DNA from: Fulvivirgaceae bacterium JP3-4
GTDB lineage: Bacteria > Bacteroidota > Bacteroidia > Cytophagales > Cyclobacteriaceae
Direction of reading: 5' to 3'
NCBI GenBank assembly: GCA_029309925.1
Contig: JARKND010000005.1
Coordinates: forward strand, 558,001-622,000
DNA length: 64,000 nucleotides
Positions within the stretch are counted from its first letter, which is position 1. Every line of letters starts with the position of its first letter. Under the pieces are notes generated by a model. That model saw only the letters and a program-made list of their open reading frames with translations. It ran no database searches and was not told the origin of the DNA. A program made the position numbers and the translations under genes. Positions 1 to 64,000 of the stretch are shown here, one piece after another.

Positions 1-197
1 TCACGGTGCGGAGGCGTTCCCGTAATTCCCGTCAGGTAAATTTTTTCAAACCGAAAAGCGTCTGTCGTGCGAAATGCAGACCCAACGTTGTGAAGGCTGC
101 GTATGTTGTCGAGGACGACTACAATCGGCAACTTATCGGATGCCTTGAACTCATCTACGGAGATCCGGCCGAGCTCTTCGAGCTTTAACTTCTTCAT
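1..197 (-). CDS. TrmH/SpoU-family RNA 2'-O-methyltransferase, N-terminal part (cut by window edge)
   Basis: The minus strand from the ATG at 197 reads open to base 1, giving 65 complete codons. The translation contains VVVLDNIRSLHNVGSAFRTT followed by DAFRFEKIYLTGITGTPPHR. The stretch LDNIRSxxNVGSAFRTxDAF is the first conserved motif of the SpoU/TrmH 2'-O-ribose methyltransferases, where the N and R residues help bind substrate and S-adenosylmethionine. These enzymes methylate tRNA or rRNA in the cytoplasm through a knotted SPOUT fold. The C-terminal motifs lie outside the window, so the RNA target cannot be named. The plus-strand frame over the same bases has no recognisable content and is a shadow. 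Confidence 0.88.
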   Translation of the reverse strand, partial: MKKLKLEELGRISVDEFKASDKLPIVVVLDNIRSLHNVGSAFRTTDAFRFEKIYLTGITGTPPHR

Positions 198-223
198 GCC
201 ACGAAAATAATCAACATTTCGCT

Positions 224-820
224 TCAATCGCCTTCGGCCTGTGCAATCAGATCTTCAATCTGTCTGAGATATTTTCCATACGAGATCCGCGTCATCCATT
301 TGGTTAAAAAGTAGCAGGCGGGTGTGACAATGGCCATCGTTACGATAAGGCTTAGATAAAACCGCGGCAGAAGCATCATTTCGGCTGCGTCCTTTTTCAT
401 TGAGACGCCCAACACAAATCCAGCTGCGACACAAAGCGGAAAAAATCCCCATGAGATCTTTTGCTGGAACTGTATGGTCTGTGTTACAATGTCGTGGACG
501 CTGTGAAGAACAGAGAGTACCTTTTCATCAGACTGATAAAGTTTCTTAATCTTCCGGTAAACGCGGAGGTTGATCATAAAAAGAAATGTATACGCTACAA
601 CCACGATGACGAGCCCGACTTTGACGATAGTTTGATCCACCAGGAAAAGCATCCCGGCAAAGATCATCCCGAACAAAACGCAAAACACAAGTCCGAGACC
701 GAAGGCCAGGATCAGGTTGGCCACAGGGTGCTTTGAGTGCTTGGGAACCGTAATCGTTCCTGTAACGGGGACGCTCAGCTTTTCTTTCTCCAATGTCTTC
801 CACGCTTCTTTCAAATCCAT
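224..820 (-). CDS. Four-helix membrane protein downstream of an ECF sigma factor
   Basis: This 198-residue protein has a charged N-terminus (MDLKEAWKTLEKEKLSVPV) followed by about four hydrophobic segments near residues 35-57, 66-87, 121-139 and 150-172. No catalytic motif is seen. Its ATG lies one base after the stop of the sigma factor gene, so the two are almost certainly translationally coupled. In Bacteroidota the gene next to an ECF sigma factor is often a membrane-bound regulator, so an anti-sigma-like role is a reasonable inference. However, no zinc-finger or FecR-type anti-sigma domain is visible, and it could simply be a co-regulated envelope protein. Confidence 0.8.
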   Translation of the reverse strand: MDLKEAWKTLEKEKLSVPVTGTITVPKHSKHPVANLILAFGLGLVFCVLFGMIFAGMLFLVDQTIVKVGLVIVVVAYTFLFMINLRVYRKIKKLYQSDEKVLSVLHSVHDIVTQTIQFQQKISWGFFPLCVAAGFVLGVSMKKDAAEMMLLPRFYLSLIVTMAIVTPACYFLTKWMTRISYGKYLRQIEDLIAQAEGD

Positions 821-821
821 G

Positions 822-1301
822 TTACAGCGGTTTAAGTGTTTTGATAAGAAGTTCCTTAACGCGATGAAGTTTCACTGCGAGATGGTTCTTCGTCAAACCT
901 GCGATCTCTGCGATTTCTTCATTTTCATATCCATCCAGATGCAGCGAAATGATCATGCGGTCAATTTCGTTCAACTGACGGATTGCAACATACAAGGCCT
1001 CACTGTCGTGCGAAGCAGATTTGTCGGCAACATTAAACGTGGTCATGTCATCATGGTGATCGATCACATTTGGTCTTCGCTTAAACGTCAGAACGGTATT
1101 AAGCCCGATCCGGTACAGCCAGGTTGAAAATTTCGATCGTCCTTCGAAGCGCGGGAATGATCGCCACGCCTGAAAGATGATTTCCTGGAAGAGATCCTTC
1201 TCATCCTCCTCGTGGTTCACATAAAGCCGGATGACTTTAAATATGATCCCGCGGTTCTCTTCGATCCGCCTGGTGAACTCCTTGTCAGGTGAAGACATCA
1301 T
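822..1301 (-). CDS. ECF RNA polymerase sigma factor
   Basis: This 159-residue protein has the two-domain layout of group 4 (ECF) sigma factors. Region 2 covers roughly residues 20-85 (DEKDLFQEIIFQAWRSFPRF, then FSTWLYRIGLNTVL). Region 4 lies near the C-terminus (LNEIDRMIISLHLDGYENEE followed by IAEIAGLTKNHLAVKLHRVK), the helix-turn-helix that reads the -35 element. A TTG-initiated form would add two residues. I chose the first ATG, at 1301. It sits in a tight minus-strand operon with a 34-residue membrane peptide 12 bases upstream and a membrane protein one base downstream. The regulon is unknown. Confidence 0.93.
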   Translation of the reverse strand: MMSSPDKEFTRRIEENRGIIFKVIRLYVNHEEDEKDLFQEIIFQAWRSFPRFEGRSKFSTWLYRIGLNTVLTFKRRPNVIDHHDDMTTFNVADKSASHDSEALYVAIRQLNEIDRMIISLHLDGYENEEIAEIAGLTKNHLAVKLHRVKELLIKTLKPL

Positions 1302-1313
1302 CGACAAATGTTA

Positions 1314-1418
1314 CTATTGCATGTTGTTGACGACCAGGTAGGAAATCGTAAAACCCGCTCCGAAAAAAAGGCCGAGAATTGCAGCTTTGATGATCCAGCT
1401 CTTCAGATTTATTTTCAT
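1314..1418 (-). CDS. 34-residue single-pass membrane peptide leading the ECF operon
   Basis: An ATG at 1418 opens a 34-codon frame ending at 1314. It encodes MKINLKSWIIKAAILGLFFG followed by AGFTISYLVVNNMQ: a short basic N-terminus, then a continuous hydrophobic helix, as in small single-span membrane proteins. The stop lies 12 bases before the sigma factor ATG on the same strand. It could be an uncleaved membrane peptide that modulates the neighbouring membrane protein, or a leader. It is too short for homology to be judged by eye. The hydrophobic pattern and operon position are the whole case. Confidence 0.55.
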   Translation of the reverse strand: MKINLKSWIIKAAILGLFFGAGFTISYLVVNNMQ

Positions 1419-1438
1419 AGTTCGTGTGGTAAAAGTCA

Positions 1439-1515
1439 ATGGCTTTAAGCTATACCTATGGCCGAAGTCAAGTTAACGGCAATGGCTTTTGGCTATAGCT
1501 ATGGCCCAAAGCCAT
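1439..1515. repeat. Two imperfect direct copies of a palindromic 25-mer
   Basis: Bases 1439-1463 and 1482-1506 are two versions of atggctttNNgctatanctatggcc. The second copy is followed by caaagccat, so 1482-1515 can fold into a near-perfect 16-bp stem. It lies upstream of the ECF operon and of the divergent methyltransferase gene. It could be an operator or a mobile palindromic repeat. Confidence 0.6.
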
Positions 1516-1611
1516 GGCTAATTTCTTCATTTGTCAATCAGTACCATTTGAACGGCAATTATTACAGGTCAGAAAAATAATCTTCATTGGAGCTACTTTC
1601 GTTTAACAGAT

Positions 1612-2262
1612 ATGCGGCTTGCCATCCTTTTCCTTCTGATTTCCTTTACAGGTTTCGCACAGGATCCTTACAAGAATATCTATTCAGCCCACGCGTGGAA
1701 GGAGCGCGACAAATGGCAAAAACCAGACGAGCTGATAAAACTGCTAAACCTGAAAGCTGGCGATCAGGCAGCTGACATTGGTTGCCACGAAGGGTACATG
1801 ACGTTCAAGCTCTCGAAAGTGGTTGGTCCTGAGGGAAAAGTTTACGCAGTTGATGTAGAGGAAAGCAAAGTGAAAAAAGTTGAATCGCTTGCCGCGGAAT
1901 CGAAAATAAAAAATATCACACCCATCAAAGGCGACTACGACAACCCTAAACTTCCGCTCAATACACTCAACGCTGTGATCATTCTCGATACCTATCACGA
2001 GATGGATGACCATGACGAAATTCTACAACATGTTTTCAAAGCATTGAAGCCTGGCGGGCGCTTGCTGCTGTGTGAGCCGATTGCTGAATCGCGAAGAAAA
2101 TCATCCCGCTCAGAACAGGAAAGCCGCCACGAGCTCGGTATGTCGTTCGCGCTTGCCGATCTTAAAAAAGCCGGATTCAAAATCACATTTCAGCAAGATC
2201 CGTTTGTCGACAGGACCAAAGAGAAGGGAGATAAGATGTGGGTCATTGTTGCGGAGAGATAA
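1612..2262 (+). CDS. Exported class I SAM-dependent methyltransferase
   Basis: This 216-residue protein begins with a clear signal peptide (MRLAILFLLISFTGFAQ). A class I methyltransferase fold follows. Motif I is AADIGCHEGYMTFKLSKVVG (near residues 52-71), with the acidic motif II in VYAVDVEESKVKKV. A post-I region follows with ITPIKGDYDNPKLP and AVIILDTYHEMDD. Glycine-rich motif I binds S-adenosylmethionine, so a periplasmic location is odd because SAM is cytosolic. Such secreted or lipoprotein-like methyltransferases are nevertheless frequent in Bacteroidota annotation. The substrate is unknown. The start was chosen for the signal peptide. It stands alone between the ECF operon and mutS. 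Confidence 0.85.
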   Translation: MRLAILFLLISFTGFAQDPYKNIYSAHAWKERDKWQKPDELIKLLNLKAGDQAADIGCHEGYMTFKLSKVVGPEGKVYAVDVEESKVKKVESLAAESKIKNITPIKGDYDNPKLPLNTLNAVIILDTYHEMDDHDEILQHVFKALKPGGRLLLCEPIAESRRKSSRSEQESRHELGMSFALADLKKAGFKITFQQDPFVDRTKEKGDKMWVIVAER

Positions 2263-2282
2263 CCAGCCAGGAGAAGAAAAAA

Positions 2283-2456
2283 ATTGCAAGTTCCAAGTTC
2301 CAAGTTCCTAAGAAGGAAGACTATTCTGTTGGAAGACAAATCGTTATATACCGAAAGTTGAATTTGGACTTTGGGATTTGGAATTTGGATCTTGGAATTT
2401 GACTTCGGATTTGTGATTTGGAATTTGGTTATTGGTGCTTGGAAATTGGTATTTTT
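2283..2456. repeat. Intergenic word-repeat array, theme TTGGAATTTGG
   Basis: The left part (2284-2308) repeats caagttccaagttcc. The right part (about 2358-2456) repeats the complementary words tttggaatttgg and cttggaa. The two arms are complementary, so the region can form a long imperfect hairpin. It fills the space between the methyltransferase gene and mutS. A second array of the same theme lies at 32884-33001. Confidence 0.7.
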
Positions 2457-2463
2457 ACCCTGA

Positions 2464-5079
2464 ATGTCCGAAGCAAAAACCACCACTACCGAGACCCCGC
2501 TCATGAAGCAATACAACGCCATCAAGGCGAAGTATCCCGGGGCGCTTTTACTCTTCCGTGTCGGAGATTTTTATGAAACTTTCGGGGAGGATGCTGTCAA
2601 GGCAAGTAAAGTGCTGGACATCGTGCTGACCAAACGTGGTGCGGGTTCTTCTTCTGAAGTAGAGCTTGCCGGATTTCCTCACCATTCGCTCGACACCTAT
2701 CTTCCAAAACTTGTTCGCGCAGGCCATCGTGTTGCGATCTGCGATCAGCTGGAAGATCCAAAATTTGTAAAGGGCATCGTGAAGCGTGGGGTCACTGAGC
2801 TCGTAACGCCCGGGCTATCCTACAACGACAATGTTCTCGATCGCAAGCAAAATAATTTCCTCGCCTCGATCTTCGCAGGCAAGGATGTTTTGGGAATCTC
2901 ATTTCTTGATGTTTCGACCGGAGAATTCTACGCAGCGCAGGGAAATGAAAACTACGTACTGAAACTCCTGCAGGGATTTTCTCCTTCCGAAATTATTTTC
3001 AGTAAATCGTCACGCGAACGTTTCGAAAAACTTTTTGGTGATGAATACAATACTTTCGCGTTGGACGAATGGGTTTACGGTTTCGATTATGGTTATGAAA
3101 AACTGATCAACCAATTCAAAACCCAGTCGCTGAAAGGTTTTGGCATTGATGAGTATGGTGAGGCCATCATCGCAGCCGGTGCAATCCTTCATTATCTCGA
3201 AGACACCGAACACAAGGACACCTCGCATATCTCGTCTATATCACGCATTGATGAAGACCGGTATGTGTGGCTTGATAAATTCACCATCCGCAACCTCGAG
3301 CTTGTACACTCGCAACACGATGGTGGTGTTCCACTGATCGACATCCTCGACAGGACGGTAACGCCCATGGGTTCCCGTCAGCTGAGGAAGTGGATGATCC
3401 TTCCGCTGAAAGACAAAGTCGCAATAGATGAACGCCTGAAGATTGTTGACTCGTTTTATACCGATCACGCTTTCGCGGAAAAAATTCAGGATTGCCTTAA
3501 GCACGTTGCCGATCTGGAACGACTGATCTCCAAGGTTGCCGTGAACAGGATCAATCCAAGAGAGATGATCCATCTCAAGCGTTCGCTGAAATGTATCGGC
3601 CCTGCGCGGCAGGCACTGAGCGATCATAATTCACCGGAGCTGAAAAAGATGGCTGACCAGCTTCATCCGTGCGAATTTCTTCTTGAAAAAATTGAGAAGG
3701 AACTTCGTGAAGATGTTTCCATTCTGAGCAACCAGGGTGGGCTGATCAAAGATGGCATTGATGCCGAACTCGATGAACTCCAGAAAATCGCCTTCTCCGG
3801 AAAGGATTATCTGCTGCAGATCCAGAAACGCGAAGTTGAACGAACTGGAATCTCATCTTTAAAAATTTCGTACAATAAAGTTTTTGGATACTATCTCGAA
3901 GTCAGCAACGCAAATAAAGACAAGGTTCCGACTGACTGGATCCGGAAACAAACACTGGTGAACGCTGAGCGATTCATCACTGAGGAGCTCAAAGTTTACG
4001 AAGAAAAAATTCTGCACGCTGAGGAGAAACTTGTTGTGATCGAGCAGCGGATTTTCAACGCACTGGTTCACGCTGCCGCGGATTACATCCCGCAGATCCA
4101 GCAGAACGCAAGGGTGATCGCCCAGCTCGATTGTTTGCTTTCATTTGCTTTTGTGGCGCGCGGGAATCGTTACAACAAGCCGGAAATCAACGACTCACTC
4201 ATTGTTGATATAAAATCAGGGCGCCATCCGGTGATCGAAAAGCAACTTCCGGTTGGAGAGTCCTACGTTCCCAACGACATCTACCTCGACAGCGAGAAAC
4301 AACAGATCCTCATCATCACCGGTCCGAACATGGCAGGTAAATCTGCACTCCTTCGCCAGACAGCATTAATTGTACTGCTTGCGCAGATGGGAAGTTTTGT
4401 TCCCGCGGAAGCGGCAAAAATCGGAATCGTTGACAAGATCTTTACGCGAGTTGGTGCTTCTGATAATTTGTCGCGGGGAGAATCTACCTTCATGGTGGAG
4501 ATGACGGAGACAGCAAGCATTCTCAACAACCTGAGCAACCGCAGTCTCATTCTGATGGATGAGATCGGTCGCGGCACGAGCACATACGATGGCGTTTCAA
4601 TTGCGTGGGCCATCGTTGAATATTTGCACAACCACAGCCACAAAGACTGCAAGCCGAAGACGTTGTTCGCCACACACTACCACGAGCTCAATCAGCTGAC
4701 AGAGGATCTCACACGCGTAAAAAATTTCAATGTGTCCGTGAAAGAAGTTGGTGACAAGATCATCTTCATGCGCAAGCTCAAAGAAGGTGGCAGCGAGCAC
4801 AGCTTCGGTATTCACGTAGCGCAGATCGCAGGCATGCCGAATAAAGTTGTGTTTCGTGCGAACGAGATTTTACATTTTCTCGAGAAGGACAAACACAAAA
4901 ACGAAAAGAAAAAAATCCAGGACGTTCCGAAGGCCACTCCTCAGATGAGTCTCTTCGAAGCAGATCCGCGCTTCCTCGAAATCATGGACATGCTTGGCAA
5001 GATCGACATCAACACCATCAGTCCTGTCGAAGCACTTTTGAAACTCAACGAACTGATTTCGGCTTCGAAGAAAAAGTAG
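2464..5079 (+). CDS. mutS: DNA mismatch repair protein MutS
   Basis: At 871 residues this is a full-length MutS1. The mismatch-reading Phe-x-Glu is present as FYE at residues 36-38 in FRVGDFYETFGEDA. The P-loop GPNMAGKS is at about 620-627. Walker B with DEIGRGTST starts at about 699, followed by the conserved FATHYHEL. MutS binds base mismatches and small loops as a clamp, and hands the signal to MutL in an ATP-dependent way. The C-terminus carries the usual short helix-turn-helix dimer region (SPVEALLKLNEL). It appears monocistronic, with word-repeat DNA upstream. The ATG at 2464 is the only start that preserves the N-terminal domain. Confidence 0.98.
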   Translation: MSEAKTTTTETPLMKQYNAIKAKYPGALLLFRVGDFYETFGEDAVKASKVLDIVLTKRGAGSSSEVELAGFPHHSLDTYLPKLVRAGHRVAICDQLEDPKFVKGIVKRGVTELVTPGLSYNDNVLDRKQNNFLASIFAGKDVLGISFLDVSTGEFYAAQGNENYVLKLLQGFSPSEIIFSKSSRERFEKLFGDEYNTFALDEWVYGFDYGYEKLINQFKTQSLKGFGIDEYGEAIIAAGAILHYLEDTEHKDTSHISSISRIDEDRYVWLDKFTIRNLELVHSQHDGGVPLIDILDRTVTPMGSRQLRKWMILPLKDKVAIDERLKIVDSFYTDHAFAEKIQDCLKHVADLERLISKVAVNRINPREMIHLKRSLKCIGPARQALSDHNSPELKKMADQLHPCEFLLEKIEKELREDVSILSNQGGLIKDGIDAELDELQKIAFSGKDYLLQIQKREVERTGISSLKISYNKVFGYYLEVSNANKDKVPTDWIRKQTLVNAERFITEELKVYEEKILHAEEKLVVIEQRIFNALVHAAADYIPQIQQNARVIAQLDCLLSFAFVARGNRYNKPEINDSLIVDIKSGRHPVIEKQLPVGESYVPNDIYLDSEKQQILIITGPNMAGKSALLRQTALIVLLAQMGSFVPAEAAKIGIVDKIFTRVGASDNLSRGESTFMVEMTETASILNNLSNRSLILMDEIGRGTSTYDGVSIAWAIVEYLHNHSHKDCKPKTLFATHYHELNQLTEDLTRVKNFNVSVKEVGDKIIFMRKLKEGGSEHSFGIHVAQIAGMPNKVVFRANEILHFLEKDKHKNEKKKIQDVPKATPQMSLFEADPRFLEIMDMLGKIDINTISPVEALLKLNELISASKKK

Positions 5080-5084
5080 GATTC

Positions 5085-5124
5085 TTGGTGCACCTTTGTG
5101 TTCCTGGTGTCTTGGTGGCTATGA
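5085..5124. repeat. Short word repeat, theme CTTGGTGTCCTTGG
   Basis: The sequence cttggtgcacctttgtgttcctggtgtcttggtggct repeats the words ttggtg and tcctgg directly after mutS. A related copy follows the glycosyltransferase gene at about 49955-49993 (ctggtgccccttcgtgttct, then tggtggcttt). I see no gene in the rest of 5080-5304. Confidence 0.45.
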
Positions 5125-5304
5125 AACTGCCGGCTAACAATCGTTCACTATTTGCTTAATCTTCATTTAATCGCACACCTGACGAAAATCATCGAATTCA
5201 TCAATGATTTCTCGCATTTACACACGACCTTTGTAATCTTGTTCAGAGGAAATTCAGCAGATCCAACCTGAACTAATTCAATCAAGTCTGCTGTTAGAAC
5301 ACCA

Positions 5305-6267
5305 ATGAGTCAAACTATTGTAACACCGGAAAAACGCAGCAAGCCGATCATCGCACAGGAAATCGCATTTGCTGCTGTTCACCTTCTCCCACTCGCTGCG
5401 ATCTGGACAGGCGCAACTCTGTTCGACTGGATCGTGTGTGGCGTGCTTTACGTTACGCGCATGTTCTGGGTGACAGGCGGATACCATCGCTACTTCGCAC
5501 ATAAATCGTACAAGACATCACGCTGGTTTCAGTTTGTGATTGCATTCATGTCAGAGACGACAGCGCAGAAGGGTGTGCTCTGGTGGGCTGCTCATCACCG
5601 TCATCACCACCGCCACAGCGACACGCCTGCAGATCCACACTCAATGAAGATCTATGGCTTCTGGTATTCGCACATCGGCTGGATAGTGGGACCGGATTTC
5701 AAAGAAACCGACTACAAAACCATTGGCGACTACGCGAAATATCCTGAGCTCATGTGGTTGAATAAACATTATCTCGTTCCACCAACAATTCTTGCGCTAG
5801 TGGTAATGGCAGCCGGAGCAATTGTAAACGGTGGAAGCATCACGGAATTTTTTACGCATCATGCCTTCTCAACATTGTTTATTGGATTTTTCCTGAGTAC
5901 AGTGATCCTGTATCATGGAACATTCTCGATCAACTCCATCATGCACAAGTTTGGTAAGCAGCGTTACGAAACTGGTGAAGAATCAAAGAACAGCGTGTGG
6001 CTCGCATTGCTTACACTCGGTGAAGGCTGGCATAATAACCACCACTACTATGAGACTTCTGCGCGTCAGGGGTTCTTCTGGTGGGAAATTGACTTCACCT
6101 ACTACGGACTCAGAGCATTGCAAGCGGTCGGTTTGATCTGGGATCTGAAGGGTGTACCGGATCACATTAAATATTCGAAGAACAAACAACACGCGCAGCA
6201 ACTTCGAAAGGAAATTGAAGCGAAGAAAACTGCAAAGCCGGAAGTTCTGGAAGAGCAGGCAGCGTAG
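5305..6267 (+). CDS. Acyl-CoA (delta-9 type) fatty acid desaturase
   Basis: This 320-residue membrane enzyme shows all three histidine boxes of the stearoyl-CoA desaturase family. They are HRYFAH (residues 61-66), HHRHH (97-101 and neighbours) and HNNHH (243-247). These bind the di-iron centre that inserts a cis double bond into saturated acyl chains, using O2 and reducing equivalents. Hydrophobic segments lie near 25-50, 75-90 and 155-200. Desaturation adjusts membrane fluidity, so cold induction would be usual, but no regulatory site is evident here. The gene ends in a strong intrinsic terminator at 6285-6316, so it is probably a single-gene unit. Confidence 0.96.
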   Translation: MSQTIVTPEKRSKPIIAQEIAFAAVHLLPLAAIWTGATLFDWIVCGVLYVTRMFWVTGGYHRYFAHKSYKTSRWFQFVIAFMSETTAQKGVLWWAAHHRHHHRHSDTPADPHSMKIYGFWYSHIGWIVGPDFKETDYKTIGDYAKYPELMWLNKHYLVPPTILALVVMAAGAIVNGGSITEFFTHHAFSTLFIGFFLSTVILYHGTFSINSIMHKFGKQRYETGEESKNSVWLALLTLGEGWHNNHHYYETSARQGFFWWEIDFTYYGLRALQAVGLIWDLKGVPDHIKYSKNKQHAQQLRKEIEAKKTAKPEVLEEQAA

Positions 6268-6284
6268 GGCAACAAAAATATCGG

Positions 6285-6316
6285 AAAGCCGTCTATAAAA
6301 CAGACGGCTTTTTTTA
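6285..6316 (+). terminator. Intrinsic terminator after the desaturase gene
   Basis: An 8-bp perfect stem, agccgtct / agacggct, with a 7-base loop is followed by a run of eight T. Confidence 0.92.
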
Positions 6317-6333
6317 TTTTAAACCCTACCCGT

Positions 6334-6885
6334 ATGTCCACTTTCCTGACCAGCACGCGCAAACTATTTCAGTACTATAAAGGTCTTGGTGAAAAGACTT
6401 TTGATCAGCTGAATGATGAACAGATCAACTGGCGCCCGAACGAAGCGAGCAACAGCATTGCTTTGATTGTGCACCATTTATCCGGCAACATGCTCTCGCG
6501 CTTTACAGACTTCCTGACGTCAGATGGCGAAAAGTCGTGGCGTAATCGGGAAGCGGAGTTTGAAGTCGGCTATGCTACGAAAATCGAGATGCTCGAAGCC
6601 TGGAATAAAGGCTGGGCCGTTGTTTTTCAGGCGATCGATGGGCTCACTGGGGCGGACCTTGAAAAGGTTATCTACATCCGGAACGAAGGTCAGACCGTCA
6701 TGGAAGCGCTTCAGCGGCAGCTTGCCCACTACCCGCATCATATCGGCCAGATTCTGTATATCGGCAAGGCTTTAAAAGGTCAGGACTGGAAGTCGTTATC
6801 GATACCGAAAGGCGGTTCTCAGCGCTATAATCAGGATAAATTCAGCCAGGAGAAGGAAATTCGCCATTTTACCGACCGTACGTAG
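6334..6885 (+). CDS. DinB-like / DUF1572 family protein
   Basis: This 183-residue protein resembles the DUF1572 branch of the DinB/YfiT four-helix superfamily. The features are NWRPNEASNSIALIVHHLSG near residues 30-50 and QLAHYPHHIGQILYIGKALK near 130-148. The histidines in these two segments (IVHHLSG and HYPHHIGQ) are the probable metal ligands of this superfamily. DinB-like proteins include thiol-dependent S-transferases and many members of unknown function, so the reaction cannot be given. It starts 18 bases after the desaturase terminator and reads independently. Confidence 0.82.
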   Translation: MSTFLTSTRKLFQYYKGLGEKTFDQLNDEQINWRPNEASNSIALIVHHLSGNMLSRFTDFLTSDGEKSWRNREAEFEVGYATKIEMLEAWNKGWAVVFQAIDGLTGADLEKVIYIRNEGQTVMEALQRQLAHYPHHIGQILYIGKALKGQDWKSLSIPKGGSQRYNQDKFSQEKEIRHFTDRT

Positions 6886-7041
6886 CGATTTCGGGCTGAG
6901 AAATTCCGATTTCTGATTGATCGCGTTTGGAAATTATGACCGGAGAATTAAATTTGCACTCCCTTTCAAGGATTACACACGCAGAACGGGCTTCCTGCCT
7001 TTCTTTGTTTTTTGTAATTTGGTTGTTGGGAAGTTTTACAA

Positions 7042-7115
<74 letters not shown>

Positions 7116-7130
7116 AAAATGAAAAACAGA

Positions 7131-7158
7131 AGTGTGAGTTTCGGGCTCACATTTTTTG
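7131..7158 (+). terminator. Intrinsic terminator of tRNA-Gly
   Basis: The sequence tgtgag tttcggg ctcaca is followed by tttttt, 18 bases after the tRNA end. Confidence 0.85.
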
Positions 7159-7182
7159 TTTAAAGGAGGTTGATTAGTGCAA

Positions 7183-7352
7183 ACGTTGATCCGTTGACTA
7201 GTTGATCCGTTGATTCGTGGAGATGGAAGCAAAGGGCATCTGTTTTTTCTAATGACTAATGCCCGATGCCTAATGCCTCTTCCGAGGATAATCTCCGAAT
7301 TAACACGACACCTGCATTCACTAATGACTAATTACCAGTGACTAGTGACTGT
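7183..7352. repeat. Word repeats, themes GTTGATCCGTTGACTAG and ACTAATGACTAATGCC
   Basis: Bases 7183-7221 repeat gttgatccgttgattag-like words. Bases 7250-7277 repeat taatgactaatgcc. Bases 7318-7351 repeat actaatgactaat and gtgactagtgact. They fill the space between the tRNA-Gly terminator and the tRNA-Leu array. No gene is visible. Confidence 0.55.
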
Positions 7353-7355
7353 CAA

Positions 7356-7785
7356 GCCCGGGTGGTGGAATTGGTAGACACGTCCCGATTAAGATCGGGA
7401 TGGCCGGTAATGCCCGAGGAAAATAGATCGATAAGGAAATTGCCCTGGTGGTGGAATTGGTAGACACGTCCCGATTAAGGTCGGGATGGCCAGTAATGCC
7501 CGAGGGAAATAGATCGATAAGGAAATTGCCCTGGTGGTGGAATTGGTAGACACGTCCCGATTAAGATCGGGATGGCCAGTAATGCCCGAGGAAAATAGAT
7601 CGATAAGGAAATTGCCCTGGTGGTGGAATTGGTAGACGCGTCCCGATTAAGATCGGGATGGCCAGTAATGCCCGAGGAAAATAGATCGATAAGGAAATTG
7701 CCCTGGTGGTGGAATTGGTAGACACGTCCCGATTAAGGTCGGGATGGCCAGTAATGCCCGAGGAAAATAGATCGATAAGGAAATT
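7356..7785 (+). repeat. Five tandem 86-bp tRNA-Leu-like units with palindromic anticodon arm
   Basis: Units start at 7356, 7442, 7528, 7614 and 7700. Each is exactly 86 bases, the same length as the intact tRNA-Leu that follows at 7786. The first 27 bases (acceptor 5' strand and D arm, gccctggtggtggaattggt then agacacg) and the variable-arm segment agtaatgcc match the tRNA. The anticodon arm is replaced by the palindrome tcccgattaagatcggga. The T arm and acceptor 3' strand are replaced by cgaggaaaatagatcgataa then ggaaatt. Units differ from each other at only one to four bases (for example taaggtc in units 2 and 5, and gcccggg at the start of unit 1). Without a T arm or pairing acceptor they should not work as tRNAs. 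Confidence 0.9.
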
Positions 7786-7871
7786 GCCCTGGTGGTGGAA
7801 TTGGTAGACACGCAGGACTTAAAATCCTGTGGGCAGTAATGCCTGTACGGGTTCAACTCCCGTCCGGGGTA
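7786..7871 (+). tRNA. tRNA-Leu (anticodon TAA)
   Basis: This 86-base type II tRNA is intact. The acceptor gccctgg pairs with ccggggt (with G-T pairs), and the discriminator is A at 7871. The D arm contains ggtggaattggtagacac. The anticodon stem is cagga / tcctg around CTTAAAA. The variable arm is gggcagtaatgcct, and the T arm is acgggttcaactcccgt. CCA is not encoded. It is the only complete copy at the end of the five degenerate units and upstream of two GIY-YIG cassettes. Confidence 0.95.
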
Positions 7872-7877
7872 CACACT

Positions 7878-7911
7878 AAGAGATGCTGCGTTGAGTGGTA
7901 TCTCTTTTTTT
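7878..7911 (+). terminator. tRNA-Leu terminator, copy 1
   Basis: The stem agagat / atctct (7879-7884 and 7900-7905) is followed by seven or so T, running straight into the ATG of the GIY-YIG gene. The same hairpin recurs 386 and 772 bases later. Confidence 0.75.
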
Positions 7912-8160
7912 ATGTTTTATGTATACATTCTAAAGTCTGAAACAAGTGGCCGGTACTACATCGGTTATTCAGAAGATCCAGACCGCAGGCTTGCTGAACA
8001 CAATTCCGGAAAGGTAAAGTCAACACGCAATTTTCGTCCTTGGGTCAAGATTTATACCGAGGCTTTTCCTGATGAGGTTTCCGCGATTAGACGTGAGCGG
8101 GAAATAAAATCGATGAAAAGCAGAAAATATATTGAATCGCTTTTGCAAAAGCATTTTTAG
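7912..8160 (+). CDS. GIY-YIG nuclease family protein, cassette copy 1
   Basis: This 82-residue protein consists of a single GIY-YIG domain. YVYIL (residues 3-7) and YYIG (15-18) form the GIY and YIG strands. Conserved arginines lie in EDPDRRLAEHNSG, and a basic, acidic-tipped helix follows (AIRREREIKSMKSRKYIESL). The length matches the small YhbQ/UPF0213-type members. GIY-YIG enzymes are single-strand-nicking or homing-type DNA nucleases, and the target of this one is unknown. I chose the ATG rather than an upstream TTG because the TTG lies inside the terminator hairpin. The ATG directly abuts the T tract of the tRNA-Leu terminator, so expression probably depends on readthrough or an internal promoter. 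Confidence 0.9.
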   Translation: MFYVYILKSETSGRYYIGYSEDPDRRLAEHNSGKVKSTRNFRPWVKIYTEAFPDEVSAIRREREIKSMKSRKYIESLLQKHF

Positions 8161-8169
8161 ACCAAGTTG

Positions 8170-8256
8170 GCGCTGGGTGGAATTGAGTATACACGTCCCG
8201 ATCTTAATCGGGATGGGCAGTAATGCCTGTATCCCGATCAATCGGGACAAGGGGTA
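8170..8256 (+). pseudogene. Hairpin-substituted tRNA-Leu remnant, cassette copy 1
   Basis: This 87-base segment aligns end to end with the intact tRNA-Leu: gcgctgggtggaattgagta at the start, gggcagtaatgcctgta in the variable arm and aggggta at the end. Both the anticodon arm (tcccgatcttaatcggga) and the T arm (tcccgatcaatcggga) have become perfect palindromes of the same TCCCGAT family. It starts ten bases after the GIY-YIG stop codon. The T-loop consensus ttcaa is lost, so charging and elongation-factor binding are unlikely. Confidence 0.85.
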
Positions 8257-8263
8257 CACACTA

Positions 8264-8297
8264 AGAGATGCTGCGTTGAGTGGTATCTCTTTTTTTT
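8264..8297 (+). terminator. tRNA-Leu terminator, copy 2
   Basis: Same agagat / atctct hairpin and T run as copy 1, displaced by 386 bases. The T run is one base longer. Confidence 0.72.
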
Positions 8298-8546
8298 ATG
8301 TTTTATGTATACATTCTAAAGTCTGAAACAAGTGGCCGTTACTACATCGGTTATTCAGAAGATCCAGACCGCAGGCTTGCTGAACACAATTCCGGAAAGG
8401 TAAAGTCAACACGCAATTTTCGTCCTTGGGTCAAGATTTATACCGAGGCTTTTCCTGATGAGGTTTCCGCGATTAGACGTGAGCGGGAAATAAAATCGAT
8501 GAAAAGCAGAAAATATATTGAATCGCTTTTGCAAAAGCATTTTTAG
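8298..8546 (+). CDS. GIY-YIG nuclease family protein, cassette copy 2
   Basis: The 82-residue product is identical to that of the gene at 7912. Reading the two side by side I find one silent base change (CGG to CGT in the Arg codon of SGRYY). The whole 386-bp cassette around it, from the end of one tRNA-Leu copy to the end of the next, is duplicated with only a handful of changes, so the duplication is recent or is maintained by gene conversion. The domain assignment is as for copy 1. The identical protein under silent change hints at selection, but one substitution is weak evidence. Confidence 0.9.
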   Translation: MFYVYILKSETSGRYYIGYSEDPDRRLAEHNSGKVKSTRNFRPWVKIYTEAFPDEVSAIRREREIKSMKSRKYIESLLQKHF

Positions 8547-8555
8547 ACCAAGTTG

Positions 8556-8642
8556 GCGCTGGGTGGAATTGAGTATACACGTCCCGATCTTAATCGGGAT
8601 GGGCAGTAATTGCTGTATCCCGATCAATCGGGACAAGGGGTA
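8556..8642 (+). pseudogene. Hairpin-substituted tRNA-Leu remnant, cassette copy 2
   Basis: This is the same 87-base tRNA-Leu derivative as at 8170-8256, with palindromes tcccgatcttaatcggga and tcccgatcaatcggga in place of the anticodon and T arms. It differs by one base (taattgctg for taatgcctg). A third terminator copy follows. Confidence 0.85.
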
Positions 8643-8649
8643 CACACTA

Positions 8650-8684
8650 AGAGATGCTGCGTTGAGTGGTATCTCTTTTTTTTT
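8650..8684 (+). terminator. tRNA-Leu terminator, copy 3
   Basis: Third copy of the agagat / atctct hairpin with a run of nine T. Similarity to the cassette stops here, which marks the right edge of the repeated locus. I see nothing in 8685-8828. Confidence 0.72.
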
Positions 8685-8828
8685 CCGTTCTGCTCGGCTT
8701 GGTGCTCTTAAATTTTGCACCGACATAACCGCACTCTTAGGTCGACAGATGCGACCCGGAGCACGCCACGGTAAAACGAAACTCTTCAAAAGAAGGCAAT
8801 CTAAAACCTGCAATCACTTCCCAAAAAA

Positions 8829-9635
8829 CTAATACTCCCCCTCCAAAGTCGCATCTTCAAACCTTTTTGGAATCACTGTCCAGCCATACCTGTCGCGAAG
8901 TTTTCTTAGTTTGTTAATGGAGTAGCTGGAGGGAGGACCGCTCAAAAAAGGACTTTCATCTACGTTCCAGTAATCCTGTATGTTGATGGTTCCGGTTCGT
9001 GGATTGTTTATCACCGAATCGTGAATGCGCGCAATCATGCGGTCTGCGTTCGGTGTATTCATACTGTTCGAGCCTGAAAGTTCGAGGTAGGTAATTTTGT
9101 TAGTAGTAGAAAGTATAAGTTCGTGTAGGCGTGCCGTTACGTAGAATTTCGCACTGACCAGCTCTTTATTCCTTGACAAATTAACAACATAAGGGCTGTT
9201 CGGCATGTAGTCTAATATCACTTCACGCAGATTGGTCAAACCTCCGAAATGGATTTTGTCAATAACCATATCCAGATCTGAAATCTCGAACCGTGTGATG
9301 GTTTGGATGTCGCCTGAAACTCTGGCCATATAATTTTTGCGCGTGGCATAGCGGTGAGTAAACGCGACCTTTTCATTAGCGTAAAGGACTTTCTTTTCTA
9401 TAACACCATCGCCCCAGTTGACTGACACCTTTCCTCCGTTTCCCGTTAAATAGAAATTCAATGTGTGGTAGTTGTAAAGGTAAGTCAGGTAGAAGGTCAG
9501 AAACTGGTCTTCGTAGTAGTTGGCCGAAGTTTTAGCGTCTTCTGTTAACGAAGTTGGTTCACCAATTTCATCCTGGGAACAGCTGCTGAAAAAAACTAGC
9601 AGCATAATGGGTAAGAGCCTGTATAAAGATTTCAT
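8829..9635 (-). CDS. Lipoprotein with PKD-like and leucine-rich-like regions
   Basis: Starting from the ATG at 9635 the 268-residue product opens with a lipoprotein signal (MKSLYRLLPIMLLVFFSSC). A longer frame exists upstream but would bury this signal. Residues about 55-115 hold a beta-rich stretch (VNWGDGVIEKKVLY, then FTHRY) that resembles a PKD fold. After it come lines such as LTNLREVILDYMPNSPYVVN and TNKITYLELSGSNS, which resemble the irregular leucine-rich repeats of BspA-type surface proteins. It is predicted to be anchored in the outer membrane. The function is unknown. No operon partner is visible. Confidence 0.75.
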   Translation of the reverse strand: MKSLYRLLPIMLLVFFSSCSQDEIGEPTSLTEDAKTSANYYEDQFLTFYLTYLYNYHTLNFYLTGNGGKVSVNWGDGVIEKKVLYANEKVAFTHRYATRKNYMARVSGDIQTITRFEISDLDMVIDKIHFGGLTNLREVILDYMPNSPYVVNLSRNKELVSAKFYVTARLHELILSTTNKITYLELSGSNSMNTPNADRMIARIHDSVINNPRTGTINIQDYWNVDESPFLSGPPSSYSINKLRKLRDRYGWTVIPKRFEDATLEGEY

Positions 9636-9799
9636 AAGCTTACTTTTGCAATTCATCGGTGTAAAAAGTAGTTCCGCATTTGAAACCTGCAACTGATCGG
9701 CATATGCTCTACAGTCAATGAATTGTTGCTCTACATACATACCATTTTAAAAGTTAAACGATACTTGCACCTGTGTGAAACTTGTTTTGTAGGTGTTGA

Positions 9800-10252
9800 T
9801 TAGCCGAACAATCCTATCCAATCCCTTACATGCAAAAACATTCCACATGCAAACACCAGATGACCCAGCCAGATCACGGTCAGGAATTGAAATAGATTTA
9901 TTTCAGGCGGCTTTGGATGGATGGCAAAAAATAACCGCCACCCTGCGATGCCGACCAGACCCGCTGCTGCTCCAAACAGCAGCGCATCTTTCCAGGTTGG
10001 CCCAAGGATGTCATGATCGATTGCAAGCCGATAGCAAAATGCAAAGCTGACTCCGATAGCGTAGTGGAGTATTGTCGCGCCAACAAAAAGTGTTCTCCGT
10101 TGACTGCGATTAAGGTCGCGCCCGAATCGCAGCATTTCTGCAAGGACGCGTATCACACGAAACGGCTTGCCCGACAGTCGCGCGATCAATTCTACAAACA
10201 GCGTCATGGCAAGTGTGCCAATAATACCTGCCATTATTATCATGTAATCCAT
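9800..10252 (-). CDS. Hypothetical four-helix membrane protein
   Basis: This 150-residue protein has hydrophobic segments near residues 3-24, 57-78, 88-107 and 120-140, with a basic cytoplasmic loop (GKPFRVIRVLAEMLRFGRDL). I do not recognise the family. It stands between the lipoprotein gene and the tatA operon on the same strand, separated from tatA by a terminator. The hydrophobic pattern and lack of interruptions support a real gene. Confidence 0.65.
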   Translation of the reverse strand: MDYMIIMAGIIGTLAMTLFVELIARLSGKPFRVIRVLAEMLRFGRDLNRSQRRTLFVGATILHYAIGVSFAFCYRLAIDHDILGPTWKDALLFGAAAGLVGIAGWRLFFAIHPKPPEINLFQFLTVIWLGHLVFACGMFLHVRDWIGLFG

Positions 10253-10287
10253 TATCTCATTCTAAGTTTGCTTCAAGAATGACTGTA

Positions 10288-10318
10288 ATAAAAAAATGCC
10301 CACATCGCTGCGGGCATC
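10288..10318 (-). terminator. Intrinsic terminator of the ferritin-like/tatA operon
   Basis: Read on the minus strand: atgcccgcagcgatgtgggcat followed by a T run. It lies about 30 bases beyond the tatA stop. Confidence 0.88.
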
Positions 10319-10345
10319 TGACAAACGCCAACTCTCCTTATAAAA

Positions 10346-10531
10346 CTACGGTGTGGATTCAATATCCTGCTTCACTTCCTTAACACCTTCCTTGAACTCC
10401 TTCACTCCCTTGCCGAGACCTTTCATGAAGTCAGGAATTTTCTTCGCACCGAAAAATATCAGGACAAACAAACCGATGACGAGAATTTCCTGCATTCCCA
10501 CGCCACCTAAAAAACCAAAAAACGTTTCCAT
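10346..10531 (-). CDS. tatA: Sec-independent protein translocase TatA
   Basis: The 61-residue product from the ATG at 10531 has a short periplasmic N-terminus and one hydrophobic helix (QEILVIGLFVLIFFGAKKIP). This is followed by the hallmark FGxKKIPDFMKGLGKGxKEF hinge and amphipathic helix, then a charged tail (GVKEVKQDIESTP). TatA multimers form the pore that exports folded proteins with twin-arginine signals. It is the third gene of a minus-strand operon behind two ferritin-like proteins that both carry twin-arginine signals, 16 bases from the second. This strongly suggests a dedicated or supplementary TatA. No tatC lies nearby. Confidence 0.95.
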   Translation of the reverse strand: METFFGFLGGVGMQEILVIGLFVLIFFGAKKIPDFMKGLGKGVKEFKEGVKEVKQDIESTP

Positions 10532-10547
10532 AAAATTCTTTCTTAGG

Positions 10548-11357
10548 TTAAACAATGAACGGATCTACGATAGCCAGTATCTGCTCCTTTGAAAGCGGCT
10601 CATCAAATGCTTCGGTTTTTGCGTTGGCTGAAACGCTTCCTAGCGATGAGATGCTGTTAAGGCTCGCGCCTGCATGTGTGATGTTTTCTTCACCAGCGTA
10701 GATTGCATCCGGGGCTCCGTTTGCTTCCTTCCCGGTGATCCACCCTTTAATGTTCATGCTTGCAACTTTTGCACGAAGTCTTCTCACCTCCGATGCATGT
10801 CTCGCCTCAACGCTATGGATCTGCAGCGCAGCCTTCAATGTGTTGTTATCAGTGATCAGGTTTCCCGCCTGACCTTTATAGGCGCGCACACCGGCATCTT
10901 CGAAGGATTGCGACAACGCCAGGAAAGTCTGATAGTTGGTGAACGCGGTTGAGAACGCTCCGCCTGCCGTGAAATCAAATGTAGGTTTTGAAACAGCATT
11001 CCCGCCAAGGGCGCTCTTGAGAAATGCTACGTGCGCTGTCTCGTGCTGGCTGATCTGTGCGAAGATCGCGCGGTCTGATGAAGGGATAAGCCCTGAAGCG
11101 TTGAGTCCCATCTTATAGAATTCGTCTTCAAGATACTCCAGCGTCAGCGCAAAATTCAGAACATCAGCGATTGCTGTGCTCTGCGCTTTGACTGTACGCG
11201 GCATAAACGTGAGCGCCACGGGCAATGTGGCCAATGCAGCCTTGATACTGAAGTCCCCGGCCTTTTTGAAGAAGCCTCTTCTTCCGGCAAAAGTTTTTAC
11301 TTCATCCTGATCAATTTTTTCCAGGTCGAGCAGATCTATGATTTTATTTAAGTTCAT
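10548..11357 (-). CDS. Tat-exported ferritin-like protein
   Basis: In this 269-residue protein residues 26-60 form a twin-arginine signal (GRRGFFKKAGDFSIKAALAT, then LPVALTF), ending near VKAQ. The remainder fits the ferritin-like four-helix fold seen in desiccation-related and PF13668 proteins. It has LTLEYLEDEFYKMGL, ISQHETAHVAFLKSALGG and HSVEARHASEVRRLRAK, whose Glu and His residues are plausible metal ligands in four helices. The N-terminus is unusually long before the RR pair (about 25 residues). A metal-binding or redox role in the periplasm is inferred. It lies 11 bases after its paralogue and 16 before tatA. Confidence 0.88.
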   Translation of the reverse strand: MNLNKIIDLLDLEKIDQDEVKTFAGRRGFFKKAGDFSIKAALATLPVALTFMPRTVKAQSTAIADVLNFALTLEYLEDEFYKMGLNASGLIPSSDRAIFAQISQHETAHVAFLKSALGGNAVSKPTFDFTAGGAFSTAFTNYQTFLALSQSFEDAGVRAYKGQAGNLITDNNTLKAALQIHSVEARHASEVRRLRAKVASMNIKGWITGKEANGAPDAIYAGEENITHAGASLNSISSLGSVSANAKTEAFDEPLSKEQILAIVDPFIV

Positions 11358-11368
11358 GTCGTTTCAGT

Positions 11369-12067
11369 TTATTCGGTTGGAAGATTGTTGCCGTTGACTT
11401 TTGTTTTGATAAATGGGTCCGCTGCGGTGAGCACTTCGACTGGCATTTTCGCTCCATCAAGTCCCATGGCGTCAACTACCTCGTTGCCTGCGAAGTCGGC
11501 AGATTTAGGATTGAGCAGATCGCGTATTGCGGCCGCATGACGGGCTTCAACAGAAACGATTTTGCCGGCCACGAGCAGCAGGTTCACATCCTCGAGAAGG
11601 TTTCCCGCTCCATTATATGCCGCAACACCGAGGTCTTCAAATGTTTTAGCTGTACTGAGCACGCTGGCGCGATCGGCAAAATTTACAGAGGAGAAGTCAA
11701 CTTCAAGATCGCCAATGGCATTTCCCATGAGTGCTGCCTTTAGAAATTCACGGTGCGCAATCTCATGGTCGCGGATGTCGGTTAAAATTACCTGCTCCTC
11801 TGCAGAAAAAATAGTGCTGAATGCCGCATTGCCAGTCACTGCTGTATAGAATGCAGCTTCGAGCTGTTCGAGGGCATAGGCGTAGTTCAGGATGCCTGTA
11901 TCGCCAGAGCCGAGATCTACTCCGTTGTCATTAGCCGGGGTGTCATCCTCATCACATCCCGTGATAACGAGTGCAGCTACTCCGGCTGAAGCGCCCGCGT
12001 ACTTAATGAACGCGCGTCTCTTCAATACAGACGTTTCACGTGCTTGCTGTTTTTCGATGTTTTCCAT
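11369..12067 (-). CDS. Tat-exported ferritin-like lipoprotein
   Basis: This 232-residue paralogue of the downstream gene has an N-terminus that combines a twin-arginine motif (LKRRAFIKYAGASAGVAALV) with a lipobox ending in ITGC. It is therefore probably folded in the cytoplasm, exported by Tat and lipidated. The mature part has the ferritin-like helices: YAYALEQLEAAFYTA, IRDHEIAHREFLKAALMG and KIVSVEARHAAAIRDLLN. The conserved Glu and HExxH-like residues could hold a di-metal site. First gene of the operon that ends with tatA. Export of a metalloprotein by Tat is consistent with metal loading before transport. Confidence 0.88.
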   Translation of the reverse strand: MENIEKQQARETSVLKRRAFIKYAGASAGVAALVITGCDEDDTPANDNGVDLGSGDTGILNYAYALEQLEAAFYTAVTGNAAFSTIFSAEEQVILTDIRDHEIAHREFLKAALMGNAIGDLEVDFSSVNFADRASVLSTAKTFEDLGVAAYNGAGNLLEDVNLLLVAGKIVSVEARHAAAIRDLLNPKSADFAGNEVVDAMGLDGAKMPVEVLTAADPFIKTKVNGNNLPTE

Positions 12068-12254
12068 TCTTGTTGTTTTAATGGTTAAAGTGAATCTACT
12101 TCTCAGCCAGCGGGGTTGAAAGAGATACGTAATAGCAGAATAAAATGGATTTCAGCTGGTATAATAAAATACGGAGTGGCTATACGCCCGAAGCATTTAC
12201 CGTTGCAAAGATCAGAAGCGCTGTTTTTTCAGAAGGTGTCCTTGATCACAATAA

Positions 12255-12283
12255 AAAAGCCTCGATTGAATCTCCGGGCTTTC
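12255..12283 (-). terminator. Possible terminator after the protease gene
   Basis: On the minus strand aaagcccgg..cgaggcttt has a 5-bp stem with internal mismatches, followed by tttatt. It lies 20-50 bases past the protease stop. Confidence 0.45.
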
Positions 12284-12304
12284 AGGCAAAAGGGTAGCGG
12301 GCGG

Positions 12305-13375
12305 TTATTTTATCAAAGCAGTCACTGAAAACTTACATCCATATTTTTCGGCAAAGTAATCGTCAAGTTCGTTGGCTTTCCGGAAGAGTTCGCCAATGTT
12401 CATCTTAACTTCGTTTGCGCGTGGGCCGATGACATCGGAAATATGAACCCGGTAGGCAAGATGCAGTTCCTTGTCCCAGAGGCCGAGTCTAAATGGAAAG
12501 AGGTCACGGCTTGTGATTTCCTCGAGGAAAGCCTGCATGTTCTTAGTCGGCAGCTGATTCAATGGCGATGTAGCGTACAGGTAGTCATTTTGATAGACGA
12601 AAATCCGCGCGCGTGCCGAGCCAAAGTGAAACTCCCAGAACTCCGGACCCTGTCGTGCAATCACAGGTTCGATGCCGAGGTCTGACAGTGCCTGCTCGCA
12701 AAAAACTGACAGCGCTGACAACACAGGTTCGTCAAAATGTTTTTCATCGATATGCTGGCCACAGCTTTGGCAGTAGTGAACCCGTTGTGCGATCAGGGCC
12801 GAACACGAATCGCATACAAGGTTGAAAGTGTTTTCCGCGATGACGCTGAGCGTTTCGAACTCTTCAACCAATGTGGAGACCGGAACCGCAAAGCCCATGT
12901 TTTCGGCTTCCTTGAATTTCGATGTTGTGATCCCAATCACTTCTCCTTTCACATTGAATACCGGACCCCCGCTGTTGCCGGGATTAATGGCAGCATCAGT
13001 TTGTATATAACTTTTCCCCTGCATCACCTGGTTCGGAGCAGACACTATCCCTTCAGTAACTGTGAAGGGCATGCCGTAAGGATAACCCGCAACAAAAACT
13101 TTTTCGCCTCTTGATGCGCTGTTCATGTGAAGCTTCATTTCAGGAACATTGAAGTTGCTTTTCGCTTTGAGGAAAGCGATGTCTTCAAAAGGATTGACTA
13201 GAACCACCTCTGCAAGGTGACGGTTTCCCACACTGTCCTGCACGGATACGCGTTTAAATCTTCCGACAACGTGGTAATTAGTCACAAAAATCCTTTTGTC
13301 ACTCAAGTAGAAGCCGGACCCGGATCCGCCAGCCGTCATTATCTTAAATACACAGGATTCGAAGTTGGGATGCAT
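12305..13375 (-). CDS. Trypsin-like serine protease (S1C) with zinc ribbon and C-terminal YbjN-like domain
   Basis: The 356-residue protein has an N-terminal protease domain of HtrA/Deg type with an intact triad: His35 (TNYHVV), Asp65 (FEDIAFLK) and Ser135 (NPGNSGGP). After it, residues 188-205 form a zinc ribbon (CDSC..CQSC). The C-terminal 140 residues look like the alpha/beta YbjN/CesT-like fold (LSVFCEQALSDLGIEPVIAR, then FWEFHFGSARARIFVYQND). There is no signal peptide and no PDZ domain, so it is probably cytoplasmic, unlike DegP. It follows a partner gene with similar YbjN-like lines by 12 bases. The substrate is unknown. The domain order is what makes it notable. Confidence 0.88.
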   Translation of the reverse strand: MHPNFESCVFKIMTAGGSGSGFYLSDKRIFVTNYHVVGRFKRVSVQDSVGNRHLAEVVLVNPFEDIAFLKAKSNFNVPEMKLHMNSASRGEKVFVAGYPYGMPFTVTEGIVSAPNQVMQGKSYIQTDAAINPGNSGGPVFNVKGEVIGITTSKFKEAENMGFAVPVSTLVEEFETLSVIAENTFNLVCDSCSALIAQRVHYCQSCGQHIDEKHFDEPVLSALSVFCEQALSDLGIEPVIARQGPEFWEFHFGSARARIFVYQNDYLYATSPLNQLPTKNMQAFLEEITSRDLFPFRLGLWDKELHLAYRVHISDVIGPRANEVKMNIGELFRKANELDDYFAEKYGCKFSVTALIK

Positions 13376-13387
13376 ATAACTTTGGGA

Positions 13388-14512
13388 TTATTGTTGTTGT
13401 GCTGGAGCTTTATATTTGACGATCGTGTTTACGAGCACAGGAGCTGCATCTTCCCATCGCTTTTGTGAGGTCGCAGCAAGCGCACCGTTGATATCATCTG
13501 ACACCGCTTTGTCTACATAGTTATTGAAGTAAAGACTGTAGAACGCAAACAATGTCTCCAGGCTTGCCATCAGGTAATTCTTCTCTTGCAGGAATTGTTG
13601 CGCCCTGAGAGCAAATCCGTTCAGTGCTGTTTGAGCGGTAGAAAGGCTTGCATTCCATTTTTCAGGAACAAACACCTGCGCCTTGTAAAGACTTTTTGCA
13701 AAATCATCTTTAGGAAGACTCTGCAGTTTAGAGAAAAAATTGCGGGCAGCATTGTTACGATCTAAAAGCGAAGCCTTCGGATCAGTCATGCTTGTATGCA
13801 CGCGTTCAATTTCGTTCTTTAGAGAGCCCTGCGGTTGTATCACATAGTCTATACGCTTCAATCCGATGCTGAGAATGTCACACGTCTGGTTGTGCCAGCG
13901 CTGACTGTCAAAATGATTGGCAAAGGCAAGAGTTTCACTGATGATTTCCTGCGCACTGGTCCATGCTTGTTGGGCTTCCTTTTCATTGCAGTAAGTCACT
14001 TTTGGCTCGATGATGTTTTTCGTCTGAAATTTCTCGCGGAAGTCATCGTCATAGGTGTCAGCAGTCTTGCAGATTTCCTTTAGGACGTAAAACATTTTAT
14101 ACGGCTCACAGGTGTCTATTGAGCACCTGTAATAGAACCTCAGCTTATCACCCGACAATTGAATTTGTGGAAGTGTGAGCGGATAAAAATTAAGCTCTGC
14201 GATTCTTCGCAACAGGGGCACCCTGGGTGACGCAGCTATATTTACGAATTCACTTGTGATCTCTACATGTTCATCGCGTATTGAAATATTCACTACCACT
14301 GATCCATGAGGAACCTCAAACAAATTGTGAGCGGAATTTCCATAGGTGGTGCGAAGCAACGGGTTGATGTAATCCAGCAGATTCAGAAAAGACGTGCGAT
14401 GTTGTCCCTTTTCCCAGGCTTCAGATACTGCTGGCCATTTCGCGGTATCCATATTTGATTGCAGGCTACCCCAAAGGCTCGGAAGAAATTTTGGTATCGT
14501 ATTCATGCGCAA
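13388..14512 (-). CDS. YbjN-like-domain protein in operon with the protease
   Basis: This 374-residue soluble protein shows no signal peptide. The first half (LFEVPHGSVVVNISIRDEHV, then LLRRIAELNFYPLTLPQIQL) resembles the YbjN/type III chaperone-like fold. The second half is helical (QQFLQEKNYLMASLETLFAF). The family is not recognised with certainty. It lies 12 bases upstream of the protease gene on the same strand, so the two probably act together as protease and adaptor or substrate. That pairing is inference from spacing and from the similar fold at the protease C-terminus. Confidence 0.72.
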   Translation of the reverse strand: MRMNTIPKFLPSLWGSLQSNMDTAKWPAVSEAWEKGQHRTSFLNLLDYINPLLRTTYGNSAHNLFEVPHGSVVVNISIRDEHVEITSEFVNIAASPRVPLLRRIAELNFYPLTLPQIQLSGDKLRFYYRCSIDTCEPYKMFYVLKEICKTADTYDDDFREKFQTKNIIEPKVTYCNEKEAQQAWTSAQEIISETLAFANHFDSQRWHNQTCDILSIGLKRIDYVIQPQGSLKNEIERVHTSMTDPKASLLDRNNAARNFFSKLQSLPKDDFAKSLYKAQVFVPEKWNASLSTAQTALNGFALRAQQFLQEKNYLMASLETLFAFYSLYFNNYVDKAVSDDINGALAATSQKRWEDAAPVLVNTIVKYKAPAQQQ

Positions 14513-14723
14513 TTGTTTTCAGTGAGGGGTGAAAATCAAAGGTACTCGTGGTACCTGCTGCGCCTTGGAAGCTTAGGTCCAATCTATGTTTTTAAAAGGT
14601 CAGCGTGTTAAAACAAATATCGCGGAATGCAGTGTTCACAGAGGGTCTACCTGGGCGATAAGAACGTCTTCGCCTGGTCACTGTGTTTTGGAAATTGTTT
14701 AAGGGAATCGCCAGGTTCAGCGC

Positions 14724-16178
14724 CTAATTTGCAGGAAGAGAAAAGTAGAAAGTAGATCCTTCGTCAACGACCGACTCTGCCCAGACCTTGCCGTGATGTT
14801 TTGCTACGATACGATGAACGATAGCAAGCCCTACACCGGTCCCATCGAACTGCGACTGCGGGTGCAGGCGCTGAAATGCATTGAATAATTTGTTGTAACT
14901 GCGCATATCGAAGCCCGCGCCATTGTCCTTAACAAAATAGGTGATCATTCCATTGGACTGCTGCGAACCAACTTCAATATGTGAGACGTCTTTCTTTTTT
15001 GAATACTTGATTGCGTTCGACAGCAGATTTGCCCAAACCTGGTGAAGAGTACTTTTGTCACCTTCACAATCAGGAAGTGTGTCGATTTTAATATTGACCC
15101 GTTCGTCTGGCTCCGGATGAATGTCCTGAAGCACCGCTTCCACCAACTCCTTCATGACAATTTTGTCCTTCACCAATTCTTTCCGGCTCAGCTGCGAGAA
15201 CACAAGCAGGTCATCTATGAGCTGGCGCATCTTTCGGGCATACTTCACCGTGTTCATCACGAGCTTCTTGTTGTCACCCTCAAGCTTGCTTTCGTTTTCT
15301 TCCAGGAACTCACTCATAAAAGCTTCGATGTGCCGCAATGGTGCATTCAAATCGTGCGACACCGTGTAGGAAAATGCTTCCAGTTCTTCATACGCACTCT
15401 CCAGTTCCATGGTACGTTCCTTTACTTTTTCTTCCAGGCTGTGCGTGAATTCTACAATCTCCTGATTTTGCAATTCGATGCGTACCAGCATTTGGTTAAA
15501 GGCATCAGTAAGCACGCCAACTTCATCGTAGTCATGTTTCACTGCCCTGATGGAGTAGTTGCGATTGGCCGAAATGAGTTTTGCCGTTTCTGCAAGCTCG
15601 AGAATAGGATTGGTCAGATTGCGCTGTAAACGTTTTGAAACGAAGTAGGCAACAAGAATGGCCAGTATAAAAATTAATCCGGCAATGTTGGTGTACAGCA
15701 AAAACCTGTCAAACACAGCCTTCATATCCGAGACAAGATACACGGACCCGATCTGTCTTCCCTGGTACATTACGGGCTGCGCCCCAGCAACCAATGAGCC
15801 TTCTACATCAAATCCGGGCGAGTGTGACAGTGTTTCGGGAAGTTGGCTTTCAGAAGCGCCATGATAGTAGGTGGCGAATAAGCGGTTAGCGCTGTCATAA
15901 ATTCCCCCTGCCATGATATGCGACTCAACCGCAAGCGATGACAGGATATGTGTGGCATCTTCCCGATTTGATGTGAGCAATGCATCGGTGCTGTTCGCGC
16001 CAAGCATTCTGCTCATAAGCGAAAGTTGATAAACGGTGGTCCGTTTGAAAGAGTAATATTCGTACAGAAAATAGGCAGCAAAGGTGAGCAGAAGAACCAT
16101 TCCGCTGGTAAGCAGAATGATGGTGACTATCTTCGTTTGGATAGAAGTTTTCTGTACCATTCGTTTAGGTTGCGACAA
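14724..16178 (-). CDS. Membrane sensor histidine kinase
   Basis: This 484-residue kinase has TM1 at about 17-40 and a periplasmic sensor of about 120 residues (GGIYDSANRLFATYYHG). TM2 is at 161-182 and HAMP at 183-236, followed by a coiled coil (LEEKVKERTMELESAYEELE). The HisKA domain carries the phosphorylated His275 in SYTVSHDLNAPLRHIEAFMS. The HATPase_c domain has N box (WANLLSNAIKYS), G1 (VKDNGAGFD) and G2 (FDGTGVGLAIVHRI). This architecture is close to phytochrome-type kinases without the PAS domain. No response regulator gene is adjacent, so it is an orphan kinase. The gene stands alone. Confidence 0.95.
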   Translation of the reverse strand: MSQPKRMVQKTSIQTKIVTIILLTSGMVLLLTFAAYFLYEYYSFKRTTVYQLSLMSRMLGANSTDALLTSNREDATHILSSLAVESHIMAGGIYDSANRLFATYYHGASESQLPETLSHSPGFDVEGSLVAGAQPVMYQGRQIGSVYLVSDMKAVFDRFLLYTNIAGLIFILAILVAYFVSKRLQRNLTNPILELAETAKLISANRNYSIRAVKHDYDEVGVLTDAFNQMLVRIELQNQEIVEFTHSLEEKVKERTMELESAYEELEAFSYTVSHDLNAPLRHIEAFMSEFLEENESKLEGDNKKLVMNTVKYARKMRQLIDDLLVFSQLSRKELVKDKIVMKELVEAVLQDIHPEPDERVNIKIDTLPDCEGDKSTLHQVWANLLSNAIKYSKKKDVSHIEVGSQQSNGMITYFVKDNGAGFDMRSYNKLFNAFQRLHPQSQFDGTGVGLAIVHRIVAKHHGKVWAESVVDEGSTFYFSLPAN

Positions 16179-16540
16179 CCGATGTCTTCACGAAAAGTAC
16201 AAAGCAATGAGAGGATTTTAAAATGTTTCAATGGCCGGGAATGCAGTTGGCAGAAGAATTCAGGAAATCCTGCGCAATCCATCATGTATGATAACGTAAG
16301 GTCAGTCTTAAAGCATTGTCCTTGTTTCTCATTCCGCTTTCGCGGAACAAAAGAGGCGTGTCTCCGTTATTAGGCGTAGCCTAGCGGACCGAGATTAAAA
16401 ATAGGACCTTCAAAGCCCATTCTGGAAGGTCGGATGTCATCGTATGGCTGAAGCGCAATACTCATGACCATGCTTGTAACACTTCAACTTTATTTCTGGA
16501 TCACTTTTTGATTAAACAACAATTACAAACTCCATTTAAT
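16179..16540. other. Gene-free intergenic region, 362 bases
   Basis: It holds the divergent upstream regions of the histidine kinase and the small exported protein. A short palindrome ttccgctttcgcggaa lies near 16339, and an inverted pair gaccttc..gaaggtc lies around 16407-16433. No credible reading frame was found. Confidence 0.5.
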
Positions 16541-17011
16541 ATGAAATCAATTTATTTCACAGCTTTTTTTCTGCTTGGTGCCTTTGTTTCGATGGCACAG
16601 GAATACAAGATCGTTACCACAGTAGAATCCATCGTACCTATGGGTATCGGCCGATCACGCATGGTTGATGCGCAGGGGCCCAGCGATTACAAAGCCCTGA
16701 CCACTGAAAGAACCGATGGCAAAAAATCTTCGCAGGGTGACGTCAAACGCGATGATGTTAAAATTGAAAACTTTGAAGAAACAAAACTGCTGAACTTCTA
16801 CAGCGCAGTAGGTATCAATTTTCAGAACATCACATCGAACGATGCAGTAGTGTCTTCCAAGTTGAATGACCTTGCAAAAGAAGGATGGGTCCTTGCGTTC
16901 GTGACCAGTGGCGTGGAGAGCGATGCAGGAGATAAAGATGGCAACGGAATTTTTATTACCCGGTACGTTTTCAAGCGTGACAAGCCTTTGGTCGGGCAGG
17001 TAACAAACTAG
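16541..17011 (+). CDS. Small exported protein of unknown function
   Basis: The product from the ATG at 16541 is 156 residues with a signal peptide (MKSIYFTAFFLLGAFVSMAQ). An in-frame start 33 bases earlier would place 11 residues before it and is less likely. The mature part is polar and contains LLNFYSAVGINFQNITSNDA and LNDLAKEGWVLAFVTSG, which resembles the DUF4177-like pattern where an updated helix precedes GWxL. Otherwise I do not recognise it. The gene ends in a strong terminator at 17039-17063. Confidence 0.75.
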   Translation: MKSIYFTAFFLLGAFVSMAQEYKIVTTVESIVPMGIGRSRMVDAQGPSDYKALTTERTDGKKSSQGDVKRDDVKIENFEETKLLNFYSAVGINFQNITSNDAVVSSKLNDLAKEGWVLAFVTSGVESDAGDKDGNGIFITRYVFKRDKPLVGQVTN

Positions 17012-17036
17012 TTTTGAAAAAAAAACATAAAAGAAA

Positions 17037-17064
17037 AGGCCTTCCAGCAGGGAAGGCTTTTTTG
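17037..17064 (+). terminator. Intrinsic terminator
   Basis: A 7-bp stem gccttcc / ggaaggc with loop agcag and a run of six T. Confidence 0.9.
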
Positions 17065-17148
17065 TTTATGACACGTGCACCAGCGGTATCTGTCGCGGCA
17101 TAATTTTCATCTCAGCTCTCGTGATTAAAAAATGTTCTATTAAAATAA

Positions 17149-17433
17149 ATGATCATGGGACTTTTAGATTTTTTTAAAAAAGGGGTAGAAAAGCCGGCAG
17201 AACAAAAGGCCAGCAATACTCCGCGGCAACAACCAACGCAGCAAAGCGGTGCTGCTTCCGGGCAGCGTCAGCAGCAACGGGAATACGTAATCAAACCGGG
17301 AGACAGTCTTTCGAAGATTGCCAAGCAGGTGTATGGAAATGCAGCGGAATGGCAGAAGATTTATCAGGCCAATCGCAATACCATCAAGGATCCGGATCTT
17401 ATTCATCCGGGACAGAAAATTATTCTTCCTTAA
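17149..17433 (+). CDS. Small LysM-domain protein
   Basis: This 94-residue protein has no signal peptide. A short amphipathic N-terminus (MGLLDFFKKGVEKPAEQ) and a Gln/Ser-rich linker lead to one C-terminal LysM domain from about residue 46: YVIKPGDSLSKIAKQVYG, then WQKIYQANRNTI, then IHPGQKIILP. The domain layout is like the E. coli protein Kbp (YgaU) minus its BON domain. LysM usually binds N-acetylglucosamine polymers, but cytoplasmic versions can bind other ligands. A second ATG at 17155 is equally possible. It precedes the lipoprotein gene by 12 bases and the pair is probably an operon. Confidence 0.88.
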   Translation: MIMGLLDFFKKGVEKPAEQKASNTPRQQPTQQSGAASGQRQQQREYVIKPGDSLSKIAKQVYGNAAEWQKIYQANRNTIKDPDLIHPGQKIILP

Positions 17434-17445
17434 ACAAAGCGGGTT

Positions 17446-17883
17446 ATGGTAGCAAGAAAAATTCTAGTTGCAGTGCTGGTGGCTTCAGCGCTTCTAGGCT
17501 GCAAAGACAAAAAAGAAAATACGACTTCGAATGAAACTGCAAATTCAACGGAGGCAACAAAGGGACCGTCAAACGAAGCGATGATTGCGGGGGACACGGA
17601 AAAAACCTGGAAGGCGAAGCGCGAGACAAATTCTGAAGGTGAGAAAGACAAACTCACGAAAGCGGAAAAAGAGCAACGCATCACTTTCTGGCGCAACGGC
17701 AATGTGAAGATGGGAGACGAGGCGCAGACGATGACCGGTCAATGGACGGCATCAGGCTCCACGCTCACACTTCAATTTACCGGTGAAAACGTAACTGAAA
17801 ATTTCACGATCGTTGAACTTGATGAAGACGAAATGAAACTCCGTGCAGCTGATGGATCGGAAATGACAATGAAACCGGAATAA
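17446..17883 (+). CDS. Lipocalin-like lipoprotein
   Basis: This 145-residue protein has a lipobox signal (MVARKILVAVLVASALLGC). A 45-residue Ser/Thr/Asn/Glu-rich spacer follows. The C-terminal beta-strand pattern (ITFWRNGNVKMGD, MTGQWTASGSTLTLQF, ENFTIVELDEDEMKLRA) is typical of the short lipocalin-like domains common in Bacteroidota lipoproteins. The ligand is unknown. Its ATG is 12 bases after the LysM gene, so co-transcription is likely. A terminator follows at 17901. Confidence 0.8.
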   Translation: MVARKILVAVLVASALLGCKDKKENTTSNETANSTEATKGPSNEAMIAGDTEKTWKAKRETNSEGEKDKLTKAEKEQRITFWRNGNVKMGDEAQTMTGQWTASGSTLTLQFTGENVTENFTIVELDEDEMKLRAADGSEMTMKPE

Positions 17884-17900
17884 AAATTCCAATTTCATAA

Positions 17901-17928
17901 AAAGCTCTGTGTAAGCAGGGCTTTTTTT
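17901..17928 (+). terminator. Intrinsic terminator, possibly used from both sides
   Basis: The stem aaagctctg / cagggcttt with one G-T pair and a run of seven T. It overlaps the last base or two of the convergent minus-strand frame. Confidence 0.8.
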
Positions 17929-18244
17929 ATGCCGCTCTTCTCCGTGGCGTCCGCGGACTTTTGCGTACAGGCGAAATTGTCATTTGGGGCCTCGACAGTG
18001 GTAACAACAGGTGGCTGTAGTGAAGATGAACTTTCACAAGCCGTTCAATATTTGAGATTTTGATGACCGGGTTGCTCAGCTTTTCCGCATATAGCGTATA
18101 CGGTTTGAGGATAATTTCTGTCTTTCCGACTATGCGATCTACAGTTCCGATGATGGGATTTTCAATACCTTTTACTTTCATTTTCAACACGGTGAGGTCG
18201 CACTCGCTTTCCCTCAGCACGTGGAATAACTCCAACTCACTCAT
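17927..18244 (-). CDS. Small hypothetical protein
   Basis: The frame from the ATG at 18244 gives 105 residues: MSELELFHVLRESECDLTVL, then KVKGIENPIIGTVDRIVGKT, then a basic tail PVRKSPRTPRRRAA. The middle part looks like a small beta-barrel, perhaps Sm/Hfq-like in pattern (beta strands with I-G-T-V turns). I would not claim the family. A longer form from 18289 exists. It is convergent with the lipoprotein gene and shares its terminator region. Moderate confidence that it is real. Confidence 0.55.
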   Translation of the reverse strand: MSELELFHVLRESECDLTVLKMKVKGIENPIIGTVDRIVGKTEIILKPYTLYAEKLSNPVIKISNIERLVKVHLHYSHLLLPLSRPQMTISPVRKSPRTPRRRAA

Positions 18245-18424
18245 ACCAACACATATTAAGCCTAAGTAAAAAGCGAAAGCATAAAGCATTTGCTTTTTCC
18301 ATTTTTAAATAATCTTTAAAAATCGTGCCGTAGACGGGGAAGCGGGCGTAAAAAATTTCGTGATTTTTCGGGTGATATTTCAACAATCTAAACACTTACC
18401 TTTAACACACGTAACCAAATAGCC

Positions 18425-18985
18425 ATGGAAACCGCTTTTAAAGAAGTCCCGGAAATTTCGGTTGAGTTTGATCGGCAGAAATTTTTCACCGGCTTATATC
18501 GCAAGGTTTTTCCCTCTGTTGTTCAGTTTGTGCGAAGGCAGGGCGGAACGCTTGACGATGCAAAGGATGTTTTTCATGATGCGCTTATCATATTTTATGA
18601 GAAGAAGGTTGTTGGCCTCGCTCTACATCTGACCGATGAAGCTTATGTGTTTGGTATTGTGAAACACCGCTGGATAAAACGGGTGAAAGAGAGCCAGCAG
18701 ATCATACTCAGCGAAGAAGAGTCAGCAATTACTCTTCCGGAAGATTTTGATGCAACTCCGAAAACGCAGTCGATCGTTTCATTTCTGAGATCAGCAGGAG
18801 AGAAATGCATGACGCTTCTGCAGGCTTTTTATTACGAGAAGCTCGATATGGAGTCGATCAGAAAAACTTTTGGATTTTCTAGCGTGCGCTCTGCTACCGT
18901 GCAGAAATATAAATGCCTTGAAAAAGTAAGAGATCTGGTGAAAAACAAATCAATGAACTATGAGGACTTCATTAAGCAGGCTTGA
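18425..18985 (+). CDS. ECF-like RNA polymerase sigma factor
   Basis: This 186-residue protein has region 2 at about residues 25-85 (LYRKVFPSVVQFVRRQGGTL then DDAKDVFHDALIIFYEKKV, and VFGIVKHRWIKRVKE). The weaker region 4 is near 125-172 (CMTLLQAFYYEKLDMESIRK, then FGFSSVRSATVQKYKCLEKV). The spacing matches Bacteroidota ECF factors. It overlaps the next gene by 26 bases and heads an operon that ends in clpP. A stress-type regulon is inferred from that company. Confidence 0.88.
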   Translation: METAFKEVPEISVEFDRQKFFTGLYRKVFPSVVQFVRRQGGTLDDAKDVFHDALIIFYEKKVVGLALHLTDEAYVFGIVKHRWIKRVKESQQIILSEEESAITLPEDFDATPKTQSIVSFLRSAGEKCMTLLQAFYYEKLDMESIRKTFGFSSVRSATVQKYKCLEKVRDLVKNKSMNYEDFIKQA

Positions 18986-19223
18986 GTCGATAGAAAGATT
19001 TGTTTCCCGCACGATGCCCGCAGAGGAGTCCGTTTTGTTCTCTGCGAACCTCCTGCTTGATAAAACGCTTGTTATCGATTTGCAACATCAGCATGAAGCC
19101 TATGCCATCATAACGATGTATAGTCGGCAAGCATTGAAGACTGAACTCAATCAGATCCACAACGGACTCAGGAATGACAAAACCTTCTGGGACCGCATAC
19201 TCACCATCTACGAAAAAGAATAA
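18960..19223 (+). CDS. Small protein overlapping the sigma factor gene (possible regulator)
   Basis: This 87-residue soluble protein starts inside the last 26 bases of the sigma factor gene, so its translation is coupled. It is helical (LSRLESIERFVSRTMPAEES, LQHQHEAYAIITMYSRQALK). The segment ERFVSRTMPAEESVLFSANL resembles the start of FecR/anti-sigma-like helical domains, in which a short sequence binds the sigma factor. No membrane helix is present. A soluble anti-sigma factor is the best guess. The stop lies two bases before the clpP ATG. Confidence 0.68.
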   Translation: MRTSLSRLESIERFVSRTMPAEESVLFSANLLLDKTLVIDLQHQHEAYAIITMYSRQALKTELNQIHNGLRNDKTFWDRILTIYEKE

Positions 19224-19225
19224 TT

Positions 19226-19903
19226 ATGCAGAAACATGCGAGTGTAGTGCCGATGGTCATCGACAGCGATGGCCGCGGAGAGAGGGCCTATGACATTTAC
19301 AGTCTGCTGCTCAAGGAAAGAATTGTTTTCCTTGGCACGGAAGTGAACGATGTATCGGCAAACCTGGTGGTTGCGCAACTATTGTATCTCAACAGTCTCG
19401 ATCAGAAGAAACAGATCAACCTGTATATTCAAAGCCCTGGCGGACATGTGTACGCAGGCCTTGCGATTTATGACACGATGCAAATGATACAGGCGCCAGT
19501 GGCCACGTATGCGCTGGGGGTCACAGCAAGTATGGGCACTGCGCTGCTTACCTCAGGTGCAAAGGGGCGGAGGTATGCGCTGCCTCACGCCACCATCCAT
19601 ATGCACCCAACGGGAGGTGGAGCGCGTGGTTACACCGAAGACGTGCGGATCGCCACGCGCGAGCAGGAGCGCCTGCAGGTTCAGCTTTTTCACCTGATCG
19701 GAAAACATTCAGGCCATTCATGGAAAGAGATCGAAGAATTTTTCCTTAGAGATCGATATCTTAATGCCCTGGAGGCGAAAGAGTATGGACTCATCGATGA
19801 AGTGCTCGGCAATTCGCAGGATATTATTACCCTGGGACATCCGGAACTGAATGTTCGTTGGCCGATGCTGCAAAAAGAGCTTGCGCCAGCTCAGGCTGAA
19901 TGA
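19226..19903 (+). CDS. clpP: ClpP-family serine protease subunit
   Basis: This 225-residue ClpP has an intact triad at Ser102 (VTASMGTA), His127 (IHMHPTGG) and Asp176 (RDRYLNA). The triad spacings of 25 and 49 residues equal those of E. coli ClpP. Fourteen subunits form the barrel that degrades proteins unfolded by ClpX or ClpA/C. The His-loop sequence differs from the usual MIHQPLGG, and no clpX or tig gene is adjacent. It may therefore be a second, specialised ClpP rather than the housekeeping one. It is the third gene of an operon behind an ECF sigma factor and a small protein (2-base gap), and its end overlaps the convergent kinase gene by 13 bases. Confidence 0.92.
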   Translation: MQKHASVVPMVIDSDGRGERAYDIYSLLLKERIVFLGTEVNDVSANLVVAQLLYLNSLDQKKQINLYIQSPGGHVYAGLAIYDTMQMIQAPVATYALGVTASMGTALLTSGAKGRRYALPHATIHMHPTGGGARGYTEDVRIATREQERLQVQLFHLIGKHSGHSWKEIEEFFLRDRYLNALEAKEYGLIDEVLGNSQDIITLGHPELNVRWPMLQKELAPAQAE

Positions 19904-22722
19904 ATCGCTGTGGGGATATCGATCGTGTAAGAAACGCCAAAATCGCCAGAGTCAAATCGAAGGGTGCCGTTGAGCGTCTGCAGTCGCGATTCGATGTTGT
20001 AAAGGCCGAGACCTTTTGACTGGCCGTCCCAGCTAAAGCCCTTTCCATTATCCTCGTACACAATGCTGATCAGGTCGTTAAAACAACTGACGTGAAGCCG
20101 TATAGCGGTAGCGTTGGAGTGCTTCAGCGAATTGGAGATCAGTTCCTGAATGATGCGGAAGATGGCCAGCGTAATTTTCGGGTTTTTAACTTCCGATCCG
20201 AAAGTGTCGAGATGAATATTGACCGGTATCGATCCGTTGAGTTTGTCAATGTAATTTTTAAGCGCTGACATCAGGCCATAGCGCTCAAGGCCTGGAGGAG
20301 AAAGCCCGTAAATAATACTCTTGATGTCCTGGATGGTGCTTTGAAATTGTGTTTCAATTTCTTCCGACTTCGGTTCATTGTGTTTTTTCAGAACCTGACT
20401 CACCATCATCTTAATTGCTGAGAAATCTGTGCCGACACTATCGTGGAGATCTTTGGCAATGCGTTTCCTTTCCTGCTCAATGGCCTCGAGCTCTGACTGG
20501 ATTAGCTTGAGCTGGTGATTTTTATACACCCGAACCTGATAGCGGACATACAAATAGATCAGCAGGCCGAGAACGATTCCCATGCCAATCTTGAAGTACC
20601 AGGTTTGCCACCAGGGCGGAGAAATTACAATCGTGGGAATTTGTGTGGCGCGTGTCCAGTGTACGTTGTCTACTGAGTATTCCAGTAACAGGTTGTATTG
20701 GCCGGGCGCAAGTGCGTTGAATTGAATTTCATTGTTCCCGGAATGATTCCATTCACTTTCGCCTTCCAGTTTATAACGTGTGAAGATATTAGGATTATTG
20801 AATGAGCGGTATCCGAACACAAAACCAATATTGTTTTCATCGTGTCTTAGTGTGGCAAGATCGCCCGGCTTCTTATCGCGCTGATTGATTTGAATCTTCT
20901 TGATGTAAAACCCGGGATCGGTGTTCCCATAACGCCTGATTGGACGCGGCACTTCCGACACACCTTCATCCGCGAAAGCGAGAACCGAATTAGGCTTTAC
21001 AATGATGAAGTTGATCTTGTTGCTGATTAGTCCACTCTTCTTTGTGAGATACTGAAAACCCGGATGAGGTGTCAGCAGCTCTTGCAGGGTAGTTGTGGCG
21101 ATTCCTTTTTCTGTAGCCATCCAGAATGTATCCCCAGCGCGTTTGATAGAATAGACGTTGTCCGCAATGAAATCCGTGCGCGAGTTGAACTGAGTCACTT
21201 GCCAGGTCTTTTTATTGAGAATGGTAAAACCACTTCCTAGCGTAGTGATCAGGAGCAGCGAATCAGTCAATGGCATAATCTCGGAAATCTTCATATTGTG
21301 GAACACCGGAGGGGCTGTATGCAGCTTCAGATCTTTATCGCGAATTGCAAGGCCGATGCGGCCGGCAAAAAACACGAGGCTGTCGTCAAGGTAAAACTGG
21401 CGATACCGGGCATTGAAGTACGATTTCGAATTCATTGCTCCGTTGCTGTCGAAGCTTTTCAGCGAGTGGTTACCGTAGCCCCAGACAACCTTCTCCTCAT
21501 CTTCGTAAAAATCAACGCATGAGTAGTTGACAGTGCGGTTTATTTCGTGAAGTGTCGAATCAAAAACATGAATGTTATCCACGGTTGAAATCCAGATTCG
21601 TTTTCGTGAATCGACAAAGCCCGCAAGGATCGGGGAACCAAAAAATCTTTTTTCCTCCAGCTCGCGTGTAGCATTGTTGAATTCGTAAAGATGCCCCGCT
21701 TCATCGCCAAGCAAAAACGAATTCCGGATCGGCATAGCAACCCTCATGCGTGCCAGTGTTCTCAGCGATGCATTTCGGATGTTAATGTTCGGTATGTGGT
21801 AGATACCATTCTCAAGTGTACTGATCCACAAATTCTTTTCGCGGTCCTGGATCACCTTGGTAACGGAAGTGCTGCGGAGAAACTCTGGTGTCCACGATTT
21901 CGAAAAATCACCTTTCTCAAAGCGATGAACGCCTTCATACAGGTAGCCGACCCAGATGTTGTCTTCGGCATCCATCGACATGTTGATGATTGTGCCAGGA
22001 CCCTGGTACACGAGCTTTACGGTCTTCCCATCGTAGCAGTAGATCTGTTTTTTTATGGTGAAGTAGGTTTTTCCTTTGTATTGCAGAAGCCGCGTGAGCC
22101 GATGGATTGTTTTCACATCTTTGTCTTCGATGGGAAATCGCCTGCCGGCAATTGCTACAAATTTGATGACGCCTTCGAAGCCGGATGGAGACCGGGATAG
22201 CGCAGTGCCATTGATAAAGTCAATGTGAACCTCTTCTGCGCCAACCTGGTCGAAAGAAACATTTCCTGTCGAATCGATTTTGCCCAGAAGTTCCTCAATA
22301 GCAAAGTGGAGCTGTTCCTGATCACTGTCGTAAACGAAGTTGATTTCGGCTAGCGGAAGGATGCTGACAAGCTTGTCGTTAAAAGGGTAAGGGTGGATGG
22401 AGCCGTCTTCAAAGTAACACAGCCTCCCCGAGAACGTGCGGAACCAGATCCGGCCCTTCTTATCCTGAAAGAATCCAAAAACTACCGGATCGGTAAGGCC
22501 TTTGTCGATGTTGTATTTCTGAAGTTCAAACCCGTCAAAACGGACTACGCCATTATCAGTGCCAAACCAGAGGAATCCGTCCCGATCTTCGAAAACATCG
22601 TACACCTCTGAGCTGGGTAATCCTTCGGAGATCGAATAATTAATAGTGGTGAAGTCCTGACCAAGGCAAGTCGTCAGCGAACCAACGCAGACGAGTAGCA
22701 TATGTAGGCGGAGGCGCATCAT
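19891..22722 (-). CDS. Large propeller-type sensor histidine kinase (Reg_prop / Y_Y_Y / HisKA_3)
   Basis: This 943-residue protein has a signal peptide (LHMLLVCVGSLTTCLGQ). About 12 Reg_prop beta-propeller repeats follow, of the form DRDGFLWFGTDNGVVRFDG and DREKNLWISTLENGIYHIPN. Then come a Y_Y_Y domain (NNIGFVFGYRSFNNPNIFTR) and one TM helix near 710-730. The HisKA_3 dimerisation domain has His at about 758 (IAKDLHDSVGTDFSAIKMM). The HATPase_c domain has ELISNSLKHSNAT, YEDNGKGFSWD and SKGLGLYNIESRL. The two propellers are normally periplasmic sensors, often of polysaccharide fragments in relatives. No response regulator adjoins it. A LuxR-type regulator with a HisKA_3 kinase lies 9 kb away. 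Confidence 0.94.
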   Translation of the reverse strand: MMRLRLHMLLVCVGSLTTCLGQDFTTINYSISEGLPSSEVYDVFEDRDGFLWFGTDNGVVRFDGFELQKYNIDKGLTDPVVFGFFQDKKGRIWFRTFSGRLCYFEDGSIHPYPFNDKLVSILPLAEINFVYDSDQEQLHFAIEELLGKIDSTGNVSFDQVGAEEVHIDFINGTALSRSPSGFEGVIKFVAIAGRRFPIEDKDVKTIHRLTRLLQYKGKTYFTIKKQIYCYDGKTVKLVYQGPGTIINMSMDAEDNIWVGYLYEGVHRFEKGDFSKSWTPEFLRSTSVTKVIQDREKNLWISTLENGIYHIPNINIRNASLRTLARMRVAMPIRNSFLLGDEAGHLYEFNNATRELEEKRFFGSPILAGFVDSRKRIWISTVDNIHVFDSTLHEINRTVNYSCVDFYEDEEKVVWGYGNHSLKSFDSNGAMNSKSYFNARYRQFYLDDSLVFFAGRIGLAIRDKDLKLHTAPPVFHNMKISEIMPLTDSLLLITTLGSGFTILNKKTWQVTQFNSRTDFIADNVYSIKRAGDTFWMATEKGIATTTLQELLTPHPGFQYLTKKSGLISNKINFIIVKPNSVLAFADEGVSEVPRPIRRYGNTDPGFYIKKIQINQRDKKPGDLATLRHDENNIGFVFGYRSFNNPNIFTRYKLEGESEWNHSGNNEIQFNALAPGQYNLLLEYSVDNVHWTRATQIPTIVISPPWWQTWYFKIGMGIVLGLLIYLYVRYQVRVYKNHQLKLIQSELEAIEQERKRIAKDLHDSVGTDFSAIKMMVSQVLKKHNEPKSEEIETQFQSTIQDIKSIIYGLSPPGLERYGLMSALKNYIDKLNGSIPVNIHLDTFGSEVKNPKITLAIFRIIQELISNSLKHSNATAIRLHVSCFNDLISIVYEDNGKGFSWDGQSKGLGLYNIESRLQTLNGTLRFDSGDFGVSYTIDIPTAIHSA

Positions 22723-22978
22723 AGAATGGAGGTAAAATTACTCATTTTGCAGATGCCTGTATTATCTTTTGCGATGAGAAGTATTCGTGTTTGAGGACAC
22801 ACGTACCCGATAGCAGTGAATGGACGGGAGTGTAACAAGTGTTAAGCAGCATTTGAAAGGTTATTCCTACAGCCTGACGACAATTTAACGTAAGGGCTAT
22901 CGGTTTTCTTGTGTCACCGGCAGGTCAGTTGCCCCTTCGATTCGATTTTTTTACCCGCTGGCGCGGAGATCGTGGGCT

Positions 22979-23296
22979 ATGCTTGAGTTTGGAAATAATT
23001 CTGTTGTTACCGCGCGGAAGGAAATCATTGAAGAACTTCTTTTTTGTCGCGAGAATCGCGCGGCCATTGGTATCTGGTCATATTCGCTGGGCAAGGGTAT
23101 GTTCATGTGCTTTGTCAAGGAACTCGTGATGGACGAAGACGAGGATGATATTGTTGTTATTCTCAATGAGAACGACCTCAATGGTTCAAACTTTGAAACC
23201 CACGTGCTGTACCTTTACGAAATCGAGAAGATCTACCGTTTTAGAGTCACACCAAACCCGACACTCAGGGTCAGGTCAATGGATGACGACCTGTAA
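22979..23296 (+). CDS. Small hypothetical protein
   Basis: This 105-residue acidic, soluble protein has a helical N-terminus (TARKEIIEELLFCRENRAAI), a YSLGKGMFMCFVKEL strand and a very acidic turn (MDEDEDDIVVILNENDLNGS). It ends with FETHVLYLYEIEKIYRFRV. It has no signal peptide and no recognised family. The YLYEIEKIYRF ending recalls the small protein at 17927 (VIKISNIERLVKV). It is convergent with the GMC oxidoreductase and ends one base before it. Confidence 0.6.
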   Translation: MLEFGNNSVVTARKEIIEELLFCRENRAAIGIWSYSLGKGMFMCFVKELVMDEDEDDIVVILNENDLNGSNFETHVLYLYEIEKIYRFRVTPNPTLRVRSMDDDL

Positions 23297-25009
23297 TTAC
23301 AGATTGCGCTTTTTCAGTTCATCAACTGCGAAATTTGCCGCACGCGCTGTCAGCGCCATGTACAAAATGGAAGGGCTTTGATTTCCCGTACTCGTCATGC
23401 AGGCCCCATCCGTTACAAACACATTCTTGCAGGCATGGAGCTGATTCCATTTGTTAAGGAGAGAAGTTTTCGGATCGCTACCCATGCGGCAGCCACCCAT
23501 CTCGTGAATGTCGAGGCCCGGAGGCTGGTGCGAATCGTAATGTGAAATGTTCTTTGCTCCGGCAAGCTCAAACATCATCGTGCTTTGCTCAATAAAATCC
23601 TTCGTCATTTTTTCATCATTGTCATCGTAGCCGACAGAAGTGACAAGCAGCGGAATTCCCCATTGATCTTGTTCCGTTGTGCTGAGTCGCACGTGGTTTG
23701 ATTCCTTTGGAATTGTTTCACCCTGCATGTACATGTAGGCGCGCCATCCGCCAGGTTTTGCCATCGCCTCTTTCAGTTCGGCACCGCACGCCTGGTCAAT
23801 GGCAGCAGGATCGCCTTTCATGCGATAAGCGCCCATGAAAGTGGTAAAGCCTCCAACATAGTCCATCTCCTGTTTGCCAAGATTGCGATAGTTTGCAATG
23901 ATGGGTTCGGTTGGATTTCGTCCGGAATAATATTTATCGGTGAAGCCATCGAAAGAAGCACTCACCGAAGCCCGGTAATTATGGAAAGCAACGAATTTCC
24001 CCAGCAACCCATTGTCATTCCCCAGCCCGTTCGGAAAACGATCGGAGGTTGAGTTCAGCAGAATGAGATTGCTGTTCAATGCAGAGCCGTTCACGAAGAT
24101 GATCTTCGCAAAATATTCCACGGATTCCTTTGTGTTAGCATCAATCACCCTGACACCGCTTGCTACATTTTTTCCAGGATCGAAAATAATTGAGTGCACC
24201 ACCGAATGAGGTCGGATGGTAAGGTTTCCGGTTTTTTCCGCCCATGGCAGTGTGGATGAAACGGAACTGAAATATCCTCCGAAAGGGCAGCCACGCATGC
24301 ACAGGTTTCTGGCCTGGCATTTTCCGCGGCCTTGCTGAAGGTGAATGTCTTTTGGTTGTGTGAGGTGCGCCCATCGCGCCTGAACGAGATGCCGGTTTTT
24401 GAAATTTTTCCAGATACTCTGCTGCAGTGCCGATTCGACACAATTGAGATCAAATGGCGGAAGAAATTCTCCGTCTGGCATCGCCTCAATTCCGTCTTTA
24501 TTGCCGCACACTCCAATGAATTCTTCCACATGCGAATACCATTGGGCGATGTCTTCATAGCGGATGGGCCAGTCAAGTCCGTAGCCGAATTTCGCGGGTG
24601 CAATGAATTCGTGCTTGCTCCAACGCTGCGTGGCCCGTCCCCACGTCAATGATTTTCCTCCAACCTGGTAGCCGCGAATCCAGTCAAAAGGTTTCTCCTG
24701 AACGTACGGGTGGTCTTTGTCTTTGATAAAGAAGTGCGCGGTATCGGCACCAAACCCGGCTGCTTTACTGATCAGCGGATTCTCATCGAGAAATTTCCGG
24801 TTCATGCGGCCGCGGTGCTCGAAGTCCCACGGGTTCATGTTGGCGGTGGGATAATCTTTGTTGTGAACCACATTCCTGCCGCGTTCAACTACTAGTGTTT
24901 TCAAACCCTTCTCGCACAACTCTTTTGCAGCCCAGCCGCCACTGATGCCAGAACCAATGACGATCGCATCATACGTGTTTTGCTGGCGGGCAGTAATATT
25001 CAGATTCAT
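23297..25009 (-). CDS. GMC-family FAD-dependent oxidoreductase
   Basis: This 570-residue protein has the FAD-binding GSGISGG motif at residues 19-25, the glutamate of VVERGR, and the GMC C-terminal HEMGGCRMG and NVFVTDGACMTSTGNQSPSI. These enzymes oxidise sugar or alcohol hydroxyls with FAD. A cysteine cluster at about 235-247 (GKCQARNLCMRGCPFGG) resembles that of the membrane-type gluconate/2-keto dehydrogenases. No Tat or Sec signal is seen. The usual small subunit (gluconate dehydrogenase subunit 3) and a cytochrome are absent from the neighbourhood, so either the partner is elsewhere or the enzyme works alone. The substrate is unknown. Confidence 0.92.
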   Translation of the reverse strand: MNLNITARQQNTYDAIVIGSGISGGWAAKELCEKGLKTLVVERGRNVVHNKDYPTANMNPWDFEHRGRMNRKFLDENPLISKAAGFGADTAHFFIKDKDHPYVQEKPFDWIRGYQVGGKSLTWGRATQRWSKHEFIAPAKFGYGLDWPIRYEDIAQWYSHVEEFIGVCGNKDGIEAMPDGEFLPPFDLNCVESALQQSIWKNFKNRHLVQARWAHLTQPKDIHLQQGRGKCQARNLCMRGCPFGGYFSSVSSTLPWAEKTGNLTIRPHSVVHSIIFDPGKNVASGVRVIDANTKESVEYFAKIIFVNGSALNSNLILLNSTSDRFPNGLGNDNGLLGKFVAFHNYRASVSASFDGFTDKYYSGRNPTEPIIANYRNLGKQEMDYVGGFTTFMGAYRMKGDPAAIDQACGAELKEAMAKPGGWRAYMYMQGETIPKESNHVRLSTTEQDQWGIPLLVTSVGYDDNDEKMTKDFIEQSTMMFELAGAKNISHYDSHQPPGLDIHEMGGCRMGSDPKTSLLNKWNQLHACKNVFVTDGACMTSTGNQSPSILYMALTARAANFAVDELKKRNL

Positions 25010-25062
25010 AATTCGCTCTCAGAAAAAAGCAAATTACAAATTTGTCGTCCAGAAAAAGTGTT

Positions 25063-25485
25063 TCAGTCGAGCCTTGTATAAGCGGTTGCGGCAGGGAGAA
25101 ACCTTCTCGCTTTTCTTGTTTTGCCGGCAAGCTGATAGGTGAGACCGAGATTCAGCCGGATTTCATCGTCCGCTTCGCCACAGCGGTAACGGTGATGTGC
25201 TCTCAAAGCTTTCTTATGGAACCGGATAGATTCATCATAATTTCCATGAAGGGCAAACGCCAGTGCCATGCCGAGATAGCTTTCTGATAATTCCTTTGTG
25301 CGGCCTACACTTTTATAGAAATCAATCACTTCTTTAAAAATTCCCTGTGCGTGTTTTGTGTCTCCGGAGTTCAGCGATTGGTTTGCCCTGATATAAAGCG
25401 ATGTTGGTTCAACGGATGACGAAAAATTCTGAGCATGCGCTGTGAATGAAATAAAGATTAGTAAAAAAGGAGTAAGTACTTTCAT
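25063..25485 (-). CDS. Small exported TPR protein
   Basis: The product from the ATG at 25485 is 140 residues with a signal peptide (MKVLTPFLLIFISFTAHAQ). At least two TPR units follow: LYIRANQSLNSGDTKHAQGI and LGMALAFALHGNYDESIRFH, with a shorter third (LGLTYQLAGKTRKAR). TPRs mediate protein contacts. No other domain is present. The frame seven codons upstream is ignored because it hides the signal. It stands alone upstream of the GMC gene, 53 bases apart. Confidence 0.78.
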   Translation of the reverse strand: MKVLTPFLLIFISFTAHAQNFSSSVEPTSLYIRANQSLNSGDTKHAQGIFKEVIDFYKSVGRTKELSESYLGMALAFALHGNYDESIRFHKKALRAHHRYRCGEADDEIRLNLGLTYQLAGKTRKARRFLPAATAYTRLD

Positions 25486-25703
25486 CACGGGGTTTTTTCT
25501 AAACAACGTAACCTACGATTAAATGTTTGACTACAGATCTGAAACAATTCTTAATTTTTTTCTCCGCTTAAAAAACATACCGCAGAATTCGTTTGCGTCA
25601 ATAATTCCTTCGAAGGATTTATTTTAACGCCAAAGCGAATTCACTTGACCGCGATTGGACTGATCGGTAATTAAATTGGTAATTTGAATCGGAGATTAGT
25701 TCA

Positions 25704-26801
25704 ATGAGGTCCTTATTCACCACAATAGCTGCGTTTCTTCTTCTATTTTCTTCATGTTCGAAGCGAAGTATTTCGCATCTGGAGGGCGTAGGCGTCCAGA
25801 TCACCAACTCACGAACTATTCTGATAGATCCCCAGCCAACCGACACGATTCGTTTACAGTATCTGGGCTGTGGAGGATTTTATGTCCGCGATGGCCGTCA
25901 GGCAATCATGATCGACCCGTTTTTTTCTCACCAGCGTTTTATGCGCATCGGCAAATCGATCCTCATGGGTGCGGACATCCGCTCAAAATCAAAAGAGCTG
26001 GCGTACGGAAAACGAATGATCAAAGACTCGCTGAATATCTCTGATGAGAGAATGCGTGCAGAGGTCAAAGGGATTTTTGCTGCACACGGACATTACGATC
26101 ACCTGATGGATGTGCCATGGATTTTGAACGAATGGACAGGCAGTGCCACGGTCTTTGCCAACACATCGGCTGGCATAACCTGCGCCAACGTCATTCCTTT
26201 TTCGAATTTTAAGGATGTTGAAAGAATTGCGTCAATCCGGGAGCAGCCCGGAGACAGCGTTGTCTTCACGGAAGGAGGATCAACCATTCGCGTTTATCCG
26301 ATTTTTGCCGACCACAACCCACACAGCCGCAACATAAAACTTTTTGCAGGAAGTGCTGTCGAGACTCCCTCCCACTATCGATCGCACAAGGACAGAACAA
26401 CCGTGCACGACTGGCTCGAAGGGCAGACGCTTTCTTTTCTCATAGATTTTGTGTCCGGCAAAAATGTGAAGTTCAGGATGTTCATTCAGTCGTCAAGCTG
26501 TCAATTCCCGAATGGAATGCCTCCGCAGCAATTGTTGAAGGAAAAAGGAATTGATCTTGCGGTCCTTGGTGTGGCGTCTTATCTTTTTTCCGAAAACACA
26601 TATCCCTGCGAGTTCATCAGAAGCCTCAAGCCAGCTAACCTGATGTTCATTCATTGGGAAGATTTTTTCAGAATGCTCAGACAGCGTCCAAAGGCAGTGA
26701 AAACGAACGATGTTGGCCGTTTTTTCACAGATGTATTTTCGAAGTGCAGGCAGGATTATATGATGCCCCTTCCGGGATCTGTTATAACGATCGGATATTA
26801 A
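25704..26801 (+). CDS. Metallo-beta-lactamase-fold lipoprotein hydrolase
   Basis: This 365-residue protein has a lipobox signal (MRSLFTTIAAFLLLFSSC). The metal motif is HGHYDH at residues 128-133 (H128, H130, D132, H133). Further candidate ligands lie in FADHNPHSRN, and HWEDFF lies near the C-terminus. The order matches MBL-fold hydrolases of the UlaG/RomA type (N-acylphosphatidylethanolamine phospholipase-like). It is presumably tethered to the periplasmic membrane face or outer membrane. The substrate is unknown. The plus-strand gene ends two bases before the convergent tag gene. Confidence 0.88.
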   Translation: MRSLFTTIAAFLLLFSSCSKRSISHLEGVGVQITNSRTILIDPQPTDTIRLQYLGCGGFYVRDGRQAIMIDPFFSHQRFMRIGKSILMGADIRSKSKELAYGKRMIKDSLNISDERMRAEVKGIFAAHGHYDHLMDVPWILNEWTGSATVFANTSAGITCANVIPFSNFKDVERIASIREQPGDSVVFTEGGSTIRVYPIFADHNPHSRNIKLFAGSAVETPSHYRSHKDRTTVHDWLEGQTLSFLIDFVSGKNVKFRMFIQSSSCQFPNGMPPQQLLKEKGIDLAVLGVASYLFSENTYPCEFIRSLKPANLMFIHWEDFFRMLRQRPKAVKTNDVGRFFTDVFSKCRQDYMMPLPGSVITIGY

Positions 26802-26802
26802 C

Positions 26803-27381
26803 CTATTTTGTTGCCGAATATTTCCAGCAGTCAACAAGATGATCGTTCACCAGCCCGCAGGCTTGCATGTGAGCATAGATCACGGTGCTGCCTACGAACT
26901 TAAAACCTCTTTTGATGAGGTCCGCACTCAACGCATCTGATTCTTTTGTTGTCGGTGGAATTTGTGCGTTGGACTTGCGCTTGTTGATGATGGGCTTGCC
27001 ACCTACAAACTGCCAGATGTACTTATCGAATGTTCCGAATTCCTTCTGCACTTCAAGAAACCGCTTTGCATTATTTACTGCTGCGCGTACTTTTAACCGG
27101 TTTCTAACAATGCCCGGATCAAGCAGGAGCTTTTCGATTTTCGCTTCAGTGAAACGCGCTACTTTCACCGGATCAAAATCTGCAAATGCTTTCCGGTAAC
27201 CTTCGCGTTTCTTAAGGATCATCGACCAGCTTAGTCCTGCCTGTGCACCTTCGAGAATGAGAAACTCGAAATGCTTCCGATCATTGTGAACGGGAACACC
27301 CCATTCTTCATCGTGATAACGGATATACTCATCGAAGCCGAGACACCAGGGACAACGAATTTTTTCAGCACTTTTTGCCAT
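26803..27381 (-). CDS. tag: DNA-3-methyladenine glycosylase I
   Basis: This 192-residue protein matches the Tag family. It has RCPWCLGFDEYIRYHDEEWG at residues 9-28, FEFLILEGAQAGLSWSMIL near 40-58, and the zinc-binding pattern (C, H, C) completed by HMQACGLVNDHLVDC near the C-terminus. Tag removes 3-methyladenine from alkylated DNA. A TTG codon precedes the ATG at 27381, and I chose the ATG. The stop lies two bases from the convergent MBL gene. The gene is monocistronic. Confidence 0.96.
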   Translation of the reverse strand: MAKSAEKIRCPWCLGFDEYIRYHDEEWGVPVHNDRKHFEFLILEGAQAGLSWSMILKKREGYRKAFADFDPVKVARFTEAKIEKLLLDPGIVRNRLKVRAAVNNAKRFLEVQKEFGTFDKYIWQFVGGKPIINKRKSNAQIPPTTKESDALSADLIKRGFKFVGSTVIYAHMQACGLVNDHLVDCWKYSATK

Positions 27382-27580
27382 CAATTGTGAACAGTTTTAA
27401 GAGACAATAATGTAGAAATGATTCCTCGAACCGGCCATACCCCATGTTAATTTTTTTTGCTCATGGGTCAAAAGTGCGCATATACAAGTGGATTCTGAAG
27501 ATTTTGACGCAGCAGGATGGTGGGGAAAATGTTGACCAAAGCTTCCCGCGAAGCGGAATGGATTTTTTCGCTTATCGCAT

Positions 27581-27817
27581 ATGAAAAATTTACCATTGCC
27601 TGTGCTAGAACAAGTGCTGAAAGCGTTCAGCTACCACCTGCCGATCTCCATCACAAAGAAAGACGGCAAGACCATCGCAAGCGGATATATCATGATCATG
27701 TACGGGAGCACCGCGTTCCGCATGCAGGAGGCAGGAGTCCACCCTGAATCGCACTTTGTGTCGCTGGCGGAGATCGAATCAATTGCTACTGAAGAAGCTG
27801 AACCATCGCTTTTGTAG
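27581..27817 (+). CDS. Small hypothetical protein
   Basis: This is a 78-residue frame: MKNLPLPVLEQVLKAFSYHL, ISITKKDGKTIASGYIMIMY, then ESHFVSLAEIESIATEEAE. It has a regular alpha/beta pattern and no signal. The family is not recognised. The overlapping frame from 27517 has low-complexity Arg/His content and looks like a shadow. It precedes the RidA-type gene by 46 bases on the same strand. Confidence 0.5.
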   Translation: MKNLPLPVLEQVLKAFSYHLPISITKKDGKTIASGYIMIMYGSTAFRMQEAGVHPESHFVSLAEIESIATEEAEPSLL

Positions 27818-27863
27818 TCGACCTTCTTTTTGCGAACTTCGGACAGTAACTAACCTCCCTGTC

Positions 27864-28385
27864 ATGAAATTATTGTTCGTATTTTTTGTCTGCATCGCTG
27901 TCTCGTTTTCTGTAAGTGCTCAGGCAAACGATCCTGAGAAAAAGCTGAAAGACCTAGGCATTGAACTCATTCCTCCAACAAAGCCTATTGCTAACTATGT
28001 AAAGGCAGTGCGCACAGGGAACCTCATATTTCTTGCAGGTCATGGTCCCACGCGGGCTGATGGTTCAAACATTACCGGAAAGGTTGGCAAAGAGCTCACC
28101 GTGGAGCAGGGGAATGAAGCCGCGCGTGTAACCGCAATTTCATTGCTGTCGACCTTAAAAAATGAGCTTGGAGATCTGCGAAAAGTAAAACGGATTGTGA
28201 AAGTAACCGGGTGGGTGAACTGCAACAGTGAATTTACAGATCAGCCAAAAGTTATCAACGGATGTTCAGACTTGCTGGTCGCAGTATTCGGTGAGATGGG
28301 CAAACATGCACGCGCGGCACTCGGAGCGAATGCATTGCCTATGGGTATTGCTGTAGAGATCGAAATGGTGGTGGAAGTTGAGTAA
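27864..28385 (+). CDS. Exported RidA/YjgF-family protein
   Basis: The product from the ATG at 27864 is 173 residues with a signal peptide (MKLLFVFFVCIAVSFSVSAQ), unusual for this family. The Rid domain follows: LIFLAGHGPTRADGS, SLLSTLKNELGDLRKVKRIV, the arginine-containing HARAALGANALPMG, and VEIEMVVEVE. In cytosolic RidA the arginine helps hydrolyse reactive imines/enamines to ketones plus ammonia. In this branch (YjgF/YER057c/UK114-like with LGIELIPPTKPIANY) the role is unknown. A longer in-frame start at 27756 overlaps the previous gene and lacks sense. Confidence 0.9.
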   Translation: MKLLFVFFVCIAVSFSVSAQANDPEKKLKDLGIELIPPTKPIANYVKAVRTGNLIFLAGHGPTRADGSNITGKVGKELTVEQGNEAARVTAISLLSTLKNELGDLRKVKRIVKVTGWVNCNSEFTDQPKVINGCSDLLVAVFGEMGKHARAALGANALPMGIAVEIEMVVEVE

Positions 28386-28397
28386 TAATGTCTATAC

Positions 28398-29537
28398 TCA
28401 ATCCAGCGCCTGCCGGATGTCATCGATCAGGTCCTGAGCGTCTTCAATGCCGACAGAGAAGCGCACGAGATTGTCGGTCACGCCAATGGCCTGACGTTCT
28501 GCCGGTGTCATCTTTTTGTGAGAAGTAAGGTGCGGCAGTGTGAGCGTTGATTCAACGCCTCCGAGACTGATGGCGCGCTTGATTAATTCCAGTTTGCTGG
28601 TGAATTTTCTGACGTCATTCTTAACTTCGAACGAAAGCATCCCACCAAATCCACCAGGCATCTGCGCTTTCGCAATGGCATGATCCGGATGATCTTTCAA
28701 GCCTGGGTAATAAATTTTTCCGATGCGCGAATCCGTCTTCAGGTATTCTGCAATGGCAAGCGCGTTCTGATTTTGCTGCCGAACGCGGAGCACAATGGTC
28801 TTGAGACTGCGTTCTACGAGCCAGCAGGTTGTCGCCTCAAGCGATCCGCCAAAATGAATTGCGCTGTCCCAGATCTGTTGAATGAGCTTTTTTGATGCCA
28901 TTGCAGCGCCACAGCAGATGTCGCTGTGACCGCCAATGTATTTCGTTCCGCTGTGAGTTGAGATATCGATGCCAAGGTCGATCGGATTCTGGTTTACCGG
29001 AGACGCAAACGTGTTGTCTATAATGGTGATGATTCCGTGCTTCTTTGCGATATCTGCTACCGCCTTGATATTCGTAATCTTTAGCGTAGGATTAGACGGT
29101 GTTTCAATATAGATGACCCTGGTTTCCTTCCGGATCGCTTTTTCAAAGTTTTCAGGTATTGATCCATCCACGAAAGTGAAGTCGATTCCATAACGAGGCA
29201 GCTCCTTCGTCACCGCATGGTGGGTTCCGCCATACAGGTCGTTTTGGAAGATCACGTGGTCGCCCTTTTTGATCATGGCGAAAAGTGACGTCATGATGGC
29301 AGCCATTCCTGAGCTGAAGATCATGGCGGCTTCAGCGTTTTCGAGGGCAGCAAGCTTCTCTGAAACTGAGTTCTGGTTCGGTGTATTGAAATAGCGTGGA
29401 TAAGGGGCAGTTTCAACACCTTCGTAGTCATAGGCTGATGAGGGGAATATAGGCGTTGTAGCACCGCCAAACAGTTTGTCGCCAAACGAACCTGCGTGCA
29501 CGCTTTGAGTTAATTTCGAAATTTTCTTGCTGGCCAT
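28398..29537 (-). CDS. Cys/Met-metabolism PLP enzyme (cystathionine gamma-synthase / lyase-like)
   Basis: This 379-residue protein belongs to the trans-sulfuration fold. The PLP lysine is Lys199 in STHSGTKYIGGHSD, with the aspartate of TIIDNTFASP and the SSGMAAI phosphate loop. These enzymes make or cleave cystathionine or release methanethiol from methionine. The subtype cannot be fixed by eye, because the N-terminal tyrosine and arginine of PRYFNTPNQ occur in several. It is cytosolic and monocistronic. Confidence 0.93.
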   Translation of the reverse strand: MASKKISKLTQSVHAGSFGDKLFGGATTPIFPSSAYDYEGVETAPYPRYFNTPNQNSVSEKLAALENAEAAMIFSSGMAAIMTSLFAMIKKGDHVIFQNDLYGGTHHAVTKELPRYGIDFTFVDGSIPENFEKAIRKETRVIYIETPSNPTLKITNIKAVADIAKKHGIITIIDNTFASPVNQNPIDLGIDISTHSGTKYIGGHSDICCGAAMASKKLIQQIWDSAIHFGGSLEATTCWLVERSLKTIVLRVRQQNQNALAIAEYLKTDSRIGKIYYPGLKDHPDHAIAKAQMPGGFGGMLSFEVKNDVRKFTSKLELIKRAISLGGVESTLTLPHLTSHKKMTPAERQAIGVTDNLVRFSVGIEDAQDLIDDIRQALD

Positions 29538-29646
29538 TGTTCAATGGGATATTGTTCAAAGATAGGCGCGCAGGCAAAAGCAAAAAATTTCAGTTAAAAA
29601 AAATCAATATTTTGACCCCATGTTAAACTTTTAACCCTCATATCGT

Positions 29647-29994
29647 ATGGCAAAGAATTTTCCCCCATCCGTAGGCGGATCCGTTCCAAAAAAAGATGCA
29701 GAACTCTGGATCGAAGACTATGACAAGGAACACCGCAAAGACAAGGAGAAAGACACAAAGTCTATTTTCTTTGGTAAAGACATTCTTCTGGAATTGCTGA
29801 ACCAGGAGGGCTGTACAGGAATTTCGTTTTTCCTGGCGTCCAAGCACAGTGATTACGCCAAGAAAAAAACTGTGAACCTCGTATTGGTCGGCCGCAAGGA
29901 AGATGGTACTTTGTTGTGGGGCAATGAGGGCAAGGATGGAGGCGACCCCGGATCAGCTGATAACGGTTTGATTTGCCCGCCAGTGTGCTCATAA
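29647..29994 (+). CDS. Small hypothetical protein heading a sensory operon
   Basis: This 115-residue hydrophilic protein has MAKNFPPSVGGSVPKKDAEL, a Lys/Asp/Glu-rich linker (DYDKEHRKDKEKDTKS), a mid part LLELLNQEGCTGISFFLASK, and a C-terminus ending in DNGLICPPVCS. It has three cysteines and no signal peptide. The family is not recognised. The next gene, a seven-helix membrane protein, starts only five bases after its stop, and a histidine kinase and response regulator follow. It may be the soluble partner of that sensor. Confidence 0.75.
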   Translation: MAKNFPPSVGGSVPKKDAELWIEDYDKEHRKDKEKDTKSIFFGKDILLELLNQEGCTGISFFLASKHSDYAKKKTVNLVLVGRKEDGTLLWGNEGKDGGDPGSADNGLICPPVCS

Positions 29995-29999
29995 ATTGA

Positions 30000-30680
30000 A
30001 TGACCGCAGAAGTCGTTATAGGAACTGCAATCTTTCAAACAATCCTGTCAGTATTGATAGCGATCTTCTCGTTGTACCGTTACAAACAACGAGACCGCTT
30101 GATGATATTGATAGGATTGTTGTTTGCATTCAGTGCGTTGTTTAATCTCATGCAATTCTCCGCACTGGTATTTGCAACTAATTTGGTTATGAATGCAATT
30201 GGCTCAGCCTACGAAATTGTCTTTTTTGTGATCGCCAGCCTTATTTACAACAGTGCAACAAATAATCGGTTCAGGCGCGCTATTCTGTTATTGGCAACAG
30301 TTTTTGTTGTCGGAGGGATTGTAAACCTTATCTTTAGCCCGACTGGCCTTGCATCCGTGACCAAACTTGCTTCTAACCTGATCGTAATCGTTTACTGCAT
30401 AGTGTATTTTTTCCAGCTGATGCGCGATCTTCCAACGATTCATGTTCACCGCCTCAGGATGTTCTGGATCAATTCCGCTTTTTTACTTTACTCTGCCGGA
30501 ACGGTTTTTCTCTTTGCGTTTATCCAGTATGTAATTGATGTTCATACCGAGAAAGTCGGAATTCTCTGGGTGACAAATTTATCCCTCTTTATAATACACC
30601 AGCTCATCATCATGGTTGCTGTTGTCTACGACCTGAGAAGGCTCGATGCCGTCAATGTAAATTTGAAGGACGAGTTTTAA
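30000..30680 (+). CDS. Seven-helix integral membrane protein in a sensory operon
   Basis: This 226-residue protein has about seven hydrophobic segments at roughly 5-24, 33-53, 57-79, 92-113, 118-139, 150-172 and 185-210, with short charged loops. It ends in a short cytoplasmic tail (DLRRLDAVNVNLKDEF). It lies between a small protein and a kinase with a single TM. This arrangement, with a membrane sensor feeding a kinase, fits a receptor or a membrane scaffold. No 7TMR-DISM or other named domain is certain. The ATG at 30000 is five bases after the previous stop. Confidence 0.8.
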   Translation: MTAEVVIGTAIFQTILSVLIAIFSLYRYKQRDRLMILIGLLFAFSALFNLMQFSALVFATNLVMNAIGSAYEIVFFVIASLIYNSATNNRFRRAILLLATVFVVGGIVNLIFSPTGLASVTKLASNLIVIVYCIVYFFQLMRDLPTIHVHRLRMFWINSAFLLYSAGTVFLFAFIQYVIDVHTEKVGILWVTNLSLFIIHQLIIMVAVVYDLRRLDAVNVNLKDEF

Positions 30681-30714
30681 AGTCCGGCTTGTTTTCATAA
30701 TTTCAAAACTTCCA

Positions 30715-31509
30715 ATGGAAGATAATCTCCTGCTCATCTTGTCAGTGGCAACCGTAGGGATGCTGATTCTCGCTGGTGCCATCGTGCTATTCGTTGTCTT
30801 CTACCAAAAACGTATGCTGCACGAGCAATTCAAACGTCAGGCACTGGAGTTTGACTACCAGCAGAAAATGATGCAGGCGGAACTCGAATCACAGGAAACT
30901 GAACGCAGAAGACTGGCAGCAGATCTCCACGACAGTATCGGAGGAATGTTGTCAACAATCCGGGTGGGTATCAGCACCATGGCCAAAGCGCTGCCAAACC
31001 CCCAGTCGATAGACGAGACCAAACAAATGCTCGATGACACCATTTCATCCGTCAGGCGGATCAGCCGCGACCTCATGCCATCGACACTTGAAAAGTTTGG
31101 GCTGACCTACGCGCTCAAAGAGTTATGCGAACGATTTCAGCAGACATCAAAGATTCCCATTCACTACCACGCGAATGCGGAGATTCCTAAATTGGACCCG
31201 CAGCGCGAGCTCATGATTTTTCGCATAGCCCAGGAGTTGCTCAACAACGCGATCAAACATGCGCAGGCTTCGGGCATTACGGTTACAGCCAATGTAGGAA
31301 ATACCTTCTCGCTCGCAGTGGAAGATGATGGTGTGGGTTTTGACGCAGATTTTCAGAGAAGTGATAGTGCAGGCAGCAAAGGACTCGGCCTGTACAATAT
31401 TGAAAACCGCGCCAGGCTACTGAGCGGAGAAATTCTCTTCGAAAAAGGCAAAACACGTGGAAGCAAAACTATTTTAACAGCACCCCTTACTCATGAAAAA
31501 ACGGCTTAA
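30715..31509 (+). CDS. HisKA_3-type sensor histidine kinase
   Basis: This 264-residue kinase has one N-terminal membrane helix (residues about 6-30) and a helical linker. The HisKA_3 domain carries the phosphate-accepting His72 in RRRLAADLHDSIGGMLSTIR. The HATPase_c domain has ELLNNAIKHAQAS, VEDDGVGFDAD and SKGLGLYNIENRARLLSG. It lacks any sensor domain of its own, so input probably comes from the seven-helix protein encoded 34 bases upstream. Its last 17 bases overlap the response regulator gene, its presumed phosphotransfer partner. Confidence 0.94.
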   Translation: MEDNLLLILSVATVGMLILAGAIVLFVVFYQKRMLHEQFKRQALEFDYQQKMMQAELESQETERRRLAADLHDSIGGMLSTIRVGISTMAKALPNPQSIDETKQMLDDTISSVRRISRDLMPSTLEKFGLTYALKELCERFQQTSKIPIHYHANAEIPKLDPQRELMIFRIAQELLNNAIKHAQASGITVTANVGNTFSLAVEDDGVGFDADFQRSDSAGSKGLGLYNIENRARLLSGEILFEKGKTRGSKTILTAPLTHEKTA

Positions 31510-32146
31510 GGTTTTTATTGCCGATGATCACACATTGTTTCGCAAAGCGATGGTAAATCTCATCCGTGGCTTTGACAGTGTCGAGGAGGTGAAAGACTCG
31601 GAGAATGGAAAAGAGTTGCTGACGCTGATGAAATATCAGCAGCCCGATATCGCGATAGTCGACCTTCAGATGCCGGTGATGGACGGCACGGAAACATGCG
31701 AGAACATCATTGGTAAATATCCCGATGTGAAAGTGATTGTGCTCACCATGCACGACAGCGAAAAATACATTCTCCATATGATGGAAATGGGTGTTCATGC
31801 ATTCCTGTTGAAGAACACGGAACCGGAAGAGCTTGAAACGGCAATTGAAGCAGTGATTGAAAAAGATTTCTATCACAATGATCTTGTTGCATCGGTGCTG
31901 CGCAAAAATATGAAAGAGAAAAGGCAGGGCCATCGTCCGACATTTCAATCCATCGAGCTATCGGAACGTGAAAAAGAAATCGTACTGCTTGTCTGCCAGG
32001 AGCTGACCATCAAAGAGATCAGCCAGAAGCTTTCGCTCAGCGAGAACACCGTGCGAAATCACCGAAGCAACATTATGGAAAAGGTTGGTGTAAGCAACAT
32101 GGTTGGCCTGGTGAAGTACGCCTACGAAATCGGTCTGATGAAATAA
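31493..32146 (+). CDS. NarL/LuxR-family response regulator
   Basis: This 217-residue protein has a receiver domain with Asp57 as phosphoacceptor (IAIVDLQMPVMDG), acidic pair Asp11-Asp12 and the C-terminal FLLKNT lysine. The LuxR-type helix-turn-helix covers about 150-212: LSEREKEIVLLVCQELTIKE, then ISQKLSLSENTVRNHRSNIM. Phosphorylation by the coupled HisKA_3 kinase should promote dimerisation and DNA binding. The gene overlaps the kinase gene and ends the operon. Two small hairpins at 32163-32200 follow. Confidence 0.95.
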   Translation: MKKRLKVFIADDHTLFRKAMVNLIRGFDSVEEVKDSENGKELLTLMKYQQPDIAIVDLQMPVMDGTETCENIIGKYPDVKVIVLTMHDSEKYILHMMEMGVHAFLLKNTEPEELETAIEAVIEKDFYHNDLVASVLRKNMKEKRQGHRPTFQSIELSEREKEIVLLVCQELTIKEISQKLSLSENTVRNHRSNIMEKVGVSNMVGLVKYAYEIGLMK

Positions 32147-32162
32147 CCCGCTGGATATACGC

Positions 32163-32200
32163 TGGTACTTTTTTACCATTTCACTGGTAGTTTTCTACCA
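32163..32200. repeat. Two consecutive TGGTA..TACCA hairpins
   Basis: Bases 32163-32178 (tggtacttttttacca) and 32185-32200 (tggtagttttctacca) are two adjacent 5-6 bp stems with T-rich loops, 17 bases after the response regulator stop. They could be a terminator pair or binding sites. The remainder of 32201-32357 shows nothing. Confidence 0.6.
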
Positions 32201-32357
32201 CTACCAACCGTTAGGGGCAATGTAGAAAGCGGTCTATACCTCAAAATTTAGGCACACTGCAGTCAGTGCTACCTACAAATCGGTAGGGGAATCGTTTCAG
32301 CCTGCAATTATCGCAAGTGAAAATTCAACGACCTTTCATAAAAGGTTTGGTTAGTTA

Positions 32358-32798
32358 ATGTTTAATAAAAACGGTTTGAGCAGAACGATCAAAATACTTG
32401 TGGTTCACAGGCAGATAATGGTCGTAGACCAGGTAAAGTCAGTACTGCAGGACAACACAGCAGTTGTCAGATTCACCGACTCGGGTTTGGATGGGCTCCT
32501 GACCTCAAGAATCGAATCCTTCGACTTAATAATCTGCGGTACTGACCTGCCTGTAATCACAGGTTTTGAACTAGTCCGTTCCATCCGTACAAACACCGTG
32601 AACAAAAAGACGCCCGTTATTTTCGTGGCCGATCAAGTTGACGCAAAAACTGAACATTTAGGAAATGCGCTGGGAGTAGCTGCCATGTTTGCTACAGCGG
32701 AAATCGGCAGCAAACTCGCCCAGATTGTTTCCGATAGCGTGAAGCCGCAACCGGACAAAACGTGGGATGACCTCATCCACCGTACGCACCACAACTAG
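32358..32798 (+). CDS. Pseudo-receiver (degenerate CheY-like) protein
   Basis: This 146-residue protein has the alternating alpha/beta pattern of a receiver domain: TIKILVVHRQIMVVDQVKSV, SFDLIICGTDLPVITGFELV and KKTPVIFVADQVDAK. Every functional residue is replaced. The acidic pair is His17-Arg18-Gln19, the phosphoacceptor position four before LPV-Pro65 is Gly61, and the late lysine region reads VAAMFATAE. It therefore cannot be phosphorylated in the usual way and probably acts as a protein-protein interaction module. It follows the sensory operon by 211 bases and may have its own promoter. No output domain is present. Confidence 0.85.
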   Translation: MFNKNGLSRTIKILVVHRQIMVVDQVKSVLQDNTAVVRFTDSGLDGLLTSRIESFDLIICGTDLPVITGFELVRSIRTNTVNKKTPVIFVADQVDAKTEHLGNALGVAAMFATAEIGSKLAQIVSDSVKPQPDKTWDDLIHRTHHN

Positions 32799-32883
32799 AA
32801 TTATAGAATCCCTCTCCTCTATAACTTTTGCCTCAGCTGTTCGTGTTGTTTTGAAGTAATTCAAGACTCACGAACAGTTCTTT

Positions 32884-33001
32884 TAAAAAGGTCCAAAATC
32901 CAAGATCCAAAACCCAAAAAGCCAATCCGGAGGTGACACCAAGCTGTGTCGCAGACATTCTTGGACCTTGGAGCTTGGTATTTGGAACCTGGATTTTACC
33001 G
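32884..33001. repeat. Intergenic word-repeat array, theme TTGGAACTTGG
   Basis: Left arm: gtccaaaatccaagatccaa and aacccaa. Right arm: ttggaccttggagcttgg, then tatttggaacctggatttt. The arms are complementary over about 30 bases with mismatches, separated by about 45 bases. Same theme as the array before mutS. Confidence 0.72.
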
Positions 33002-33086
33002 CTATGTTTAATCTCCGTTAAATTCACTTAACATCTGAAACACAACGAGTTAATTTCCGTTATTGCCTGTATAACCACTACAAATC

Positions 33087-33281
33087 ATGACTGGCATTAA
33101 CCAAAAACACAAGATTGTGGAATCGTTGGATTCTCTCGATCAGGTTCAGATGGAAAAGGTGCTGGATTACATCAACGGAATGATCAAACCACTGCGCAAC
33201 GACCAGTTTGTGAAGCGCGAGGCGTTGAAACAGATCCGACAGGCACTGGGCAACTCAAGAACACTGAACCCGACCTTCTGA
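33087..33281 (+). CDS. Very small hypothetical protein (64 residues)
   Basis: MTGINQKHKIVESLDSLDQV, then QMEKVLDYINGMIKPLRND and REALKQIRQALGNSRTLNPT. It is a helical, hydrophilic protein resembling the small antidote-like frames that precede toxin genes (a VLDYINGMI helix), but no toxin gene follows. The next gene runs in the opposite direction. Moderate confidence that it is expressed. Confidence 0.5.
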   Translation: MTGINQKHKIVESLDSLDQVQMEKVLDYINGMIKPLRNDQFVKREALKQIRQALGNSRTLNPTF

Positions 33282-33376
33282 CCCGCGGCCCTCGCGGCCT
33301 TGCAGACACAAAAAGTAACTCGTATGAATCGCGAGCAGAGCCTCGCTGCCCTCTCGTTATCGCCCCGTTAATCTGG

Positions 33377-34411
33377 TTAATTATACTTGACGTAGTGGTC
33401 CCACTTCTCGAGCACGTCAACAAAATCTGATGGCAGCTCCGAATCGAACTGAAGCCATTCTTTGGTAGCAGGGTGTTTAAACCCAAGTGTCTTGGCGTGC
33501 AGCGCCTGGCGCGGAATTATCTTAAAACAATTCTCTACAAACTGCTTGTACTTCGCGAAAACGGTCCCTTTTTGGATCTGATCACCACCATACATTGCAT
33601 CATTGAAAAGCGTGTGACCAATATGTTTCATGTGCGCACGGATCTGATGGGTGCGACCTGTTTCAAGTTTGCACTCCACCAGTGAGACGTACCGAAGGTC
33701 GCGCAGTAGCTTGTAGTGCGTTATCGCATGTCGGCCGAAATCGCCTTCAGGGAATGCTGTCGTCACGCGCCTGTCTTTAAGACTGCGACCCACGTGAACA
33801 TTGATCGTTCCCTGTGGTGGCTCCGGAATCCCCCAGACGATTGCCCAGTAAGTTCTTTCGATCGTGTGGTCAAAAAACTGTTTGGCAAGTTGGGTTAGCG
33901 CAATCTCAGACTTGGCAATCACCAACAGTCCTGATGTATCCTTATCAATCCGGTGAACAAGTCCGGGCCGTCCGGCATTGCCTGGCATCTCCGGAAGATT
34001 CTGGAAATGATAGGCCAGCGCATTCACTACCGTGCCCGTCCAGTTCTGATACGCAGGATGAACTACCATGCCTGCTGGCTTATTGATGACCAGGAGGTGC
34101 TCATCTTCAAAAACGATATTCAGCGGAATATTTTCAGGCACCACTTCGGTGTCGCGCGGAGGCTCCGGCAACGAGATGGTGATCACATCAAGCGGATGAA
34201 CCTTGTAGTTTGGCTTGATCGGTTTTTCGTTCACCAGAACAAACCCGTTGTGAATGCCGTCCTGAATTTTTGTGCGGGTGACATTTGGCAGGCGGTCCAT
34301 CAGAAACTTGTCGATGCGGAGTAATGCCTGTCCACGATCGGCAACTATCCGGTGATGTTCAAATAATACATCGTCCTGCTCGTCTGAAGCATCCAGTTCG
34401 TTCACATTCAT
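33377..34411 (-). CDS. RluA/RluD-type 23S rRNA pseudouridine synthase
   Basis: This 344-residue protein has an N-terminal S4 RNA-binding domain at about residues 30-85 (LLRIDKFLMDRLPNVTRTKI) and a synthase domain with HRIDKDTSGLLV at 153-164. Asp156 is the catalytic aspartate. Other motifs are VINKPAGMVVHP and LETGRTHQIRAHM. These enzymes isomerise uridines in helix 69 or elsewhere of 23S rRNA. The S4 plus RluA layout matches RluD. The N-terminus has about 25 residues before S4 with an acidic stretch, so an internal start is possible. Confidence 0.95.
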   Translation of the reverse strand: MNVNELDASDEQDDVLFEHHRIVADRGQALLRIDKFLMDRLPNVTRTKIQDGIHNGFVLVNEKPIKPNYKVHPLDVITISLPEPPRDTEVVPENIPLNIVFEDEHLLVINKPAGMVVHPAYQNWTGTVVNALAYHFQNLPEMPGNAGRPGLVHRIDKDTSGLLVIAKSEIALTQLAKQFFDHTIERTYWAIVWGIPEPPQGTINVHVGRSLKDRRVTTAFPEGDFGRHAITHYKLLRDLRYVSLVECKLETGRTHQIRAHMKHIGHTLFNDAMYGGDQIQKGTVFAKYKQFVENCFKIIPRQALHAKTLGFKHPATKEWLQFDSELPSDFVDVLEKWDHYVKYN

Positions 34412-34524
34412 CCCGCAAAGGTAACACTCCCTGCCAATATCCTGTAGAAATCGGTTGATGTGCGCTGGCGCGTATTTTTCGTTTCACAATCGGCTCGGAA
34501 ATTGTTTTATTCGCACTTTAATTC

Positions 34525-35409
34525 ATGGTGATGCGCAAGGTATTTTTCTTAATGATGTTCATTGCTACTGCGGCATGCTCGCAGAAAAAGGCGAAAGGCA
34601 ATGAAACAGAGCTCTTTTCGGAAGGACAGAAATTAGTGGAGGTGACAGACAAGAAACTTGAGGAGGCTTCCGGCCTGGCCGCGAGCGCGACAAACCCCGG
34701 CCTGTTGTGGACACATAATGACAGCGGAAACCGCGCGGAAGTGTTGTTGATCGATGATAAGTCAAACATCCGTCTTACCTGTACGCTTCAGAATGTGATC
34801 AATCGCGACTGGGAAGATGTTGCCGTAGGTCCCGGTCCTGAACCTGGGAAAAACTACCTGTACGTTGCCGACATCGGAGACAACATGGCCATCTTTCCGT
34901 ACAAGATCATCTACCGCTTTGAGGAACCCAAATTTGAAGAAGGAAAGTCCAGCATCACCATCTCGAAATTCGACAGAATCGTTTTTCAGCTCGATGTGAA
35001 AAAAGATACGGAATCGCTGCTGCTGGATCCGAAGACAAAAAACCTTTATGTCGTGTCGAAGCGCGAGAAGCCGGTATACGTTTACGAGCTGAAGTATCCA
35101 TATTCAACCACGGACACGCTCACTGCTCAAAAGATCGGCTCTATCCCTTTTGGTCAGATTGTGGCTGGTGATTTTTCCCCTGAGGGCACAGAAGTGCTCA
35201 TGAAAAATTATGAGAACGTCTTTTACTGGAATCTGAAGAACGACAACCTTGCATCAGCACTAAAACGGAACCCTGAGATCATCGATTACGAGGAAGAGCC
35301 GCAGGGAGAGTCGATCACGTTTGCGCGTGATGGTTCGGGCTTCTATACGATCAGTGAGAAGGTAAAAGGCGAGACCAGCTACCTGTATTTTTACCCACGG
35401 AAAAAATGA
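34525..35409 (+). CDS. Beta-propeller lipoprotein
   Basis: This 294-residue protein has a lipobox signal (MRKVFFLMMFIATAAC). Then come EEASGLAASATNPGLLWTHN, DWEDVAVGPGPE, YLYVADIGDNMAIFPYKIIY and ITFARDGSGFYTISEK, a pattern of a propeller with one sheet per 45 residues as in SdiA-regulated or esterase-like phytase folds. An anchored periplasmic or outer-membrane sensor or hydrolase is likely, but no catalytic residue can be named. A second ATG at 34531 would start the signal two residues later. Its stop is adjacent to the convergent PhnD-like gene. Confidence 0.8.
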   Translation: MVMRKVFFLMMFIATAACSQKKAKGNETELFSEGQKLVEVTDKKLEEASGLAASATNPGLLWTHNDSGNRAEVLLIDDKSNIRLTCTLQNVINRDWEDVAVGPGPEPGKNYLYVADIGDNMAIFPYKIIYRFEEPKFEEGKSSITISKFDRIVFQLDVKKDTESLLLDPKTKNLYVVSKREKPVYVYELKYPYSTTDTLTAQKIGSIPFGQIVAGDFSPEGTEVLMKNYENVFYWNLKNDNLASALKRNPEIIDYEEEPQGESITFARDGSGFYTISEKVKGETSYLYFYPRKK

Positions 35410-36315
35410 TCAGCGGGCGAACGCCCTGATGATGTTCATTCCCGTCACGGGATCATTCTTAATGATATCTGTGTAATAGTGTTCATCAACCACCTGGAAT
35501 TTATTTGCAGGAATTGCTTCAGTCCACCCGGATTTGATCGCCTCTAAAGCTGCCGGGTTTTCCCGATGCAGTGAGAGCAAGGATTCAATGAGTCGCGAAG
35601 AAATTTCTTCCTGCAAATCACTTCTGAATAACACAGGTCCAAGCGGAATTGGTTGAGATTCCCAAAGCAGGTTCACTTTTCTGCGGAGTTCCTTGTCGGC
35701 TTGTTGTGCCTTATAAAATTCCTCGCTCCCGAATGCTCCAATGTCGGCTTTACCATCAACTATTTCACGCAGCGTCAGCGTGTGGTTCTTTGTGTAAGTT
35801 ATCGAGGTGAAAAATTTCTCGGGCTCTGTAATACCGAGCTGGGCAAACTGTAACCGCGGGATCAAATTTCCTGAGGTAGATCCCGGATTTACGAGGGACA
35901 AACTGTATTTGCCCGCCATGCCCTTAAGGTTTTCCAGTGAACGGATATTGGACGCCACAGAGGAAACAATTGCAGTCTGGTAAGTGCTTCGTGCATTCTC
36001 GGGAAGACTCAGCGCTGCCGCGATTTTATATTGATCGGAATGTTCGCGCGAAAGCAGGTATCCGAAAGTGTTGATAAATACGATATCAACTTTTTTCATC
36101 TGGATAGCGTCAACCAGATCGTGAACCGAATCAAAACTTCTGACCTTCACCGCCACTTTGAGGTTGGCGCCAAACCACTCGGCAAAAGGCCTGATATTCT
36201 TGATTCTATTGTTATCGGAGTACCGATAGGTTGCAAAAATCAGCGTGTCAGTTTTTACAGACTGAGCATAGACGGAGGTAGAAAACAAAATAAAAAACAG
36301 GAGGCGTAAAGTCAT
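35410..36315 (-). CDS. PhnD/SsuA-like periplasmic substrate-binding protein
   Basis: The product from the ATG at 36315 is 301 residues with a signal peptide (MTLRLLFFILFSTSVYA). It has the type 2 periplasmic-binding fold: DTLIFATYRYSDNNR, DIVFINTFGYLLSREHSDQY, SLVNPGSTSGNLIPRLQFAQ and ADIGAFGSEEFYKAQQ. The GSTSGN loop and the FINTFGY region match phosphate/phosphonate binders. The binding partner genes (phnC, phnE) are absent nearby. The upstream gene is a MATE transporter, 32 bases away. It may bind a phosphate-like ligand, or serve as a solo sensor. Confidence 0.85.
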   Translation of the reverse strand: MTLRLLFFILFSTSVYAQSVKTDTLIFATYRYSDNNRIKNIRPFAEWFGANLKVAVKVRSFDSVHDLVDAIQMKKVDIVFINTFGYLLSREHSDQYKIAAALSLPENARSTYQTAIVSSVASNIRSLENLKGMAGKYSLSLVNPGSTSGNLIPRLQFAQLGITEPEKFFTSITYTKNHTLTLREIVDGKADIGAFGSEEFYKAQQADKELRRKVNLLWESQPIPLGPVLFRSDLQEEISSRLIESLLSLHRENPAALEAIKSGWTEAIPANKFQVVDEHYYTDIIKNDPVTGMNIIRAFAR

Positions 36316-36347
36316 GGAGTGCTGAACGAGTGGTAACCGGATTTGTT

Positions 36348-37685
36348 TCACACTTCCTTGTTCTTCCATTTTCCGGATCGCATGTAGAAATATGCCATGC
36401 TGAACATCGAGAGCCAGTATACCCATTCGGAGACCCAACCCCAGGTGATCGGAAGGTTCAGGTATTCAAGAACGATATAGACATACAGCGAATAGATTAC
36501 GATCGTGATCAGCTCGATGATCAGGTTGATTTTTGTGTTTCCGGTTCCGGTCACCGCATTCAGCCAGATCGTCCCGAATGACATCATCAGCAGCGCGAAT
36601 GAAACCACGCGCATCACCGGGATTGCATCGGCAATAAACTCGGGACTTTGCCCGTAAAACGAAAGGAACCATTCCGGCCAGATAGAGAGCAGCGTAAAAA
36701 GTATGAGCGAAATGGAAAGACTCACTCTCACGACTCGTCCAATCAGCGGCATTACTTCCTCCTGCCGCCCCTGCCCGATGATGTTGCTAACGAGCGTGTT
36801 GGTTGCAGAAGCAAATGCCCAGGAAAAAATTCCAAACAAACCGAAGATGTTTCGCATTGTGTTTGAAATCGCAAGCGCGCGCTCCCCGTGATGCTCGATG
36901 AGAATGTAAAAATATTCCCAGCTCATGATACTGATGCCATACTGGAGAATCAATGGAGATGAAGTGACCAGGATCTGTTTTGAGATTGCACCATTCCATT
37001 TAACATCTTCAAAAAAAGCAAATGACTTATGTATGCCTTTGATGTGAATCACGATATAGATCACGAGCAGGCCTGTGCCTTCCGCAATTATTGACGCATA
37101 GGCCGCACCGTTGAAACCCAGTTTCGGCATCCCGAGATGTCCGTAGATAAGTCCATAGTCGAGCACGATGTTGGTGACCGCTTCTGCTAATGTGCCCCAG
37201 ACCAAGAATCGCGTTTGATTGGTACCGACCAGCAGCGCGTTTCTCATCACATACAAGTAGAGAAATGGCAATCCCCAGATCCTGATGAGCAGAAATTCAA
37301 TTACCTGTTCAGCAATCTCGGGATTGTTGATGGTAGCGCGTAAAACAGTGGGGGCGATCGTGTATGTTGCCAGAATCCCCAGACCTGCAAAGCCAAGCGC
37401 GATCCACACTCCGTGGAAAAATAGTTTTCCGATCTCTTTAGGAAGGTTCTGGCCTGCTCTCCGGGCGATCAGCGCCTGTAAGCCGTTGTTCAATCCGCTT
37501 CCGATCACGGCAAAGATCAGGTAATAAACACCGGTGATTCCTGCGCTCGCAAGTTCCTGCTGTCCCAACCTTCCGAGGAAAATGTTGTTTGTAATGAAGT
37601 TGATCTGCGGAACGAGCATCGCCAGCGATATCGGTAGCGCGAGATTGAGAATTTGCCGGTAGCTGGTTCCTAAGCGAAGCTCCAT
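36348..37685 (-). CDS. MATE-family efflux transporter
   Basis: This 445-residue membrane protein (from the ATG at 37685) has about 12 hydrophobic segments arranged in two six-helix halves. Key strings are LPISLAMLVPQINFITNNIF, GITGVYYLIFAVIGSGLNNG and NALLVGTNQTRFL. MATE proteins export cationic drugs or toxins using a sodium or proton gradient. A frame starting seven codons earlier is possible. Followed at a 32-base distance by the PhnD-like gene, with which it may share a transcript. Confidence 0.93.
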   Translation of the reverse strand: MELRLGTSYRQILNLALPISLAMLVPQINFITNNIFLGRLGQQELASAGITGVYYLIFAVIGSGLNNGLQALIARRAGQNLPKEIGKLFFHGVWIALGFAGLGILATYTIAPTVLRATINNPEIAEQVIEFLLIRIWGLPFLYLYVMRNALLVGTNQTRFLVWGTLAEAVTNIVLDYGLIYGHLGMPKLGFNGAAYASIIAEGTGLLVIYIVIHIKGIHKSFAFFEDVKWNGAISKQILVTSSPLILQYGISIMSWEYFYILIEHHGERALAISNTMRNIFGLFGIFSWAFASATNTLVSNIIGQGRQEEVMPLIGRVVRVSLSISLILFTLLSIWPEWFLSFYGQSPEFIADAIPVMRVVSFALLMMSFGTIWLNAVTGTGNTKINLIIELITIVIYSLYVYIVLEYLNLPITWGWVSEWVYWLSMFSMAYFYMRSGKWKNKEV

Positions 37686-37754
37686 TGGGGTGAAAAAGAA
37701 CTGCAAAAATGTAATTATTACCCTTTACGCACTACTCATTAGGCGAGTTTTATT

Positions 37755-39236
37755 ATGGTAAACCTACTCCTGTCCCACAGCTGGAAACGCTTTACGCGAT
37801 CCATTTCCTTTTCCAAGGATGCGGCAACGCTCATCTTCACAGGCATTCTCGGACTGATGATGTTTGTGTATGCGCTGGCACTCGGACTGACACTCGACAT
37901 TATCATCATCAAAGGGCTCAAGCAGTCAGATGCCATCGGATTTCTGAACAGTCTGCTGTTATATTTTTTCGGCTTCGAATTTATTATGCGCTACATGATG
38001 CAGAACCTTCCGGTGCTGGATGTACAGCCGTATCTCCACCTGCCGATGAAGAAATCGAAGCTCGTTCACTTCCTTCTTCTGCGGTCTGCAGTTCACCTGC
38101 TCAACCTCATGCCGCTGATCCTTTTCATTCCGTTTGCGCTGAAAGTTGTTGCCTCCGACTACTCGCCTGCAACGGCATGGCTGTGGGCATTGACACTTTG
38201 GATTTGCAGTATGGTGCTGCACTACCTTGTGGTGTTGTTCAAAAAAGCCCTGGATGATAATATCTTCGGCATCCTCACCCTGCTTGGAATCATTGTGCTG
38301 CTTGGGGCATCTGATTATTATGGATGGTTTAAATTGTCAGATGTATCAGCTGCGATTTTCAACTCATTTCTGAATCAGCCCGTTCTCGCGCTTATTCCAT
38401 TGCTATTGCTTGGCCTTGTCTATTTCTTATGCTATAATTTTTTCCGCCAGGCGATGTATCCGGAGGAGATCAGCTACCAGCGGACCAATGCTACGGGTGT
38501 TACCCAGGATCTCTCGTTTCTGAAAAACTTCGGTCTCATTGGCGAAATGATCAATGTGGAAGTGAAGTTAATCCTGAGAAATAAACGCCCGAAAAACATT
38601 CTATACCTCAGTGCTTTCTTTTTGCTGTATGGATTGATCTTCTATACCAACAAAAAATACATGGAAGACATGCCTGGCATTCTGTTGTTTGTTGGAATTT
38701 TCATCACAGGGATTTTTATGATCAACTATGGTCAGCTGCTTTTCAGCTGGCAGGGTGGTCACTATGACTTCACGCTTACGCGACCTGTTTCAATGCGCCA
38801 GTACGTTGAGTCGAAATACTGGCTGCTGACGTGTGTCACAATCGTGTGCTTCGTCCTCAGCACGCCCTACCTTTATTTTGGCTGGAAGATATTGTTCATC
38901 CATCTTGCGATGACACTCTTCAACATGGGGATAAATGTGTTCGTCATTCTCAACCTCGCCATGTGGGATCCGAAGAAAGTCGATCTGAAGAAGGGCGTGA
39001 CGTTCAATTACGAGGGAGTTGGTGCCGCGCAATGGATCATGTCAATTCCGATTCTGCTCGGGCCGTACATTTTCTTTCTGCCTTTTAGTTTCATGGGTCA
39101 GCCTGAGTTAGGTATTGCGGCTGTGGGACTGGCCGGTGTCGTAGGAATTATTTTCCGCGGCAAGCTTATCGACCTGACTACACGCAGACTGGCGGAAAGA
39201 AAATACAAGATCGCAGCAGGTTTTAGAAAAGATTAA
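37755..39236 (+). CDS. DUF5687-family ABC transporter permease
   Basis: This 493-residue membrane protein has about 12 hydrophobic segments, starting at ATLIFTGILGLMMFVYALAL and ending at IPILLGPYIFFLPFSFM. It contains the DUF5687 central region (FLKNFGLIGEMINVEVKLIL, then RNKRPKNILYLS). DUF5687 proteins occur in Bacteroidota next to an ABC ATPase and probably form its membrane part. Here the ATPase gene starts 17 bases after the stop. The exported substrate is unknown. Confidence 0.9.
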   Translation: MVNLLLSHSWKRFTRSISFSKDAATLIFTGILGLMMFVYALALGLTLDIIIIKGLKQSDAIGFLNSLLLYFFGFEFIMRYMMQNLPVLDVQPYLHLPMKKSKLVHFLLLRSAVHLLNLMPLILFIPFALKVVASDYSPATAWLWALTLWICSMVLHYLVVLFKKALDDNIFGILTLLGIIVLLGASDYYGWFKLSDVSAAIFNSFLNQPVLALIPLLLLGLVYFLCYNFFRQAMYPEEISYQRTNATGVTQDLSFLKNFGLIGEMINVEVKLILRNKRPKNILYLSAFFLLYGLIFYTNKKYMEDMPGILLFVGIFITGIFMINYGQLLFSWQGGHYDFTLTRPVSMRQYVESKYWLLTCVTIVCFVLSTPYLYFGWKILFIHLAMTLFNMGINVFVILNLAMWDPKKVDLKKGVTFNYEGVGAAQWIMSIPILLGPYIFFLPFSFMGQPELGIAAVGLAGVVGIIFRGKLIDLTTRRLAERKYKIAAGFRKD

Positions 39237-39253
39237 AAACGAATTACACCAGG

Positions 39254-39949
39254 ATGATAGCAATAGAAAATCTTCGCAAAGAGTATAAGGGTCAGGTAGT
39301 AGTCGATGTGCCGCATCTGGCCATCGCGGCCGGTGAAAGTTTCGGACTTGTAGGAAACAACGGTGCGGGTAAAACCACATTGTTCCGGATGATCATTGAC
39401 CTCATCCGTCCGTCCGCGGGGACCGTTACGATCAATGGAAAGAATGTTCAGCAAAATGACGAGTGGAAATCATATGTCGGGTCTTACCTGGATGAGAACT
39501 TTCTGATCCAATATCTCACACCGGAGGAATATTTCAAGTTTGTCGGCAAACTCCATGGGTATGCTGACGCGGATCTTGCAGCATTCCTGGCGAAGTTCGA
39601 GGAGCTGTTTCACGGAGAGATCATCGGTAACAAAAAATTTATTGGCGACCTTTCGAAAGGAAATCTTAAGAAGGTTGGAATTGCCGCAGCATTCATCGGA
39701 AATCCACAGGTAGTTATTCTCGATGAGCCATTCGAAAACCTCGACCCTACTTCTCAGATCCGCCTGAAAGATCTGCTTCGCAAGGAGAAAGCAGAGCGCA
39801 ATCTCACATACCTCATCTCAAGCCACGACCTTAATCACGTCACAGAAATTTGTGAGCGAATTGTAATCCTTGAAAAAGGAATAGTGATTAAAGATCTTAA
39901 AGGTTCGGCTAACGCTTTGGTAGAGCTTGAGGAATATTTTAAAGCTTAG
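39254..39949 (+). CDS. ABC transporter ATP-binding protein
   Basis: In this 231-residue protein Walker A GNNGAGKTT is at residues 34-42. The signature near 130 is LSKGNLKKVG instead of LSGGQ. Walker B is QVVILDEPFENLDP, and the switch histidine is in SSHDLNHV. The non-canonical signature is common in the BcrA/DrrA-like export branch that pairs with DUF5687. It lies 17 bases after the permease gene, so the two are an operon. An inverted word repeat follows and may terminate transcription. Confidence 0.94.
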   Translation: MIAIENLRKEYKGQVVVDVPHLAIAAGESFGLVGNNGAGKTTLFRMIIDLIRPSAGTVTINGKNVQQNDEWKSYVGSYLDENFLIQYLTPEEYFKFVGKLHGYADADLAAFLAKFEELFHGEIIGNKKFIGDLSKGNLKKVGIAAAFIGNPQVVILDEPFENLDPTSQIRLKDLLRKEKAERNLTYLISSHDLNHVTEICERIVILEKGIVIKDLKGSANALVELEEYFKA

Positions 39950-39954
39950 GAAAA

Positions 39955-40068
39955 TTTAAGATTTTAGATTTGAGATTTTAGATTTGGTGGTTTCCGGCCT
40001 TCGCTGCCCGGTCCATCAGAAAATTTACTCGCATTAAATCTAAAATCTTAATTCTAAAATCTTAAATG
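39955..40068. repeat. Inverted word-repeat array, theme AAGATTTTAGATTT
   Basis: The left arm (about 39957-39987) is tttaagattttagatttg, then agattttagattt. The right arm (about 40034-40067) is attaaatctaaaatctt, then aattctaaaatcttaaat. The two arms are complementary over about 33 bases with very few mismatches and a 45-base loop. It lies between the convergent ABC and gdhA genes and so could act as a bidirectional terminator. Confidence 0.85.
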
Positions 40069-40105
40069 TAACCGCAGCCGATTTGCGAGGGAACGCATTT
40101 AAAGT

Positions 40106-41461
40106 CTAAATCACGCCTTGCGCTACCATCGCCTTCGCTACCTTCAGAAATCCTGCGATGTTCGCTCCGACCATGTAGTTTCCGGCTTTGCCATATTCAT
40201 TTGCGGCAGCGAGACTGGTGTCATGAATATTCTTCATGATGTGCTTGAGCTTGGCGTCAACTTCTTCAGCACTCCAGTTTGTGCCCATGTAGTTTTGTGT
40301 CATCTCCAGCCCTGACGTTGCAACGCCACCGGCATTTGAAGCTTTGCCGGGTGCATACATCACTCCCGCATCGATCAAAACGTTAATGCCTTCGATGGTT
40401 GTTGGCATGTTGGCACCTTCGGCCAGGAGTTTCAGTCCGTTTTTGACAAGGTGCTTAGCATCCTTCTCGTTGACTTCATTTTGTGTGGCGCAGGGGAACG
40501 CACAATCCGCCTTGTGACTCCAGAGCGGATTCGAATCAGCCTTCCCGTCAATATCTTTATAGGTCGCGCTCTTGAACTTTTCCACATACTCCTTGATCCG
40601 CCCGCGCTTATTGTTCTTGAGGTCCTTCAGGAATTCAAGTTTTTCTTTCGTGAAGCCTTCTTCATCGTATATGTATCCTGTGGAGTCAGATGCTGTTACT
40701 GCTTTCCCGCCAAGGTGAATTATTTTTTCAATCGCATACTGCGCCACGTTGCCCGAGCCAGACACGAGGCAAACCTTTCCTTTCAGCGAATCGTTCTTCG
40801 TCTGAAGCATATTTTCTGCGAAGTAGATCAGCCCGTAGCCTGTAGCTTCTGTTCGGATCAGGCTTCCACCCCAGCCAATTCCTTTTCCAGTGAGAACGCC
40901 CGTAAATTCATTTTGCAATTTCTTGTAAGCGCCAAACATGTAGCCAACCTCTCGTCCACCAACGCCAATATCGCCTGCAGGCACATCGAGGCGATGCCCG
41001 ATGTGACGATACAGTTCACCCATGAATGCCTGGCAGAACTTCATCACTTCATTGTCTGATTTTCCTTTCGGATCAAAATCGCTTCCGCCTTTTCCACCAC
41101 CCATCGGAATTCCCGTCAACGCATTTTTGAAGACCTGCTCGAATGCGAGGAACTTGAGCACACTTGGTGTAACAGAGGGATGGAAACGAAGTCCGCCCTT
41201 GTAAGGACCGATCGCACTGTTCATCTGAACACGATAACCTCTGTTGACCTGAACGTTGCCTTTGTCATCCAGCCAGGTTACCCGGAATGAGATCATGCGC
41301 TCCGGTTCGAGCATCCTTTCAAGAATTCTGAAGCGCGCAAAGTCCGGATTTTTGTCAATCACCGGAGCAATGGAAAGAATAACCTCTTCTGCTGCCTGCA
41401 GAAATTCCGGTTCATTTGGATTGCGTGCTTTTACTGCTGCGAGTAGCTCGGACGTGTTCAT
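40106..41461 (-). CDS. gdhA: NADP-type glutamate dehydrogenase
   Basis: This 451-residue protein has the catalytic lysine loop PMGGGKGGSDFDPKG with Lys124 and the upstream YKGGLRFHPSV. The Rossmann VSGSGNVAQYA lies in the second half. It makes glutamate from 2-oxoglutarate and ammonium. The length and RTEATGYGLIYF motif fit the hexameric NADP(H)-specific class. Monocistronic, with word-repeat hairpins on both sides. Confidence 0.97.
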   Translation of the reverse strand: MNTSELLAAVKARNPNEPEFLQAAEEVILSIAPVIDKNPDFARFRILERMLEPERMISFRVTWLDDKGNVQVNRGYRVQMNSAIGPYKGGLRFHPSVTPSVLKFLAFEQVFKNALTGIPMGGGKGGSDFDPKGKSDNEVMKFCQAFMGELYRHIGHRLDVPAGDIGVGGREVGYMFGAYKKLQNEFTGVLTGKGIGWGGSLIRTEATGYGLIYFAENMLQTKNDSLKGKVCLVSGSGNVAQYAIEKIIHLGGKAVTASDSTGYIYDEEGFTKEKLEFLKDLKNNKRGRIKEYVEKFKSATYKDIDGKADSNPLWSHKADCAFPCATQNEVNEKDAKHLVKNGLKLLAEGANMPTTIEGINVLIDAGVMYAPGKASNAGGVATSGLEMTQNYMGTNWSAEEVDAKLKHIMKNIHDTSLAAANEYGKAGNYMVGANIAGFLKVAKAMVAQGVI

Positions 41462-41470
41462 GCTTAAGTT

Positions 41471-41600
41471 AATTAGTCAATGTGCTAATGTGCCAATATG
41501 CCAATTGGATACATCTAGCACAATTTAGGAAATGAATTTGATTTTGAACTCCATTGGCATATTGGCACATTGTCGCATTAATCTGGGCACATTAATCCGG
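41471..41600. repeat. Inverted word-repeat array, theme GTGCCAATATGCCAATG
   Basis: Left arm about 41477-41508: gtcaatgtgctaatgtgcca then atatgccaattgg. Right arm about 41552-41600: ccattggcatattggcacat, then tgtcgcattaatctgggcac. Complementary over about 30 bases. It lies between gdhA and the YeeE/YedE pair, and overlaps the YeeE stop region at 41592. Confidence 0.8.
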
Positions 41601-42002
41601 GAGATGATTTTTGACCAACCCATACGTCCATGTTCCCGCGGCAGCGGCAAGCAGCACAACGATTACAACAAGATAGCCCGAGCCGATCTGGCAATACAAT
41701 GGCCCGGGACACGCGCCTGTCAAAGCCCAGCCAAATCCGAAGATCAATCCTCCGAAGATTACACCAGGATGATAAGCCTTTACTGTTTTTTCAATCACTT
41801 CACCATTCACTGCTTTCAGTTGGAATTTTCGAATGAGGAAAATTGAAAGTGCTCCGATCGGAACGGCAGTCATGAAAATTCCATACATGTGAAAACTTTC
41901 GAAGTAAAACATTTCCTGGATGCGGTACCATGAGATCGCTTCGCCTTTCGTGAGGGCAAGTCCGAAGACTATTCCTACCAACAGGTACTTGAAATTTTTC
42001 AT
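41592..42002 (-). CDS. YeeE/YedE-type membrane protein, C-terminal-half subunit (DUF6691)
   Basis: This 136-residue protein starts from the ATG at 42002, which overlaps the stop of the partner gene by four bases. It has four hydrophobic segments and the motif GFGWALTGACPGP, in which the cysteine is a conserved transport-path residue in YeeE. It corresponds to the second half of the single-chain YeeE/YedE protein, which moves thiosulfate or another sulfur compound across the inner membrane. The DUF6691 naming is from family memory. It should form a heterodimer with its neighbour. Confidence 0.9.
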   Translation of the reverse strand: MKNFKYLLVGIVFGLALTKGEAISWYRIQEMFYFESFHMYGIFMTAVPIGALSIFLIRKFQLKAVNGEVIEKTVKAYHPGVIFGGLIFGFGWALTGACPGPLYCQIGSGYLVVIVVLLAAAAGTWTYGLVKNHLPD

Positions 42003-42559
42003 AAGGCAAGAATGTAAGGAAGGACGAAGTGACTGAAGATAATTCCACCAATAAAAAAACAAACAGTGGCAACAAGTGATGGCCACTGAAGCGCAGACAG
42101 CCCCATGATGCCATGTCCGGAAGTGCAACCACCCGCCCAACGAGTTCCAAATCCCACAAGAAAACCCCCGACAATCATCAGCAAAAATCCTTTCAGCGTT
42201 ATTAGATTTTCAAAGTTGAACAGATCCTCCGGCAACAGACCTTTCGGATCTTCAAGTCCCCATGAACTGAAAAGTTGTAACGTGCCTTGCGTCACTTTAA
42301 CCGGTTCGGGGTTAGCGAAAACATATCCACCAAGAAATCCACCCAGTAACAGTCCGGCTGCGAAGAACAGATTCCAGCTTTGTTGTTTCCAATCGTATTT
42401 GAAATATGGGATGTTGGCAGGAACACACATGGCGCAGAACTGCCGAAGTGTTGAAGAGATGCCTAAGCGCTTGTTGCCTAACAAAAGTAAGGTAGGAACT
42501 GTGAGTCCGATCACGGCACCTGCTATATACCACGGCCACGGTTTATAAAGAACTTCCAT
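41999..42559 (-). CDS. YeeE/YedE-type membrane protein, N-terminal-half subunit
   Basis: This 186-residue protein has about five hydrophobic segments and the conserved GTRWAGGCTSGHGIMGLS at about 140-157, the first-half cysteine motif of YeeE/YedE. The family takes up thiosulfate for cysteine synthesis, or handles other sulfur species. The ATG of the second-half gene overlaps this stop (ATGA), so the two are strictly coupled. The split form is frequent in Bacteroidota and Proteobacteria. No sulfurtransferase gene is adjacent. Confidence 0.93.
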   Translation of the reverse strand: MEVLYKPWPWYIAGAVIGLTVPTLLLLGNKRLGISSTLRQFCAMCVPANIPYFKYDWKQQSWNLFFAAGLLLGGFLGGYVFANPEPVKVTQGTLQLFSSWGLEDPKGLLPEDLFNFENLITLKGFLLMIVGGFLVGFGTRWAGGCTSGHGIMGLSALQWPSLVATVCFFIGGIIFSHFVLPYILAL

Positions 42560-42638
42560 CGATTACGGAGATTAATTGGGAGATAATGACATCAAGTACG
42601 TCAAAGTATTTCTAATTTTCCTATTCACCAGACGCAAA

Positions 42639-43436
42639 ATGAAAAATTCGAAAATCGCCATCATTGGTGGTGGCAACCTTGGAGCAGCCATAGCAGAAGG
42701 ATTGATTAAAAGTCAATTCGTTTCTCCGCAGCAGATCACTGTGACGAGACGCAACCTCGAGGTAATTCAACACCTGAAAGTGCTTGGCGCGACCATCACC
42801 AGTGATAATGCGCGTGCCATCAAAACCAGCGATGTGATCATTGTTGCATTGAAACCCTACAACGTAAAGGAAGTGCTGGAGGGGGTGAAGCAACATTTTA
42901 ATCCTTCGAAACATGTGCTTATCAGCGTGGTGACGGGTGTGTACATGAAGGAATTTTCTGCGATCGTGGGTGCAGGCGTTCCCATCTTCAGGGCGATGCC
43001 AAATACTGCCATTGCAATTCAGGAGTCAGTGACATGCATGTGCCAACAGGGAGCAACGAAAGAACAAGTTGAGTATGTTACGAATCTGTTCGATCAGCTT
43101 GGAATTTCGATAGCCATCGATGAGAAACTTATGGATGCTGCCACAGTGCTTGGTGCCTGCGGAATTGCGTATGCGCTGCGATTTATTCGCGCAGCAACAC
43201 AAGGCGGAATTGAAATCGGATTTGATGCGCGAACTGCAAACCTGATCTCAGCCCAAACGGTAAAAGGTGCCGCTGAATTGTTGTTGAAGCTAAATCGCCA
43301 TCCGGAAGAAGAGATCGACAAAGTGACAACGCCTAAAGGTTGTACCATTGTCGGATTGAATGAGATGGAGCACCAGGGATTTAGTTCAAGTCTCATCAAG
43401 GGGATTTGCGCGAGCTTTGATAAGATTGTGAAGTAA
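42639..43436 (+). CDS. proC: Pyrroline-5-carboxylate reductase
   Basis: In this 265-residue protein the Rossmann motif IAIIGGGNLGAAIAEGL is at the N-terminus. VIIVALKPYNVKEVL and FRAMPNTAIAIQESVTC follow. The C-terminal helix domain has GACGIAYALRFIRAATQGGI and TPKGCTIVGLNEME. It makes proline from pyrroline-5-carboxylate with NAD(P)H. I start at 42639 because the 21 residues encoded upstream precede the Rossmann strand without sense. It is followed by a hairpin cccctctc / gagagggg at 43450-43472. Confidence 0.96.
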   Translation: MKNSKIAIIGGGNLGAAIAEGLIKSQFVSPQQITVTRRNLEVIQHLKVLGATITSDNARAIKTSDVIIVALKPYNVKEVLEGVKQHFNPSKHVLISVVTGVYMKEFSAIVGAGVPIFRAMPNTAIAIQESVTCMCQQGATKEQVEYVTNLFDQLGISIAIDEKLMDAATVLGACGIAYALRFIRAATQGGIEIGFDARTANLISAQTVKGAAELLLKLNRHPEEEIDKVTTPKGCTIVGLNEMEHQGFSSSLIKGICASFDKIVK

Positions 43437-43449
43437 ACCTCACCCCCGG

Positions 43450-43472
43450 CCCCTCTCCTGAAGTGAGAGGGG
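43450..43472 (+). terminator. Hairpin after proC, likely terminator or palindromic repeat
   Basis: A perfect 8-bp stem cccctctc / gagagggg with loop ctgaagt. There is no T run, so it may instead belong to the widespread cacccccggcccctctcc palindrome family. Confidence 0.5.
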
Positions 43473-43533
43473 TGACTGTTTCTACACTACTCGTGCGATA
43501 TTGAGAGGTCAGCTGATTAATCTAAGGGAAAGG

Positions 43534-43627
43534 CAAATGTCGAACACTCAACACTCAATGTCGAATGTCGAACGGAGTGCAATCCAAACTTCATTATTCG
43601 ACATTGGATGTTGAATGTTCGATATTC
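43534..43627. repeat. Inverted word-repeat array, theme GTCGAATGTCGAAC
   Basis: The left arm (about 43537-43575) repeats tgtcgaacactcaacactca then atgtcgaatgtcgaac. The right arm (about 43593-43626) is attattcgacattggatgtt, then gaatgttcgatatt. The arms are complementary. It lies between the convergent proC and uvrA genes. Confidence 0.72.
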
Positions 43628-43674
43628 TCCGATCACTTTGCAGCCAGCACGCACTTTCGTTCCCCCTTCAGGGG

Positions 43675-46527
43675 TTAGGGGTTGTTGCCAAGTTTTGTTT
43701 TAAGGAACTCCGCAGTATAACTTCCCTTCGCTTTCTTCACCATATCTTCCGGTGTCCCCGCGAACAAAAGATTACCGCCTTTTTTCTCTCCGCCTTCGGG
43801 TCCAAGATCAATGATCCAGTCAGCGCACTTGATCACTTCAAGGTTGTGTTCGATCACAATCACTGTATGACCTTCATCAACCAACGCGTTCATTGCTTTG
43901 AGAAGCTTGGAGATGTCGTGGAAGTGAAGACCGGTTGTTGGCTCATCGAAAATGAAAAGGATGTTTCCTTCCGTAGCATTTTTCGCCAGGAATGAAGCGA
44001 GCTTCACACGTTGGGCTTCACCGCCACTCAGTGAGTTCGATGATTGTCCAAGCTTTACGTATCCTAACCCAACATCATTCAGCGGCAGAATTTTTTCGTA
44101 GATGCCTTTTTTATCCTTAAAGAACCCGAGCGCTTCTTCGACTGTCATGTCGAGGATTTCTGCGATGTTCTTGCCGTTCATTTCCACTTCAAGAATTTCT
44201 TGCTTGAATCGTTTGCCATTGCAGCTTTCACATTTGAGAAAAATGTCGGCCATGAATTGCATCTCGACTTTTATCTCGCCTTCTCCCTGGCATGTTTCGC
44301 AACGACCGCCTTCAACGTTAAATGAAAAATGCGAAGGTTTGTAGCCGCGTTGTTTTGAAAGTGGTGTTTCAGCAAAACACTGACGGATGGTGTCATACGC
44401 CTTCACGTAGCTGATCGGATTCGAGCGCGATGATTTTCCAATGGGGTTCTGATCTACAAACTCCACCTGTGTGATCCTCGCGAAATCGCCATCAAGCTTG
44501 TCATACTTTCCGGGAGATTCGGCAACCGACCCACTGAGTCTTCCTACAGCGGGATACAGTATTTTTTTGATCAGTGTTGATTTTCCCGAACCGCTGACGC
44601 CCGTCACCACCGTAAGCGCTGCGAGCGGAAATTTAACTGTAAGATTTTTCAGGTTATTCTCCCTTGCTCCCACTACTGTAATGGAATCACTCCATTTGCG
44701 TCTCGTGGCAGGCACCGGAATTGATTCCCGCCCCGAGAGATAGTCGGTGGTATGTGACCGGACTTTTCCATTAAGATCCTTCAGCGTTCCCTGGAAGACG
44801 AGATGTCCGCCATGACTTCCTGCATCGGGGCCGATATCAATGATTTGATCTGCTGCACGCATGATTTCCTCTTCATGCTCAACTACAATGACAGTATTTC
44901 CAAGATCGCGGAGTGACAGCAGCACTTCCACCATCCGCGCTGTGTCTTTTGGATGCAGGCCGATGCTTGGTTCATCCAACACATACATCGAGCCTACGAG
45001 CGCGCTGCCGAGCGATGTTGCAAGTTTAATGCGCTGATATTCTCCACCGGAAAGCGTTGACGTGATACGGTTTAACGTCAGGTAGCCAAGCCCTACTTTC
45101 ACCATGTACCCAAGCCGGCTTTTGATTTCGGTCAGGATGCGATCGGAGATCTTCACTTCGTATGCCGGAAGCTTTAGTTTGTTGAAAAACTCAAGCGCCT
45201 CTTCAATCGGCATCAGAACGATATCGGTTATTGAGGTATTGGCGATCTTCACATACTGCGCATCTTTTCTCAAACGCGTTCCCCGGCAGTCCGGGCAGTT
45301 TGTTCTTCCGCGGTAGCGGGAAAGCATTACCCGATATTGGATCTTATACGTTTTTGTTTCGAGGTGCTTAAAGAAATCATTCAGTCCTTCGAAGTATTCA
45401 TTGCCCGTCCACAACAGATCTTTCTGTGCCTGGGTAAGTTCGTGGTATGGGCGATGGATCGGAAAATCGAACTTGATCCCGTTTTTCAATAAGGGTTTTG
45501 CCCATTCGCTCATGGCTTCACTGCGCCACGGTGCAATAGCGCCCTCGTAAACAGACATGCCTTTATCGGGAATCACAAGGTCTTCGTCAATGCCGAGTAC
45601 TTTTCCAAAACCTTCGCAAGTCTGACATGCGCCATAGGGATTGTTGAAGCTGAAGAAATTCACAGAAGGTTCCGTGAATGTCATCCCATCGAGTTCGAAC
45701 TTGTCGGAGAACTGCATTTTGTTCTGCCGTTCTGCATACACAATGCAATCGCCTTCGCCTTCGAAAAAGGCAGTTTGCACCGAATCGGACAATCGGAACA
45801 CCGTGTCTTCATCTTCCGGGTTAACTGAAGCACGATCGATCAATATTTCGATTGTGCCGTCAATCTTAACTGTCTTTTTCTTTTTCGCGCCTTCTTCAGT
45901 CGGATTTAACAGTTCTTCGATGAATTTCACTTCTCCGTTTAGCAGTATCCGCGCGAAGCCTTTGCTGAGGAGAAGGTTCAGTTCCTCCTGGACCTTTCTT
46001 CCTTTCTTAATATGTAACGGAGCTGCGACCATCACGCGTGTTCCTTTAGGCAGGTTGTTGATGGTATTGACCACATCGGTGACCGTATCACGCTTTACTT
46101 CTTTCCCGGACACGGGTGAATACGTTTTGCCGATACGCGCGAAAAGCAACTTGAGGTAGTCGTAAATTTCGGTTGTGGTTCCTACTGTAGAGCGTGGGTT
46201 GCGGGTGTTCACCTTTTGCTCGATCGCAATAGCGGGAGAAACACCGCGGATATAATCGACATCCGGTTTTTCCATGCGGCCGAGGAACTGCCTGGCGTAG
46301 GAACTGAGGCTTTCCACATACATCCTCTGACCTTCTGCGAACAACGTGTCAAAGGCAAGTGACGATTTCCCAGACCCGGACAAGCCTGTAATCACGACCA
46401 GCTTATTGCGCGGAATTGCAACACTTAGATTTTTCAGGTTGTTAACCCTTGCCCGCTTGATGATGATATATTCCTTTGGACTGAGTTCGTCCAGGTGGCT
46501 GTCGTTTTGAATGAGAGAATTGGTCAC
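43675..46527 (-). CDS. uvrA: UvrABC system protein A
   Basis: At about 950 residues this is full length. Two ABC modules are present. The first has Walker [10 protein letters not shown] near residue 48 and signature [11 protein letters not shown]. The second has GVSGSGKST and [11 protein letters not shown]. Zinc-finger cysteines are [28 protein letters not shown] and CESCNGKR. UvrA dimers scan DNA for bulky lesions and load UvrB. Start: the region upstream has TTG and GTG codons only. I chose the GTG at 46527 because aaggt precedes it. A TTG at 46551 would add eight residues. The stop overlaps a cccct/aggggg hairpin. Confidence 0.96.
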
Positions 46528-46568
46528 GGTCAATTTACCTTCGGTTAGCAAAAAACTTTACAACGCTA

Positions 46569-46604
46569 CAAAAAGAAAGAACACCACCCGGGTGGATGGT
46601 GTTC
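46569..46604 (-). terminator. Terminator downstream of the acidic-tail protein gene
   Basis: On the minus strand gaacacca tccacccggg tggtgttc, followed by a T-rich tail (tttcttttt). It separates the gene at 46636 from uvrA. Confidence 0.82.
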
Positions 46605-46635
46605 ATTTTATTCTAAATTTTTTCCCGGGTCGGGT

Positions 46636-47034
46636 CTAGCTGTCGAAATCAGGATCGTAGCTGGCTTCACGGCTTTTGCGTCCACCACCATCGTCATCGT
46701 AATCGTCATCACGTGCCCCGTCTTCTCCGTAGCCATCGCCAGACCCGTAGTCATCATCGTCAGCTCCGGCTGCCGGGCCAGCTGCCTCCGCGTCTGGTTC
46801 TGGAGTTGAGTCTACATCATATTCACCGTCACTATTTTTTGTTGCCGGTACTTTGATCAGGTATGTTGCATCTTCGGTTTCAAGAGGAAACACGAAAATA
46901 GGTTCTTTTTTAGCGTTGGTGATGCGGCTGATGCTGCTCTCGTAACCGTTTGGATATTGCTCCCTCAGCAATTCTTTCAAATCCTCTGACAGGTTCTCTA
47001 AACTCTTAATAACGCGTTTCTTGCTGACTGGCAT
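46636..47034 (-). CDS. Small protein with very acidic Asp/Gly tail
   Basis: The product from the ATG at 47034 is 132 residues. The first 80 residues form a compact domain (KKRVIKSLENLSEDLKELLR, then ISRITNAKKEPIFVFPLET and ATYLIKVPA). The rest is a low-complexity acidic tail with many Asp and Gly (ADDDDYGSGDGYGEDGARDD). The gene is conserved-looking but unfamiliar to me. The tail recalls RNA polymerase delta-type proteins, although sequence similarity is not evident. It lies upstream of uvrA and probably has its own promoter. Confidence 0.75.
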   Translation of the reverse strand: MPVSKKRVIKSLENLSEDLKELLREQYPNGYESSISRITNAKKEPIFVFPLETEDATYLIKVPATKNSDGEYDVDSTPEPDAEAAGPAAGADDDDYGSGDGYGEDGARDDDYDDDGGGRKSREASYDPDFDS

Positions 47035-47219
47035 ATTGGGTTCTTCAAAAAAATTTTTTTGTGGATTCAAATACCATAAGAAAATTAGTAGAAGGCAAGA
47101 ATTTTCGAAAAATTTTTTGGCGGGTGTAAAAATATTTATATCTTTTCAAACCAATTTCAAAAAATCAAACCCACACAATATCGAAATAGACCTCTACGTT
47201 ACCTAAAATGTGAAGTAGA

Positions 47220-47867
47220 ATGATTGACAAAGGATTAAGCGACAGCAAATTAGTGTCGCTCTATCAAGCCGGTAACGAAGAAGCTTTCGAAATGCTCTTA
47301 AACCGACACAAGTCCAAGGTCTATACTGCGATTTACCTGATTGTAAAAGATCGGTATACAGCTGAAGATTTATTGCAAGAAACTTTTGTAAAGGCAATAA
47401 ATACGATTCGCGGAGGACGGTATAATGAAGAGGGAAAATTCCTGCCTTGGATTAGTCGCATAGCCCACAACCTGGCTATAGACCATTTTAGAAAAGATAA
47501 GCGTTACCCGGAAGTGGTTCTCGAGGACGGTAGCAAGCTGTTCAACTCTATGGATTTTTCAGAAGATTCAGCAGAGGATAAGCAGATGCATCGGGAAACG
47601 CGGTCGAAGCTGAGAGATTGTATCAAGGAGCTTCCTGTTGAGCAAAAGCAAGTGCTCATCATGAGGCATTATCTTGATATGAGTTTCCAGGAGATTGCGG
47701 ACCGGACGGGAGTGAGCATAAACACTGCGTTGGGCAGGATGCGTTATGCGCTAATCAATCTGCGGAAAAAGATGAAAAACAGAGCCTATGATAAAAACTT
47801 TTACCCAGACGGATTTAATTCGGTACTTGTACCAGGAGACTACGGAGGAGGAGAAGACGGAGATTGA
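47220..47867 (+). CDS. ECF RNA polymerase sigma factor
   Basis: This 215-residue protein has region 2 in YTAEDLLQETFVKAINTIRG and FLPWISRIAHNLAIDHFRKD, and region 4 in LPVEQKQVLIMRHYLDMSFQ followed by EIADRTGVSINTALGRMRYA. The C-terminus extends about 30 residues beyond region 4 (AYDKNFYPDGFNSVLVPGDY then GGGEDGD). That extension is encoded over the start of the next gene. The sigma factor belongs to the Bacteroidota ECF group that is not coupled to TonB genes. The regulon is unknown. Confidence 0.95.
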   Translation: MIDKGLSDSKLVSLYQAGNEEAFEMLLNRHKSKVYTAIYLIVKDRYTAEDLLQETFVKAINTIRGGRYNEEGKFLPWISRIAHNLAIDHFRKDKRYPEVVLEDGSKLFNSMDFSEDSAEDKQMHRETRSKLRDCIKELPVEQKQVLIMRHYLDMSFQEIADRTGVSINTALGRMRYALINLRKKMKNRAYDKNFYPDGFNSVLVPGDYGGGEDGD

Positions 47868-48015
47868 CAAAGCGTTGATCTGCGACAGTGAATTGATGGC
47901 ACTCTACAAGGAGATGAGCAACATGGTCCAGGAACTCAAAGGATCACAAATGGAGCCATCTGCTTCTACCATCCAGAACATTCTCGCGTACTCACGCAGC
48001 ACTGCGAAAAAGTAG
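47788..48015 (+). CDS. Small protein overlapping the sigma factor gene, possible anti-sigma
   Basis: This 75-residue soluble protein begins 80 bases before the sigma factor stop, in another frame. It reads MIKTFTQTDLIRYLYQETTE, then EEKTEIDKALICDSELMALY, then SNMVQELKGSQMEPSASTIQ. The opening helices resemble the sigma-binding anti-sigma domain (YLYxETxxEExxxIxxxLxxD) that in longer relatives is followed by a membrane helix, absent here. A soluble anti-sigma or a regulatory partner is likely. Confidence 0.72.
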   Translation: MIKTFTQTDLIRYLYQETTEEEKTEIDKALICDSELMALYKEMSNMVQELKGSQMEPSASTIQNILAYSRSTAKK

Positions 48016-48016
48016 T

Positions 48017-48604
48017 TTATAATTCCTGGATGCGGATGTTGCGCCAACGAACCTTGACGCCACCTCCGTCATGAATTTGCAGGGCGATTTTTCCATCGCC
48101 CGCGCCTATCTTTTCGTCAGTGAGCTCAACCATCTGCTGGCCATTCAGCCAGGTGGTTACTGTATTACCCTTCATGCGCACGACCATTTCGTTCCACTCG
48201 CCCTCCTTGAGGGCTTTTTGCTTTTCTGCGTCAGGCTTGATCAGCCACCCACGTCCATACGATTCGTAGATCCCGCCTGTGTGCTTGTCTTTCGGAGCAA
48301 CCTCAGCCTGCCAGCCCGCTATCGTAGTTCCATCGATCGAACAATGGAAAAACACTCCGCTGTTTCCATTTGACTCCTGCTTGAATTCAAGCTTCAATTC
48401 AAAGTCTTTGAACTTTCCATCTGAAACCAGGTATCCATATTGTTTGTCAGGACCGCTTTCGCAAACCAATTCGCCATTTTCAACATACCACTTCTCCGTT
48501 CCATGGACTTTCCATCCCGAAAGGTCTTTTCCATTGAACATTGACTTTTGCGCAAACGTAATGCTGCAAAAACCGACAAGCATGATGGTGAGTAATTTCT
48601 TCAT
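48017..48604 (-). CDS. Exported DUF1080 (3-keto-disaccharide hydrolase-like) protein
   Basis: The product from the ATG at 48604 is 195 residues with a signal peptide (MKKLLTIMLVGFCSITFAQ). A single DUF1080 domain follows: SMFNGKDLSGWKVHGTEKWY, LKLEFKQESNGNSGVFFHCS, GGIYESYGRGWLI and IALQIHDGGGVKVRWRNIRI. It is a concanavalin-like beta-sandwich. Some members hydrolyse 3-keto-glycosides. It lies near the Gfo/Idh/MocA oxidoreductase and PhyH genes, which often accompany this domain. The convergent sigma-operon gene ends one base before it. Confidence 0.92.
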   Translation of the reverse strand: MKKLLTIMLVGFCSITFAQKSMFNGKDLSGWKVHGTEKWYVENGELVCESGPDKQYGYLVSDGKFKDFELKLEFKQESNGNSGVFFHCSIDGTTIAGWQAEVAPKDKHTGGIYESYGRGWLIKPDAEKQKALKEGEWNEMVVRMKGNTVTTWLNGQQMVELTDEKIGAGDGKIALQIHDGGGVKVRWRNIRIQEL

Positions 48605-48695
48605 AGAATATATTTCTTGTTGAAAGATGCGGAATAACTTCTTTGAAGCCAACACCGTCCGTCAAACCAACGCTGCTTTTTGTCGTGAGAAGCCC

Positions 48696-48743
48696 AAAAT
48701 CTCAAATCTGAAATCTAAAATCTCTAATCTTTAATCTGATTTC
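48696..48743. repeat. One-arm word repeat, theme AATCTAAAATC
   Basis: aaaatctcaaatctgaaatc then taaaatctctaatctttaat repeats aatct at 5-11 base spacing. Same theme as 39955-40068 and 52636-52739 but only one arm is present. Confidence 0.55.
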
Positions 48744-48756
48744 TTTTCTTTGCAGG

Positions 48757-49947
48757 ATGAAAGTCCTCATCCTCCATCAGCATTTCAATACACCCTATGA
48801 TGGAGGAGCTATTCGTTCTTATTACCTGGCGAAAGCGCTGGTTGAAAAAGGAGTTGAAACCGTTGTGATCACAGGCTCGAATGATAAGGAAGGCATCATA
48901 GATGTCGATGGTATCAGCGTTCATTATTTGAAGGTTGCGTACAGCAACAAATTTGGATTTTTTAAACGTGGAATTTCGTTTTTAAGATTTGTAAACCGTG
49001 CAGTCGCAGAGGCCAAAACAATCCCAAGCATTGACTTAGTTTACGCTATCTCAGTGCCCCTTACCGTAGGCGTTGCCGCGATGCGCATCAAAAGGAGATT
49101 TGGAGTCCCATTTATTTTTGAAGTGGGCGATCTTTGGCCTGAAGCCCCGATCGAGATGGGTTTCATAAAAAATCCGATACTTAAAAATTACCTGATCGAT
49201 CTCGAGCGGAAAATTTACCGTCAGGCGCAATCCGTTGTTGCACTTTCTCCCGCTATTGCGGATGGCGTGAATGCTGTTTGTCCGCGAAAAACAATTCACC
49301 TCGTGCCCAACATGGGCGATACAGTGTTTTATAAACCGGAAGAGAAAGACGCGAACCTTGAGAGGAGATTTGGTATCGGAAACAAATTCGTGATTTCATA
49401 CATCGGAGCACTGGGATTCGCCAACGGACTTGATCATTTGCTTGACGCTGCTAAAGCAACTTTTGATGCGAAACTCGAAGTCAAATTTTTAATCTGTGGA
49501 GAAGGCGCTATGCGCGAAAGATTATCAAAACGCATTGCGGCCGATAAAATTGGGAATGTCACGTTGTTACCTTTTGCCAACCGCGATGGTGTTCGGCAAG
49601 TGATGAATGTTACCGATGCGTGCTTCATCAGTTACCTCCCTTTCAAAGTTTTGGAAACAGGTTCGCCAAACAAATATTTTGACGGGCTTGCTGCAGGGAA
49701 GATGATCATCACAAATTTTGGTGGATGGATAAGGGAAGAAATCGAAAACGAGAAGTTGGGATTTTCGTATTCGAACGATCCAGAAGTGTTTGTAAAAAAA
49801 CTGAATGCCTTCTTGTCGAACCCTTCTTTGATTGCAGAGGCTCAGGGTAATTCAAGGGCTCTTGCGGTAAGGAAGTATTCGCGGAATATTCTAGCTGAAA
49901 AGTTTTGTCAGATTATTTTGAGCGCTATCGAAAACCGCAATCATTGA
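48757..49947 (+). CDS. Family 4 glycosyltransferase (WbuB-like)
   Basis: In this 396-residue protein the GT-B N-domain starts with HQHFNTPYDGGAIRSYYLAK. FEVGDLWPEAPIEMGFIKNP and ALSPAIADGVN follow. The C-domain has YIGALGFANGLDHLLDAAK, FLICGEGAMRERL and ETGSPNKYFDGLAAGK. The E-x7-E sugar-nucleotide motif is replaced by the SPNKYFDGLA form typical of WbuB (fucosyl- or N-acetylfucosaminyl-transferases). It probably acts on surface polysaccharide or glycan. It stands alone among sugar-catabolism genes, so its role there is unclear. Confidence 0.92.
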   Translation: MKVLILHQHFNTPYDGGAIRSYYLAKALVEKGVETVVITGSNDKEGIIDVDGISVHYLKVAYSNKFGFFKRGISFLRFVNRAVAEAKTIPSIDLVYAISVPLTVGVAAMRIKRRFGVPFIFEVGDLWPEAPIEMGFIKNPILKNYLIDLERKIYRQAQSVVALSPAIADGVNAVCPRKTIHLVPNMGDTVFYKPEEKDANLERRFGIGNKFVISYIGALGFANGLDHLLDAAKATFDAKLEVKFLICGEGAMRERLSKRIAADKIGNVTLLPFANRDGVRQVMNVTDACFISYLPFKVLETGSPNKYFDGLAAGKMIITNFGGWIREEIENEKLGFSYSNDPEVFVKKLNAFLSNPSLIAEAQGNSRALAVRKYSRNILAEKFCQIILSAIENRNH

Positions 49948-50018
49948 CTGCCCCCCTGGTGCCCCTTCGTGTTCTTGGTGGCTTTGTAGCTAAAAACTAA
50001 CTCATATGGAAGTAAAAA

Positions 50019-50058
50019 TGCCAATGAGTGACTACTCTCATTGGCATATTGGCCCATT
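50019..50058. terminator. Bidirectional hairpin between glycosyltransferase and oxidoreductase genes
   Basis: A perfect 10-bp stem tgccaatgag / ctcattggca (50019-50028 and 50037-50046) with an 8-base loop, followed by a further ttggcccatt word. It shares the GCCAATATG theme of 41471-41600 and 60834-60946. It lies between the convergent genes. Confidence 0.75.
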
Positions 50059-50072
50059 GCTTATTAAAAAAA

Positions 50073-51263
50073 TCAGCTGAGTACTTTCTCTGTAATCTTT
50101 CCGGTCTTCTTGTCCTTGATGATCACTTTCTTCGCACCGTAGTGCGTCACTTCTTCTTTCACCAGGTAGTGATCCTTGTCGTATTCCTGCAGGTGACTGT
50201 CTTTTGACACACCCGTTCTTCCTCGCCAGATCTCTAGATTCACCGGTTCCCAGTTCTTCGTCTTTGCGGATTTATAAGCAGCATCCAGAACTGCATTGAC
50301 AACATATCCGTCATAGAAAGTTTCTTTCGGTTGCTTGCCTTTTTCCATGGAGTCGAACATGTCGGCAAACATATGGTTGTAGCCGAGTTCGTTCAGTTCA
50401 TCACCTACCGGGAACAACCATCCTGAGTTGCTTTCTGCTTTCTCAGCGATGTAATCTCCTCCTTTACCTGTTGTGAACATTTCGAAACCTGTGCGGAGGA
50501 AACTGTTGATCCAGATCGTGCCTTCTGTTCCCATCACTTCATCGCGAAGGTCGAGACCGCCACGGAATGTCCAGCTGACTTCGAACTGGCCGATAGCACC
50601 GTTCTCATATTTCACGAGTCCGATGGCGTGGTCTTCAGCATCGATTGGTTTCACCTGCGTATCTGCCCAGCACATCACTTCCACAGGCTTGATATCCTTG
50701 CCGATGTAGCTGCGTGTGATCTCAACACAATGGCACCCGAGGTCGAGGATACATCCGCCACCGGCCTGTTCAATATCCCAGAACCAATCGCTGTGCGGGC
50801 CAGGGTGTGTCTCGCGCGATTTCGCCCAAAGAATCCGGCCGAGCGCTCCATTCTTTACGCTTTCATGCGCTTTAATAAATTTCGGAGTATACACGAGGTC
50901 TTCAAGATAGCCATTGAAGACTCCCGCTTTTTCTACTGCTTCAAGCATGCGCTTTGCCTCGGCAGCATTGCGTCCGAGTGGCTTGGTAGTGATCACGGCT
51001 TTCTTGTGCTTGCAGCAAAGCATTACCGCTTCTTCATGCAGGTTGTTTGGCAGCGAGATACACACCACTTCTACTTCCGGGCGCGCAATCGCTTCCTCCA
51101 TATTGGTTGTTACAAAGGCTACGTTGTAATCCTTCGCGAATCTCTTGGCGCTTTCTTCCCTGCGTGAATAGATGGAAACAATTTTGTCTTTACTTCTGTA
51201 TCCCTGGAGTGAGTCGGCATAGAATCGTCCGATGAATCCGGAACCGAGCATGGCTATTTTCAT
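50073..51263 (-). CDS. Gfo/Idh/MocA-family oxidoreductase
   Basis: In this 396-residue cytosolic protein the Rossmann motif [15 protein letters not shown] is at the N-terminus. It continues with [20 protein letters not shown] and [15 protein letters not shown] (the conserved K-P). The catalytic region [15 protein letters not shown] corresponds to the usual GGGxLxDxGxH. It oxidises or reduces a sugar or inositol with NAD(P). The family cannot be narrowed by eye. Its neighbours (nucleoside-type MFS and PhyH, same strand) form a probable operon for uptake and breakdown of a modified sugar. Confidence 0.93.
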
Positions 51264-51322
51264 GGTTGGATAATTTTTGTGTTTAGTTCGTAGTTATTTA
51301 AAAGGCCGCGAGCTTCAGGCTT

Positions 51323-51339
51323 TCCCGCGAGGCGCGGGA
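51323..51339. repeat. Perfect hairpin tcccgcgaggcgcggga within a word repeat
   Basis: A 7-bp stem tcccgcg / cgcggga with loop agg lies in the 110-base gap after the MFS gene, between words gagcttcaggct and agctgcaagccgctgc. It is related to the array at 55029-55188. It could end MFS transcription or belong to the palindrome family. Confidence 0.5.
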
Positions 51340-51373
51340 TCTTCGACAAGCTGCAAGCCGCTGCGTGTGAAAT

Positions 51374-52573
51374 TTAAGAAGCCTGTTTAATTTCTTTTTT
51401 CTCGTTGAAGAAGATCAGGAAGTAGATAAGCACCGCTACGGCAATTCCCGCGGGAACATACCAGATGCTCGTCCAGTTGCGCACTCCGTTCTCCGTATAG
51501 TTGTCTGTAATGAATCCGGAGAACTTTGTGCCGATCACCATGCCGACCCCGTAGGTAGCGAAGGTGAAAAGACCTTGTGCAGCGTTCTTGATCTTCTCGC
51601 CAGCTTTCTTCTCTGTATACATGTATCCCGTAACAAAGAAGAAGTCGTAGCAGATTCCGTGGAGGATGATGCCTGCATAAAGCATCCAGATGTTTGCATC
51701 AACATCTCCAAAAGCAAAGCAGACGTAACGAAGGATCCACGCAAGCATTCCGAGGATCAGCATGTTCTTTACACCAATGCGATTGAAGAGGAAGGGAATT
51801 GCAAGAATGAACAATGCTTCGGAAACCTGGCCCAGCGTCATTTTGCTCGCAGCGTTCTCCAGTCCTACTTCATTGAGGAACACGTTAGCGAATCCGTAAT
51901 AGAACGAAAGCGGAATACAAACGAGGATTGCCGCGATGAAAAAGATGAGATAAGGTTTGTCTTTGAAGAGCACGAACGCATCTGCACCAATCGCACTGGA
52001 GAAAGTTGCATCGGCTGACTTTCCTTTGGGAGGCGTATTTGGCAAAAAGAAGCTGAACAGACCGAGTGCAACGGATGCAATTGCCGCCATGTGGAAAGTG
52101 AATTCTGTTTTCTCGATAGAGAGCGCTCCGATCATCAATCCGGCTACGATCCAGCCCACGGTTCCGAACACGCGGATCCATGGGAATTGTTTACCAGGGT
52201 CAGTCATCTGGCCAAAAGCAATCGAGTTCGACAACGCAATGGTCGGCATGTAAAGCAGTGAATAGAAAAGAATGATCCAGTAGAAGGCGGAGTTGTCACC
52301 TACCTGTGTTGCTAAATAAAGTAAAACCCCACCGAGCAAATGAAGCACGCCCATGATCTTCTGCGCAGAGAAGTAGCGGTCTGCCACCATCCCAACAAAA
52401 AAAGGTGAGATGATTGTGGCGATTGCCAGCGCGCTGTATGCCGCTGCAATCTGAGTTCCGCTCGCTCCGAGGAATTCTGACATGTATGTTCCCATCGTCA
52501 CATACCATGCGCCCCAGATAAAGTACTCGAGGAGCATCATCAGGGAAAGTTTTGTAATGTCTACCGGCTTCAT
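51374..52573 (-). CDS. MFS transporter, nucleoside:H+ symporter-like
   Basis: This 399-residue membrane protein has about 12 hydrophobic segments. Strings such as MLLEYFIWGAWYVTMGTYMS, IISPFFVGMVADRYFSAQKI and MTDPGKQFPWIRVFGTVGWI place it in the NupG/XapB-like MFS branch. Members import nucleosides, or sugar derivatives in Bacteroidota. It lies 110 bases upstream of the Gfo/Idh/MocA gene and 163 downstream of PhyH on the same strand. Confidence 0.93.
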   Translation of the reverse strand: MKPVDITKLSLMMLLEYFIWGAWYVTMGTYMSEFLGASGTQIAAAYSALAIATIISPFFVGMVADRYFSAQKIMGVLHLLGGVLLYLATQVGDNSAFYWIILFYSLLYMPTIALSNSIAFGQMTDPGKQFPWIRVFGTVGWIVAGLMIGALSIEKTEFTFHMAAIASVALGLFSFFLPNTPPKGKSADATFSSAIGADAFVLFKDKPYLIFFIAAILVCIPLSFYYGFANVFLNEVGLENAASKMTLGQVSEALFILAIPFLFNRIGVKNMLILGMLAWILRYVCFAFGDVDANIWMLYAGIILHGICYDFFFVTGYMYTEKKAGEKIKNAAQGLFTFATYGVGMVIGTKFSGFITDNYTENGVRNWTSIWYVPAGIAVAVLIYFLIFFNEKKEIKQAS

Positions 52574-52635
52574 ATTATGGTTTAGATTGAAGGAGAAAGA
52601 TAAGGCGTATGTACCGATTCAAAAAACCAGGCATG

Positions 52636-52739
52636 GAAAATTTGAGATTTTAGATTTGTGATCTTAGATTGTCGGTAGTCCAAAGTGTGTGCTTCACACA
52701 TTCTAAAATCTCAGATCTCAAATCTCAAATCTTAAATCA
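52636..52739. repeat. Inverted word-repeat array, theme AAATTTGAGATTTTAG
   Basis: Left arm about 52638-52668: aaatttgagattttagattt then gtgatcttagatt. Right arm about 52700-52737: attctaaaatctcagatctc then aaatctcaaatcttaaat. Complementary over about 30 bases. It separates PhyH from the MFS gene. Confidence 0.8.
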
Positions 52740-53588
52740 TTTCTTCGTAGTTACTTCCTTTTCCCACCCCGTCTCTTTCAACGCAGGATCGTTTTCTTTT
52801 TTGAGGAAGTCGGCTTTGGAGAGGGATTCTGCCTCCCATTCGAGAATGGCGTTGTCAGGCACGGTATCTACGGGGACTTTCCACGCGGTGGATGTTTCGT
52901 TATAGGCGAGGTTCGACTGCGAATTGTAACACGAAATAACCGACCATCTCGGACGATCGGAGAGATTCGCCTCGGAGCGGTGCAGGAGGTTTGAATGGAA
53001 AATGAGTGCATCGCCTGGCTGAAGTTCGCAGTAGATCAGCGGCATGGTCTGAAGTGCATTGTTCACCATCACCATATCTGCTCCAACCTGCTCACCGGCA
53101 AAGCCGTGATTGACGCGTCCGAGCTTGTGCGATCCCTTGATCACCTGGAGGCAACCGTTTTCTTTGTTGGCTTCCGTGAGTGCGATCATGACACTGATCA
53201 GCTGATCAGGAAACATAAACTGGTTTTTGTACCAGTAGCCGTAGTCCTGATGCCACTCCCACGCACCGCCTACACGCGGTTCTTTCTGCATCAGCTTCGA
53301 GTGAAAATGACATATAGCTGAGTCGCTGTCGAGCAGTGGCCTGATGGCATCGATCATACGCTGGCTTCGTGTCATGTAGCCGAACACATCGTTGCCCGGC
53401 GTGAACCAGAGAGAAAGACGCGTCTTTTTGCCGGTTTGATCGTTGAGGTCCAAAGCATTCTTTTTCATCGCATCGTCCTCTAATGCTGTTCTGTACAGTT
53501 TGCCGATTTCAGGCGTGCTGAAAAATTGTTTCAGGATGATGTAGCCATCGCGGTGGTAAGCGGCTATTTGGTTGTGTGTCAATTGCAT
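52737..53588 (-). CDS. Phytanoyl-CoA dioxygenase-like (PhyH) protein
   Basis: This 283-residue Fe(II)/2-oxoglutarate oxygenase-type protein has the facial-triad segment EWHQDYGYWY with His113 and Asp115. The distal histidine lies in IFHSNLLHRSEANLSDRPRW near 198. The RxS-like arginine is about ten residues after the distal His. It probably hydroxylates a substrate of the same cluster. The stop falls inside a word-repeat array. Confidence 0.93.
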   Translation of the reverse strand: MQLTHNQIAAYHRDGYIILKQFFSTPEIGKLYRTALEDDAMKKNALDLNDQTGKKTRLSLWFTPGNDVFGYMTRSQRMIDAIRPLLDSDSAICHFHSKLMQKEPRVGGAWEWHQDYGYWYKNQFMFPDQLISVMIALTEANKENGCLQVIKGSHKLGRVNHGFAGEQVGADMVMVNNALQTMPLIYCELQPGDALIFHSNLLHRSEANLSDRPRWSVISCYNSQSNLAYNETSTAWKVPVDTVPDNAILEWEAESLSKADFLKKENDPALKETGWEKEVTTKK

Positions 53589-53983
53589 GAACGGAAGTTA
53601 CAATATGGATGGGAGATCACCAACGGTGTTTGGTAAGATCACATCTGGAGAATCTGAGGTTATTTGAAAGTTGTGTGCATTTCGCGCCAACGTGTGCTGC
53701 GCTTTCTATACAGGCATGACGTGGCGCGGTGCCATGATCATAGCGCGTGCGTTATAAACAGGAAATCCCTCCGGGATTGTTTGGAGATTGTTTGATCAAA
53801 TGGTGGATGGGATTGTGCACCGGGATCAACTAGGGTACGTGTTAGCTGGATACTTCGCGTTTAAATTCAAGGTTCAACGGAGATTGTCCACAAGTCAATT
53901 TTGAACCTTGAACCTTAAACGACCTTAAACTTTAAACTTTGAACGACTTTGATCCTTAGACCTTGAACTTTGAACCTTGAAGT
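53589..53983. other. Gene-free region with palindrome and CTTGAACC word repeats
   Basis: No credible gene. A perfect hairpin aatccctccgggatt lies at 53764-53778, similar to one at 62457-62471. From 53862 to the prenyl synthase stop the words cttgaacctt and ttgaactttgaac are repeated (gaaccttgaaccttaaacga, then ccttgaactttgaacc), with the complementary word aaggttcaac at the left end. It separates the upstream end of PhyH from the prenyl synthase. Confidence 0.7.
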
Positions 53984-54946
53984 TTAAACCTCCCGTTCAA
54001 TCAAGCTCTTCGTAAATTCTACCAGAAATTCTTTTTGTCGTGACGGAGCAATGCGCTCGAGGCTCTTAAAACCTTTGTCGAAGTATTGGCTGATTTTCTT
54101 TTCAACAGTCCGGGGGATGCCGAGCGAATCGTAGATTTCTTTTACGGCTTTCACCTTCTCAGCTTTGTTGAATTTTTTTGCTGATAACCACTGCGTAAGT
54201 TGTCTTGCCTGGCTGCCTTTCGATTTTTCGAGGGCACGGATCAGCAGAATGGTTTTTTTATTGGCGAGGATATCTCCTCCGACCTGCTTGCCGAACTTTT
54301 TTGGGTCGGCATAGGCATCGAGCAGATCGTCTTTAAGCTGGAAGCCGATGCCGATGTTTACGCCAAAGTCGCGTAGCGCTTTCCGGTCCTCATGGCTTGC
54401 GTCTGCGAGAATTGCACCCAACTCAAGACTGAACCCCAGAAGCACAGCAGTTTTCAGCCTGATCATATTGATGTACTGCGCTTCAGAAACTTTGTCGGTG
54501 GTTTCGAATTCCATATCCCACTGCTGGCCTTCGCACACTTCCGCTGCGCAAACATTGAAAGCCTTTAAAACTTCTTTCAGTTTTTCTCCTTCAAGGGAAA
54601 GAAACATTTCATAAACTTTTACGAGCATCACGTCCCCGGAAAGAATGGCCGTGTTTACGTTCCACTTTTTGTGTACGGTTTCTTTCCCTCTGCGCAACGG
54701 TGCCTTGTCCATGATGTCATCATGCATGAGTGTGAAGTTATGAAACGCTTCAACCGCTGCCGCGTATGGAATGATATCCTTTACATTCTCTTTATACAGG
54801 GAGTATGCCGATAGTGTGAGCAGCGGACGAAGTCTCTTCCCGCCCAGGCTCATGATATACCGGATGGGTTCATAAAGTGAAACCGGCTGCTTACCGAACT
54901 TCTGTGACTTTATTTCTTTTTCAACAAGGGAGAGGTAATAGTTCAT
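53984..54946 (-). CDS. Polyprenyl / geranylgeranyl diphosphate synthase
   Basis: This 320-residue prenyltransferase has the first aspartate-rich motif DDIMD at residues 76-80, followed by the arginine pair in KAPLRRGKETVHKKWN. The second motif is in FQLKDDLLDAYAD at about 206. It condenses isopentenyl diphosphate with allylic diphosphates. Chain length depends on residues before the first motif (AFHNFTLMH). The FTLMH pattern suggests a medium-chain product, but this is uncertain. It is cytosolic, and an inverted repeat separates it from rnr. Confidence 0.93.
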   Translation of the reverse strand: MNYYLSLVEKEIKSQKFGKQPVSLYEPIRYIMSLGGKRLRPLLTLSAYSLYKENVKDIIPYAAAVEAFHNFTLMHDDIMDKAPLRRGKETVHKKWNVNTAILSGDVMLVKVYEMFLSLEGEKLKEVLKAFNVCAAEVCEGQQWDMEFETTDKVSEAQYINMIRLKTAVLLGFSLELGAILADASHEDRKALRDFGVNIGIGFQLKDDLLDAYADPKKFGKQVGGDILANKKTILLIRALEKSKGSQARQLTQWLSAKKFNKAEKVKAVKEIYDSLGIPRTVEKKISQYFDKGFKSLERIAPSRQKEFLVEFTKSLIEREV

Positions 54947-55028
54947 TTGGGCTCCAACTTATTGAGAATAACTGAAAGAGGGGAGATTTTGTTTTGGATT
55001 TTCTTTTGTCAGTTTCGAATTTGTCTGA

Positions 55029-55188
55029 AAGAAAGGCTTCAAGCTGCAAGCCACAAGCTTCAAGCCCGTTGCGCGGATTGCATAAAAGTGGAACAAACAA
55101 AAAGGCTCTAAAAGAGGCTAAGTGAAAAATATCCGAACTTGGACGATTCGACTTGCAGCTTGCAGCTTGTGGCCTGCTAATCAAACTT
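55029..55188. repeat. Inverted word-repeat array, theme CTTGCAGCTTGAAGC
   Basis: Left arm about 55036-55070: ggcttcaagctgcaagccac and aagcttcaagcc. Right arm about 55151-55180: gacttgcagcttgcagcttg then tggcctgc. The arms are complementary. The right arm runs up to and slightly past the rnr stop at 55177. Confidence 0.75.
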
Positions 55189-57447
55189 CTCGTCATTATA
55201 CCTATCATCCTCATCCACATCTTTTGCTGACATTTCGGATTTTGGAGCCGCTGACTTCTCCTGGATCAGAACCAAATCGATCAACCTCTTGTCAATGTCC
55301 GTACGTTTTACTTTCACGGTAATCTTGTCGCCAAGCGTGTAGACTTTTCTCGTCCTGCGACCGATGATGCGGTATTTCTTTTCATCGTACTCGTAAAAGT
55401 CATCTGTCATATCGGACATGCGGATCATACCTTCACATTTTGTTTCGATGATCTCGACATAGATGCCCCACTCGGTTACACCAGAGATCAGTCCTTCATA
55501 GATCTTCTTCTCGGCATAAGTCATGTACTCGACCTGCTTGTATTTGATCGATGCACGTTCGGCATCGGCTGCGCGCTTTTCTCTTTCCGAGGAATGAATG
55601 CTGCGTTCTTCAAATTCTTCTTTGTTCGCAGGTTTTGCATCATCGAGGTACATCTGCAGCAGGCGGTGCACCATCATATCAGGATATCTGCGGATCGGTG
55701 ACGTGAAGTGTGAGTAATGCGGAAACGCGAGACCAAAGTGCCCTTTCGGTTCGGTTGTATACTTTGCTTTTGCCATTGTGCGGATAGCGAGCTGCTCCAG
55801 TACGTTTTGTTCCGGCTTCCCTTCTATTTCTTCCATCAGGTTGTTCAGCGATTTGCTGATGGAGCCTTCATCGACCTGCATGTTGTGGCCAAACTGTCGC
55901 GCGAACATCGCGAAATCTTTTACGCGTTCTGCGTCAGGCAGATCATGCGTGCGGTAAACGAACGTGTTCTTTTCCTTCCCCTTCCGGTAGTTGTATGCAA
56001 AAGTTGCCACCTGCTTATTCGCGAGAAGCATAAACTCTTCGATGAGCTTGTGCGCATCCTTGCGGATTTTCGGAATTACAGCCAGCGGCTTTCCTTTTTC
56101 GTCAAGCTTGAATTTTACTTCAGTGGTTTCGAAGTTTACCGCACCTTTCTGAAATCGTTCCTTCCGGAGTCTCTTCGCCAGGTCATTAAGAATCTTCAAC
56201 TCTTCAGCGTAGTCACCTTTGCCGGTTTCGATCACCTCCTGAGCATCTTCATAGGTAAATCGTCTGTCGGAGTGAATGATGGTGCGGCCAAACCACTCGT
56301 TGTGAATTTTGCCGCGGTCATCCATCTCGAACACAGCCGCAAAGGTCAGCTTGTCTTCATTTGGACGAAGTGAACAAAGTTCATTCGACAGTCGTTCGGG
56401 AAGCATCGGAATGGTTCGGTCGACAAGGTATACTGATGTCGCCCGGTCATAGGCCTCCGTTTCAAGCGCAGTGTTCGGCTTTACGTAATGTGTTACGTCC
56501 GCTATGTGAACTCCGATCTCATATCGGCCATTGTCCAGCCTTCGGAAGGACAACGCGTCATCAAAATCTTTTGCATCGATCGGATCGATCGTGAAAGTGG
56601 TGATATTTCGAAAATCTTTTCTCTTCTTAACTTCTTCGTCAGTGATCCCTTCTTCAATTCCTTCCGACTCGCGCTGCACTTGTTCGGGGAAACGGAATGG
56701 CAGATCGAATTCCGCCATGATCGAATGGATCTCCGCCTCGTTCTCACCTGCTTTTCCAAGCACTTCGACAACCTTCGCCTCAGGCTTGCGATCATCTTCT
56801 GCCCACGAAGTAACTTCAACAATCACCTTGTCACCCGACTTCGCATTGTTGATGTGTTCAGGGTAAACAAAAAAGTCTGTGTGAATCTTTCGTGCGTCAG
56901 CAACAACGAACGCAAAGTTCTTCGACACTTCAATTTTCCCGACAAACCGGTTCCGGTTGCGTTTTACTATCTCGAGAACTTTTCCTTCGGGGTGTTCTCC
57001 GTGGCGTGTTGGAAAGATTCCAATCTTCACGGTATCACCATCGACAGCAGAAGCGAGATCCTGCGTCTTGACATAAACATCCGGCTGGTCTTCTCCGATG
57101 CGGACGTAGGCAAATCGCGAGTTTACGTGATCGACCACGCCCTGCACTTCTTCTCCGGATCTTCCTCGTGCGCGTGAGCCGCTGCCTGCGCTGCTTCCAC
57201 TGATATAACTCCCGTTGGCCAGCAACCGGATACGACCTTCTTCAACAAGGTCATCCAGGAAGTAACCAGCTTTTTTGATATCTTCTTTTTTCTTAAGGCT
57301 AAGTCGCTTGATGATTTGTTTCAGTGTGATGCCTTTTCCGGCTTGTTCATCGAGCACACTCAGGATGCGAGCGTAGATTTTACCGGCTTGATCTTTTGTT
57401 TTCTTCTTTTTGCTTTTAGAGCGTTCTTCTTTTTTCTTTTTTCCCAT
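55177..57447 (-). CDS. rnr: Ribonuclease R
   Basis: This 756-residue 3'-5' exoribonuclease has cold-shock-like OB domains (residues about 100-250). The RNB domain has catalytic aspartates in TIDPIDAKDFDDALSF at about 286-301. A C-terminal S1 domain (ISGVTEWGIYVEIIETKCEG) follows, and both ends are Lys/Asp-rich. It degrades structured RNA. It is the last gene of a minus-strand run that begins with the phosphohexose isomerase at 60442. Confidence 0.97.
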   Translation of the reverse strand: MGKKKKEERSKSKKKKTKDQAGKIYARILSVLDEQAGKGITLKQIIKRLSLKKKEDIKKAGYFLDDLVEEGRIRLLANGSYISGSSAGSGSRARGRSGEEVQGVVDHVNSRFAYVRIGEDQPDVYVKTQDLASAVDGDTVKIGIFPTRHGEHPEGKVLEIVKRNRNRFVGKIEVSKNFAFVVADARKIHTDFFVYPEHINNAKSGDKVIVEVTSWAEDDRKPEAKVVEVLGKAGENEAEIHSIMAEFDLPFRFPEQVQRESEGIEEGITDEEVKKRKDFRNITTFTIDPIDAKDFDDALSFRRLDNGRYEIGVHIADVTHYVKPNTALETEAYDRATSVYLVDRTIPMLPERLSNELCSLRPNEDKLTFAAVFEMDDRGKIHNEWFGRTIIHSDRRFTYEDAQEVIETGKGDYAEELKILNDLAKRLRKERFQKGAVNFETTEVKFKLDEKGKPLAVIPKIRKDAHKLIEEFMLLANKQVATFAYNYRKGKEKNTFVYRTHDLPDAERVKDFAMFARQFGHNMQVDEGSISKSLNNLMEEIEGKPEQNVLEQLAIRTMAKAKYTTEPKGHFGLAFPHYSHFTSPIRRYPDMMVHRLLQMYLDDAKPANKEEFEERSIHSSEREKRAADAERASIKYKQVEYMTYAEKKIYEGLISGVTEWGIYVEIIETKCEGMIRMSDMTDDFYEYDEKKYRIIGRRTRKVYTLGDKITVKVKRTDIDKRLIDLVLIQEKSAAPKSEMSAKDVDEDDRYNDEKFD

Positions 57448-57457
57448 AGAAGGGGAT

Positions 57458-58174
57458 TTATGCGGTTATGATATTCGCGTCTGCGATGAGAGGATAGCCT
57501 TTCAATCTTAAAAATAATTGTGCCAGTACAACCACATCGCCACGGCAGTATTCGCTGATGCGGTCGAGGCCATTTTCCTTGTGGTATACGAAATTGACCT
57601 GGCTTCCGTCAATTGCGTTCTTGCTGGATGGAATATTGAAAATTGTGGCGAGTAAATCAAGTGAAGTGTAATGTTTCACGTCCCCGAACTTCCATAGCTC
57701 GAGTGTGTCGAGGTGCTGCACGTCCCACGGCTTCTTGCCACTGAGGTTTAACGCTGGTGGCAGCGGAATTCCCTGAATGAGCATTCTTCTGCAAAGATAC
57801 GGATAATCGAACTCTTTGCCGTTGTGCGCACAAAAGCGCAGTGTTGATGAGTCCATTCGCTCGAGCATCGACTTGAATTCAGTCAGCAGAACTTTTTCAT
57901 CGTGCCCTGAATAGACTTTCGTTTTTAACCCCAGCTCACCGGATTCATGATCAAAGAACTTTCCAACGGAGATGCAGATCACTTTTCCGAACTCTGCGTA
58001 AATTCCTGCGCGGTCATGGTACAGATCTTCATCGGTTTGATCGGTGTGACGCTTAAAGAAATTTGCCTTGCGCGCCCACTGCGCTTTTAATCGCTCGTCA
58101 ACTGTATTGTAATCGTGGGTGGCGGCTACAGTTTCGATGTCAAGGAAAAGTATGTCGCGGAGCTCGGGTATCAT
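57458..58174 (-). CDS. DEDDy-type 3'-5' exonuclease (PolB-like proofreading domain)
   Basis: This 238-residue protein has Exo I DILFLDIETVAATHDYN with Asp-x-Glu, Exo II FCAHNGKEFDYPYLCRR with the N-x-x-x-F-D form, and Exo III YCRGDVVVLAQLFLRL with Tyr-x-x-x-Asp. These are the four acidic residues of the DnaQ-like superfamily, in the branch of predicted 3'-5' exonucleases related to the proofreading domain of PolB. The substrate is single-stranded DNA or RNA. Its stop is ten bases before the rnr ATG, so the two nucleases are co-transcribed. Confidence 0.9.
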   Translation of the reverse strand: MIPELRDILFLDIETVAATHDYNTVDERLKAQWARKANFFKRHTDQTDEDLYHDRAGIYAEFGKVICISVGKFFDHESGELGLKTKVYSGHDEKVLLTEFKSMLERMDSSTLRFCAHNGKEFDYPYLCRRMLIQGIPLPPALNLSGKKPWDVQHLDTLELWKFGDVKHYTSLDLLATIFNIPSSKNAIDGSQVNFVYHKENGLDRISEYCRGDVVVLAQLFLRLKGYPLIADANIITA

Positions 58175-58253
58175 TGTGAAAAATTTAAAGGCTGAAAGTA
58201 CACACTGGCACAGTGAAAGCCTTCAAGTTCTGAAAATGTTTTGACAACACGTG

Positions 58254-58658
58254 TCATGAATGCAGCACCCCTTCCATTTCCAGTTCCTTAATGAAAGTGA
58301 TGTTCGCTTCGCAAATTGTATCCGGTACAAAAACAAAGCGCTTGTCGTGAATCCTGTTGCCGACATAATAGCTAACCCAGTACTCGTTGTTGAGGTGAAA
58401 AACGGATGGATCGATCGGCTCGATCAGCATCGTTGAGCGCGCGGGAACGGTCTCAAGAAAGTGACGCAGCGTTGATGTTTTTTGCTGTTCCCCGTCCTTC
58501 TCACCATATCCTTTGCTTGCGACAAGCGTGTTCTCGATCGGATGATCGTTGTTGTTGATGATGAATACCTGCCACTCGTCTTTATCAATCAGATTCTTCT
58601 TCCGTGCAACAGCCAGTGTTACATTCTTAACTTCAGGAATTTCAATGTGTTTCTTCAT
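58254..58658 (-). CDS. Conserved hypothetical protein
   Basis: This 134-residue soluble protein reads MKKHIEIPEVKNVTLAVARK, then WQVFIINNNDHPIENTLVAS, then FHLNNEYWVSYYVGNRIHDK and RFVFVPDTI. It has a beta-rich immunoglobulin-like layout and no signal. Public annotation sometimes labels this family phenylalanyl-tRNA synthetase alpha subunit, but no synthetase motif is present, so I would not use that name. It lies 18 bases downstream of lipB and 79 bases upstream of the exonuclease gene. Confidence 0.8.
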   Translation of the reverse strand: MKKHIEIPEVKNVTLAVARKKNLIDKDEWQVFIINNNDHPIENTLVASKGYGEKDGEQQKTSTLRHFLETVPARSTMLIEPIDPSVFHLNNEYWVSYYVGNRIHDKRFVFVPDTICEANITFIKELEMEGVLHS

Positions 58659-58676
58659 CTGTTCTCCAAATTCTGC

Positions 58677-59405
58677 TCAGACGACAGCCGGGACAAGCTG
58701 CATGCCAAATTGTTCAATAATTTTTGCAAGCAGGATTTTCTCAACTTCGCGGATGTCAACTTTCCGTCCGAGTTCCTTTTCAAGTGACGTCACTGCCTTG
58801 TCATCAATGCCACAGGGTACGATATAATCGAAATATTTCAGGTCGGGGTTTACGTTGAAAGCAAAGCCGTGCATCGTTACCCACCTGCTTGTCTTCACGC
58901 CAAGTGCACAGATCTTACGCGCATTTTTTTCGTCATCGGTATCGATCCACACTCCGGTGAGCCCGGGAATCCTGCCGGATACAACGCCATATTCCTTCAA
59001 CGTCTGAATCACTGCTTCCTCCAGGAATCGCATGTACTTGTGGATGTCGGTGAAAAAATTTTCCATGTCGATAACGGGATAGCCCACAATCTGCCCCGGC
59101 CCGTGATAGGTGATATCGCCACCGCGGTTGGTCGGATAGTAAGATGCCGAAATGGAATCCAGCTGTTCCTTCTTCACCAGGAGATTATTTTCATCACCGC
59201 TTTTCCCAAGCGTGAAAACATGCGGATGCTCGCAAAAGATCAGATAATTGTCCGTGACGAGCTGATCGTCATTGGAAAGCTCACGATTCTGTGCTTTTAT
59301 TTTCAGGATCCTATCGAATAAACCCAGCTGATAATCCCAGGCTTCCTTGTAGTCGATAAGATCGAGGTCGATGAATTCGGTTTTCTTGTTTTGTTTTACA
59401 TTCAT
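58677..59405 (-). CDS. lipB: Octanoyl-[acyl-carrier-protein] transferase LipB
   Basis: This 242-residue protein has motif RGGDITYHGPGQIVGYPVID at 94-113, Lys171 in LGVKTSRWVTMHGFAFN and the acyl-accepting Cys198 in DYIVPCGI. LipB moves octanoyl from ACP to lipoyl domains, the first step of lipoylation. The partner lipA is not in this window. The gene lies between the phosphohexose isomerase (29-base gap) and the hypothetical gene. Confidence 0.98.
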   Translation of the reverse strand: MNVKQNKKTEFIDLDLIDYKEAWDYQLGLFDRILKIKAQNRELSNDDQLVTDNYLIFCEHPHVFTLGKSGDENNLLVKKEQLDSISASYYPTNRGGDITYHGPGQIVGYPVIDMENFFTDIHKYMRFLEEAVIQTLKEYGVVSGRIPGLTGVWIDTDDEKNARKICALGVKTSRWVTMHGFAFNVNPDLKYFDYIVPCGIDDKAVTSLEKELGRKVDIREVEKILLAKIIEQFGMQLVPAVV

Positions 59406-59434
59406 TCGTTAACCTGAAAAGGTCGCAACGATTA

Positions 59435-60442
59435 TTATTTCAATTTGTCAAGCTCGCCCTTGAGATACACAATCGATTCAATCGGATCAGGCTCGACACC
59501 GTTTTCCTTCGCAAGGTAATAGGATATCCAGTCTGTCAGGTGAATCAGGTAGTAGTACTGTTCCAGGAGCGAGGCTCCTTCACCCACCACATCGATGATC
59601 GGATTAGATTTCTTTTCAAAAATGTCGCGGCAGATCTCCATGCGTTTTTCAACGCGCTCATGGTCGTGGTCGGAGTACAGGTATAAAACCTGAAGCATCG
59701 GCATTAAGTTCTCAGGGAATCGCCATCCGACAAGTTCGTTGTGGTTCATCTCCGGGAACGTGTTGACGTGTGCAAGCTGTTTCGCGTTCTCGTTCAGCTG
59801 TTGCTGGAAGCGCAACGCCATAGCGAACAGGCGGTTATCGCAATAAATGATGGGAAGCTTACCTTTGAGCTTTTTCGCGATCAGTTCCGCTTCGGATTGA
59901 ATTCCTTTTTCCCCGCGGTCCAGATATTCGATGGCATTTTCAGTTTCCTTGATAAAAGCAGCACCGATCAGGTTGGTATGGTAAAGCAGAGAAAGAAACG
60001 CTATCATGTTGTAGCCCAGCATCGCGCGGGGACTGTCAGAACCGCTAGGGAGCTGGATGTAAAACAGGTTATACTCGCGGGCGATATCGAGAATCTTTCC
60101 GCCAGACGATATCACAATGCACTGTGCTCTTTTGAGAAGCGCCTTATTCAAGGCTGCGATCGTCTCCTCTGTATTTCCGGAGTAAGAGCTCGCAATGAAA
60201 AGGGTATGCGGACTGACAAACTGCGGAATGTTGTACGTTTTGCAAACCGTTATCGGGATAGGAATTCTCCCAAACGTCAATGATTCCACCAGGTTTGCAC
60301 CGATGCCTGAACCTCCCATACCCGTGATCACCACATTGCGGATGTCACTTCCGGGTCGAACGAGGTCAAGCGATTGTCCGATTCTCAAAGCATCGCGAAG
60401 CTGGCGGGTGAATCCTTCAATATATTTTTTGGTGGTTGACAT
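59435..60442 (-). CDS. Bifunctional phosphoglucose/phosphomannose isomerase-like protein (SIS domain)
   Basis: The product from the ATG at 60442 is 335 residues. The N-terminal SIS domain has GMGGSGIGANLVESL and the phosphosugar-binding ASSYSGNTEETIAAL. The C-terminal half (NHNELVGWRFPENLM, VYLKGELDKLK) matches the bifunctional phosphoglucose/phosphomannose isomerase family. It interconverts fructose-6-phosphate with glucose- or mannose-6-phosphate. First gene of the run that ends in rnr, with its ATG 37 bases from the divergent YraN gene. Confidence 0.92.
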   Translation of the reverse strand: MSTTKKYIEGFTRQLRDALRIGQSLDLVRPGSDIRNVVITGMGGSGIGANLVESLTFGRIPIPITVCKTYNIPQFVSPHTLFIASSYSGNTEETIAALNKALLKRAQCIVISSGGKILDIAREYNLFYIQLPSGSDSPRAMLGYNMIAFLSLLYHTNLIGAAFIKETENAIEYLDRGEKGIQSEAELIAKKLKGKLPIIYCDNRLFAMALRFQQQLNENAKQLAHVNTFPEMNHNELVGWRFPENLMPMLQVLYLYSDHDHERVEKRMEICRDIFEKKSNPIIDVVGEGASLLEQYYYLIHLTDWISYYLAKENGVEPDPIESIVYLKGELDKLK

Positions 60443-60479
60443 AAATTGTAAATTCCATCTCAAAGGTATCACTTTTTGA

Positions 60480-60830
60480 ATGACCGATAAAACAGAAATA
60501 GGCCGCAGAGGCGAGAATCTTGCTGCAGAATTTTTGGTGAAGCAGGGTTATGAGATTGCTGCCAGAAATTATCGCTTTGGTCATGGCGAGATTGATCTCA
60601 TTGTGAGGCGCGATGACTGGCTTTTATTTATTGAGGTGAAAACGCGCAGCTCGGAAGAATATGGCCAGCCCGAGGAGTTTCTTCTCGACTTCCAGGTAAA
60701 CCGGATTCTTAACGCAGCGGAAAACTACATCTTCGCAACGGACTGGCAGGGCAACGTCAGGTTCGATGTGATCTCCATCAAGCTGGGAAGAGAACCGGTG
60801 ATCGAGCATTTTGAGGATGCAATTAATTAA
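60480..60830 (+). CDS. YraN-family (UPF0102) endonuclease-like protein
   Basis: This 116-residue protein has IGRRGENLAAEFLVKQGYEI then GHGEIDLIVRRDDWLLFIEV and KTRS. These show the E-x-D...E-x-K pattern of the PD-(D/E)xK nuclease fold that defines YraN. Some related proteins take part in recombination or repair, but the role of YraN itself is not settled. It is divergent from the isomerase gene and ends before an inverted word repeat. Confidence 0.94.
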   Translation: MTDKTEIGRRGENLAAEFLVKQGYEIAARNYRFGHGEIDLIVRRDDWLLFIEVKTRSSEEYGQPEEFLLDFQVNRILNAAENYIFATDWQGNVRFDVISIKLGREPVIEHFEDAIN

Positions 60831-60833
60831 TTC

Positions 60834-60946
60834 CTCAATATGCCAATGTGCCAATTAATCAATTACTGTCTCTAACTATTTCACCCCAAGTGTATTTTGT
60901 AATTGGCACATTGGCACATTAGCACATTAATTAATTGGCTAATTAC
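60834..60946. repeat. Inverted word-repeat array, theme GCCAATGTGCCAATTAAT
   Basis: Left arm about 60836-60868: tatgccaatgtgccaattaa then tcaatta. Right arm about 60900-60943: taattggcacattggcacat then tagcacattaattaattggc. Near-perfect complementarity over about 30 bases, between the convergent yraN and MORN-repeat genes. The right arm overlaps the last codons of the latter. Confidence 0.82.
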
Positions 60947-61760
60947 CCTTGTTGTTCCGATAGACTTCCTTCCCTTTATCGTTCCACTCAACTTTTACGT
61001 AAGGCTTGTTTTCTTTATCGAATGGTTCTTTGGGATAGGTGATGATTTTTTTGCGTTTGTTGCCGGGATAGTATTCTGTCCAGTCGCCAACTTTTTGATC
61101 CCAGTGATATTCACCTGACACTGCCATCTGGCCATTTTCGTAAAAGCGATAATAGAAGCCCTCCTTCTCACCAAATTCGATCGGAGTGATCTCTTTCATT
61201 TTCTTCCGCTCGCCCGGATCGTAATAGCTTACTACTGACTCTTTTGGCCAGCCTCTGAAAAATTTTTCCTTATCGGTAAGCACGCTGTCGCGATTATAGG
61301 TAAGCCAGCGGCCGTGGCGTGTTCCTTTGTAGTAGATTCCTTCCTGCAACACCACGTTGTTCTGCATCCGCTTGTAGGGTCCGTGGAGAAGAACACCCTT
61401 CTTTGCATCGAAGCCAGCCGGACTGGTTTTGCGAATCTCTTTGCGCGTATAGTCAAACCAGTAAACATCCCGGACAAAGGTTTGGGGTTTTTCACCTTTC
61501 TTCAGGAAATAAAAAAGCTCGTATGTGACGCGATCCCCGTATCCCTTGCGGGTAAATCCCTTCTTCGTCTTGATGCCGTAATAGACCTTTTTCTTTACTT
61601 TCTTTTTCTTCTTCTCGACAACCTCTTCCTCCTTTTCGAAATCAAGCGTTACAGGCGTGTCGATGGTAAAACGCTCATCCTGCTGCTCCTGCTCCTGTTC
61701 CTGCGCCAGGGCAATTGATGAGAATGAAATTAATCCGACAAGAAATAGTGTGAACTTCAT
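60939..61760 (-). CDS. Exported MORN-repeat (YwqK-like) protein
   Basis: The product from the ATG at 61760 is 273 residues with a signal peptide (MKFTLFLVGLISFSSIALAQ). A Gln/Glu-rich linker and a Lys/Val stretch (EEVVEKKKKKVKKKVYYG) follow. The rest holds four or five MORN-type units: LHGPYKRMQNNVVLQEGIYY, KGTRHGRWLTYNRDSVL, EGFYYRFYENGQMAVSGEYH and QKVGDWTEYYPGNKRK. Such proteins are annotated as YwqK antitoxin-like in Bacteroidota, but no toxin is nearby. The function is probably structural or protein-binding in the envelope. Confidence 0.85.
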   Translation of the reverse strand: MKFTLFLVGLISFSSIALAQEQEQEQQDERFTIDTPVTLDFEKEEEVVEKKKKKVKKKVYYGIKTKKGFTRKGYGDRVTYELFYFLKKGEKPQTFVRDVYWFDYTRKEIRKTSPAGFDAKKGVLLHGPYKRMQNNVVLQEGIYYKGTRHGRWLTYNRDSVLTDKEKFFRGWPKESVVSYYDPGERKKMKEITPIEFGEKEGFYYRFYENGQMAVSGEYHWDQKVGDWTEYYPGNKRKKIITYPKEPFDKENKPYVKVEWNDKGKEVYRNNKGN

Positions 61761-61895
61761 ATGGGCTCGAGTACCGAAAACGAAAATTAGCAAAAAAAAT
61801 TATGATGAGATATCGAACGAAAGCAGCGGCCGCTTCATGGTTAAGTTTACTGTTGTCACTTTCCATCAGTTTGAATTCATTCTTTTACAAATTGA

Positions 61896-62656
61896 TGTCC
61901 CGCTTTAGCGGTTTAGCTTTCTACCAGACTGAATAACCCTCGGCTTAAGCCGGGGGTTAATAAATGAAATTGCTATAGCCGAGGCAATCCTGCCGGCCTT
62001 CGAGAAGTTAAACGGTTCAAGATGTGTGACGGGGAACGGAATTCGACCCCTTCGGGTCGCGTGTCGAAGCAATATCCCTGCTATAAACATGTGATCCCTT
62101 CGGGATCGGACACCGTGCATTAGTGTCAGGCCTGCTCGCGCGTGCATGTAAAATAACACCTTACAATTAATCTCTATGTAATTTTATTGGTATCGCCTCT
62201 CACAATTATTGAACATCAGGCAGAATGCTGCAGCTTTCTTACGTAAACGAAAGGCTTCTGACCTCGAAGAGGTCAGATGTTTGTAGAAGAAAATGGAAAT
62301 GGGCTCCGACCCTGAAGGGTCGCATTTTTTTGAACGAGTGTTGCTCGATGGAGTATGGAAACCTGTTAAGGTCAAATTCCACAACGATTCTGCCGCGAAC
62401 GGAGTCGACCCCTTCGTTGTCGTCTCTTGAGCTGTATGGCGTCTACTATAACATTCAATCCCTCCGGGATCGAAGGATTATTGATTCGTGTGTTAAGCAG
62501 AAATATCGCCAACGCAGCGTCTTGCCCGGAAATTTGTTTCCCGACTATGGCGCTATGCCGCGATGGATGCCTGCGTCTTCCTCTTTCATGTCTCCTTACG
62601 AAAAAACCCCCGGCTTAAGCCGGGGGTTACTTGGAAGAGTGGCTAAAGCCACATTT
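61896..62656. repeat. Cluster of about ten small palindromic hairpins in a gene-free region
   Basis: Hairpins: ccgctttagcgg (61900-61911), taaccctcggcttaagccgg then gggtta (61934-61959), cgaccccttcgggtcg (62044-62059), gatcccttcgggatc (62093-62107), ctgacctcgaagaggtcag (62258-62276), cgaccctgaagggtcg (62307-62322), atccctccgggat (62458-62470), aacccccggcttaagccggg then ggtt (62605-62628) and gtggctaaagccac (62639-62652). The two cggcttaagccg copies, with nearby cgctttagcg and ggctaaagcc, bound the region on either side. The rest of 61761-62696 shows no gene. The frame at 62225-62725 is made of these hairpins and is not a real gene. Confidence 0.85.
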
Positions 62657-62696
62657 GATTTTGATATCGTATCGGATAGATCAATTCCCTCTTTAT

Positions 62697-64000
62697 TTAA
62701 GACACCAGCGAAACACTTCTCTTGATAAAATTCGTCAGGTCAGCACCGGTCAGCATGTTCTGCGAAAGCAGCGCAAGGTCGTAAGCCTGCTTGGCAAGCG
62801 TTGTTTTGCGTTCATCAGAGTCGGCTTGCAGGATCTTTTGCACGAGTGAGTGGTTTCCGTTAATTGAGACGTTGTACTGGTCTGGCATCGCTCCCATAAA
62901 TCCGTACTGGCCGCCACCCATCTTCGCCATGTCTTTCATTCTGCGCATGAATTCGCTCATCGTAATAACAACGGGCAGATCGTCTGGAGACATTGCTTCG
63001 ATGCTCACCGTCATATTCTTGTTATTGATAGCGTTTTCGAAAACTGTTTTCACTTTTTGCTGGTCGTCTTCGCTTAATACGCTTTCGATCTTTTCACCCT
63101 TGTCGATGAGTTTTTCAGCGGTGTCACTGTCAACGCGCTTCAGTTGTATCTTTTCAAGCTTTTGTTCAAGTGTATTTACAAAATGACTGTCAAGGATTCC
63201 GTCCAGGACAAGCACATCATAGCTTTTGTTTTTTGCAGCTTCAATAAAGCCGTGCTGTTTGCCTTTGTCCGTTGCGTACAGGAACACCGTGTTGTCGTCT
63301 TTGTCAGTCTGGATTGGCTTCACTTTCTCCTTGTATTCGGTGAATGTGAAATATTTGTCATCCGTGTTCTTCAATAGTGCAAACTCTTTTGCGCGATCGT
63401 AGAATTTTTCATCGCTGATCATTCCATATTTTACGAAGATGCTGATGTCGTCCCACTTTTTCTCAAAGTCCGCGCGGTCTTTCTTAAAAAGATCCTGCAG
63501 CTTGTCGCCAACCTTTTTAGTAATGTGTTGACTGATCTTTTTCACACTGGAATCGGACTGAAGATAGCTGCGCGAAACGTTCAGCGGAATATCCGGAGAA
63601 TCTATAACGCCATGGAGTAGCATCAGAAAGTCAGGAACAACATCCTTTACTTCATCTGTGATGAACACCTGACGGGAATACAACTGGATTTTGTTCTTGC
63701 TGACCTCAAAATCGTTTTTCACTTTAGGGAAATATAAAATTCCCGTGAGGTTGAACGGATAGTCAACGTTGAGGTGAATCCAGAACAGCGGATCCTCCGC
63801 GAAAGGATAGAGCTCTTTGTAAAACTTAAGGTAGTCTTCATCTTTAAGATCACTTGGAGACTTCGTCCAGAGCGGAGACGGGTTATTGATGATTCGGTCT
63901 TTCTTTTCGGTCCTGAACTTTGGTTTGCCGTCAGCATCAACACCATCTTCAACACGCTCTTCCTTCGTTCCGAATTTTATTTCTACAGGAAGAAACTTGC
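62697..64000 (-). CDS. htpG: Molecular chaperone HtpG (Hsp90), N-terminus beyond the window
   Basis: The minus-strand frame is open from the stop at 62697 to the window end, with no stop or frameshift. The segment before 63722 reads KFLPVEIKFGTKEERVEDGV then NNPSPLWTKSPSDL and FYKELYPFAEDPLFWIHLNV. DYPFNLTGILYFPKVKNDFE continues straight into the rest. The apparent GTG start at 63722 is therefore internal. The middle domain (LLHGVIDSPDIPLNVSRSYL) and C-terminal dimer domain (SVSLVS end) are present. The N-terminal ATPase domain lies outside. HtpG helps fold and activate client proteins under stress. Confidence 0.95.
   Translation of the reverse strand, partial: KFLPVEIKFGTKEERVEDGVDADGKPKFRTEKKDRIINNPSPLWTKSPSDLKDEDYLKFYKELYPFAEDPLFWIHLNVDYPFNLTGILYFPKVKNDFEVSKNKIQLYSRQVFITDEVKDVVPDFLMLLHGVIDSPDIPLNVSRSYLQSDSSVKKISQHITKKVGDKLQDLFKKDRADFEKKWDDISIFVKYGMISDEKFYDRAKEFALLKNTDDKYFTFTEYKEKVKPIQTDKDDNTVFLYATDKGKQHGFIEAAKNKSYDVLVLDGILDSHFVNTLEQKLEKIQLKRVDSDTAEKLIDKGEKIESVLSEDDQQKVKTVFENAINNKNMTVSIEAMSPDDLPVVITMSEFMRRMKDMAKMGGGQYGFMGAMPDQYNVSINGNHSLVQKILQADSDERKTTLAKQAYDLALLSQNMLTGADLTNFIKRSVSLVS

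Follow-up and report, generated by a model that had tools for sequence, protein, structure and literature searches.

The window, a 64,000-nucleotide stretch of the chromosome of Fulvivirgaceae bacterium JP3-4, carries a composite tRNA-Leu locus. Five tandem, head-to-tail partial copies of tRNA-Leu, each of 86 bp (7356..7785; starts at 7356, 7442, 7528, 7614 and 7700), lead into an intact tRNA-Leu(taa) gene (7786..7872), which is followed by two cassettes and a third terminator. Each cassette consists of a terminator-like hairpin, a gene encoding an 82-aa GIY-YIG nuclease and a partial tRNA-Leu copy, and the two are near-identical, with a period of 386 bp. The first comprises terminator-like hairpin 1 (7878..7906), nuclease gene copy 1 (7912..8160) and tRNA-Leu-derived copy 1 (8170..8257); the second comprises hairpin 2 (8263..8291), gene copy 2 (8298..8546) and derived copy 2 (8556..8643), and hairpin 3 (8649..8677) ends the array. 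All of these features lie on the + strand, as does a tRNA-Gly(gcc) gene (7042..7115) that adjoins tRNA-Leu in two congeners as well. This layout had been described in an earlier note, and both the sequence and ARAGORN, which calls just this one tRNA-Leu at the locus, bear it out; the intact gene is also the single full-length match to tRNA-Leu(UAA) found in the genome.

The tRNA-Leu array and its nuclease

The five upstream copies, any pair of which differs at 1–4 positions, retain tRNA positions 1–58 with the anticodon arm swapped for an 18-nt hairpin, and end in a tail that does not resemble tRNA. The hairpin (unstranded; 7383..7400 in copy 1, with equivalents at 7469–7486, 7555–7572, 7641–7658 and 7727–7744) reads TCCCGATTAAGATCGGGA in three of the five copies, including the first, and TCCCGATTAAGGTCGGGA in the other two. 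These copies had been called degenerate; they are indeed of tRNA length, but one arm is cleanly exchanged and the adjoining tRNA sequence preserved, which is not free degeneracy. The tRNA-Leu-derived copies downstream carry two hairpins apiece, one in the anticodon arm (8196–8213 and 8582–8599) and one in the T arm (8232–8247 and 8618–8633). The two nuclease reading frames differ at 1 of 249 bases, and the three occurrences of the 46-bp segment that spans tRNA end and terminator do not differ from one another. Between 7878 and 8677, three terminator-like sites lie on the + strand, against a shuffle mean of 2.3 for both strands.

The pattern TCCCGATN{0,12}ATCGGGA occurs at 18 sites in the 5.8 Mb genome, and a reversed control pattern at none. 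Seven of the sites fall in the window locus and two in another tRNA/GIY-YIG locus of this genome, while the remaining nine lie elsewhere in it; among six of these nine that were inspected, four resemble a separate intergenic repeat.

The window protein is a GIY-YIG protein (Pfam PF01541, 5e-18) whose domain spans residues 1–72 of 82, and Y5, Y16, G18, R26, H30, N31 and E62 are invariant among 19 aligned proteins. Its predicted structure is a single compact and confident model (pLDDT 91.6), to which the nearest folds are UPF0213 and SLX1, then I-TevI; the best sequence matches are likewise of UPF0213 or SLX1 type, not homing enzymes. SegB and I-TevI have a separate C-terminal DNA-binding region, and SegB is a longer protein. 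No domain was found past the 82-aa core of the nuclease, and a separate C-terminal region of the SegB/I-TevI kind is absent. Small UPF0213 and SLX1-type proteins have the same single-domain fold, but a separate GIY-YIG clade in the sampled genomes, which we take to be UPF0213-like, is never tRNA-linked (0 of 21 loci beside a tRNA).

Two familiar kinds of tRNA-associated element were compared. Integrative elements whose attachment sites are tRNA 3′ ends leave the tRNA working and have a partial tRNA copy at their far end. The window element differs in having a GIY-YIG nuclease and no room for an integrase (the open reading frame list holds none of that size at the cassette, and 386 bp is too short for one), and the copies in its family are hairpin-swapped and start at tRNA places that depend on tRNA type. 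Group I introns in tRNA genes, such as the tRNA-fMet intron of cyanobacteria, can carry homing nucleases and thus likewise direct such an enzyme at a tRNA gene, but the window stretch has no intron match: an Rfam search (E ≤ 1) of positions 6800–9000 returned only two tRNA matches and one tRNA-like match.

Recurrence beside tRNA genes

Related nuclease genes were catalogued as 112 loci in the host order; these are the listed places, weaker ones being left out, and one set of 20 regions includes many chosen for being tandem or high in the list. Four entries were excluded from the counts: L141, which gave no match, L068, which is the same place as L003, and the fragments L070 and L118. A nuclease was scored as beside a tRNA when it lay at most 170 bp after or at most 80 bp before a same-strand tRNA gene. 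By this definition 66 of the 112 loci adjoin a tRNA gene, two more adjoin one on the opposite strand, and the median distance is 48 bp for the 56 loci with the tRNA upstream. Outside the never-linked clade the proportion is 66 of 91, the others having a tRNA only at 171–400 bp (seven loci) or none (18). When the RNA neighbours of 18 loci at which ARAGORN had placed no tRNA were rechecked, one proved to have a tmRNA and six a tRNA, and 11 loci without an ARAGORN tRNA in a further check had no Rfam match. Three closed genomes contain 28 nuclease loci, of which, in our own count, 9 have neither a tRNA nor a tmRNA neighbour. The earlier note had tied the family to tRNA genes, and the association is strong, yet not universal; its proposed check, whether cassettes sit next to other tRNA genes, is borne out for many tRNA types. 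The tRNAs beside nuclease lineages represent fifteen amino acids, that is fourteen with a doubtful Gly omitted, plus Cys. Labels for L027, L028 and L044 were assigned by hand, and L109 bears the label Gly even though tRNA-Leu is a better fit to the sequence downstream of it.

In 52 of the 66 linked loci, sequence on the far side of the gene resembles the neighbouring tRNA more than any of 100 shuffles does, and in 48 the match is also better than that of every tRNA for another amino acid; in the other 14 of the 66, no further copy of that tRNA was detected there. Incomplete forms also occur: L173 and L312 are elements without an intact tRNA nearby, L146 is a hairpin-interrupted tRNA copy without a nuclease, and many loci have no upstream copies. 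Relatives in mobile DNA were also sought. Twelve stretches in viral contigs fit a pattern, but no protein related to that of the window is encoded in them, and the proteins in 23 phage and three plasmid records are always below 60% identity. In a search for DNA similarity in phages, the 20 records listed of 28 match the tRNA-Leu part only; the one phage region opened, from Rhizobium phage RHph_TM30, shows a stretch without an annotated tRNA.

Nuclease lineages track tRNA type better than host family. On a tree of 67 tRNA-linked nucleases, for which a tRNA at most 360 bp upstream counted as linked and eight truncated or over-long proteins were excluded, amino-acid type changes 22 times against a shuffled mean of 50.6, and host family changes 28 times against 33.4; none of 300 shuffles was as low in either case. 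Vertical inheritance matters too, since host family is non-random on this tree and a tree of the Met-type nucleases retains some of the host taxonomy, the label for order changing 24 times against a shuffled mean of 41.5. The match between lineage and tRNA type could also come from the tRNA-derived flanks alone, through recombination into the same gene, without specificity of the enzyme.

The Met-type nucleases were examined at 80 loci chosen by the nuclease, two of which (L201 and L268) are self-matches, since they encode two of the six proteins used as queries. The nuclease lies next to tRNA-Met in 65 of these loci and next to another tRNA in none. The initiator/elongator label changes nine times on their tree, where the minimum possible is one and the shuffled mean 15.3. 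A hairpin directly preceded by TA, as in the copy's anticodon loop, follows the gene in 64 of the 80 loci and in 0 of 1600 shuffles, by a pattern that fixes the outer four pairs; paired changes are seen in 16 loci, and the loop varies in length from 2 to 4. Among the 16 loci without the pattern, at least three (L227, L236 and L245) show an imperfect hairpin and some are cut by contig ends. Of the initiator-Met copies scored, 37 of 43 begin at tRNA position 18–30.

Hairpins, junctions and arrays

By sequence comparison, the hairpin is a recurrent, position-specific part of the element, placed typically for the tRNA type. Hairpins of the same sequence class occupy the same place across different families and orders. 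In one of the comparisons, the windows for the extra copies were of variable length and took in 25 bases on each side, which favours finding hairpins there. In Ala, Leu, Pro and His types the part most often replaced is the whole anticodon arm, in a tally that counts tandem copies singly and has at least six places entered twice (L054/L182, L029/L183, L049/L198, L201/L035, L231/L195 and L268/L090). At L021 the tRNA is kept at 100% on either side of the inserted hairpin (positions 1–21 and 22–54). A 20-bp palindrome of the Arg type is present in three of six genomes, three of the six having been picked because Arg-type elements are present, and each of its four places is inside a spoiled tRNA copy. 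We considered whether it is a genome-wide repeat and rejected this, as it occurs only inside tRNA copies in the six genomes searched; in a comparison with REP/RAYT systems, whose palindromes are scattered over the genome outside the element, the Arg-type palindrome is confined in this way, whereas the TCCCGAT palindrome has 9 of its 18 sites outside element loci.

The palindrome had been read as part of a tRNA remnant, and its recurrence at a fixed place speaks against mere decay. Ordinary local duplication, in which a tRNA gene was copied in tandem on either side of a small nuclease gene already present and the extras are decaying, would suit copies that look non-functional and a Met-type tree with some vertical signal, but we regard it as very improbable: random decay does not yield exact tRNA flanks around an inserted hairpin as in L021, nor a hairpin place and sequence class common to different families and orders, nor a nuclease that adjoins so many types of tRNA.

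Nor do the boundaries of the element simply coincide with the tRNA 3′ end, where the earlier note had placed them. In relatives the junction falls inside the tRNA, and the copies of several types start at different tRNA places. By eye, the GIY-YIG gene of L026, L044, L054 and L056 ends with a stop codon supplied by the D-loop TAG of the next tRNA or copy, and the extra copy and the intact tRNA often seem to have identical 3′ ends. A mirror form exists, in which a 5′ copy and the nuclease precede the intact tRNA. Tandem arrays are common, with repeat units of about 315–450 bp in most. Copy number varies among relatives and is not fixed, and loci without cassettes, which the earlier note had proposed to look for, do exist: the same tRNA-Leu locus is empty in both congeners compared (G194 and G195). 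An empty site for the Arg type is found in G196; in all these cases the contrast of occupied and empty is between species.

Copies with a missing arm could also act as RNA. Type III toxin–antitoxin systems consist of tandem RNA repeats, a terminator and a nuclease that the RNA neutralises, and the window order of five tandem copies, terminator and nuclease fits this plan. On such a reading the GIY-YIG protein would attack one tRNA type at the arm missing from the copies, and transcribed hairpin copies would be decoy antitoxin RNAs. Protein and copy do match by isoacceptor, the Ala, Leu, Pro and His types most often lose the whole anticodon arm, and units without a nearby intact tRNA persist (L173 and L312); upstream copies are missing at many loci, however, and the position beside an intact gene is left unexplained. 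Folding energies fall below shuffles for two window copies (z −3.5 and −3.1) but hardly discriminate, as the intact tRNA does likewise (z −2.6), and the fold prediction is not decisive, as it gives no cloverleaf even for the intact tRNA. Many copies are unable to fold as a whole tRNA because the acceptor 5′ strand and D arm are missing (compare the 37 of 43 initiator-Met copies that begin at position 18–30). Overall, we judge an RNA toxin–antitoxin system improbable.

A candidate mobile element of tRNA genes

The architecture, its recurrence at many tRNA types, the agreement of lineage and type, the hairpin placement, the empty sites and the arrays, all read from DNA sequence, point to a widespread and apparently undescribed family of mobile elements living on Bacteroidota tRNA genes. 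We give a little better than an even chance to a homing-type element directed at tRNA genes, which would leave one copy functional, mark the second by a hairpin and multiply in tandem. The element would comprise a single-domain GIY-YIG gene and a spoiled, hairpin-bearing copy of the targeted tRNA, next to an intact copy. Each nuclease lineage would be specific for one tRNA type or closely similar ones, the neighbouring tRNA being its probable target, and would cut a tRNA gene that lacks the element, close to the position that the hairpin takes in the spoiled copy. Repair from an occupied chromosome would then copy in the nuclease gene, leaving one working tRNA and one copy that has a hairpin in place of the target arm and is therefore presumably uncuttable. 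More breaks, and recombination between repeats, would make nuclease cassettes and spoiled copies grow in tandem. Of the minimal homing cassette suggested in the earlier note, the recurrent tRNA-associated GIY-YIG element stands, and we infer homing itself.

In the occupied allele a hairpin interrupts the extra copy but not the intact tRNA. No protective change was found in the intact tRNA of an occupied locus, though it would be expected still to be a target. Recognition of outer flanks, sparing the intact tRNA, was considered but finds no support in the window, where the tRNA end and terminator are present three times unchanged. This self-cutting problem is gone if the intact tRNA is not a target, as in a local amplifier triggered by hairpins: a structure-specific nuclease like SLX1 would cut the hairpin of the spoiled copy, and the break would recombine with nearby tRNA copies, giving multiplication in place and an occasional move to similar tRNAs with no sequence-specific cutting of empty sites. 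The relatives nearest by sequence and fold (UPF0213 and the structure-specific SLX1, not homing enzymes), the preservation of Met-type pairing by double changes with loops of 2 to 4, and the frequency of tandem arrays agree with such a process, but alone it does not explain why the same tRNA is occupied in one species and empty in its congeners, why the position of the hairpin goes with tRNA type or how the element spread across Bacteroidota orders, and we think it unlikely. We also make a further proposal, tentatively and with some doubt: a minimal structure-specific nuclease and an isoacceptor-matched, hairpin-swapped tRNA copy may form a new class of mobile element or an RNA-guarded system, in which the hairpin copy, as DNA cruciform or RNA decoy, would be a working partner and not a scar.

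A very small element family seems to exploit tRNA genes, which rank with the most conserved sequences of a cell, in many Bacteroidota. It would account for many small stand-alone GIY-YIG genes in Bacteroidota genomes, provide a chromosomal counterpart of phage SegB and make nuclease lineages available beside tRNAs for fifteen amino acids. We know of no precedent for the hairpin swap in tRNA copies, and a literature search found no description of such a tRNA-gene element.

Close parallels are described in phages and fungal mitochondria, here taken from excerpts of the papers cited. SegB of phages T4 and T6 is, like the window nuclease, encoded by a free-standing GIY-YIG gene beside tRNA genes; it is a homing nuclease through which tRNA and nuclease become amplified in tandem, with no preference reported for particular tRNA isotypes (PMC13096335). 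Escape mutants of T6 carry tandem 718-bp repeats of tRNA-Tyr and a C-terminally truncated segB, whose 3′ end shares microhomology with the 5′ end of the tRNA (PMC13096335; PMC2988022). The SegB system belongs to phages whereas the window element is chromosomal, and hairpin-swapped tRNA copies, a feature of the window element, are not described for SegB in the same excerpts. Mobile open reading frames of fungal mitochondria (Allomyces atp6; Glomus atp6, atp9, cox2 and nad3) place an endonuclease gene behind a working gene whose 3′ end has been supplied and in front of the native copy of that end; the supplied end is diverged, while the native end resembles that of relatives and is still transcribed in atp9 and nad3 (PMC3630166). 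These frames sit at protein genes, whereas the extra copy of the window element is a hairpin-interrupted tRNA.

The tRNA-Leu locus and its empty counterparts

The structure that the earlier note described for the window, a tRNA-Leu gene with degenerate copies before it and nuclease cassettes behind it, stands with one refinement: the anticodon arm of each upstream copy has been exchanged for an 18-nt hairpin. The intact tRNA-Leu(taa) gene (7786-7872) is the sole full-length match in a search of the strain's own genome. It is preceded by five 86-bp direct repeats (7356-7785), differing pairwise by 1 to 4 bases, each of which matches tRNA-Leu positions 1-58 around the hairpin and has a non-tRNA-like end. 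Downstream lie two cassettes with a period of 386 bp, each comprising a terminator, an 82-aa GIY-YIG gene and a tRNA-Leu-derived copy in which anticodon arm and T arm are both replaced by hairpins. The two gene copies differ at 1 of 249 bases, and a third terminator ends the array. Short repeats of the TAATGACTAATGCCCGATGCCTAATGCC kind lie between tRNA-Gly and the array (7160-7350), with similar wording in the congener G194.

Both other genomes of the genus, G194 and G195, carry tRNA-Gly and then a single tRNA-Leu, with neither repeats nor a nuclease gene in the stretch read. The gene sequence upstream is by eye similar to that of the window; we take the gene to be DinB-like in G194 and desaturase-like in G195. 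The outermost upstream repeat begins GCCCGGG, the same as tRNA-Leu of G194, a shared start compatible with its being the old resident tRNA end; the other four repeats and the intact gene begin GCCCTGG. The tRNA-Arg(cct) site is likewise empty in G196, a congener of the Arg-type genome G105 (types are named by the adjoining tRNA).

Recurrence beside tRNA genes

The same genome has another locus built in this way: two hairpin-swapped copies, carrying the TCCCGAT palindrome of the window locus, precede a tRNA-Ala gene, and a GIY-YIG gene follows it at a distance of 41 bp. An apparently separate intergenic repeat around TCCCGAT...ATCGGGA is present at loci L008, L009, L018 and L019 of this genome, and at L010 (1501-1517) the palindrome TCCCGATGCTATCGGGA lies just 5′ of tRNA-His.

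Relatives of the window protein were found in 77 of 194 genomes of the order. Among 112 loci, a same-strand tRNA ends within 170 bp before the gene in 56 (median 48 bp) and starts within 80 bp after it in 10; seven have a same-strand tRNA at 171-400 bp and 39 have none. Opposite-strand tRNAs occur at the same distances in 2/112, and chance adjacency for a random gene is roughly estimated at ~0.2%, assuming 45 tRNA genes in 4.5 Mb. All members of one well-supported clade (n=21), presumably UPF0213-like, fall among the 39 loci without a tRNA. In the phylum, 191 of 296 sampled genomes match the profile at E<=1e-8, an upper bound because the UPF0213-like clade also matches it. Among the 29 other loci listed from this sample, three of them in genomes already sampled, 27 contain a same-strand tRNA. 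In three closed genomes, 19 of 28 nuclease loci adjoin a tRNA or tmRNA (G423, 7/7; G479, 5/11; G377, 7/10). GIY-YIG genes lie same-strand downstream of tmRNA at L119 (G132) and L315 (G479), and tmRNA may thus be a further target.

Tandem nuclease cassettes were found in many genomes, including arrays of five at tRNA-Leu in G423 (450 bp) and at tRNA-Asp in G479 (315 bp), four at tRNA-Pro in G078 (322 bp) and three at tRNA-Asp in G164 (378 bp). These chromosomal arrays parallel the tandem amplification of tRNA-Tyr and segB driven by SegB in T6 phages (PMC13096335).

Interrupted copies and nuclease lineages

At the 66 linked loci, the neighbouring tRNA was scored against the sequence on the opposite side of the nuclease gene, with 100 shuffles each. 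The score exceeded all 100 shuffles at 52 loci, at 48 of which it was also higher than for any tRNA in the set that serves a different amino acid; at 14 of the 66 the match was not above shuffles. One layout runs from intact tRNA through nuclease gene to a spoiled 3′ copy, and its mirror from a spoiled 5′ copy through the gene to the intact tRNA (for example L021, L026, L029, L032, L048 and L056). At L026, L044, L054 and L056, read by eye, the stop codon of the nuclease falls inside the D loop of the tRNA, or tRNA copy, that follows. Locus L146 (G009) lacks a nuclease gene between the intact tRNA-Leu(tag) gene and the 5′ copy, interrupted by a hairpin, that directly precedes it; at L312 and L173, which have nuclease genes and hairpin-bearing tRNA copies, no tRNA was called, and L312 lies by eye between direct repeats of ~100 bp.

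A perfect palindrome with arms of at least 7, absent from the intact tRNA, is found in 62 of 94 extra copies or copy groups, against 11/74 intact tRNAs and 175/1428 random windows. Its position, written as the last tRNA base before the hairpin and the first after it, is typical of tRNA type: 27/45, in the anticodon arm, for Ala (12/20), Leu (6/9), Pro (11/19) and His (4/5); 31/45 for Asp (12/23); 44/51 for Asn (4/7); and 36-38 to 47-49, just 3′ of the anticodon loop, for Met (83/98). In all these figures tandem copies are each counted, and at least six places are entered twice. In the Arg types it sits in the D loop (L021, L056) or further on (L022). The 20-bp Arg-type palindrome has four places in the six genomes searched, every one within a spoiled tRNA copy; one of these copies derives from tRNA-Leu and has no nuclease gene.

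Nuclease lineage tracks the type of the neighbouring tRNA. On a 104-protein tree with 67 linked rows, tRNA amino-acid type takes 22 changes (shuffled mean 50.6, lowest 44) and host family 28 (33.4, lowest 30). Met-type loci were selected by protein, using six Met-type queries, one genome per species and the best 80 of 507 matches. Among these best 80, the nearest upstream tRNA is tRNA-Met(cat) in 64 (47 initiator, 17 elongator), and tRNA-Met is downstream in one. The other 15 are without a tRNA within 500 bp, and no nuclease of the 80 has a tRNA other than tRNA-Met beside it. Two of the 15, L264 and L273, carry sequence resembling tRNA-Met at 550-720 bp upstream. The hairpin TCCGNN-(2-4)-NNCGGA, immediately preceded by a TA like that of the copy's anticodon loop, lies 3′ of the gene in 64 of the best 80 (shuffled sequence, 0/1600). 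Its inner two pairs, whose matching the pattern does not require, are paired in 64/64; in 16 loci both sides depart from the commonest pairs. The hosts belong to several Bacteroidota orders, to Balneolota and to Rhodothermota, and the Met-type tree retains some host taxonomy (order label, 24 changes versus 41.5 shuffled). Nine changes of the initiator/elongator label on this tree (minimum possible 1, mean of shuffles 15.3) suggest movement from one tRNA gene to another; for example, among nine Flavobacterium rows that form a supported clade, six are initiator-linked, two are elongator-linked (L232, L275) and one has no tRNA within 500 bp (L261).

Possible mechanism and related systems

No description of a tRNA/GIY-YIG hairpin-copy element was found in searches limited to an open-access literature collection. 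A survey of the GIY-YIG superfamily (PMC1564403) mentions tRNA three times, twice in its references and once where it discusses an enzyme fusion. Compared with SegB (PMC13096335, PMC2988022), with fungal mobile ORFs (PMC3630166) and with tRNA-site elements, the element has similar parts and in each case at least one clear difference, so that we treat it as a variant rather than a member of these.

We favour a homing-type cycle, giving it about an even chance, with cutting and transfer inferred. The nuclease would cut an empty tRNA gene, and repair from an occupied one would keep one working tRNA and leave a hairpin-interrupted copy; recombination would then amplify the element. The chief weakness of this cycle is that it would expose the intact tRNA to cutting as well. 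The problem would not arise if the enzyme were structure-specific and acted on the hairpin copy, a reading that agrees with the relationship of the nuclease to SLX1/UPF0213, the nearest small single-domain GIY-YIG proteins, although we consider it rather unlikely. More doubtful still is that the copies serve as RNA decoys, a reading that fits how the parts are ordered in the window but not the truncated Met copies. Predicted RNA folding did not tell spoiled copies from intact tRNA.

Another GIY-YIG lineage, with the protein end ...RLKNYL, occurs in G479 at L306 (1470-1760) and L314 (900-1310), loci with no Rfam RNA match. At L306, ACCCCGTCAAAT and ATTTGACGGGGT stand in inverted orientation on either side of the gene, suggesting a palindrome-flanked element in its own right.
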